A stretch of DNA of 32,862 bases, taken from assembly GCA_017650365.1 (NCBI GenBank), contig JAGCEZ010000027.1, positions 1 to 32,862 of the forward strand, read 5' to 3'. Every line of letters starts with the position of its first letter. Position 1 is the first letter of the stretch. Under the pieces are notes generated by a model. It was not told where the DNA came from and did no database searches. It worked only from the letters and a program-made list of their open reading frames with translations. Shown here piece by piece: positions 1 to 32,862 of this stretch. Source of the DNA: Fibrobacterales bacterium. GTDB taxonomy: Bacteria; Fibrobacterota; Fibrobacteria; Fibrobacterales; CADBQJ01. The position numbers and the translations under genes were made by a program.

Positions 1-90
1 CATACCCGTTCCCATCCCGAACACGGCAGTCAAGCCCGCCCACGCCGATGGTACTGGAGCTCCGGCTCCGGGAGAGTAGGTAGCCTCCGG
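1..90 (+). rRNA. rrf: 5S ribosomal RNA, 3' part (5' end outside window)
   Basis: The first ninety bases match the conserved core and 3' half of bacterial 5S rRNA: the CCCGTTCCCATCCCGAAC loop region, then AAGCCCGCC, the GCCGATGGTACT stretch, and the GGGAGAGTAGG segment of helices IV and V. The 5' strand of helix I lies before the window, so the exact 3' end (about 88-92) is estimated. A strong intrinsic terminator follows at once. This suggests the 5S gene closes an rRNA operon that extends to the left. Confidence is high for identity and moderate for the end. Confidence 0.95.
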
Positions 91-100
91 AATCCCCTTC

Positions 101-141
101 AAGGCTCCCCTCCGCTCGCGCGCAGGGGAGCCTTCCTTTTT
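101..141 (+). terminator. Intrinsic terminator of the rRNA operon
   Basis: A perfect 11-bp stem (AAGGCTCCCCT at 101-111 pairing with AGGGGAGCCTT at 124-134) encloses a 12-base loop and is followed by CCTTTTT. It lies directly after the 5S rRNA and just before the start of the flavoprotein gene. Confidence 0.9.
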
Positions 142-156
142 CCAGGGAGCGTCGCC

Positions 157-696
157 ATGAAACGCATTCTCGTCATCAGCACCAGCCCCCGCGCGCGGGG
201 GAATTCCGAAACGCTCGCCGACGCCTTCGCCGCGGGCGCGAAGGAGGCCGGCCACAAGGTGAAGAAGATCTCGCTGCGCGGCAGGAAGATCGCCTTCTGC
301 ACCGGGTGCCAGAGCTGCCACAAGCTCGGGCATTGCGTCCTGGAGGACGACGCGAACGCGATCGTGGCGGAGATGGCCAAGTCGGACGTGATCGTCTGGG
401 CGACGCCGATCTACTACTACGCGGTCTCGGGGCAGATGAAGACGATGATCGACCGCGCGAACTCGCTCTACGGAACGGACAACGCCATGCGCGAGACCTA
501 TCTGATCGCCAGCGCGGCCGACGACGACCCCAAGGCGGTCGACGGCGCGGTCAAGACGCTCGAAGGGTGGGTCGCGTGCCACGAGAAGGTCAAGTTGAAG
601 GGCGTGCTCCGCGGAGTCGGCCTCGACGCCCGGGGCGCCGCGAAGAACGCGCCCAGGCTGCTCGAAAAGGCGCGGCAAATGGGCCTGAAGGCGTAG
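157..696 (+). CDS. Flavodoxin-family / iron-sulfur flavoprotein-like NAD(P)H oxidoreductase
   Basis: A 179-residue protein of the flavodoxin-like FMN reductase superfamily, expected to bind FMN in the cytoplasm and pass electrons from NAD(P)H. The N-terminus MKRILVISTSPR followed by GNSETLADAF is the typical beta-strand plus phosphate-binding loop of this fold. C48, C51, C54 and C60 form a compact C-x2-C-x2-C-x5-C motif followed by acidic residues, as in archaeal iron-sulfur flavoproteins and related flavodoxin-family proteins. ATPIYYYAVSGQMKTMIDR (about residues 88-106) is the conserved flavin-side segment. The substrate cannot be read from the sequence. A GGGAG ribosome site precedes ATG 157. 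It stands alone between the rRNA terminator and the GH81 gene. Family assignment is firm; whether the cysteines carry a cluster is inference. Confidence 0.85.
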   Translation: MKRILVISTSPRARGNSETLADAFAAGAKEAGHKVKKISLRGRKIAFCTGCQSCHKLGHCVLEDDANAIVAEMAKSDVIVWATPIYYYAVSGQMKTMIDRANSLYGTDNAMRETYLIASAADDDPKAVDGAVKTLEGWVACHEKVKLKGVLRGVGLDARGAAKNAPRLLEKARQMGLKA

Positions 697-700
697 CGAA

Positions 701-720
701 GCGCGGACCGCGCCTCTTTT
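701..720 (+). terminator. Weak candidate terminator after the flavoprotein gene
   Basis: GCGC (701-704) can pair with GCGC (710-713) around a five-base loop, and TCTTTT follows. The stem is short, so termination here is only plausible. Confidence 0.4.
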
Positions 721-819
721 CGTCCGTACAAATTTGTTTTCCGAAGGGCGATTCCCGCGCGAAATCGCGGAGAACCCCCTTTCTTGCCTATTCCGCGCCG
801 CGGATTCCCGCGCGGCAAA

Positions 820-828
820 TGCTAGTAT
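820..828 (+). promoter_or_regulatory. Extended -10 promoter of the GH81 gene
   Basis: TGCTAGTAT (820-828) is an extended -10 box (TG-n-TAnnnT) followed by GGG. The predicted transcript starts near 835 and leaves a leader of about 64 bases before ATG 899. No recognisable TTGACA box lies at the usual distance. The inverted repeat CCGCGC (793-798) / GCGCGG (110-115 of the same line, 810-815) sits just upstream. Box by inspection only. Confidence 0.55.
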
Positions 829-898
829 GGGTGCGTCCGGGGCCGAGTCGGCCCGTGTCCACGGTCGTTTCGGGATGAATCAAGCTCTTGGAGGCACG

Positions 899-3394
899 AT
901 GAAAACCGTTTCCGGAACGACGACGTTTCTTTTCTCCCTTCTGGCCGCGACCGCGCTCGCTTCCGCGACGACGCTCGGACCCGGCTCCTACCGCGACGGG
1001 CTGCCGTCGGCCGCTTCCGGTCCCGCGACCTCGCCGCGCGTGACGTCCGACTTCGTCGGACACCCGAACACGAACGACTGGTCGAGCTCGGCTGTCTTTT
1101 CCACCGACCCCGCGACGAAGTTCTCCTTCGCGATGTTCGCCTATCCGCTCCTCTTCAAGACGGACGAGGCCGGGCTCTCCCTGGGCTACGAGACGGGCAT
1201 CGGCACGCACGCCACGGGCTACATCTGGGGCCAGGGCAAGCAGCTGACCGTCGGCATGTCGGGGATGAGCGCGCAGGACGTCAAGCTGGCCGACGCCGGC
1301 GACTGGACGACGAAGCTGCGCTTCGAACGCGACGGGAAGAGGCTCGACGCGACGATCGGCCACGGACTGCCGTTCGTCTACTGCCGCTTCTCCGGCGGAA
1401 CGCCGACCGTGACCGCGACGAGCGATCCTGTCGTCTGGCGCACCGACAACAACGTTCTGGGGATCCGCGTCGGCGCGTTCAACTACGGGCTCTTCGCGCC
1501 GACGGGCGCGTCGTGGACCGTGAACGGCTCGACGATCGCGCTGAACGCCCCGGGCAAGGACTACTTCTCCGTCGCGATCCTCCCCGACGGCGAGACGGCG
1601 ACGCTGGATCGGTTCAAGGCCTCCGCGTTCCGCTTCGTGACCGGCTCGCGGGTCGCGTGGAGCCTGGAGAATGCGACCGTCGCGGCGACCTATTCGCTGA
1701 TCACCGAGGAACTGGAGCCCTCGCAGGGCGAAGTGCCGCAGACGCTGCTCCGCCACCAGTACCTGCTGCTCGACGGGAACCGCGCGCTGCGCGACAACGC
1801 CTTCGTTTCGCCGCGCGGTGAGCTGAAGCTGCTCTTCGCGAACGCCTTCACGACCAAGGGCAAGTTCGACGGCATCGTCCCGAGCTTCCCCGTGGCCGCG
1901 CTGGACGAGACCGCGCGGGCGCGGCTGACGGCGCAGCTCGAGGCCGACTACGCCGCCTATTCCGGAACGCACTTCACCGCCTACGACACCTACTACCATG
2001 GCAAGGAGCTGGGCAAGCTGGCGGCGCTGGTGCGCCTGGCGCACGACCTCGGCAAGGACGCGATCGCGAACGGGATCCTCGGCTGGCTGAAGGAGAACCT
2101 TGAGGACTGGTTCACCTATTCCGGCGATTCGGACGGCGCCTACTTCGCCTACGACCCCGTCTGGCACCAGCTCGTCGGCGTGCCGGCGTCGTTCAACAGC
2201 AACGACCAGATCAACGACCACCACTTCCACTACGGCTATTTCATCCAGGCCGCCGCGGTCGTGGCGCAGTTCGACAAGGAGTGGGGGCTGCGCTGGAAGC
2301 CGATGGTGGAGCTGCTGATCCGCGACGCGAACAACCCCGACGCCTCCGACGCGCTCTTCCCGCACCTGCGCAACTTCGACCCCTACGTCGGCCACAGCTG
2401 GGCCTCGGGCCACGCGAACTTCGGCGACGGCAACAACCAGGAGTCGGTGAGCGAAGGGCTGAACTTCGACGCGGGCGTCTTCCTCTGGGGCGCGGCGACG
2501 GGCGACGCCAAGATGCGAGATCTCGGAGCGTACCTTTTCCACACCGAGCGGATGGCCGCCGAGCAGTACTGGTTCGACATGGACGACGCCGTCTTTCCCG
2601 CGGACTTGGAGCTGACCAGCACGAGCCTGATCTGGGGCGGGAAGAGCGACTACGCCACGTGGTTCAGCGGCGAGCCGGAGATGATCCAGGGCATCATCTT
2701 CCTGCCGGTGCACTGGCACTCGCTCTCGCTCGGGCGGCGTCCGGACTACTGCCGCCGCAACTACCAGAACCTCGTGTCGCGCAACGGCGGCAAGGAGACG
2801 GTCTGGCGCGACGTCATCTGGCAGTACCGCGCCTTCTTCGAACCGTCCACGGCGCTGCAGGAGTGGACGGAGAACGGCTCCTACGACGTGGAGCAGGGCG
2901 AGACGAAGACCAAGACGCTGGCCTGGCTGCTTTCGCTGGACGCGTTCGGCACGCTCGACACGACGCTGCAGGCCACGGACCCCACGGCGATCGTCTTCGC
3001 GAAGAACGGCGCGCGCCGCTACGTGGCGTGGAACCCCACGGACGCGGACCGCAACGTCGTCTTCTCGAACGGCAAGGGGATGGTCGTTCCGGCCGGCGAA
3101 CTGCTCTCGCTCTCCGAACCGGAAATGCGCGACGACCTCGTCTCGGTCGCGAAGCGCGCGAGTCCCGCCGGCGCGTTCCGCGCGACGGCGCTCGGCGACC
3201 GTTCGCTGCTGGTCTCCGCGCCTTCCGCCGGGCGCCTCGAAATCCGCGACGCCTCCGGCCGCGCGCTGCTGCGCCGCGACCTCTCCGAAGGGACGCACCG
3301 GATCTCGCGCGGGGAGATCGGAGGCGCCGAAGGCGCGCTGCTCGTGCGCTGGAAGGGCGCCGACGGCCGCGTCTGGAGCGGCGGCGCGAGATAG
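899..3394 (+). CDS. Secreted endo-beta-1,3-glucanase, glycoside hydrolase family 81
   Basis: An 831-residue secreted enzyme predicted to cleave beta-1,3-glucan (laminarin, callose or fungal wall glucan) with inversion. The open frame extends upstream, but ATG 899 has GGAGG four bases before it and begins a clear signal peptide (MKTVSGTTTFLFSLLAATALASA). GH81 hallmarks are present: NDHHFHYGY with D440 as the likely general acid, and GNNQESVSEG with E515 and E519 as the likely general base and its partner. HSWASGHANFGDG lies just before the second motif. The catalytic (alpha/alpha)6 region covers about residues 380-680. The last ~80 residues form a separate small beta-rich segment, with LEIRDASGRALLRRDL resembling type IX secretion tails, which could direct surface sorting; that part is inference. 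The gene is transcribed alone and closed by a strong hairpin shared with glnA. Confidence 0.93.
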   Translation: MKTVSGTTTFLFSLLAATALASATTLGPGSYRDGLPSAASGPATSPRVTSDFVGHPNTNDWSSSAVFSTDPATKFSFAMFAYPLLFKTDEAGLSLGYETGIGTHATGYIWGQGKQLTVGMSGMSAQDVKLADAGDWTTKLRFERDGKRLDATIGHGLPFVYCRFSGGTPTVTATSDPVVWRTDNNVLGIRVGAFNYGLFAPTGASWTVNGSTIALNAPGKDYFSVAILPDGETATLDRFKASAFRFVTGSRVAWSLENATVAATYSLITEELEPSQGEVPQTLLRHQYLLLDGNRALRDNAFVSPRGELKLLFANAFTTKGKFDGIVPSFPVAALDETARARLTAQLEADYAAYSGTHFTAYDTYYHGKELGKLAALVRLAHDLGKDAIANGILGWLKENLEDWFTYSGDSDGAYFAYDPVWHQLVGVPASFNSNDQINDHHFHYGYFIQAAAVVAQFDKEWGLRWKPMVELLIRDANNPDASDALFPHLRNFDPYVGHSWASGHANFGDGNNQESVSEGLNFDAGVFLWGAATGDAKMRDLGAYLFHTERMAAEQYWFDMDDAVFPADLELTSTSLIWGGKSDYATWFSGEPEMIQGIIFLPVHWHSLSLGRRPDYCRRNYQNLVSRNGGKETVWRDVIWQYRAFFEPSTALQEWTENGSYDVEQGETKTKTLAWLLSLDAFGTLDTTLQATDPTAIVFAKNGARRYVAWNPTDADRNVVFSNGKGMVVPAGELLSLSEPEMRDDLVSVAKRASPAGAFRATALGDRSLLVSAPSAGRLEIRDASGRALLRRDLSEGTHRISRGEIGGAEGALLVRWKGADGRVWSGGAR

Positions 3395-3419
3395 GGAGGC
3401 GCCGCGCGCGCCGAAAGCG

Positions 3420-3445
3420 AAAAGGCGGCCGCCGGGCCGCCTTTT
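3420..3445. terminator. Bidirectional terminator between GH81 and glutamine synthetase genes
   Basis: AAAAGGCGGCC (3420-3430) and GGCCGCCTTTT (3435-3445) form a perfect 11-bp stem with a GCCG tetraloop. The A-run and T-run make it usable on both strands, as expected between these convergent genes. Confidence 0.85.
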
Positions 3446-3463
3446 CCGTCCGATCCTCTCCGC

Positions 3464-5635
3464 CTACTTGACGAAGAGCATCTCCTGGTAGGAGGGAAGC
3501 GGCCAGACGTCGTCGGGGATCTCGCGTTCCATCCGGTCCACGGCGTCGCGGAGCCTGTTCATGGAGAGCAGGAGCGCGCGGCGCGAGGCCAGGGCCTTGC
3601 GCAGGTCCTTCTCCGCGGGCTTCGCGAGGGCCTCTTCGATCTTCGCGACGATCTTCTGCGATTCCGAAACCAGCTTCGCGAGCTTCTTCACCGGGCTCTT
3701 GTCCATTTTGGCGCCGGCGAGTTCGGCGCGCGCGAGTTCGCCCGAGAGCTCTCCCGCCCAGCGGACGGCCGCGGGGTAGATGGAGCCCTTGTACATCTGC
3801 ACGCAGAGCTTGGCCTCGACGTCGATCGTCTTGACGTACTGTTCGCCGTAGATCTCGAAGCGGCTTTCGAGCTCCACCTTGGAGAGCACGCGGTGGCGCG
3901 CGTAGAGCTCCGCCACGTCGCGGTCGCAGAGCGCGGGCAGCGCCTCCACGCAGGTGGGGAGGTTGGGGAGCTTCCGCCGGGCGGCATCGTCGAGCCACGC
4001 CTTGGAGTAGCCGTCGCCGTTGAAGACGATGTCGCCGTGCTTCTCGAGGATCCCGGCGATGACCTTCTGGATGGCGGCGTTGAGGTCGCGCTTGCCGGAC
4101 TTCAGCTCCGCTTCGAGGCGGTCGGCGACGAAGTCGAGCGAGTCGGCCATGATGGTGTTGAGCGCGGTGATCGGGCTGGCCACGGACTGCGCGGAGCCCA
4201 CGGCGCGGAACTCGAACCGGCTGCCGGTGAAGGCGAACGGGCTGGTGCGGTTGCGGTCGCCGGCGTCGCGCGGGAGCACGGGGAGCGAGTCCACGCCGAT
4301 GTCGAGCTTGGTCGCCTTCTTGGAGCCGGTGGCGCCGCCCCTGCGGATCTGGTCGAAGACGTCCGCCAGCTGGTCGCCTAGGAAGACGGACATGACGGCG
4401 GGAGGCGCCTCGTTCGCGCCGAGGCGGTGGTCGTTGCCCGCGGTGGCGACCATGGCGCGGAGCACCTTGCCGTAGAGGTGCACGCCGCGGATCACGGCCG
4501 CGCAGAAGACGAGGAACTGCGCGTTGGCGTGCGGCGTGTCGCCCGGGTCGAGGAGGTTGCCCTGCGTGGCGTTGCCGATGGACCAGTTGACGTGCTTGCC
4601 CGAGCCGTTGACGCCCGCGAAGGGCTTTTCGTGCAGCAGGCAGGCGAAGCCGTGCTTGCGCGCGACCTCCTTGAGGATGGTCATCACCAGCTGCTGGTGG
4701 TCGGTGGCGACGTTGGAGGTCTCGTGCATCGGCGCGAGCTCGAACTGGCCGGGCGCGACCTCGTTGTGGCGGGTCTTGATCGGCACGCCGAGCTTGAAGA
4801 GGCGCTGCTCCACCTCCTGCATGAAGACCTGGACGCGCGCGGGGATCGCGCCGAAGTAGTGGTCGTCGAACTGCTGGCCCTTGGCGGGGGGCGCGCCGAA
4901 GAGCGTGCGCCCGGCGAGCATCAGGTCGGGGCGCGCGAGGTAGAAGCCGCGGTCGACGAGGAAGTACTCCTGTTCGGCGCCGCAGCTGCTGGCGATGGGG
5001 GCGATCTCCTTGTGGCCGAAGAGCTTCAGCACGCGGCGCGCGGCGCGGTCGAGCGCGGCGGTGGAGCGGAGGACGGGCGTCTTCTTGTCGAGCGCCTCGC
5101 CGGTCCACGAGACGAACGCCGTGGGGATGCACAGCGTGTTGCCGTTGGCGGTCTCCTTGATGTAGGCCGGGCTGGAGCAGTCCCAGGCGGTGTAGCCGCG
5201 CGCCTCGAACGTGGAGCGCAGGCCGCCGTTGGGGAAGCTGGATGCGTCGGGCTCGCTCTGCGTGAGCTCCTTGCCGGAGAACTTCGCGATGACGCCGCCC
5301 TTCTTGTCGGGGCAGAAGAAGGAGTCGTGCTTTTCGGCGGTGGCGCCGGTGAGCGGATAGAAGACATGCGCGTAGTGGGTCGCGCCGCGGCCGATCGCCC
5401 AGTCCTTCATGGCGTTGGCCACGACGGCCGCCGCGTTGGGGTCGAGCAGGGCCCCCGTCTCGATGGTGTCCTTCAGGGAGAGGTAGATCTCCTTGGGGAG
5501 CTGCTCCTTCATCTTGGGGAGCGTGAAGACGTTTTCGCCGTAGATCTCGGAAACGGGGCGCGGAGGCTGGATTTCGACGTTCCGGCCGCGGGTGATCTCT
5601 TCGATGGCCTTGAAACGCAGGTCGTTGCCGCTCAT
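3464..5635 (-). CDS. glnN: Glutamine synthetase type III (GlnN-like)
   Basis: A 723-residue cytoplasmic enzyme that makes glutamine from glutamate, ammonia and ATP. Its length is that of type III glutamine synthetases (about 700-730), not of the 440-470-residue types I and II. Recognisable segments are [12 protein letters not shown] (glutamate-rich metal site, about 230), [16 protein letters not shown] (about 305), [20 protein letters not shown] (substrate loop, about 350) and [20 protein letters not shown] (about 485). Type III is common in Bacteroidetes, cyanobacteria and rumen bacteria. The frame opens 48 bases further upstream, but ATG 5635 has GGAG seven bases before it and starts the usual [14 protein letters not shown]-terminus. 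No PII or ammonium transporter gene is adjacent. It is divergent from the aldo/keto reductase gene. Confidence 0.96.
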
Positions 5636-5656
5636 GGTTCGCTCCGTCCGGGTTTT

Positions 5657-5670
5657 CCGGCGACCGCCGG
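5657..5670 (-). promoter_or_regulatory. Small hairpin in the glutamine synthetase leader
   Basis: CCGGC (5657-5661) and GCCGG (5666-5670) can form a 5-bp stem with a four-base loop. It lies inside the predicted ~41-base leader of the glutamine synthetase mRNA, just before the ribosome site. A regulatory role is speculative. Confidence 0.25.
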
Positions 5671-5682
5671 ATTCTGTTTCCA

Positions 5683-5688
5683 AAGGTA
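5683..5688 (-). promoter_or_regulatory. -10-like box of the glutamine synthetase gene
   Basis: On the minus strand TACCTT (5688 to 5683) is followed by TGG, fitting the TAnnTTTG box seen across this window. The predicted start is near 5676, giving a ~41-base leader with a GGAG ribosome site. No clear -35 element is seen. Confidence 0.5.
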
Positions 5689-5748
5689 GAAAATTGGCCG
5701 AATCCGGCTTTTCGCCGCTTTTTCCGGCCGCGGGGCCCGATCCGAGAA

Positions 5749-5754
5749 TAGATT
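5749..5754 (+). promoter_or_regulatory. -10 box placing the transcript start on the aldo/keto reductase ATG
   Basis: TAGATT (5749-5754) is followed by GGAGGC and then ATG at 5761. With the usual six bases between the -10 box and the start point, +1 falls on the A of the ATG. The GGAGG here is only one base from ATG, too near for normal ribosome binding. This supports a leaderless mRNA, by inspection. Confidence 0.55.
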
Positions 5755-5760
5755 GGAGGC

Positions 5761-6759
5761 ATGAGCTACGAACCCGCGACCGACCGATACGAAAAGATCC
5801 CCTTCCGCCGCTGCGGGCGGAGCGGGGTCCTCCTTCCCGAAATCAGCCTGGGCCTCTGGCACAACTTCGGAGGCGTGGACGATCCCGAGACCGCCCGCGA
5901 GATCATCCTCGGCGCCTTCGACCGGGGGATCTGCCACTTCGACCTGGCCAACAACTACGGTCCGCCCTACGGCTCGGCCGAGCTGACCTTCGGGCGCGCG
6001 CTGAAGACCGACCTCAAGCCGTTCCGCGACGAGCTCTTCATTTCGACCAAGGCGGGCTGGGACATGTGGCCCGGGCCCTACGGCGACCTGGGCTCGCGCA
6101 AGTACCTGCTGGCCAGCCTCGACCAGTCGCTCAAGCGGATGGGGCTGGAGTACGTGGACGTCTTCTACCACCACCGCCCCGACCCCGACACGCCGATGGA
6201 GGAATCGCTCGGCGCGCTGGCGACCGCCGTGAAGCAGGGCAAGGCGCTCTACGCCGGCATCTCCTCGTACGACGGCGAGCAGACCGCGCGCGCGGTCGAG
6301 ATCATGCGCGGACTGGGCGTGCCGCTCCTGGTGAACCAGGTGCCGTACAACCTGCTGAACCGCCGCGTCGAGACGGACCTCGCGCCCGTGCTGGAGCGCG
6401 AAGGGGTGGGCTGCACCGTCTTCTCGCCGCTGGCGCAGGGGATTCTCACCGGGAAGTACCTGGACGGGATTCCGGAAGGGTCGCGCTGCGCCCGTCCTGA
6501 CGGCTTCCTCAAGAAGGAGTGGGTGACCGACGAGGACCGCGTCCGCGTGCGCGCCCTCAAGAAGATCGCCGACCGCCGCGGGGAGCCGCTGGCGCAGCTC
6601 GCGCTGAACTGGATCCTCTCGCACAAGTGGGTGAGCTCGATCCTCGTCGGCGCGCGGTCGCTGGAACAGCTGGACCAGAACCTCGCCGCGCTGGTGCGCC
6701 CGCGCCTGACGGACGCGGAGCTCGCCGAAATCGACGCGGCCGTCGGAAAGGCGTCCTAG
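5761..6759 (+). CDS. Aldo/keto reductase, YghZ / L-glyceraldehyde-3-phosphate reductase type
   Basis: A 332-residue NADPH-dependent aldo/keto reductase with a TIM-barrel fold, acting in the cytoplasm on small aldehydes. The catalytic tetrad can be read as D61 and Y66 (FDLANNYG), K97 (STKAGW) and H138 (FYHHRPD). The segments [24 protein letters not shown] and [15 protein letters not shown] are characteristic of the E. coli YghZ (Gpr) subgroup, which is usually about 345 residues and can detoxify methylglyoxal or reduce L-glyceraldehyde 3-phosphate. The actual substrate here is unproved. It is followed after nine bases by a small membrane protein gene and is probably co-transcribed with it. Its promoter appears to give a leaderless mRNA. 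Confidence 0.9.
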
Positions 6760-6768
6760 GAGGAGGCG

Positions 6769-7134
6769 ATGAAGGATCCGGATCTTTCGTCGGGGATGAA
6801 GGGTTTCATCGACCGGCACGAGAAGTGGGTCGACGAGCGGATCGCGGGCGGCGAGCTGTGGGAGACGTGGCGCGACGTCCATCTGGCGCGGCTGGCCGAC
6901 CTGCGGCACGAGCGGGGGATCCACCTGGTCGTCACGTTCGGGATGATCATCGTCGCCTTCATCGTCTTCGCGATCTGGCTGAACGAGCCCACGGGGCCGA
7001 TCTCCGCGCTGCTGGTCCTGATGTTCACGATGGTCGGCGCCTACCTCAAGCACTACTGGCTGCTCGAGAACAGCGCGCAGCGCTGGATGCGCCTCGCGGA
7101 GCGGATGGAACGCGACGAGTATTCGCGGAAGTAG
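6769..7134 (+). CDS. Small two-helix membrane protein of unknown function
   Basis: A 121-residue protein that I do not recognise. A charged, tryptophan-containing N-terminal helix (residues 1-50) is followed by two membrane segments, roughly HLVVTFGMIIVAFIVFAIWL (51-71) and ISALLVLMFTMVGAYLKHYW (76-96). The C-terminal tail is charged and rich in Arg and Glu (RWMRLAERMERDEYSRK). Both termini are therefore probably cytoplasmic. A GGAGGAGG ribosome site precedes ATG 6769, nine bases after the aldo/keto reductase stop, so the two genes should share a transcript. No terminator is evident before the convergent gene that ends at 7156. Confidence 0.75.
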   Translation: MKDPDLSSGMKGFIDRHEKWVDERIAGGELWETWRDVHLARLADLRHERGIHLVVTFGMIIVAFIVFAIWLNEPTGPISALLVLMFTMVGAYLKHYWLLENSAQRWMRLAERMERDEYSRK

Positions 7135-7155
7135 GGCGCTCCCGGTCGCCGCTCC

Positions 7156-8913
7156 CTAGATCTTCACCGCCACGCCGGCGACGGCGCGGAAGCGGTCTTC
7201 GGGGCCGTCGGGCACGAGCGGTTCGTCGTCGGAGAGCGGGTTCAGGAGCGAGAGCCAGAGCCGGACGCGGCCGTCGAAGAAGCTCTGGCGGATTTCGGCG
7301 TTGAGCTCCGCGCGGTCCGGTTCGCGCCACTCTTCGGGCGAGCGCTGGCGGATCGTCGCGCCCGACGTCCAGAGCAGCGCGGCGCGGATTTCGAGGTCCG
7401 AGGGGAACTTCCAGGAGTGGCGCAGCGCGAGACGCCATTCCGCGGGGACGAGTTCCATCTTCCCCCACGGTCCGGCGAGCGCGTCTTCGCGCAGCGCCTC
7501 GAACTGCCAGAGCCTGCACGGGCAGAGCGAGAAGTCGACGACGAGCCTGTCCTGCATTCCCCAGAGCGCGCCTTCCGCCGTGGCTTCGCGGCCCGTGCGG
7601 ATCCAGCGCCGCTCGCTCCAGGTCCAGCTTTCGCTCCGGAACGCGGGGAGGTCGACGCCCGCCCAGGGCGTCGCGGAGAGCGAGACGCGGAAGGGGCCGA
7701 GCGGCGCGGAGTCCCAGGCGAGGCGCAGGCCGTAGTGCTGCCACGTGGAGACGTGCGCGAGGTCGGCGAGGGTGTCGCTCCGGTCGCCGGTCGCGAATTC
7801 GCGCCACCGTTCGAGCGGGGAGCGGACGTTGGAGAGCCGCAGGAAGAGCGCTTCGGAGAGGCGGTGCCCGCCGATCCGCTGCGCGAAGGCCAGCGTGTCG
7901 GAGGCGCCCCAGAACCCGTTCCCGACCCAGTGCGAACCGGAGAAGACGAAGCCGGGGAGAAGTCCGATTTCGTGGTCGAGCCCGGCGAGCAGGACGTTTT
8001 CGTCCGCGGGCCGCAGCGGGAACTCCTCCGACGCGCGCGTGTTCCGGAAGCGGATCCACGGGCGGACGGGGCCCAGGCGCCGCGCGACGGCGAACTCCGC
8101 GATTTCGAAGTTCTCGCCGTCGATCGCCGTGTCGAGCGCGAAGATCTCGCCGCGGAAGAAGCGCGCGTCCGCGGACCAGCCCGCGAACTCCGCGGAGCCG
8201 GAGAGGGCGTCGACGAGGAGCGGGATCTCGCGGCGCGTTCCGGGCGAGAGCGGCCACCACCAGGCGCTGCGTCCCTGGACGCCGGCGCGCAGTTGCGGGC
8301 CTTCCCAGCGCAGGCCGCCGCCGAAGTAGCTGAAGTCCGGGTAGTTCTCGCCGAACCAGGAGTGGAGGTCCTCGTAGGTTTCGCCCCAGCGGTTCGCCTC
8401 GACCACGCGGGCCTTGCGCGCCTGCGCGTATTTCGCGGACCAGTGGTCCACCTGCCGAAGGTCGCCCCAGAGCAGCGCGTTTCCGAACGGAATCGCGCCG
8501 AAGGCCTGCGTGGTCGGCGTGCGGTTCTCGATGCGGGCCGGACTCGAGACCTCCTGCCAGAGCTGGTCGCCGACTTCGTTCCCGACGAGGACGCCGGAGA
8601 GCGAGTCGCGCGGACCGGGCGCGAAGAGCTCGCGCCGCTCGCCGAGGAGCGAGGGAACCGGGCCGAGCGGCGCGAAGTCCAGTGTCGCGGACCAGGGCAG
8701 GAGCGCGCCCGCGGGGCGTTCGATCCAGTCCGAGGCGCTGGCGAAGCCGAACGCCCCGAGGCCCGCGGCGCGCCGGGCGGACCAGGGCGTCTCCGCGCGG
8801 AAGAAGTCGTCCGGGACGGGAGCGGCGCCCGGCGCGCCCCCGTTCCCTTCCGCCGCGAAGGCGCAGAAGGCGGAGAGGAGCGCGGGAAGCGCGCAGCGGC
8901 GGAGATCCTTCAC
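7156..8913 (-). CDS. Tryptophan-rich outer-membrane beta-barrel protein, unknown function
   Basis: A 585-residue exported protein not matching a family I can name. It begins at GTG 8913, whose GTGA overlaps the stop of the upstream gene, and opens with a signal peptide (VKDLRRCALPALLSAFCAFA). The rest has many alternating aromatic and polar strands with short polar turns and an unusual abundance of Trp and Arg, for example a WWW run near residue 215. It ends in a strand (FRAVAGVAVKI), as beta-barrels do. This pattern suggests a 16- to 22-stranded outer-membrane barrel such as a porin or TonB-receptor-like barrel without a plug. It is the last gene of the operon HD-GYP, fmt, rsmB, small barrel, this gene. 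Barrel topology is inference from composition. The open frame runs further upstream only as an overlap with its neighbour. Confidence 0.65.
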   Translation of the reverse strand: MKDLRRCALPALLSAFCAFAAEGNGGAPGAAPVPDDFFRAETPWSARRAAGLGAFGFASASDWIERPAGALLPWSATLDFAPLGPVPSLLGERRELFAPGPRDSLSGVLVGNEVGDQLWQEVSSPARIENRTPTTQAFGAIPFGNALLWGDLRQVDHWSAKYAQARKARVVEANRWGETYEDLHSWFGENYPDFSYFGGGLRWEGPQLRAGVQGRSAWWWPLSPGTRREIPLLVDALSGSAEFAGWSADARFFRGEIFALDTAIDGENFEIAEFAVARRLGPVRPWIRFRNTRASEEFPLRPADENVLLAGLDHEIGLLPGFVFSGSHWVGNGFWGASDTLAFAQRIGGHRLSEALFLRLSNVRSPLERWREFATGDRSDTLADLAHVSTWQHYGLRLAWDSAPLGPFRVSLSATPWAGVDLPAFRSESWTWSERRWIRTGREATAEGALWGMQDRLVVDFSLCPCRLWQFEALREDALAGPWGKMELVPAEWRLALRHSWKFPSDLEIRAALLWTSGATIRQRSPEEWREPDRAELNAEIRQSFFDGRVRLWLSLLNPLSDDEPLVPDGPEDRFRAVAGVAVKI

Positions 8914-9482
8914 CACAGCGCCGCCTCCGCGCTCGCGCCGAACGCCGCGAAATGGCTCGCCTTCTTCAGCGTCCAGGCGGTCTGCTGCTGGGCGTAGAGG
9001 CGGAAGCCCATCGTCCGCCAGCGCAGCGCCGGAGTCTCCAGCCGGAACCAGTGGCCGAAGTCGGATTCGTTGTCGTCGAGCAGCAGGCCCCCGACCGGCT
9101 CGGAGGCGCGGACGAAGAAGAAGGCGATCCCGCCGCCCAGCCGCGCGGGGTTCCTCCCGTCCGGGAACGGAAGCGGGAAGAGCAGGCCCGCGCTTCCCGT
9201 CGCGTGGTGCAGGAAGAGGTCGCTTCCGGAGATCCGGTCGCGCTGGTATCCCGCCAGCAGGACGAAGTCGATCCCCTCCCAGTATTTCATCCGTACGAAA
9301 ATCGTGGCGACCGGTCCGGGCTCGAAGTCGTCCGAGAGGTTCCCGAGCGGAATCGCGACGCCGCCGTCCGCGCCGACGGAACCGTGGCCCAGCTGTCCGC
9401 CGCCGGAGTCCGAGGGACGCGCCGCGGCGCCCGCGCACAGCAGGGCGAGGAGGATCGCGGCGAGCGGAATCCGGCGGAGCAT
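8910..9482 (-). CDS. Small outer-membrane beta-barrel protein
   Basis: A 190-residue protein with a signal peptide (MLRRIPLAAILLALLCAGAAA) followed by beta-hairpin-like sequence: GADGGVAIPLGN, ATIFVRMKYWEG, DFVLLAGYQR, GSAGLLFPLPF, LGGGIAFFFVRA and FRLYAQQQTAWTL. The C-terminus ends with a hydrophobic residue (AEAALW), as outer-membrane barrel strands often do. An eight-stranded OmpW/OmpX-like barrel is the simplest reading. ATG 9482 starts two bases after the rsmB stop, and its own stop overlaps the next start as GTGA, so translation is coupled on both sides. There is no strong ribosome site of its own. Family and ligand are unknown. Confidence 0.65.
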   Translation of the reverse strand: MLRRIPLAAILLALLCAGAAARPSDSGGGQLGHGSVGADGGVAIPLGNLSDDFEPGPVATIFVRMKYWEGIDFVLLAGYQRDRISGSDLFLHHATGSAGLLFPLPFPDGRNPARLGGGIAFFFVRASEPVGGLLLDDNESDFGHWFRLETPALRWRTMGFRLYAQQQTAWTLKKASHFAAFGASAEAALW

Positions 9483-9484
9483 CG

Positions 9485-10798
9485 TCAGGGCAGAGGCGAC
9501 CTGCGGACGAGCCGCGCCGCGAAGAAGCCGTCGAGCGAGCCGGGCGCGGGGACGATGCAGAGGCAGCGGTGGTGGACGTAGCGGTGCGGGATCCAGTCGC
9601 GCGGACCCTCCAGCTCCCACTCTGGGTGCGCGGAGAGGAACGCGTCGACCACGTCGTAGGTCTCCTCCGGCTCGGGCGAGCAGGTGGAGTAGAGGATCAC
9701 GCCGTTTTCCCCCATCAGCGCGGAGGCGCTTTCGAGAAGGCGCTTCTGGAGGTCCGCGGTGCGGGCGATCGACGCGGGCGAGGCCTTCCAGAGCGCTTCG
9801 GGCCTGCGCCGCGCCACGCCGAGGTTGGAGCAGGGCGCGTCGAGCAGCAGGTGCGTGAAGGCGCCCTTGCGGAACGGGGGATTCAGCCCGTCGCCGACGA
9901 CCAGGGGAAGTTTCCGTCCGTCATGCAGGACGAAGTTCCTCGCGCTCCGGAGCCGCGCGAAGTCGAGGTCCGCGGCGACGACCTCCACGCCCGGGCATTC
10001 GTCCAGGATCAGCGCGCTCTTCCCGCCCGGGGCCGCGCAGAGGTCGAGCAGGCGGTCGCCCGGGGAGAGGTGCAGCATCCTGACCAGAAGCCAGGCCGCC
10101 GGGTCCTGCACGGCCGCGAAGCCGCGTTCGAACAGCGGGTGCTTCAGGACGTCGCGCAGGGGGCCCTTCGCGGGCCAGTAGAGCCCGAACCGCTCCTCCG
10201 ACAGGTCGAGCGGGAGCTCCGCCTTCGCGGCCTCGCGCTCCTCGGGCGTCCCGCGCAGGCGCACCCAGTGCGTCGGCTGCGCGTTGTCGGCCTTCAGGCG
10301 GAGGGCCATCGGCTTGAACCCGAGCTGCCCGTTCCACTTCTGCACCAGCCAGCCGGGGTGCGAGTAGCGGATCGCGAGGTTGCCCAGGCCGCCGTGCGCC
10401 GGGACTTCGAGCTTGCGGGCCGAGGCCTTGCGCAGCACGGCGTTGACGAAGCCGGCCACGTGCTCGTTCCCGCCGCGGCGCGCGACCTCCACCGAGGCGT
10501 CCACGACGGCGTGCGCGGGGACGCGGTCCATCCACCAGAGCTGGTAGAGCGCCTCGAGCAGCAGGACGAGCGTCCGCTCGTCGGGATCGCGCGAAACGAA
10601 CCTGTCGAGGTTGAACTGCAGGAGCCGGACGTGGCGCAGCGTCCCGAGCGCGATTTCCAGCGCGAGCGCGCGGTCGCTCGGTCCGACGTCCGGGCGTTCC
10701 GCCGCGAGGCGGCGGTGCGTTTCGGCGACGAATCCTTCGCCGCGCTTCCAGGCCAGCAGCGCGTCGAGCGCGAGTTCGCGCGCGTCCGCCCCGACCAC
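9485..10798 (-). CDS. rsmB: 16S rRNA (cytosine-967-C5)-methyltransferase RsmB
   Basis: A ~437-residue SAM-dependent enzyme that methylates C967 of 16S rRNA. An N-terminal NusB-like domain (residues 5-125, with RELALDALLAWKRGEGF at the start) is followed by the Rossmann methyltransferase domain. The SAM loop is LLDLCAAPGGKSALI (250-264). The two cysteines of the m5C mechanism are C323 in DAPCSNLG and C373 in YSTCSPEPEE. The start is uncertain: GTG 10798 fits the usual MxxRELALDALL beginning and lies just after the fmt stop, but no clear ribosome site precedes it, so translation is probably coupled to fmt. The fmt-rsmB order is common in bacteria. Two outer-membrane protein genes follow directly. 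Confidence 0.92.
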   Translation of the reverse strand: MVGADARELALDALLAWKRGEGFVAETHRRLAAERPDVGPSDRALALEIALGTLRHVRLLQFNLDRFVSRDPDERTLVLLLEALYQLWWMDRVPAHAVVDASVEVARRGGNEHVAGFVNAVLRKASARKLEVPAHGGLGNLAIRYSHPGWLVQKWNGQLGFKPMALRLKADNAQPTHWVRLRGTPEEREAAKAELPLDLSEERFGLYWPAKGPLRDVLKHPLFERGFAAVQDPAAWLLVRMLHLSPGDRLLDLCAAPGGKSALILDECPGVEVVAADLDFARLRSARNFVLHDGRKLPLVVGDGLNPPFRKGAFTHLLLDAPCSNLGVARRRPEALWKASPASIARTADLQKRLLESASALMGENGVILYSTCSPEPEETYDVVDAFLSAHPEWELEGPRDWIPHRYVHHRCLCIVPAPGSLDGFFAARLVRRSPLP

Positions 10799-10809
10799 GT
10801 CGCGCGGCT

Positions 10810-11745
10810 TCAGCCGAGCTTCAGGTTCTCCTTGGTCCTCAGTCCGCACCAGAATTCCTTCGCGAGCATCTCGCGCTTGTCCTGCGGCTGGAGCCGCAGC
10901 AGTTCGATCCAGCGGTCGCCGCATTTCGCCCAGAGGCGCTTCCCGCCCTCGGTTCCGCGCAGGGTCCCGGGTTCGGCCCCGTCTTCCGGCCCGCCGTCGG
11001 AGAGCTTCGTCGCCCGGACGCGGAGGGTCTTCCCGTCGAACGCCGTCCAGGCGCCGGGCCAGGGCTGCAGTCCGCGCACGAGGTTGTGGATTTCGCGCGC
11101 GGGGCGGTTCCAGTCGAGCAGCCCGTCCTCCTTCTTGAGCTTGGGCGCCTTCGTCGCCTGGGAGTGGTCCTGTTCCAGCGGGGGCTCGCCGCGTTCCAGC
11201 GCGGAGATCGCCTCGGCCAGCGCCGGGCGCCCCGCCTCGAGCATCCGGTCGAACAGCTCGACGGCCGTCTCGTCCTCGCCGATCGGGAGCTCCACGCGGC
11301 GCACCACCGGGCCGTGGTCCATCCTGGGGTCGAGCCGGAAGAGCGTGACGCCCGAGACCGTCTCCCCGTTCGCGACGGCCCACTGCACGGGCGCGGCGCC
11401 GCGGTAGCGCGGGAGGAGCGAGCCGTGGAGGTTCAGGCTTCCGAAGCGCGGCACGGCCAGCACGTTCTTCGGGAGGATCGAGAAGGCGATGACGACGAAG
11501 AGGTCCGCGCCGACCGCGCGGAGCTCCGCCTCGAACTCCGGCGACTTCAGGTCCTCGGGCTGGAGGACGGGCAGTCCGAGCTCGAGCGCGGCCTGCTTGA
11601 CGGGCGGCGCCTGCAGGTGCCGTCCGCGCCCGGCGGGGCGGTCGGGCTGCGTGACCGCGCCGAGCACCTCGTGCTCCGTCTCGCGGACGAGGAAGCGCAG
11701 GAAGCCGGCGGAGAACTCGGGCGTGCCGAAAAAGAGGATCTTCAT
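10810..11745 (-). CDS. fmt: Methionyl-tRNA formyltransferase
   Basis: A 311-residue enzyme that formylates initiator Met-tRNA using 10-formyl-tetrahydrofolate; the length is typical. The N-terminus MKILFFGTPEFSAGFLRFLV is the formyl-transferase Rossmann start. LNLHGSLLPRYRGAAPVQW carries N105 and H107, and D143 in LDPRMDHGP completes the catalytic set. The C-terminal OB-like domain covers about 205-311. Its ATG shares one base with the stop of the HD-GYP gene (TGATG), so it is translated as part of that operon. No def (peptide deformylase) gene, often found next to fmt, lies here. Confidence 0.96.
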   Translation of the reverse strand: MKILFFGTPEFSAGFLRFLVRETEHEVLGAVTQPDRPAGRGRHLQAPPVKQAALELGLPVLQPEDLKSPEFEAELRAVGADLFVVIAFSILPKNVLAVPRFGSLNLHGSLLPRYRGAAPVQWAVANGETVSGVTLFRLDPRMDHGPVVRRVELPIGEDETAVELFDRMLEAGRPALAEAISALERGEPPLEQDHSQATKAPKLKKEDGLLDWNRPAREIHNLVRGLQPWPGAWTAFDGKTLRVRATKLSDGGPEDGAEPGTLRGTEGGKRLWAKCGDRWIELLRLQPQDKREMLAKEFWCGLRTKENLKLG

Positions 11746-12764
11746 CAGTTGGCGATTTCCCGGACGATGCGCCTCATCTCCTCCTTCACCGAGTCGAAGG
11801 CGTCCACGACGTCGGGGTCGAAGTGCGTGCCGCGCTCGGCCAGGATGGTGCGCACGGCCTCTTCGTGGGGAATCGGGTCCTTGTAGGGGCGCTTGCTGAC
11901 CAGCGCGTCGTAGACGTCGGCCACGGCGACGATGCGCGCGGAGAGCGGGATCTTCTCGCCCGCGAGCGGGGCGCCCACGCCGTTCTGGACGAAGAACGAG
12001 GTCTTGTTCCCGTTCTGCAGCACGTTCGGATAGCCCGTGCCGTCCCAGCGCTGGTGGTGGTGGTAGGCGATTTCGCGCGCCAGCTCGTAGTAGCTGCGGA
12101 AGGGGAGCGAGCGCTGGAGCTCGGCGATCAGGTCGCCGCCGACGATGACGTGCATCTTCATCGACTCGAACTCGGAGGCGGTCAGGCTCCCGGTCTTGCG
12201 GAGGATGTCGTCGGTGATCCCCACGCGCCCCACGTCGTGCAGCGCCGCGGCGATGGAGAGGTCGGCGATGTACTGCTCGGTGACGTAGCTGCGGTACTTC
12301 TGGCTGTGCGAGAGGGCGCGCGCGATCGTCTCGGCCATCCGGCCGATGCGGCGCAGGTGGAGCGCGGTGCTGGCGTCGCGCGCGGCGGTGACGCGGGCGA
12401 AGCCGATGGTGCTCGCCCTGCGGAACTGGTCGTTGCGCTTCTGGGCGCTCTCCAGGCGGAGCCGGGCGCGGAGCTCCCGGCGCTTCAGCCCGCCCGAGAG
12501 GAGGGCGGCGCCGGCCAGGCAGATCGGGAGCAGCATCGCGAAGAAGACCCACTCCTCGCGGTGGAAGTCGCCCACGCGCCCGCGGTCCATGACCAGGACG
12601 GCCAGGCGGTTGACCGCGAAGACCACGGCCCAGGCGGCGGCGCCCGTGGCGAAGAAGTGGTCCTGGCAGAGGATCCGCGCCCGTTCGAGCAGGCGGGAGG
12701 GCGCGGAATCCCGGCGGACGTCCGCGGACGGCGTCGAATTGGCTGCGCGCGCGTTTTCCGGCAT
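11745..12764 (-). CDS. Membrane-anchored HD-GYP domain phosphodiesterase
   Basis: A 339-residue protein with two N-terminal membrane helices (about 40-58 and 72-90), a short charged linker, and a C-terminal HD-GYP domain (about 125-335) that hydrolyses cyclic di-GMP in characterised members. The metal and signature residues are present: H136, H176-D177 (ALHDVGRVGI), H205 (MKMHVIVGG), the HHHQRW histidines (235-237) and G244-Y245-P246. HDVGR replaces the commoner HDxGK, a conservative change. ATG 12764 has GGAGG six bases before it. The open frame continues upstream into the tRNA-Asn gene, but that extension is an artefact. It heads the operon with fmt, rsmB and the two outer-membrane proteins. 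No GGDEF gene is nearby. Confidence 0.88.
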   Translation of the reverse strand: MPENARAANSTPSADVRRDSAPSRLLERARILCQDHFFATGAAAWAVVFAVNRLAVLVMDRGRVGDFHREEWVFFAMLLPICLAGAALLSGGLKRRELRARLRLESAQKRNDQFRRASTIGFARVTAARDASTALHLRRIGRMAETIARALSHSQKYRSYVTEQYIADLSIAAALHDVGRVGITDDILRKTGSLTASEFESMKMHVIVGGDLIAELQRSLPFRSYYELAREIAYHHHQRWDGTGYPNVLQNGNKTSFFVQNGVGAPLAGEKIPLSARIVAVADVYDALVSKRPYKDPIPHEEAVRTILAERGTHFDPDVVDAFDSVKEEMRRIVREIAN

Positions 12765-12808
12765 CTCGGACCTCCGTCGAAGGCGGTTTCCCCGGTTCCC
12801 TCTTCTCA

Positions 12809-12814
12809 AATCTA
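12809..12814 (-). promoter_or_regulatory. -10-like box of the HD-GYP / fmt / rsmB operon
   Basis: Minus-strand TAGATT (12814 to 12809) followed by TG. The predicted start is near 12802, giving a ~38-base leader that holds the GGAGG ribosome site. It lies between the tRNA terminator and the HD-GYP start. Confidence 0.5.
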
Positions 12815-12834
12815 AATCGGGAAGCCGGAAAAGC

Positions 12835-12860
12835 AAAAAACCCGTCCGCTCGGACGGGTC
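12835..12860 (-). terminator. Terminator of tRNA-Asn
   Basis: On the minus strand ACCCGTCCG, a short AGC loop and the complementary GGACGGGT are followed by a run of T (12840-12835). It lies about nine bases after the tRNA 3' end and separates the tRNA from the downstream operon. Confidence 0.85.
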
Positions 12861-12868
12861 TTTCGGAG

Positions 12869-12941
12869 CTGCCCCACCTGGGCTCGAACCAGGGACAACG
12901 CGGTTAACAGCCGCGTGCTCTACCAACTGAGCTATAGGGCA
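12869..12941 (-). tRNA. tRNA-Asn (anticodon GTT)
   Basis: A 73-base cloverleaf: the acceptor strand TGCCCTA pairs with TGGGGCA; the D arm is GCTCAGTTGGTAGAGC; the anticodon loop CTGTTAA gives anticodon GTT; the T loop is GGTTCGAGCC. The discriminator is G, as expected for Asn. The 3' CCA is not encoded (CTCC follows), so CCA must be added by a nucleotidyltransferase. It is flanked by its own promoter and terminator. Confidence 0.97.
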
Positions 12942-12954
12942 TCAGGCGGAGACA

Positions 12955-12984
12955 AATATAGACAAGGGGCGGGCGTTTGTGCAA
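12955..12984 (-). promoter_or_regulatory. Promoter of tRNA-Asn with -35 and -10 boxes
   Basis: Minus-strand TTGCAC (12984 to 12979), an 18-base spacer and TATATT (12960 to 12955) followed by TG. This is the only promoter in the window where a clear -35 element can be paired with the -10 box. The predicted start lies about seven bases before the mature tRNA. Confidence 0.7.
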
Positions 12985-13022
12985 GGGGAGGGGGAAAGGC
13001 CCCGTTCCGGTCCTCGGCCCGT

Positions 13023-14021
13023 CTACTCTTCGGCCGTTTTCCCGGCCTCTTTCTCCCGTTTCGCCCGTTTTTCGCGGGCCGTGGCGCCCAGGACGTTCCA
13101 GTTGGTCTTCTTCATCAGCTTCCAGGCGCCGACGTTGGTCCCGTCCTCGAGCGAGCCGTTGAAGGCGTCGACCACGCGCTTGAGCTTGCCGTTGATCGCG
13201 GAGAGGGTGTCGATCAGGTCGCGGCTTTCGGCCAGCCGGACCCAGGCCTCGGTCTTCGAGAGCGAGTCGAGCCCCTCGTCCGCGCCCGCGACGGCGTTCC
13301 GGACCGCCTGCGCCGCTTCGGAGAGCGCCAGCAGCGCCTGCCGCGCCTGGACGAGCGAGGTGTCGAGCGCGGCCTGGACGGCCTCCGCCTGCGCCGTCGC
13401 CCCCTCCGCCAGGTCCCCGACCTGCGCCAGCGCGTCCGCGACCTGCGGACCCTTCGTTCGGACCGCGTCGTCCACGGCGGCGACCGCGCCCTCCACGGCG
13501 TCCACCAGGCCGTCGAACCGTTCGGCGAAGGGCTTGTGCGCGGAGTCCCCGCCGGCGATGAGGCGGGCGGCCAGCGTGAGCGAGTCGAGCAGGTCCACCG
13601 CGTCCTTCACCAGGTGCATCGCCTCGGCGATCCCCGGCTCGTACTCCCCGGGCTGCGGCAGGGAGAGGTCGAGCTCCTTCCCGCGGTGCACGGGCATGAT
13701 GACGATGTAGCGCTGCCCCATCAGGCTGTAGTTCGAGTTGATGAAGCGCGTCCCCTCGCAGTAGCGGACGGGGTTCCCGAAGTCGATCTCCACCTCGGCC
13801 TCGCGCCCGCGCAGCCTCGTCTCGCGGACGAAGCCGACGCGCACGCCGCGCTCCACGACGGCGTCCTGGGGCTGGAGCGACCCGAGGTCGGGGAAGCGGA
13901 CGACGACGGTCTGGACGCCCCGGCTGTCCTCGAGGTACATCTTCCAGCCGACGAACGCGCACAGCAGCAGCACGAGCCCGATGGCGATGTAGCCGATGGC
14001 CTTGTCGGAGAGCCTGTTCAT
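13023..14021 (-). CDS. MlaD / MCE-domain protein, orphan
   Basis: A 332-residue protein with one N-terminal membrane anchor (GYIAIGLVLLLCAFVGW, about 10-26) followed by an MCE (MlaD-like) domain (about 37-120). MCE proteins form periplasmic rings or tubes that move lipids between membranes. GLxxGAxVxxxGVxVGxV-like spacing is visible in LGSLQPQDAVVERGVRVGFV, and INSNYSLMGQRYIVIMP closes the domain. The remaining 200 residues are helical, with many Ala, Val and Asp heptads (about 130-290), typical of the coiled extension in longer MCE proteins, and the tail is very basic and acidic (REKRAKREKEAGKTAEE). No MlaE permease or MlaF ATPase gene is adjacent. ATG 14021 is chosen because the membrane helix follows at once and the region before it carries the promoter box. 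Confidence 0.82.
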   Translation of the reverse strand: MNRLSDKAIGYIAIGLVLLLCAFVGWKMYLEDSRGVQTVVVRFPDLGSLQPQDAVVERGVRVGFVRETRLRGREAEVEIDFGNPVRYCEGTRFINSNYSLMGQRYIVIMPVHRGKELDLSLPQPGEYEPGIAEAMHLVKDAVDLLDSLTLAARLIAGGDSAHKPFAERFDGLVDAVEGAVAAVDDAVRTKGPQVADALAQVGDLAEGATAQAEAVQAALDTSLVQARQALLALSEAAQAVRNAVAGADEGLDSLSKTEAWVRLAESRDLIDTLSAINGKLKRVVDAFNGSLEDGTNVGAWKLMKKTNWNVLGATAREKRAKREKEAGKTAEE

Positions 14022-14029
14022 CGGGGAGA

Positions 14030-14035
14030 AAGGTA
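14030..14035 (-). promoter_or_regulatory. -10-like box close to the MlaD start codon
   Basis: Minus-strand TACCTT (14035 to 14030) lies eight bases before ATG 14021, predicting a transcript with a leader of zero to two bases. No Shine-Dalgarno sequence is present in the gap (TCTCCCCG). Confidence 0.45.
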
Positions 14036-14078
14036 GAAAGCGGAGCGGCCGTCCGATTCCGCGCCCCCGGGAGATTGG

Positions 14079-14084
14079 TAGTTT
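14079..14084 (+). promoter_or_regulatory. -10-like box of ispG
   Basis: TAGTTT (14079-14084) followed by TGGGG. The predicted start is near 14091, with a 17-base leader containing a weak GCGAGG ribosome site before ATG 14108. Confidence 0.45.
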
Positions 14085-14107
14085 TGGGGCAACAGGCGAG
14101 GTACCCC

Positions 14108-15901
14108 ATGTCCGCATCCCCGATCTCCGCAGAGACCCTCTACGCCCCCCGGCGCCGCAAGACCGTTCCCGTGACGTTCGGCGGGGTGACGATCGGCGGC
14201 GACGCCCCGGTCCTCGTCCAGTCGATGACGACGACCAACGCCCGGGACGTGGACGCGACCGTCGCGGAGACCCTCGCCCTCGCGAAGGCCGGCTGCCGCC
14301 TGGTCCGCATCACCGCCCCCACCGAGGCGAGCGCCGCCGCGCTCAAGGACGTCGTGGCCAAGGTGCGCGCCGCGGGCTGCGACGTCGCGATCTCCGCCGA
14401 CATCCACTTCCAGCCCCGCGCCGCCTACGAGGCGGTGAAATGGGTGGACAAGGTGCGCATCAACCCCGGCAACTTCGTGGACCGCGGGATCCAGAGCACC
14501 GCGACCTGGGACGACGTCTCGTGGGCCGAGGCGGTGGCGCGCGTCGAGGAGTCGTTCGGCGCCCTCGTCGAGATGGCGAAGGAACGCGGTGTCGCGATCC
14601 GCATCGGAACCAACCACGGCTCGCTCTCGCAGCGCATGGTCTGGAAATACGGCGACACCGTCGAGGGGATGGTGGAGTCCGCGCTGGAGTACCTGCGCGT
14701 GTGCGAGGCGCACGACTTCCACGACGTCGTCTTCTCGATGAAGTCCTCCAACCCGAAGGTCGTGGTGGAGGCCTACCGCATGCTGGCCGCGCGGCTCGAC
14801 TCCGAGTTCCGCCCCTACCCGCTCCACGTGGGCGTGACCGAGGCGGGCGAGGGCGAGGACGGGCGCCTGAAGAGCTCCGTCGGGATCGGGGCCCTGCTCC
14901 TCGACGGCCTGGGCGACACGGTCCGCGTCTCGCTGACCGAGCCCCCCGTGGCGGAGATCCCCGTGGCCGCGGAACTGGTCCGCCTGGCCGACGTCCGGAA
15001 CCAGGGCGGCGTGGAATTCCCGAAGCCTCTGCCCGCCCCCGCGCACGACCCCTTCCGCTTCTCCCGCCGCGCCGCCTCGCGCGTGGAGTGCGGACCCTTC
15101 GCCGTCGGCGGGAACGAGCCCCTGCGCGTGGCCGTCGACGGCTCCCTCGCCGGCGCGGCGGAATCCGGCGCCGAACTCGTCTCCGGGCGCGACTTCCCGA
15201 CGTTCGGCGCCGCCGAGCCCGGACTCGAGGCGGCCCTCGCGGGCGACGGGCCCGTCGAGATCCGCGTCTCGTCGCCCGCGGAGTTCGAGACAGCCCTCGG
15301 GCTCGCCTCGCGCGCCGCGGCTCCCCTCCTCTGGTCCTGGTGCGGCCCCGACGGTTCCGAAACCGTCGGGACGCGCTGGCTCGCCGCGGCGCTGAGGGCC
15401 GCCGGGCGCGAAGACCCCCTCGTCCTCCGGGCGAAGCTCCCCGCGGGGGACGCGGGCAGGATGTCCGGCGGCGCCCGGATCGGCTCGCTCCTCGTCGACG
15501 GGATCGGCGACCTGGTCTGCGTGGACGCCGCGGGCGACGCCGCGGCGTCGGCCAAGCTGGGCTTCGACCTCCTGCAGGCCTCCGGGCGTCGCCGCACCCG
15601 GACGGAGTACATCAGCTGCCCCAGCTGCGGGCGCACGCTCTACGACCTCGTCTCCGTGACCGAGAAGATCAAGGCCCGCACGTCGCACCTCGCCGACGTG
15701 GCGATCGGGATCATGGGGTGCATCGTCAACGGCCCGGGCGAGATGGCCGACGCCGACTTCGGCTACGTGGGCGGAGCCCCGGGCAAGATCGACCTCTACG
15801 TCAAGAGGGAGTGCGTGAAGAAGGGGATCCCCTCGGACCAGGCCGTCGAGGCCCTGGTCGATCTCATCAAGGCGCACGGCCGCTGGAAGGACCCGGCCTA
15901 G
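14108..15901 (+). CDS. ispG: (E)-4-hydroxy-3-methylbut-2-enyl-diphosphate synthase, long form
   Basis: A 597-residue iron-sulfur enzyme of the MEP isoprenoid pathway that converts methylerythritol cyclodiphosphate to HMBPP. The TIM-barrel domain (about 1-285) carries VQSMTTTNARDVDATV, ISADIHFQPRAAYEAV, KVRINPGNF and GTNHGSLSQR. The C-terminal cluster domain has C504 and C507 (ISCPSCGRT), C538 (GIMGCIVNGPGE) and E545 as cluster ligands. Between them lies an extra domain of about 200 residues, rich in Ala and Gly, which the two-domain E. coli enzyme (~370 residues) lacks. Such long forms occur in Bacteroidetes, Chlamydiae and plants. ATG 14108 is preferred over an upstream ATG because homologues begin here. 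It is followed by the phosphoglycerate-dehydrogenase-like gene, which has its own promoter. Confidence 0.95.
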   Translation: MSASPISAETLYAPRRRKTVPVTFGGVTIGGDAPVLVQSMTTTNARDVDATVAETLALAKAGCRLVRITAPTEASAAALKDVVAKVRAAGCDVAISADIHFQPRAAYEAVKWVDKVRINPGNFVDRGIQSTATWDDVSWAEAVARVEESFGALVEMAKERGVAIRIGTNHGSLSQRMVWKYGDTVEGMVESALEYLRVCEAHDFHDVVFSMKSSNPKVVVEAYRMLAARLDSEFRPYPLHVGVTEAGEGEDGRLKSSVGIGALLLDGLGDTVRVSLTEPPVAEIPVAAELVRLADVRNQGGVEFPKPLPAPAHDPFRFSRRAASRVECGPFAVGGNEPLRVAVDGSLAGAAESGAELVSGRDFPTFGAAEPGLEAALAGDGPVEIRVSSPAEFETALGLASRAAAPLLWSWCGPDGSETVGTRWLAAALRAAGREDPLVLRAKLPAGDAGRMSGGARIGSLLVDGIGDLVCVDAAGDAAASAKLGFDLLQASGRRRTRTEYISCPSCGRTLYDLVSVTEKIKARTSHLADVAIGIMGCIVNGPGEMADADFGYVGGAPGKIDLYVKRECVKKGIPSDQAVEALVDLIKAHGRWKDPA

Positions 15902-15928
15902 GCCCCCTTTAGGATTTGGAGCGGGAAC

Positions 15929-15948
15929 GCCCCTCCCCCGGGAGGGGC
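15929..15948 (+). other. GC-rich hairpin after ispG, without a T-run
   Basis: GCCCCTCC (15929-15936) and GGAGGGGC (15941-15948) form an 8-bp stem with a four-base loop. The sequence after it is CTCGGGG, so it does not look like a standard intrinsic terminator, though it could stabilise the ispG mRNA 3' end. It sits just before the next promoter. Confidence 0.4.
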
Positions 15949-15961
15949 TCGGGGCGGGATT

Positions 15962-15970
15962 TGCTAGATT
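15962..15970 (+). promoter_or_regulatory. Extended -10 promoter of the phosphoglycerate dehydrogenase gene
   Basis: TGCTAGATT (15962-15970) is an extended -10 box followed by GG. The predicted start is near 15977, leaving a ~51-base leader with GGAG seven bases before ATG 16028. Confidence 0.55.
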
Positions 15971-16027
15971 GGAACCCGTTCCGGACAATGGCGCCCGGGA
16001 CGGACAACACATCGTCGGAGACATCCA

Positions 16028-17221
16028 ATGACTTCTCGCGCAAAGCCCTTCGGCATCCGCACCATGAACAAGATTTCGGCGCAGGGCCTCTCCCTGTTCG
16101 GATCCGACTACCAGATCTCCGACGCGAACGACGCCCCCGACGCCATCCTCGTCCGCAGCGCCCAGGTCGACACCGACCTCTTCCCCACCGCGCTGGCCGT
16201 GGCCCGCGCCGGCGCCGGCGTGAACAACATCACCATCGACAAGGCCTCCGAAAAGGGCGTCTGCGTCTTCAACACCCCCGGCGCCAACGCCAACGCCGTC
16301 GCCGAACTCGTCTTCGACGCGATGGGCGCCGCCGCCCGCAACATCATCGCGGGCAACGCCTGGATCAAGAGCCTCGAAGGCATGACCGACGACAAGGAGA
16401 TCTCCGCGGCCGTCGAAAAGGGCAAGGGCCAGTTCGCGGGCGTCGAGCTCCGCGGCCGCACCCTCGGCGTGATCGGCCTCGGCAAGATCGGCGTCCTGGT
16501 CGCCAACGGCGGCGTCGCCCGCGGCATGTCCGTCATCGCCTACGAACCCTATCCCTCGATCGGCAACATGCACGCCCTGCACCCCGCCGTCCGGATCACC
16601 AGCAACCTCGAAGAGGTGATGCGCACCGCCGACGCCGTCAGCATGCACGTGCCGCTCACCCCCAACACCAAGAACCTGATCAACGCCGACATGATCGCCG
16701 CGATGCGCGACGGCGCGATCCTCTGCAACTTCTCCCGCGGCGGCATCGTCGACGAAGCGGCCACGGTCGCGGCCCTCGACGCCGGCAAGCTCCGCGCCTA
16801 CGTCACCGACTTCGCCTCGCAGACCACGCTGAAGTGCCCCAAGTGCATCAACTTCCCGCACCTGGGCGCCTCCACCGCCGAAGCCGAGGAGAACTGCGCC
16901 ACGATGGCCGTCGAGCAGCTGAAGCTCTACCTCGAGCACGGCGTCGTCCGCAACTCGGTCAACTTCCCCGCCATCGCCGCGATGCCCGCCGCCGGCACCA
17001 AGACCCGCCTGGTGATCGTCAACCGCGACGTCCCGAACATGATCGCGGCCGTCACCAAGATCCTCGGCGACGCCGGCGTGAACATCCAGTCCTTCAAGAA
17101 CGAATCCAACGGCAAGATCGGCTACAACCTCGTCGACCTCGCCTGCGAAATCGACGACGGCCTCGTCAAGAGCATCGAAGCCGCCGGCGACGTCCTCAAG
17201 GTCCGCGTGATCAAGTACTAG
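16028..17221 (+). CDS. serA: D-3-phosphoglycerate dehydrogenase-like protein with ACT domain
   Basis: A 397-residue D-2-hydroxyacid dehydrogenase, most likely the first enzyme of serine synthesis (3-phosphoglycerate to 3-phosphohydroxypyruvate, NAD-dependent). The substrate domain contains ILVRSAQV and RAGAGVNNI; the NAD site is GVIGLGKIG (about 156-164); the catalytic Arg is R237 (NFSRGGIVDE) and the catalytic His is H278 (PHLGAST). A C-terminal ACT domain (about 325-397, starting TRLVIVNRDVPNMIAAV) suggests serine or other amino-acid feedback. The residue aligned with the usual catalytic Glu, five after D261, appears to be T266, and a CPKC motif (C270, C273) lies just before the catalytic His; both are unusual by simple motif counting. 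GGAG precedes ATG 16028. It is monocistronic, closed by a strong terminator. Confidence 0.85.
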   Translation: MTSRAKPFGIRTMNKISAQGLSLFGSDYQISDANDAPDAILVRSAQVDTDLFPTALAVARAGAGVNNITIDKASEKGVCVFNTPGANANAVAELVFDAMGAAARNIIAGNAWIKSLEGMTDDKEISAAVEKGKGQFAGVELRGRTLGVIGLGKIGVLVANGGVARGMSVIAYEPYPSIGNMHALHPAVRITSNLEEVMRTADAVSMHVPLTPNTKNLINADMIAAMRDGAILCNFSRGGIVDEAATVAALDAGKLRAYVTDFASQTTLKCPKCINFPHLGASTAEAEENCATMAVEQLKLYLEHGVVRNSVNFPAIAAMPAAGTKTRLVIVNRDVPNMIAAVTKILGDAGVNIQSFKNESNGKIGYNLVDLACEIDDGLVKSIEAAGDVLKVRVIKY

Positions 17222-17243
17222 GAGCCGCGAGGTTCCGGAACGG

Positions 17244-17269
17244 AAGGCCCCCGTCCGCGGGGGCCTTTT
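17244..17269 (+). terminator. Terminator of the phosphoglycerate dehydrogenase gene
   Basis: AAGGCCCCC (17244-17252) pairs with GGGGGCCTT (17259-17267), ending in TTTT (17266-17269). It lies 23 bases after the stop codon. Confidence 0.85.
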
Positions 17270-17319
17270 CGCGTGCGCGGAAATCGCATGGCCCGGACGT
17301 CTCGCGGACGGGAAAAAGG

Positions 17320-17347
17320 AAAGGCCCCTCGGCGAGGGGCCTTTTTT
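17320..17347. terminator. Second, bidirectional terminator in the same gap
   Basis: AAAGGCCCCTC (17320-17330) and GAGGGGCCTTT (17334-17344) form an 11-bp stem with a GGC loop, followed by T on the plus strand (17342-17347) and by a CC-interrupted T-run on the minus strand. It most likely ends the minus-strand lipoprotein gene whose stop is at 17375, and backs up the previous terminator. Confidence 0.85.
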
Positions 17348-17374
17348 GCGCGAGGGAGGAGGCGCCCGGAGGCG

Positions 17375-19939
17375 CTACTCCACGAACTCGATGTTGTCGA
17401 GTTCCATCCGGAAGTCCTTGCCCTCCTGCATCTCGGGCGCGAAGCAGATGTCGGTGACGTCCATGAAGGACTTCTCCTCCTGCTTGCCCCAGGCGGGCTG
17501 GCCGAACTTGTCGAAGGGAATCTCGATCTGCGTCCACTCGGCCGGAACCGTGAAGATCGCCTTGAAGTTCGCGTAGTCGCTCACCACCTTGCGGCGGACG
17601 GCCAGGTTGAACTTCGTCCCCTCGCCCTTCGCCCAGAAGCGGACGGCGCGGTAGGGGCGGATGTCCACCGGGCTCCAGTCGGGCGCGAGGTTGGTGCAGA
17701 AGGCGGTCCAGGCGTGGCGCGGCGGGTTGGAGATCCCCATGTGGCCGTCGATCACGACGCCGTGCTTGCCGAGCTCGGCGGGCGCGCCGGAGTGGGTCGT
17801 CCAGGGGTTGTCGCCGATCTTCGTGCCCACGCGCGAGGCGTCGAGGTAGTGGAAGACGCCGCCGCCGACGTTGTTCTTGTCCCAGGAGGACTCGAAGTCG
17901 GCGATCGTCAGGACCTTCTTCTGCGGCAGGAGGACGCCGGGCGTGCCGACGGTGGGCTTGCCCATCGCCACGAGGTTCTCGGTCTCGGGCAGGCGGATCC
18001 GGTTCCCGTCGTCCTTGCGGGCCATGCCGGCCGCGAGGAAGGGGAGGTCCTTCTTCATGTAGTATTCCTGCGCCTCGAACATCGCGAAGCCGTCGGCGCC
18101 GAGCTCGCGCGTGGCGCGGATTTCGTCGGCCTGCACGTCGAGGTCGAGCGTCTGCCAGGAGGAGAGCACCGGGCCGATGCCCACGTAGAGCTTGGTGTTC
18201 GTCCCCTCCAGCGCGAGCTTGTGCTGGCGGATCTGCCCGCGGAAGTCCTCCACGTCGGAGGTGTAGGACATCGGGAAGACCGCGTCCACGATCCCCTCCT
18301 TCGCCCACGCCTCCCAGTCCTGGAAGACGTTGTCGCGCGCGAAGTCGGGCTTGCCGAAGACCGCGGCGCTCACCACGATGTCGGGCTTGATCGCCTTCAC
18401 GCGCTTGTAGACCGTGCGCATGACGTTGGTGATCAGGTCGCAGCGGAACTTGTTGTACTCGTCCTTAAGCGCGCCGGAGACGACGTCCTCGGGCCACTTT
18501 TCGACGGGCTTGCCGATCCGTTCCTCGAACTTCTTCCGCATCGGCGCGGAGAAGTCGACGTTCTGGCCGCCGAAGCGGATGTAGTCGAGGTGGATCCCCT
18601 GCACGTCGTAGTTGGAGATCAGCTCCTCGATCGCCTGGATCTCGAACTCCACGTTCTCGTCGAGCGCGGGGGTGAGCCAGGTGGTGGTGTCGCCGGTGGC
18701 GGTGATCTGCATGCGCCCTTCCGCGCGGAACTTGTCGGGCGAGTCGCTGGGCGACATCCACCCTTCCGCGAACTGGAACATCACCTTCCAGGCGTGCACC
18801 TCCATGTTGTTCTCCTTCGCCGCGGCGAGGATCGCCTTCATCTGGTCGCCTTCCGCGTCGACGTAGGCCGACGGCGGGACGAGCTTGGAGGGATAGTAGG
18901 CGACGCCGCTCCAGAGGACGTTGGGGAGGATGGCGGTGTAGCCGTCGGCGGCCAGCTCCTTCAGCGCGCTGCGCCAGGGCTTGTGGCCTTCGCCGATCTT
19001 CAGCGGGCCGTTGCCGTAGTGGCACCAGATGCCGCGCCATTCGGGGTTCTTCGTCTCCTGCAGCAGCGCGTAGGCCTCGGTCATGTAGCGCTTGGCGACG
19101 GGGATCCTCTCCTGCGCCTCGGGCGCGCGGACGTCGGGCATCGCGGCGACCTCGTCGTGGATCTTCTTCGCGCGGTCGATGCGGTCCAGCGCGTCGGCCT
19201 CGTTGACGTGGCCCTTGGCCTTCGCCTCGAGGTCGGCCACGGCGGAGGCGTAGTCCTTGTAGGACGAGAAGCGGCCGATGTCGTCCAGGCCCAGGCCCGC
19301 GATGGCGCGGAGGTCGCGGACGAAGACGCGCGAGTCCTTCTTGGCGCCGGGCAGCAGGCAGAAGCGGATGTTCTTCACCTGGTCGAGCCCGAGCGGCACG
19401 CCCTCGGTGGTGGCGCGTTCGAGCCAGATCTCCACGCTCTTCCAGGCGTTCGTCAGGCCGAAGGTGGGGAGGGCGTACCAGCCGTCGCCCGACTCCAGGT
19501 ACATCATCACGCCCGAAAGGGCCTCGGGGTCCTCCACGCGGGCCTCGAAGACCAGGCGGTCGTAGCCGGAGAGGTTCAGCTGCACGGCGCGGTCCCAGTA
19601 GAGACGCCAGTCGGAGAGCGTGGTGAAGTTTGCGTCGAAGACGGCCACCTGCTGTTCGGCGTCGTTCCCCATGCGCGGGGCGCGGCTGTCGGCGTTCATC
19701 GGCTTCCACTGCGCGGCGATCAGGTCGTCGGAGGCGTAGTCGTAGGCGTCGATCTGCAGCGGCTTGTCGGGCAGCGCGGCCTTGACCTCCGTCTTCGGGG
19801 CGTCGGCGGCCGGGGCGGCGGAGGCGTCCTGCTGCGCGGATTCCTTGGGGGCGTTGCCGGCGCAGGCGAAGAGCGCGCACGCGGCGGCCAGGGCGGAGAT
19901 CCCGAGCAGGGCCCGGGGGGAGCGGAGAACGGTCTTCAT
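17375..19939 (-). CDS. Lipoprotein with GHL10 (DUF187) glycoside-hydrolase-like domain and flanking carbohydrate-binding-like modules
   Basis: An 854-residue exported protein. ATG 19939 begins a lipoprotein signal; the lipidated Cys could be C26 (ALFAC) or C21, neither a perfect lipobox. An N-terminal beta-sandwich-like module (about 50-205) is followed by a helical stretch (about 215-300). Then comes a TIM barrel of the family-10-like DUF187 type (about 305-650): RGIWCHYG, LKELAADGYTAILPNVLW, EVHAWKVMFQF, VQGIHLDYIRFGG, DIVVSAAVFGK and DAVFPMSYTSD. A final module (about 680-854) with RAVRFWAKGEGTKFNLAV and MELDNIEFVE resembles CIA30/CBM11-like binding domains. Likely role: surface hydrolysis or binding of a polysaccharide; the substrate is unknown. 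It is monocistronic and divergent from recC. The longer upstream open frame overlaps the promoter and is not used. Confidence 0.85.
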   Translation of the reverse strand: MKTVLRSPRALLGISALAAACALFACAGNAPKESAQQDASAAPAADAPKTEVKAALPDKPLQIDAYDYASDDLIAAQWKPMNADSRAPRMGNDAEQQVAVFDANFTTLSDWRLYWDRAVQLNLSGYDRLVFEARVEDPEALSGVMMYLESGDGWYALPTFGLTNAWKSVEIWLERATTEGVPLGLDQVKNIRFCLLPGAKKDSRVFVRDLRAIAGLGLDDIGRFSSYKDYASAVADLEAKAKGHVNEADALDRIDRAKKIHDEVAAMPDVRAPEAQERIPVAKRYMTEAYALLQETKNPEWRGIWCHYGNGPLKIGEGHKPWRSALKELAADGYTAILPNVLWSGVAYYPSKLVPPSAYVDAEGDQMKAILAAAKENNMEVHAWKVMFQFAEGWMSPSDSPDKFRAEGRMQITATGDTTTWLTPALDENVEFEIQAIEELISNYDVQGIHLDYIRFGGQNVDFSAPMRKKFEERIGKPVEKWPEDVVSGALKDEYNKFRCDLITNVMRTVYKRVKAIKPDIVVSAAVFGKPDFARDNVFQDWEAWAKEGIVDAVFPMSYTSDVEDFRGQIRQHKLALEGTNTKLYVGIGPVLSSWQTLDLDVQADEIRATRELGADGFAMFEAQEYYMKKDLPFLAAGMARKDDGNRIRLPETENLVAMGKPTVGTPGVLLPQKKVLTIADFESSWDKNNVGGGVFHYLDASRVGTKIGDNPWTTHSGAPAELGKHGVVIDGHMGISNPPRHAWTAFCTNLAPDWSPVDIRPYRAVRFWAKGEGTKFNLAVRRKVVSDYANFKAIFTVPAEWTQIEIPFDKFGQPAWGKQEEKSFMDVTDICFAPEMQEGKDFRMELDNIEFVE

Positions 19940-19957
19940 TCGCTGGTCCTCTGTTGT

Positions 19958-19972
19958 GCGGGGCGTCCCCGC
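19958..19972 (-). promoter_or_regulatory. Leader hairpin of the GHL10 lipoprotein mRNA
   Basis: GCGGGG (19958-19963) and CCCCGC (19967-19972) form a 6-bp stem with a three-base loop inside the predicted leader. It lies upstream of an AGAGGA ribosome site. A -10 candidate TATTTT lies at 19991 to 19986 on the minus strand. Function is unknown. Confidence 0.35.
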
Positions 19973-20034
19973 GGTTCCTTTGAGAAAAATAAACCAAAAC
20001 GAGAGGAATCGGAAAAATGTCACGGCAAAAGCGG

Positions 20035-20040
20035 TATATT
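20035..20040 (+). promoter_or_regulatory. -10-like box of the recCBD operon
   Basis: TATATT (20035-20040) followed by GGGG. The predicted start is near 20047, with a ~20-base leader holding GGGAG before ATG 20067. No clear -35 element is seen. Confidence 0.5.
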
Positions 20041-20066
20041 GGGGAAACGCCACCAGGGAGACGCCG

Positions 20067-23000
20067 ATGCCGTTCCACGTATATTACAGCGACCGAATCG
20101 AAGATCTCGCAGCCAGGCTGAAGGCAGATCTGGGAAACCGGAAGCAGGCAGACCCCTTCATCTTCCCCAAAATCGTCACGCCCAATCCCAATGTCGGGAA
20201 ATACCTGAGAATAGAGGTCTTTTCGAAAGTGCCGGAGTTCTGCGCCGGCGTGGACTATCCGATGCTTCGCGGCTTCCTGGTCGAGCAGATGAAAGCGAGC
20301 CTGCCGGGAAAGGTCGAACTTCTTCCCGACCGGGCGTATGCGGTCGCCATCGCCGACAACTTGCTGAACCCGCGGAAGGAGGACGAGGAGGCGCTGAAGC
20401 CGTTCCGCGAATACGTGTTCGGCGACGCGAAACCGACGGACGCGCTGGACCAGCGGCAGGCGAGGATGCTCTGGCAGCTTTCCGACAAGCTGGCCGGGTT
20501 GCTGGACGACTACGAAATCCACCGTCCGGACGTCGTCGAGCGCTGGCTCAACGACGGCAGCATCGCGGACAAGGGGAATAAGCCGGAGAAAGGAAGTTCT
20601 GAGGCGGGCGAAGCCGTTCTGGCGAAAAGGCTCTGGGCGAAGGACGGTCGTTTCGGCGACGCGAGCGAAAAGAAGTCGATGCGCCAGATCTACGAGATGG
20701 TGAAAGGACGCGAACCGGCCGACGGCGACGAGATCTACCTCTTCGGCCACTCCACGCTCTCTCCTCTGCAGGCGAAGATCGTCCTCTGGCTTGCCCGAAA
20801 GCGCAAGGTGTTCTTCTACCACAACAACCCCTGCCTGGAGTATTGGGGAGACATCGAATCTGACAGGAAGAACAAATCCGATTGGACGCGGAAGAGCGCG
20901 GACGACTGGATGAAGAAATGGAACTCCGGTCCCGAGAACGAACTGCTGTGTGGTTTCGGTGCGGCGGGTCGTGCAACGGTCGCGTTGCTCCAAGACTGTT
21001 CGGAAACCGACGGCTTCGAAATGGAGCCCGTCGAAGACGAGAAACGTCCCGCTCCGAACACGGTGCTCGGGCGGGTGCAGGAGTCGATACGCCATCGGAC
21101 ATCCGATTTGGAACGAAAACCTCAGGACGCCTCGCTCCAGATCGTCGGGACGCCGGGCATTCGCCGCGAAGTGGAGATGGTCTACAACTCCATCGTCGGC
21201 AGCGTTTGGAAACCCGAAGGCTCCGGGAAACGCCCTTGGCCGGACTGCCTGTTCTCCGACATCGCGGTGCTGGTTCCTGACATGGCGACCTACCGTCCGG
21301 TCATCGAATCCGTCTTCGACGCGCGGGGCGAGGTTCCCTACGGGCTCATCGACACGACGGCGTCCGAAGAGAGCTCCTATCTCGCCGGCTTCCTCGCGCT
21401 GATGGAACTGGGACGACGCGGATTTTCGCGGCAGACGCTGTTCGGACTGCTGGGCAATGTCTGCGTCCAGAGCAAACAGCGGTTCGACCACGGGCATTTC
21501 CTCGAATGGCTGGATTTGACCGGCGACGAACTGCACGCGTTCGACGGATTCGACAAGAAGGACGACGATGATTTCTTCAACTGGAAGTGGGCGCTCGAAC
21601 GGCTACGGCTGGCGCGCGTGGCCGATTCGCTGAAGATGCCCGGTTCGCCGAACGAGGAAATGCCTCTTGTACCCGGCGGCGGCGAGTCGGCGATGCGTTT
21701 TTCCGCGCTCGCCGAACTTTTGCACCGCGAGCTCGTCGCCGCACTCGGGAATGATGGAACAAAACGGTTGCCGTGCGTTGGGCCGGAATCCGAAAAGAGG
21801 GAAAACTGGGCGTCCCGGCTGGCTTTCCTGGCCGACGCGTTCCTTGCGCCGCCGGACGGCGATCCGCTCGAAACGCACGTCCAGAACGAGGTGAAAAAGG
21901 TCTTGCGTTCTCTCGCCGACCTCCAAGGGAGCTGGAACGTCGAAATCGCCGCCGCGGCCGTGGAACACTTCGTCGGCGGTCTGCCCTGCCGCAAGGGCGG
22001 CTATCTCACGCATGGCGTGACGATTGCCGGGATGATGCCGATGCGCCCCGTTCCGTTCAGGCAGATCTACGTGCTCGGTCTCGGTGAAGGAGGTTTCCCC
22101 GGACGCGAAAGCGGAACGACGCTCGACGTCCGCGGTCTCCCCGGCATGGATCGCGGCCTGACCGACATCTCCGCGCCCAACATGAACCGCTACGTGTTCC
22201 TGGAGACGCTGATGTCGGTGCGCGACCGGCTGGTGCTCAGCTATCCGAATCTCGACATCGAGAAAGACGCGGAACTCTTCCCCTGCGGCCCCGTGCTCGA
22301 ACTGGAGAAGTTCGTCGGCGAACACGTGCTTTCCGCGGACGCCGACGGGAAGCCGGTGCCGTTCGCGGAGTTCAAGGGCTATCCGCTTCTGGAACGCGGC
22401 GAAATGGACGGCGCGAGCAAGCGTCCTGACAAGACCGTTCCCGTCGAACGGATTGTCTGGAAGCACGACGACCCCGATGCGGGAATTTTGCCGAGCTATT
22501 CCGCGGTCGCGCGCGAAATCGCGCGGAAGATGGAAGCGCTTCGCAAACTGGACGCTCTCGGCAAACAGAAGGAGAAGGATGAGAAAACGCTCCGCAAGTT
22601 GAAAGCACTTCGCGAGCAGACCGCGCAGGATGAAAATCCGTTCGCCGCCGAACCGAATTCCCCTGAGAGCGAGTGGAAAGCGGAGTTCACGTCGAAGGAG
22701 TTGGCCGAATTCGTCAAGAACCCGACGCGCGGTGTGATGAAAGGCCTGCTCGGGGTCTCCGTCTCCGGGTACAGGGATATCGCCATCGCCAAAAATTCTC
22801 CGGTGGACCTGCCGGATGGCCCGATGACGTGGGGTGTGCAGGAAGACCTGTTCGCCTATGGAATCGAAATCCAGAAGCCCGGCGCGGAAACGCCGAACGT
22901 CAAGGAACTGTTCCGCGAAAGGGGCGCGAAGGATTTGCGGGAATTGCAACGCGCAGGATGCGTGCCGACCGGATATCTGGGCGAGTTCGCACTGAATCGG

Positions 23001-23735
23001 CTTGTGGAAAATCTGCCGGAAGACACGGCAAAGGATTTGGCCGATCGATACGGATTGGCGGCGTGTTCGCTGGATGAGTGGGAGAAAAAGCACGTTCTTC
23101 GCGCGCGATACCGTTCGAGCGAGAGCAATCGTCTGTTCGTCGCGAAGGTCGACAACTGGACGGAATGGCCGACGGAACAGGCCGTGGTCGTGACGCGGAG
23201 GCTCGGTCTGGGAAATCTCCCGTCCGACGGCGTCATCGAGCCCTTGATCGGCTGCTGGACGCGCCTGGCGGAGCAATGCGCGAGCGGCAAAATCGGAGAC
23301 GAGGAGCAGACCATCCAGATCGCCGTCATCGACATGGACGGAGGAAAATCCTGCGAATGGGTTTGGAGAATCAAGCCTTCGGAGTGCGCGGCTCGGCTTA
23401 ATGCGATCGCGAATGCGTATCTCTCCCATTTGGCGGGCGGTCTCTCTGATGTCACGTGCAAGAAGTACCGCAAGGCGGCGGAGAAAGCCGGTGATCAGGC
23501 AATCGATCTGAAGATGCTGTCGGCAGACGAGGACGAAGGCCGCTTCGGCAAGAAAAAGAAGGACGCGTTCGACAATTCTCTGGTGGTCGAAAAAGTGATT
23601 GACAATTGGAAAACGGGCGAAACAGGACCGCGGTTTGAACGACTGCGCGACATCTGGAAGTGGTTCGTTCAAGGCGAGAAGAGCGCCAGAGCGCCGGAAA
23701 CCGATTTCGAAAACGTGGAGGGCGGCAATGGCTGA
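20067..23735 (+). CDS. recC: Exodeoxyribonuclease V subunit gamma (RecC)
   Basis: A 1222-residue protein, slightly longer than E. coli RecC (1122). RecC holds the RecBCD complex on the DNA end, splits the strands and recognises Chi. Typical segments include an early helicase-like region with PNPNVGKYLRIEVF (the RecC counterpart of the P-loop region), FCAGVDYPMLRGFLVEQM, YLFGHSTLSPLQAKIVLWL, EVEMVYNSIVGSV, and the diagnostic RQIYVLGLGEGGFPGR followed by MNRYVFLETLMSVRDRLVLSY. A Lys/Glu-rich stretch at about 815-860 looks like a coiled or flexible insertion. GGGAG precedes ATG 20067. Its last eight bases overlap the recB start, so the two are translationally coupled. Base composition is clearly less GC-rich than in neighbouring genes. 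Confidence 0.92.
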   Translation: MPFHVYYSDRIEDLAARLKADLGNRKQADPFIFPKIVTPNPNVGKYLRIEVFSKVPEFCAGVDYPMLRGFLVEQMKASLPGKVELLPDRAYAVAIADNLLNPRKEDEEALKPFREYVFGDAKPTDALDQRQARMLWQLSDKLAGLLDDYEIHRPDVVERWLNDGSIADKGNKPEKGSSEAGEAVLAKRLWAKDGRFGDASEKKSMRQIYEMVKGREPADGDEIYLFGHSTLSPLQAKIVLWLARKRKVFFYHNNPCLEYWGDIESDRKNKSDWTRKSADDWMKKWNSGPENELLCGFGAAGRATVALLQDCSETDGFEMEPVEDEKRPAPNTVLGRVQESIRHRTSDLERKPQDASLQIVGTPGIRREVEMVYNSIVGSVWKPEGSGKRPWPDCLFSDIAVLVPDMATYRPVIESVFDARGEVPYGLIDTTASEESSYLAGFLALMELGRRGFSRQTLFGLLGNVCVQSKQRFDHGHFLEWLDLTGDELHAFDGFDKKDDDDFFNWKWALERLRLARVADSLKMPGSPNEEMPLVPGGGESAMRFSALAELLHRELVAALGNDGTKRLPCVGPESEKRENWASRLAFLADAFLAPPDGDPLETHVQNEVKKVLRSLADLQGSWNVEIAAAAVEHFVGGLPCRKGGYLTHGVTIAGMMPMRPVPFRQIYVLGLGEGGFPGRESGTTLDVRGLPGMDRGLTDISAPNMNRYVFLETLMSVRDRLVLSYPNLDIEKDAELFPCGPVLELEKFVGEHVLSADADGKPVPFAEFKGYPLLERGEMDGASKRPDKTVPVERIVWKHDDPDAGILPSYSAVAREIARKMEALRKLDALGKQKEKDEKTLRKLKALREQTAQDENPFAAEPNSPESEWKAEFTSKELAEFVKNPTRGVMKGLLGVSVSGYRDIAIAKNSPVDLPDGPMTWGVQEDLFAYGIEIQKPGAETPNVKELFRERGAKDLRELQRAGCVPTGYLGEFALNRLVENLPEDTAKDLADRYGLAACSLDEWEKKHVLRARYRSSESNRLFVAKVDNWTEWPTEQAVVVTRRLGLGNLPSDGVIEPLIGCWTRLAEQCASGKIGDEEQTIQIAVIDMDGGKSCEWVWRIKPSECAARLNAIANAYLSHLAGGLSDVTCKKYRKAAEKAGDQAIDLKMLSADEDEGRFGKKKKDAFDNSLVVEKVIDNWKTGETGPRFERLRDIWKWFVQGEKSARAPETDFENVEGGNG

Positions 23736-26700
23736 ATTCGAATCGCTACCGCCGGAAACCAAGGCGCAGACGGCCAACGAAAAGGCCGTATGGGACCAGT
23801 TGACGTTCGACCATGACGTCATCATCGAGGCTTCCGCCGGCACGGGCAAGACGTATGCCTTGGAACAGATTGTCCGCAAGCTGGTCAAGAAAGGCTACGA
23901 GGTTCCCGAAATCCTGTTGGTCACATACACGGAGAAGGCCGCGGGCGAGTTGAAGAATCGAATCCGGAAGACTTTGGGGGATGCAGGCGAGTCGCTGTCG
24001 AGATTCGGCGAAGCCGCCATCTGCACGATCCACTCCTTCTGCAGGGATCTCCTCGCCGAATACGCTTTCGAAATCCGGAAGCCGATGCGAGTGGATGTCG
24101 TCGCGTCCGAAGAGGAGTTGATCCGCGATGCGGTCCGAAAGGCTCTCGAAGGCGACAAATTCCGGGAACGGTTCGGCGGCGCCTATTCGGACTGGATGCG
24201 GGCCGGAAACTTCAAGACGACGGAGGAATTGATCGACGCCGTCGTGGAGAAGATGAAAAAGCGCCTTCGCAAGACGACGGAAGAAAAGCCGATTCAAGCG
24301 ATGGACGGAATTCGCGAAACCGTCGTGGAGACGCTTCAAAATGCCGGAGTTGCCTCAAAAGAAGACTTGGCGGCAAAGGTGGGCAGGTTTTGCGAATCTG
24401 TCGAAGGGCGGTGGAGCTACAAAGCGAATTTCGCATGCAGCTACGAAAGTCTTCGCAGATGTTTGCCGGGGCTCTTGGCGAAAGATGACGCGGCTTTGTT
24501 CGAATGGGAGAAGTGGACCGCGGATCATGCTGGAAAGACTTTCTCGTTGGACACGCGAATGGCGTCGAAATACGGCGGAATCCTGTCGGATCATGTCGAA
24601 GGATGGAAGTGCGTCGTCGATGCTTTGGACAACGCCGTTCAACATTGTCGACAAGGACTGCTCCTGGGCTTGACGGAACTGGCGAACGCCGAATACGAAC
24701 GGATGAAGGCGGAATCGTCCGTCATGACGTTCGACGACATGGTCCTCGACGCGAGCGAAGTCGTGCGTCGGGAAGCGGACGCGGAACGGAACGGAGGCAA
24801 GAGCGCCTTGCTTGAAGCCATCCGCAAGAAGCACCGCATCGCTCTGGTGGACGAGTTCCAGGACACCGACAATCGACAATGGGAAATCTTCCGCTCGATT
24901 TTCTCCCACAAGGTCAACAACGCGGACGGCAATCGCAAGCCCGGGTTTCTTCTGGTCGTGGGGGACCCCAAACAGGCCATCTATTCGTTCCGCGGCGCAG
25001 ACATCGCCACCTATCTGACGGCGCGCGGGACAATCGAAAAAGACAATCCAGGCGAGTACCGGAAGACGCTCGACACGACCTGGCGTTCCACGGAAAAAAT
25101 GGTGGATGCGTTCAACGCCTTGTTCGGCGACAGATCAGGCTGGTTCGACGGCATGACCGTGCAGACGAAAAACGGAGAAGGCGGGACAATCGAGTACACG
25201 CGCGTCAAATTTCCGGAAGGGAACCAAGAGTTCGCGGGATTCGAAGAAAATGACCACACGGGGCGGGATGCCGTGACGTTGCTGGAATCTTTGGACGGCG
25301 ATATCCGACCGAACAGCCAGAACGGCTTGGGAGACAATGCGCGGTGTTTGCCGATCTTTCTGGAAAACGCCGCGAACGAAATCAAGCGGCTGAGGTCATT
25401 GGATTCCGCCATGCCGGTCAAGGACAAGGAGACCGAAGAGATCCGCAACCGGATGAGGTACGGCGATTTCTGCATCCTGGTGAGAAAAAACGCCGACGCC
25501 GATGTGGCCAAAAAAGTTCTCGGACGGCATGGCATCCCCTACGGGCACTACAAGGAGGCGGGCATCTACGACTCCGCGGAGGCGGAATCGGTGTTGGCTC
25601 TGCTCGATTTCCTGGGCGAGCCGTGGCGCGACGGAAATCTCGCCGCGCTGCTGTTGACGCCGTTTTTCCGCGTTCCTCCGGAAAAGCTCGAAGCGACGAT
25701 TGCCCAGAAGCCGAAGGCATTCGTCGAAACCGTCGAAACGTGGCAGTTGCTGGCGGCGAAGAGGGACTGGAACGGATTGTTCGAGAACATCCTTTCAGCG
25801 AGCGCTCTGGCGCAGCCCAAAGCCGGCGACTTCGAATACGACAGGCGGTGGGCGGCCATCCGGCAGATCTTCGACAAGCTCCTCGCGGAAATCGGAACAA
25901 CGGCGACGACGGCCGCGGAGTTCGCGGAACTGCTGCGCTGCTGGAGACGCGACGACAGCCGCGCCGGCGAAGGCGGCTCGTTGCGACGCAAGGAGAGCGA
26001 CGCCAACCGCGTGCAGATCATGACGATGCATGCGTCGAAGGGGCTGGAATTCCCAGTCGTGTTCGTCGCATACGGATTCTCCTCGCCGAACGACCGCAAT
26101 GACGCGACCGAGGAGGAGAAGCGGGAAAACCAGCAGGAAATGCGGCGCCTGCTCTATGTCGCGATTACGCGCGCCAAGCAGAAACTCTACCTTCCGTGGT
26201 CCGGCCGCGCCATGGAGCAAAAACCGGTGAATCCCGAACCGGATGGCAAGACAACGACAAAATCCAAAACGGACAAGCCGTCGGCGCCTCTATGGGGCGT
26301 TGGAAGCAAAGGGTCCGCGTTGCGCGGCGGGTTCCTTGCAAACGGCATCTGCGCCTTGTTCGGCGATGCGGCCGAAGCGACGAAGCACACGATCACGGTG
26401 GCGGTGCCGTCGGCCGTGGAATCCGCTGCAGTTCCGTCCGCTTCCGAAGCCGAGCAGGACGGGCACGCCCCCGAAAAGCTGGAGAATTTCCCGGGCAAGG
26501 CGCTGCGGCAGAATCGCATGCGCTGGGATTCCTTCACCTCGCTTCACAAGAGCGACGCGAACATCGGCGCGATGTGGTTCGCCGGAACGGCAGAAAACGA
26601 ATTCGACGAAGAGCAGGGCGAAACCGAGGAGGAATCGAAGTCCGCTGGGCCGAACCTGTTCCCCGGCGGGACGAGCGCAGGCAGCGTGTTCCACGAAATC

Positions 26701-27429
26701 ATGGAAGCGCTCTGCGTCAACGACGGCTCCTTGGAAGCCCCCGATTTCGGAAGCGTCGGGAAAGCGGATTTGGAGAAGTTGGAATCCGATGCCGGCGAAG
26801 AGAACGCGTCTGCGTTCGTGAAATTGATCCGCGCCAAGATGCGCCTGCACTCCATGGAAAACCGCGTGCACAAGGACGATGGCGGCGCGATCGTGGACAC
26901 CACGGAGCGGATGCTGGTCCGCATGGTCTGGAACGCGCTGAACGTGAAGCTCCAGTTCGGTGAATCGAAACAATTCTCCCTGAAGGACATCGCGAGGGAG
27001 AACCGACGTGCGGAAATGGCTTTCGCCGCGAGCGAACGCGAACTGGTCGGCGGAGAGCGGGGCGCCGGCGCCTTCAACGGCGCGATCGACCTCCTGGTCC
27101 GTCCTGAAGGCAAGGACGGACCGGTCTACGTCCTGGACTGGAAGACGAACACGCTCAAGGACTACGGCAACAAAGCCGTGGAGGACGCGATGGAGGCCTG
27201 CGGGTACCACCTCCAGTACGAAATCTATTCCCTTGTCGTCCGCCGGTGGCTTGGCGAAGGACGTCCGAACGGCGTCGCCTACCTGTTCGTGCGCGGCGGC
27301 GCGAAAGAAGGCCGATGCGGCGTCTATCTGCAGCCGCTGAAAGACGACTGGGAAGGCAAGTTCACGGCCGATCTCGGGAATGCGCTTCCCGGTCCTCGTC
27401 CGGCGGCGAAAACGGAGGAAAGAAAATGA
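23728..27429 (+). CDS. recB: Exodeoxyribonuclease V subunit beta (RecB), helicase-nuclease
   Basis: A 1233-residue 3'-5' SF1 helicase with a C-terminal nuclease, the catalytic core of RecBCD in double-strand break repair. The helicase motifs are all present: Walker A EASAGTGKT (K41), VTYTEKAAGELKNRI, TIHSFC, Walker B VDEFQDTD (D375, E376), VVGDPKQAIYSFRGAD, TTWRS, MTMHASKGLEFPVVF and YVAITRAKQKLYLPW. The nuclease domain retains H989 (GSVFHEIME), D1121 (GAIDLLV), D1137 and K1139 (LDWKTN), followed by YHLQYEIYSLVV, so it should be active. ATG 23728 has GGAGG just before it and lies inside the recC end, overlapping by eight bases. The recB stop overlaps the recD start (ATGA). It shares the lower GC of the operon. 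Confidence 0.97.
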   Translation: MAEFESLPPETKAQTANEKAVWDQLTFDHDVIIEASAGTGKTYALEQIVRKLVKKGYEVPEILLVTYTEKAAGELKNRIRKTLGDAGESLSRFGEAAICTIHSFCRDLLAEYAFEIRKPMRVDVVASEEELIRDAVRKALEGDKFRERFGGAYSDWMRAGNFKTTEELIDAVVEKMKKRLRKTTEEKPIQAMDGIRETVVETLQNAGVASKEDLAAKVGRFCESVEGRWSYKANFACSYESLRRCLPGLLAKDDAALFEWEKWTADHAGKTFSLDTRMASKYGGILSDHVEGWKCVVDALDNAVQHCRQGLLLGLTELANAEYERMKAESSVMTFDDMVLDASEVVRREADAERNGGKSALLEAIRKKHRIALVDEFQDTDNRQWEIFRSIFSHKVNNADGNRKPGFLLVVGDPKQAIYSFRGADIATYLTARGTIEKDNPGEYRKTLDTTWRSTEKMVDAFNALFGDRSGWFDGMTVQTKNGEGGTIEYTRVKFPEGNQEFAGFEENDHTGRDAVTLLESLDGDIRPNSQNGLGDNARCLPIFLENAANEIKRLRSLDSAMPVKDKETEEIRNRMRYGDFCILVRKNADADVAKKVLGRHGIPYGHYKEAGIYDSAEAESVLALLDFLGEPWRDGNLAALLLTPFFRVPPEKLEATIAQKPKAFVETVETWQLLAAKRDWNGLFENILSASALAQPKAGDFEYDRRWAAIRQIFDKLLAEIGTTATTAAEFAELLRCWRRDDSRAGEGGSLRRKESDANRVQIMTMHASKGLEFPVVFVAYGFSSPNDRNDATEEEKRENQQEMRRLLYVAITRAKQKLYLPWSGRAMEQKPVNPEPDGKTTTKSKTDKPSAPLWGVGSKGSALRGGFLANGICALFGDAAEATKHTITVAVPSAVESAAVPSASEAEQDGHAPEKLENFPGKALRQNRMRWDSFTSLHKSDANIGAMWFAGTAENEFDEEQGETEEESKSAGPNLFPGGTSAGSVFHEIMEALCVNDGSLEAPDFGSVGKADLEKLESDAGEENASAFVKLIRAKMRLHSMENRVHKDDGGAIVDTTERMLVRMVWNALNVKLQFGESKQFSLKDIARENRRAEMAFAASERELVGGERGAGAFNGAIDLLVRPEGKDGPVYVLDWKTNTLKDYGNKAVEDAMEACGYHLQYEIYSLVVRRWLGEGRPNGVAYLFVRGGAKEGRCGVYLQPLKDDWEGKFTADLGNALPGPRPAAKTEERK

Positions 27430-29297
27430 AAGAGGATGTTTTTCTCCGTCAGCTGAAGCTGTTTGGCGTTCCCTCCGGTTCGGACGAAAACACCGAGGCG
27501 GTTCGGGTGTTCCTGGCCAAACGCCTTGAGAACGGCGATCTTTCCTTGTCCGAAATCCAGCTGTCGCGCGACATTGCCGAACGCGGGAAATGCGAAGACG
27601 CCGCCGTCCACCTGTTTCTCGCGGCGATGTTCGTCGCCCAGCGGAAAGGCGACGCCTTCCTGAGCGAGAAGAATGGAGAGCGGATTTTCAATGAATTCGG
27701 CGAGTCGGGTCTTTGGGAAAAAGCGCGAGCCGCCGCGCCGGGCCTTCCGGAAGAGATCGTCGTCCTGGAAAAAGGCAAAGGCTGGTTCTTTGCGCGCAAC
27801 CTCGAGGCCGTCAAGTGCGTTTCGGCGCTGATTCGGGAACGGGTCAAGAAGTCGCTTCCGGAGGAATGCCCGGACGTCGAAAAATCCATCGCGTTCACCG
27901 ACAAGACGCTGGACGAGTTCCAGAAGAACGCGGTGCTGACGGCGACGTCGCGCCACTTCGCCGTGATCACCGGCGGGCCGGGAACGGGGAAAACCACGAT
28001 TGTCTGCGCGATTCTCCGCGCGCTGCTTCGCCCGGGCAATCTCCGTCCCGACGAAATCGGGTTGGTCGCGCCGACCGGGCGAGCCGGCCAGCGCATGACC
28101 GAGGCGCTTCGAAAGGAACTCGCCAACGCGAAGGACGAGGATCCGGCGGTTCTCGCGTCCATCGGATCGTTGAAAGGCGTCACAATCCACAGTCTGCTCG
28201 GCGGTCGTGCGCCGCATTGGAAACACACGAAATACGACCAGTTGCCGCACAGGCTCGTCGTGGTGGACGAATCGTCCATGGTGGACCTGCATCTGATGCG
28301 CGCCCTGTTGGAGGCGTTGCGCGACGACTGCCGTTTGGTGCTCCTCGGCGACAGCCACCAGCTGCCGTCCGTCGACGAGGGCGCTGTCCTTGGCGATCTC
28401 GCGACGAAGGATGGAGAGCGCGACGGCTGGGCGGTCCACCTGGAGGATTCGCACCGGTTCAAAGGCGGGCTCAAGAAAGCGTCCGAGGCAATCAACGCCG
28501 GCGATTCGGATGCGTTGAAGGGCGCCGCTCCCGCACTGGGAATCGAAACCGAATCGGACTGGACCTCGACGCTTCGCAAAGACACGACGAAGAACTGCTG
28601 TTTCCGCCTCGTCTTCGGCAAGATGTCGGCGCAAAGCTGCCATAAGGCCCTAGAGCAATGGGCGATGTGCTTCGGAACGTTGGGCGAACTCGCCACACGG
28701 GCAAAAGGAATCGCGGGCGACCCGGCAAAAGGGATCGCGCCCGATGCATGCCTCGACGACGGAACAATGACGCCGGCGGCGAAGGCGCTTTTCGAATGCC
28801 TGGACCGCTCACGCGTGATCACCGTGCTGCGCAACGGCCCGTTCGGTGTGGCCGGCGTGAACGACTTCTTCTCGCGGAAAATCCACGGACGGCGGAAAAC
28901 CGACAATCTTTTCGACAAACCCGGCGTGCCCGTCCTGATCACGCGGAACTCGAAGGAGCGCGAACTCTACAACGGCGACATCGGAGCGACCGTGTTGCAC
29001 GATGGCATGATGTACGCGCTTTTCCCGAGAGGGGAGAAGGTCGTCGCCTGTCCGGTCGCCCTGCTGCCGGAACACGAACCGGCCTACGCGGTCACGGTCC
29101 ACAAGGCGCAGGGGTCGGAATTCGGAAACGTGCTGGTCGTTCTTCCCGACGACGAGGGGAATCCGCTGCTGTCGCGGGAGATGGTCTACACGGGGATCAC
29201 GCGCGCAAAGGAGCGGGCTGTGATCCTGGGAACCGAAGCGGCGCTCGAAGCCGCGCTCGGAAACAAGACCGACCGCGACACGGGCATCGAGATCTGA
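27426..29297 (+). CDS. recD: Exodeoxyribonuclease V subunit alpha (RecD)
   Basis: A 623-residue 5'-3' SF1 helicase, the fast motor of RecBCD. An N-terminal helical region (about 1-160) contacts RecC. Helicase motifs follow: Walker A TGGPGTGKTTI (K189), VAPTGRAGQRM, Walker B VVVDESSMVDL, LLGDSHQLPSVDEGAVLGDL, LEDSHRF, and the C-terminal VTVHKAQGSEFGNVLVVLP with YTGITRAKERAVI. Its length matches E. coli RecD (608). ATG 27426 overlaps the recB stop by four bases (ATGA), with GGAGG ahead. It is the last gene of the operon, and only ten bases separate its stop from the stop of the convergent lipoprotein gene, with no hairpin between. Confidence 0.96.
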   Translation: MKEDVFLRQLKLFGVPSGSDENTEAVRVFLAKRLENGDLSLSEIQLSRDIAERGKCEDAAVHLFLAAMFVAQRKGDAFLSEKNGERIFNEFGESGLWEKARAAAPGLPEEIVVLEKGKGWFFARNLEAVKCVSALIRERVKKSLPEECPDVEKSIAFTDKTLDEFQKNAVLTATSRHFAVITGGPGTGKTTIVCAILRALLRPGNLRPDEIGLVAPTGRAGQRMTEALRKELANAKDEDPAVLASIGSLKGVTIHSLLGGRAPHWKHTKYDQLPHRLVVVDESSMVDLHLMRALLEALRDDCRLVLLGDSHQLPSVDEGAVLGDLATKDGERDGWAVHLEDSHRFKGGLKKASEAINAGDSDALKGAAPALGIETESDWTSTLRKDTTKNCCFRLVFGKMSAQSCHKALEQWAMCFGTLGELATRAKGIAGDPAKGIAPDACLDDGTMTPAAKALFECLDRSRVITVLRNGPFGVAGVNDFFSRKIHGRRKTDNLFDKPGVPVLITRNSKERELYNGDIGATVLHDGMMYALFPRGEKVVACPVALLPEHEPAYAVTVHKAQGSEFGNVLVVLPDDEGNPLLSREMVYTGITRAKERAVILGTEAALEAALGNKTDRDTGIEI

Positions 29298-29307
29298 CGC
29301 GGAAAAT

Positions 29308-30681
29308 CTAGTGCGTGAGCCCGTAGGCGCCGGCGGGGAGGCCGGGGATCGCCGCGACGGGTTCGCCGGTCGTCTCTTCCCAGACGCGGAGTTCGGGGGC
29401 GCGCTCCTCTCCGGAGACCGTCGCGACGCGGCCGTTGGGCATGAGCGCCGCGCCGCGGACTTCGCCCGCGCCGGAGAGTGTCCAGGAGTCGAGGAGCGAC
29501 CCGTCTTCGAGCGCGTAGGCCGAGACGGCGCCGGAGGCGCCGACGGCGACGACCCGTTCGCCCGAGAGCTGCACGAAGGCGTTCTCCTCGGTTCCGAGTT
29601 CGATCGACCGCGCGGGCGAGTCCCGCACGAAGTCTTCCGCGCTGGAGTAGAGCGAGAGGACGTTCGCCTCGGGCCGGTAGAGGTAGGAGGCGAAGAGCCC
29701 GCCGTCGGAGGAGGCGGAGCGGATGCCGACCTGGTCGGCGTAGGAGCCGGGGTGCGGAACGACCTGCCCGTCTTCGCGCGCGACTTCCCAGAGCGTGTCG
29801 GTCTCGGGCGCGTAGATCCAGTCGCTTCCGCCGTCGGCGAAGAGGAGGAGGTCTTCGGAGGAGGCGACGCGCGCGAGTTCGGTCGCGGTCCTGTGGCAGA
29901 GGTCGAGGAGGACGAGGGCGGTCGAGCCGTTTCCGGGGACGAGCGTGCGGTAGAGGTCGCCCGAGGGCGCCGGGAGCGCTTCGGCGGAGGAGGAGAACGC
30001 GGCGTCGCCGTCGGCGCAGTCCCAGGCGCTGACGGAGGTTTCGGGGAGCGGGGCGGGGAGCGCGACCGTTCCGGGCAGCTCCGCTTCGCCGGAGGCGGAG
30101 GTCCAGTCTTCGATCTTCGTCGCGCTCCACGAGTCCGCGTTCCGGCGCATCGCGACGAGCGGCATCTTCGCGCCGACGACGTTCTTCAGCGAGAAGCTGC
30201 CGTCGGAGGAGACGCGCGCCCAGAGTCCGCTGCCCGCGATGCCGACGCGCGCTTCGTCCCCGAGCGCGCCTTCGAGCTTCCCCTTGAGCGTCGCGCTCTT
30301 CTGCAGCGGGCCCGCGGCGAGCGAGAGGTCGCCTTCGGGAACAGCGATTCCCGGAATCCAGAGGCGCCACGAGGAGTCGGCGCCGACGAGTTCGGCGTTC
30401 CAGCGCTTGTCCGCGGCGAGCTTCGCGGAGAAGCGCCCGCCCTCCTCCTTCGCCGCGACGGGCGTCCGCGTCGCGCCGGAGATCTCCTCGGGCAGCGAAC
30501 CGGCCTCCCAGAAGCGGACTTCCGCGAGCCTGGACGCGGCCGTGGTCCGCACGCCGGAGGCCAGAGCCACCGTCACCGTGTTCTCCGTGCCGGAGGCGGT
30601 GCCCGCCACTTCGTCGGAACACCCCGCGCAGAGCGCGAGCGTCGCGGCGGCGAGCGCGTGGACGACGAGGCCTTTCTTCAC
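29308..30681 (-). CDS. Lipoprotein coupled to a TIGR02147 protein, unknown function
   Basis: A 457-residue predicted lipoprotein. It starts at GTG 30681 (GTGA overlapping the upstream stop) with AAGGA ahead. The signal peptide MKKGLVVHALAAATLALCAGC gives C21 as the lipid-modified Cys in a good lipobox (LCAGC). Residues ~30-200 contain beta-sandwich-like repeats with segments such as ATLKGKLEGALGDEARVGIAG, similar to carboxypeptidase-regulatory-like folds. Residues ~220-457 show short repeated strands (LLLFADGGSDWIYAP, RVVAVGASGAVSAYALEDG, LRVWEETTGEPVAAIPG) as in WD40/PQQ-like propellers. No catalytic motif is seen, so a surface binding or sensing role is inference. It is translationally coupled to the TIGR02147 gene, which suggests a shared function. 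Confidence 0.75.
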   Translation of the reverse strand: MKKGLVVHALAAATLALCAGCSDEVAGTASGTENTVTVALASGVRTTAASRLAEVRFWEAGSLPEEISGATRTPVAAKEEGGRFSAKLAADKRWNAELVGADSSWRLWIPGIAVPEGDLSLAAGPLQKSATLKGKLEGALGDEARVGIAGSGLWARVSSDGSFSLKNVVGAKMPLVAMRRNADSWSATKIEDWTSASGEAELPGTVALPAPLPETSVSAWDCADGDAAFSSSAEALPAPSGDLYRTLVPGNGSTALVLLDLCHRTATELARVASSEDLLLFADGGSDWIYAPETDTLWEVAREDGQVVPHPGSYADQVGIRSASSDGGLFASYLYRPEANVLSLYSSAEDFVRDSPARSIELGTEENAFVQLSGERVVAVGASGAVSAYALEDGSLLDSWTLSGAGEVRGAALMPNGRVATVSGEERAPELRVWEETTGEPVAAIPGLPAGAYGLTH

Positions 30682-31511
30682 CGTTCCTTCTCCCTGGTGA
30701 GCGGGAAAAACTGGATGTTCAGCTGGCAGACCGCGTTCTCCCCGGAATCGGACTTCACGATCTCGAAGATCTCGCGCTGGACGTCCGCCAGCTTCTTCAA
30801 AATACGTTGTTTTCCCTCGGGCGAGACGGAAAAAGTGGTCGTGGAGATCTGGCGCTTCTCCTTGGGGATCTCGCGCAGGGCGCGCTTCCCCTCGTCGATC
30901 AGCGAGGCCTGGTAGTTCCGGACGAGGTCGACGCCGATCTCCGCGCCGCCCATCAGCGTCTTGGTGGTGCTCTCCCAGATTCCCGTCGGGGCGCGCTTGG
31001 CCAGGCCTATGCTCTCCAGCAGCTCCACGGCGCGGCGCGCCTCGGCGATGGACATCGGCGGGTCGAAGAAGCGCGCGAGCTCGGCGTAGTCGTCGCGGAC
31101 CTCGAGCACGGAGAGCGCGTGGTGGACGGCTGCGTAGCGCCAGTCGGAGTAGTATTCGCGCTGGCCGAGGTGCGCGCGGCGGATCCGCTCGGGCATCAGC
31201 GGGAACATCCGGTCGAAGATCTCCTGCCGGCCCTCGGGCGTGGTGGCGTGCGTGAAGTCGACCATCAGCCGGAAGTAGGCCTCTTCGTTCGGCTCGAGCT
31301 TCATCGCCGCGGCGAACTTCGGAATGGTGTTGTCGGTCAGGTTGACCTTCCCCCGGACGATGCTGCTGTAGAGGCCGGAGGAGTTGAAGCCGGCGCGCTG
31401 CGCGAACCAGCGGTAGGAGAAGTTGCGCTCGTCGGCCTTGCGGGCGTCGTAGTAGTCCCGCAGGAAGAGGCGGTAGTCGAAGTACTCGAAGATGTCGATG
31501 GGCAGCGCCAT
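30678..31511 (-). CDS. TIGR02147 family protein (possible regulator)
   Basis: A 277-residue protein with the characteristic start of TIGR02147: IDIFEYFDYRLFLRDYYDARKA, then FSYRWFAQRAGFNSSGLYSSIVRGKVNLT, a helix-turn-helix-like stretch (about 30-65), then NTIPKFAAAMKLEPNEEAYFRLMVDF. A second winged-helix-like part follows (about 165-215, SIAEARRAVELLESIGLAKR). This family is expanded in Fibrobacter and also present in Bdellovibrio, and its members are usually thought to be DNA-binding regulators, but I know of no firm function. ATG 31511 is chosen because it begins the conserved MALPIDIFEYFDYR. The -10 box is only seven bases before it, so the mRNA is probably leaderless. Its stop overlaps the lipoprotein start (GTGA). 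It is divergent from the CotH gene. Confidence 0.85.
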   Translation of the reverse strand: MALPIDIFEYFDYRLFLRDYYDARKADERNFSYRWFAQRAGFNSSGLYSSIVRGKVNLTDNTIPKFAAAMKLEPNEEAYFRLMVDFTHATTPEGRQEIFDRMFPLMPERIRRAHLGQREYYSDWRYAAVHHALSVLEVRDDYAELARFFDPPMSIAEARRAVELLESIGLAKRAPTGIWESTTKTLMGGAEIGVDLVRNYQASLIDEGKRALREIPKEKRQISTTTFSVSPEGKQRILKKLADVQREIFEIVKSDSGENAVCQLNIQFFPLTREKER

Positions 31512-31518
31512 GGGAAAA

Positions 31519-31524
31519 AATCTA
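31519..31524 (-). promoter_or_regulatory. -10 box directly before the TIGR02147 start codon
   Basis: Minus-strand TAGATT (31524 to 31519), then TTTTCCC, then ATG 31511. The expected +1 lies on or one base before the ATG, and no Shine-Dalgarno sequence is present. Confidence 0.55.
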
Positions 31525-31556
31525 GGCTCCGCGGCGGATTTTTCCTCCGAAAACCG

Positions 31557-31575
31557 TTTGAACACCCTTTGAGCA
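31557..31575. repeat. Direct repeat TTTGAACA / TTTGAGCA, possible operator
   Basis: TTTGAACA (31557-31564) and TTTGAGCA (31568-31575) are near-identical octamers 11 bases apart, about one helical turn, midway between the divergent TIGR02147 and CotH start codons. Such spacing fits a dimeric regulator on one DNA face. Function is inferred only. Confidence 0.4.
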
Positions 31576-31630
31576 AATCGCGGACCGCCCGAAACGGCCC
31601 GTTTTCGCGGGGTCGGCGGGAGGCGGATTC

Positions 31631-31636
31631 TAGATT
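31631..31636 (+). promoter_or_regulatory. -10 box directly before the CotH start codon
   Basis: TAGATT (31631-31636), then TGGTCC, then ATG 31643. The six-base gap puts +1 exactly on the A of ATG, with no ribosome site, which predicts a leaderless mRNA. TAGATTTGG matches the TAnnTTTG pattern in full. Confidence 0.6.
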
Positions 31637-31642
31637 TGGTCC

Positions 31643-32862
31643 ATGTTCCCGCGCCCCGCCACGCCGTTCGCGGCCATCGCAGCAGCTGTCCTTCTCCTGG
31701 CCGGGTGCTCCCTGTTCGACCCCTCCGAGACGCCCGAAAGGGAGCGCGGCGAGGCGTTCGAGGTCGGCCTCTTCGACGAGGGGCGCGTTCCGCGGTTCGA
31801 GCTCTCCGTGAAGGAGGCGGACTGGGCGTGGCTGAACGTGAGCGAGAACGCGCTGAAGGAGGAGTGCGTCCCCGCGACGCTGGCGATCGACGGCGTGGAG
31901 ATCGGCAAGGTCGGCGTGCGGTACAAGGGATCCAACTCCCTGCACCAGTGTTTCAAGGCGGGCAAGGCGCCCTGCCCCAGGGCGTCGCTGAAAATCGAAT
32001 TCGACGGATATCGCGGCAGGACGCGCGTCGACGGCATGCGCAAGATCAATCTCCATTGGCCGCTGAACGACGACTCCATGCTGCGGGAGAGGCTGACCTA
32101 CCGACTCTTCCGCGAGATGGGGGTCGAGACGTCGCGCGCCGCGCACGCCGCGCTCTCCGTCAACGGCGAACCTTTCGGGCTCTATGCGATGGTAGAGCAG
32201 ATCGACGAGGCGTTCCTGGAGGACCGATGGGGAAGCGCTGCCGGCGCGGACAATCTCTGGAAGGAGATCTGGCCCCGGGAAGTCCACCGGGACTGGACCG
32301 CGCAAATCAAGCAAGGAACGCTTCTCGGCCAGGCCGGCGTCGAAGAGTTCGCGAAGGCGCTGCGCGAAGCGGCCGCGACCGGAAACAGAGAGCTCTTCGA
32401 GCGCCACGCCGATCCCGAACAGGCGCTGAACTACCTCGCGGTGGACGTCGTCTCCGACAACGTCGACGGCTACCGGACGTTCTACTGCCACGGAGACGCC
32501 GCTGTGCTGGAGGATTGCGTTCCGCACAACTTCTACTGGCGCCAGTCCTGGCCGGAAAACCGCTTCACGTTGATCCCCTGGGACCACAATTCGACGTTCC
32601 TCGTGAACCCGTGGCTGACGGCGCCCGAGTGGAACGACACAACCGTCTCCTGCGACACGCTTCTGCCGATCGAAGGCCGGCGGCTTTGGCACGCCGGGTG
32701 CGATCCGTACTTCAAGGCGTTGCGGACGCTCTATCCCGACGAGTGGAAGGCGGCGCTGAAGCGGCTCGCGAAGGGCCCGATGTCGGGCTATCTCGTCGAA
32801 CGGTGGCTGAAGGAGTGGAAGAACGAGATCGAACCGTTCGTGGACGAGGACACGCTGTTCCA
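31643..32862 (+). CDS. CotH kinase-like lipoprotein (3' end outside window)
   Basis: At least 406 residues, with no stop before the window edge. MFPRPATPFAAIAAAVLLLAGCS is a lipoprotein signal with C22 in LAGC. The body follows the CotH family: VRYKGSNS (substrate-side loop), KINLHWPLNDDSMLRERLTYRLFREMG, LSVNGEPFGLYAMVEQIDEAFL, and IPWDHNSTF, which matches the WDxxxxF metal-binding segment of CotH kinases. CotH of Bacillus phosphorylates spore-coat proteins. Bacterial relatives are often exported or anchored to the outer membrane and may modify surface proteins or belong to cellulosome-like systems. The role here is unknown. It is divergent from the TIGR02147 gene, and its promoter box predicts a leaderless mRNA. 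Confidence 0.85.
   Translation, partial: MFPRPATPFAAIAAAVLLLAGCSLFDPSETPERERGEAFEVGLFDEGRVPRFELSVKEADWAWLNVSENALKEECVPATLAIDGVEIGKVGVRYKGSNSLHQCFKAGKAPCPRASLKIEFDGYRGRTRVDGMRKINLHWPLNDDSMLRERLTYRLFREMGVETSRAAHAALSVNGEPFGLYAMVEQIDEAFLEDRWGSAAGADNLWKEIWPREVHRDWTAQIKQGTLLGQAGVEEFAKALREAAATGNRELFERHADPEQALNYLAVDVVSDNVDGYRTFYCHGDAAVLEDCVPHNFYWRQSWPENRFTLIPWDHNSTFLVNPWLTAPEWNDTTVSCDTLLPIEGRRLWHAGCDPYFKALRTLYPDEWKAALKRLAKGPMSGYLVERWLKEWKNEIEPFVDEDTLF

Follow-up and report, generated by a model that had tools for sequence, protein, structure and literature searches.

A conserved tandem operator beside leaderless promoters in Fibrobacterales and its candidate TIGR02147-family regulator

Genes and promoter features of the locus

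The window analysed here is a 32,862-nucleotide stretch of contig JAGCEZ010000027.1 from a rumen bacterium of the Fibrobacterales, whose 2.08 Mb genome belongs to the Fibrobacterota and has as its nearest named relative a MAG labelled Fibrobacter succinogenes RUG14205. On the minus strand, a gene of the TIGR02147/DUF4423 family (30678-31511; start codon 31511-31509) encodes a predicted helix-turn-helix regulator of 277 aa, which scores 276.3 bits against a family cut-off of 50 over residues 5-273 and also gives a DUF4423 match. Its stop overlaps by four bases a lipoprotein gene of the same strand and operon (29308-30681; 457 aa), in which motif CSDEVAGTASGTENTV follows the lipobox. On the plus strand, a CotH-family lipoprotein gene begins with the ATG at 31643 and extends to 32862, where the contig ends before the 3' end of the gene; the incomplete product nevertheless scores 119.6 bits against a PF08757 gathering cut-off of 23.8.

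The two divergent genes are separated by 131 bp (31512-31642), and each is preceded by a -10-like TAGATT box, that of the TIGR02147 gene at 31519-31524 (minus strand; 7 bases, 31518-31512, to the ATG) and that of CotH at 31631-31636 (plus strand; 6 bases, 31637-31642, to the ATG). Inspection found no Shine-Dalgarno site at either start, and direct reading of the DNA agrees with what the sequence-only reading had described. Between the boxes lies a minus-strand tandem, TGCTC-N6-TGTTC, with an 11-bp period (31560-31575), which corresponds to the 11-base-spaced repeat of the sequence-only reading; in the DNA that repeat is TTTGA...TTTGA at about 31557-31572 (minus strand GCTCAAA-N4-GTTCAAA). Elsewhere in the window, three genes in a row resembling recC, recB and recD (19764-29297) have a GC content of about 0.60 against 0.68, a strong AT skew and a poor match to the codon use of the genome, which suggests that this trio was acquired recently.

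Leaderless promoters in the window and across the genome

A genome of the same genus (G001) keeps the gene pair, with 78% identity for the TIGR02147 protein and 85% for CotH. Alignment of the related intergenic regions showed that both boxes retain exactly 7 and 6 bases to their ATGs in G001 and that the repeat is retained; the letters filling these 7- and 6-base gaps differ. The TIGR02147 start of G001 has GGAGG one base before the ATG, which is too near for a usual Shine-Dalgarno site.

To place these promoters in a wider frame we sampled about 0.79 Mb (38%) of the window genome, from which a simple codon-model caller gave 621 genes, and counted boxes before 266 first-in-unit genes with an upstream gap of at least 40 bp; the gene starts are approximate because this codon-based caller was used on the sampled 38%. 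The motif TAnnTT stood 6, 7 and 8 bases before the ATG in 29, 19 and 7 of the 266, compared with about one per position elsewhere. Among genes of this class in the sample, 53 lacked a Shine-Dalgarno site and one had it, compared with its presence in 82 of the 220 remaining genes. The same positional peak was found in smaller samples of two relatives (G010, G042). We did not find a 16S gene in the window's own genome; one relative (L129) has an intact CCTCC at the 16S 3' end.

The box mostly extends as TAnnTTTG or TAnnTTTC, TG being the commonest extension after TAnnTT both in intergenic DNA (102/510) and at leaderless promoters (14/54), and no -35 signal was detected upstream of the -10 at leaderless promoters in the window genome sample. 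In Bacteroidetes the promoter consists of a -7 element TAnnTTTG and a -33 element TTTG. The prevalence of TG after TAnnTT resembles that -7 element, whereas no -33 TTTG was found at the leaderless genes here. As in the TA-like leaderless genes described by Zheng et al. (2011; PMC3160421), a -10 lies at a short fixed distance from the start codon, there is no Shine-Dalgarno site and the class is a minority beside leadered genes; here the class with TAnnTT 6-8 bases before the start comprises about 20% of the first-in-unit genes in the sample. Fibrobacteres are not mentioned in the survey's text among the groups with leaderless genes, and the positional statistics document leaderless genes, as judged from promoter sequence, as a sizeable class in Fibrobacterota.

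Position statistics and conservation together give good support to the view that both window promoters are of the ordinary leaderless type of this lineage, which upholds at the level of sequence the earlier claim that the two genes are leaderless, and a predicted +1 on the A of the CotH ATG fits the usual -10 geometry. The sequence-only reading had also proposed that their back-to-back arrangement forms a special switch, which did not hold: double-leaderless divergent pairs numbered 6 of 66 in the sample where 5.5 were expected, and a pairing that occurs at the rate of independent promoters is not special. Elsewhere in this genome a paralog of CotH (53% identical; L099 14624, G000:C122) is likewise leaderless, with TAGATT-N6-ATG, and two other TIGR02147 paralogs of this genome look leaderless as well, with TAGATT-N6-ATG (L001 4757) and TACATT-N6-ATG (L003 12422); the GTGTTC tandem described below is absent from both of these paralogs.

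A tandem operator at TIGR02147 promoters

The minus-strand sequence of the repeat is TTTGCTCAAAGGGTGTTCAAA in the window and TTTGCTCAAAAGGCGTTCAAA in G001. Fibrobacteraceae possess a TIGR02147 ortholog that is a single best match, mostly 43-46% identical and clearly above the next paralogs, and its promoters typically carry 3-5 same-strand GTGTTCYC-like copies, near -170, -114, -103 and -40 from the ATG, those near -114 and -103 being 11 bp apart. Across 31 non-redundant TIGR02147 promoters GTGTTC occurs 88 times on the gene strand and once antisense, compared with a mean of 1.2 in mononucleotide shuffles, and the copies are most often spaced 11 bp apart. From the start of the last copy to the TAnnTT box there are usually 23-26 bases, and the box in turn stands 7-9 bases ahead of the ATG in most ortholog genomes. 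The tandem site is thus kept order-wide ahead of the TIGR02147 ortholog, far outside the window, and the evidence strongly supports reading the repeat as a conserved operator, in line with the regulatory role first suggested for it.

The spacing of the site differs between the two promoters of the locus. From the operator to the TIGR02147 -10 there are 41 bp in the window and 30 bp in G001, one helical turn (11) less, whereas to the CotH -10 there are 71 and 87 bp, respectively, a difference that is not a whole turn; because the first distance is phased and the second is not, action on the TIGR02147 side is favoured. Only the tandem is specific, as a search with the single site GGTGTTCCCAAA, one mismatch allowed, gave no excess over the control. 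We also considered GTGTTC as a general -35 element and rejected it, since leaderless promoters in general do not show it and the tandem is limited to two loci. An inverted repeat near CotH (GAAAACGG/CCGTTTTC) was set aside as well, its half-motif being simply common in the intergenic DNA of this genome.

GH45 endoglucanase genes as a candidate second target

Exact matches to the tandem outside TIGR02147 promoters were found upstream of lipoprotein genes that are GH45 endoglucanases. A scan of the genomes of 13 relatives with AGTGTTC-N6-YGTTC (11-bp spacing) gave 32 matches compared with 11 for the reversed pattern that served as control; TIGR02147 promoters accounted for matches in 13/13 genomes and GH45 promoters in 10/13, and the 9 other sites are at chance level; matches were assigned to promoters by comparing their positions with gene coordinates. 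With a 10-bp spacing as negative control there were five matches, none of them at a TIGR02147 or GH45 promoter. In the Fibrobacter loci the first GH45 gene has GAACR-N6-GAACR about 90-117 bases before its ATG in 21 of 25 cases (15/19 without six loci that had been found via the pattern itself), and the tandem is missing at the other four. This is the TIGR02147 site in opposite orientation, GAACAC occurring 25 times and GTGTTC once at these loci.

The distribution of the site also follows that of the predicted regulator. In other genera with a TIGR02147 ortholog the tandem is present at 9/10 GH45 loci, and in genera without it at 0/10; these genera represent few independent lineages, the GH45 genes of those without it may not be orthologs of the others, and the Fisher p-value for the co-occurrence, made too small by relatedness and selection, should not be read literally. 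One relative (G042) has the ortholog, yet the operator is absent at the GH45 locus examined. Where the GH45 operator is present, a conserved TTTAC follows at 36-39 bases from its start and TAnnTT at 65-67, and in one group of four loci these distances are about 48 and 75-77, one helical turn more. This would put the operator at about -70 to -80, immediately upstream of the -35 region, a position that would fit an upstream activator.

The TIGR02147 protein and its partner lipoprotein

An AlphaFold model of the TIGR02147 protein (37-sequence alignment; pLDDT 84.7, pTM 0.63) contains a predicted helix-turn-helix-like unit at residues 33-69, with helices at 33-40, 46-52 and 63-69, and a winged-helix-like region near residues 124-181. 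Foldseek returned weak partial matches to XRE repressors (6tri, 1y7y) and to MarR folds, none with E<0.001, and a sequence search gave no homolog of solved structure. The ortholog is followed by a lipoprotein gene that overlaps it and carries a GTATDTENTVAG-like motif, at 30/30 loci in one set and at nearly all in another. More distant TIGR02147 genes, with 30-36% identity, from Chitinispirillaceae and further Fibrobacterota (L287-L295) have an overlapping or adjacent lipoprotein-like gene downstream, often with a GGGGSEAVAL-like motif past the cysteine. A regulator-lipoprotein module may accordingly extend across the phylum Fibrobacterota.

Proposed mechanism and alternatives

Our data suggest a model in which two ordinary leaderless promoters, each with an extended TAnnTTTG-like -10, no visible -35 and a +1 predicted on or beside the start codon, flank a tandem direct-repeat operator whose YGTTC halves, 11 bp apart, would face the same side of the helix. 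The putative binder is the divergently encoded TIGR02147 protein itself, a predicted helix-turn-helix regulator in one operon with the lipoprotein, which would act on the leaderless promoter of its own gene and, in relatives that degrade cellulose, may activate the GH45 endoglucanase gene from just upstream of the -35. The operator shows itself in the sequence comparisons through its conservation, its restriction to two promoters, its fixed or one-turn geometry and its co-occurrence with the ortholog. Our inferences concern the identity of the binder, the direction of control, the 5' ends of the transcripts and a possible effect on CotH; binding by the TIGR02147 protein to its own promoter is plausible given the co-occurrence and the location of the site, and autoregulation is proposed because a site that precedes the ortholog order-wide and occurs essentially nowhere else but at GH45 is its usual signature. 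Taken as a whole, we regard binding of the tandem by the TIGR02147 protein, with control of its own promoter and activation of GH45 in cellulolytic relatives, as the probable explanation.

Helix-turn-helix regulators that control their own genes through helically phased direct-repeat operators form a general class. The present system resembles them in having the site in its own and in a target promoter, in the 11-bp repeat and in the toleration of one-turn shifts, and differs from them in that no function, DNA site or target of TIGR02147/DUF4423 was found described in the literature searched.

The operator might instead belong to a different, unlinked regulator, for example another helix-turn-helix protein, with TIGR02147 and GH45 both merely targets; these could be the targets of a sugar-responsive regulator from another locus, and the fold matches of the TIGR02147 protein are weak. 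The presence of the site before the ortholog throughout the order, with essentially only GH45 besides, and the lack of GH45 sites where the ortholog is absent make this unlikely. Somewhat better placed, although still doubtful, is a compact divergent switch in which the operator controls TIGR02147 and CotH together, which would be compatible with the autoregulatory model: the site lies between both promoters, G001 retains the gene pair with both boxes, and the orientation of the site relative to CotH is that relative to GH45. However, outside this genus CotH is not the neighbour of TIGR02147, the spacing to its -10 is unphased, and divergent leaderless promoters occur together at the chance rate, which leaves an operator role at CotH uncertain.

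It is also conceivable that the locus has ordinary leaderless promoters only and that the window repeat is a decayed or chance remnant, functionless in this lineage. The window copy (TGCTC/TGTTC) is indeed weaker than the Fibrobacter copies and forms one pair rather than 3-5 sites, and the window genome offers no further clear target. Nonetheless GCTCAAARGGYGTTCAAA is kept in G001 where much of the nearby intergenic sequence has changed, and between the two genomes the gap from this site to the TIGR02147 -10 shifts by one helical turn, which renders this the least probable of the readings considered.

Going beyond autoregulation, the TIGR02147 protein could be devoted to the control of cellulose degradation in Fibrobacterales, regulating its own gene, binding the 11-bp GTGTTC tandem and activating GH45, with the co-transcribed lipoprotein perhaps aiding sensing; we put this forward tentatively. 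If true, the many TIGR02147 paralogs, often paired with lipoproteins, would constitute a class of surface-linked regulators. Fibrobacter is one of the main cellulose degraders of the rumen, and the control of its cellulase genes was named as an unanswered question in the genome paper (PMC3079729) and, in a later transcriptome study, the regulation of cellulase expression was described as not well known (PMC6204037). The present analysis names a candidate regulator, an exact DNA site and one target gene, and suggests a role for part of the large TIGR02147 family of unknown function.

Further operator-like sites

No GH45 gene is present in the window genome. An operator-like tandem, TGTTCCAAAGGTGTTC, is found roughly 100 bp upstream of an isocitrate dehydrogenase-like (icd-like) gene of this genome (L216 1501, G000:C118:39488); a DNA search of G001 for the icd-like region returned only a 30-base match within the coding region. 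Away from both TIGR02147 and GH45, an identical tandem, AGTGTTCTTAAAATGTTC, occurs in two Fibrobacter genomes (G017:C5:6970, G010:C3:441846) and may possibly mark a third target.
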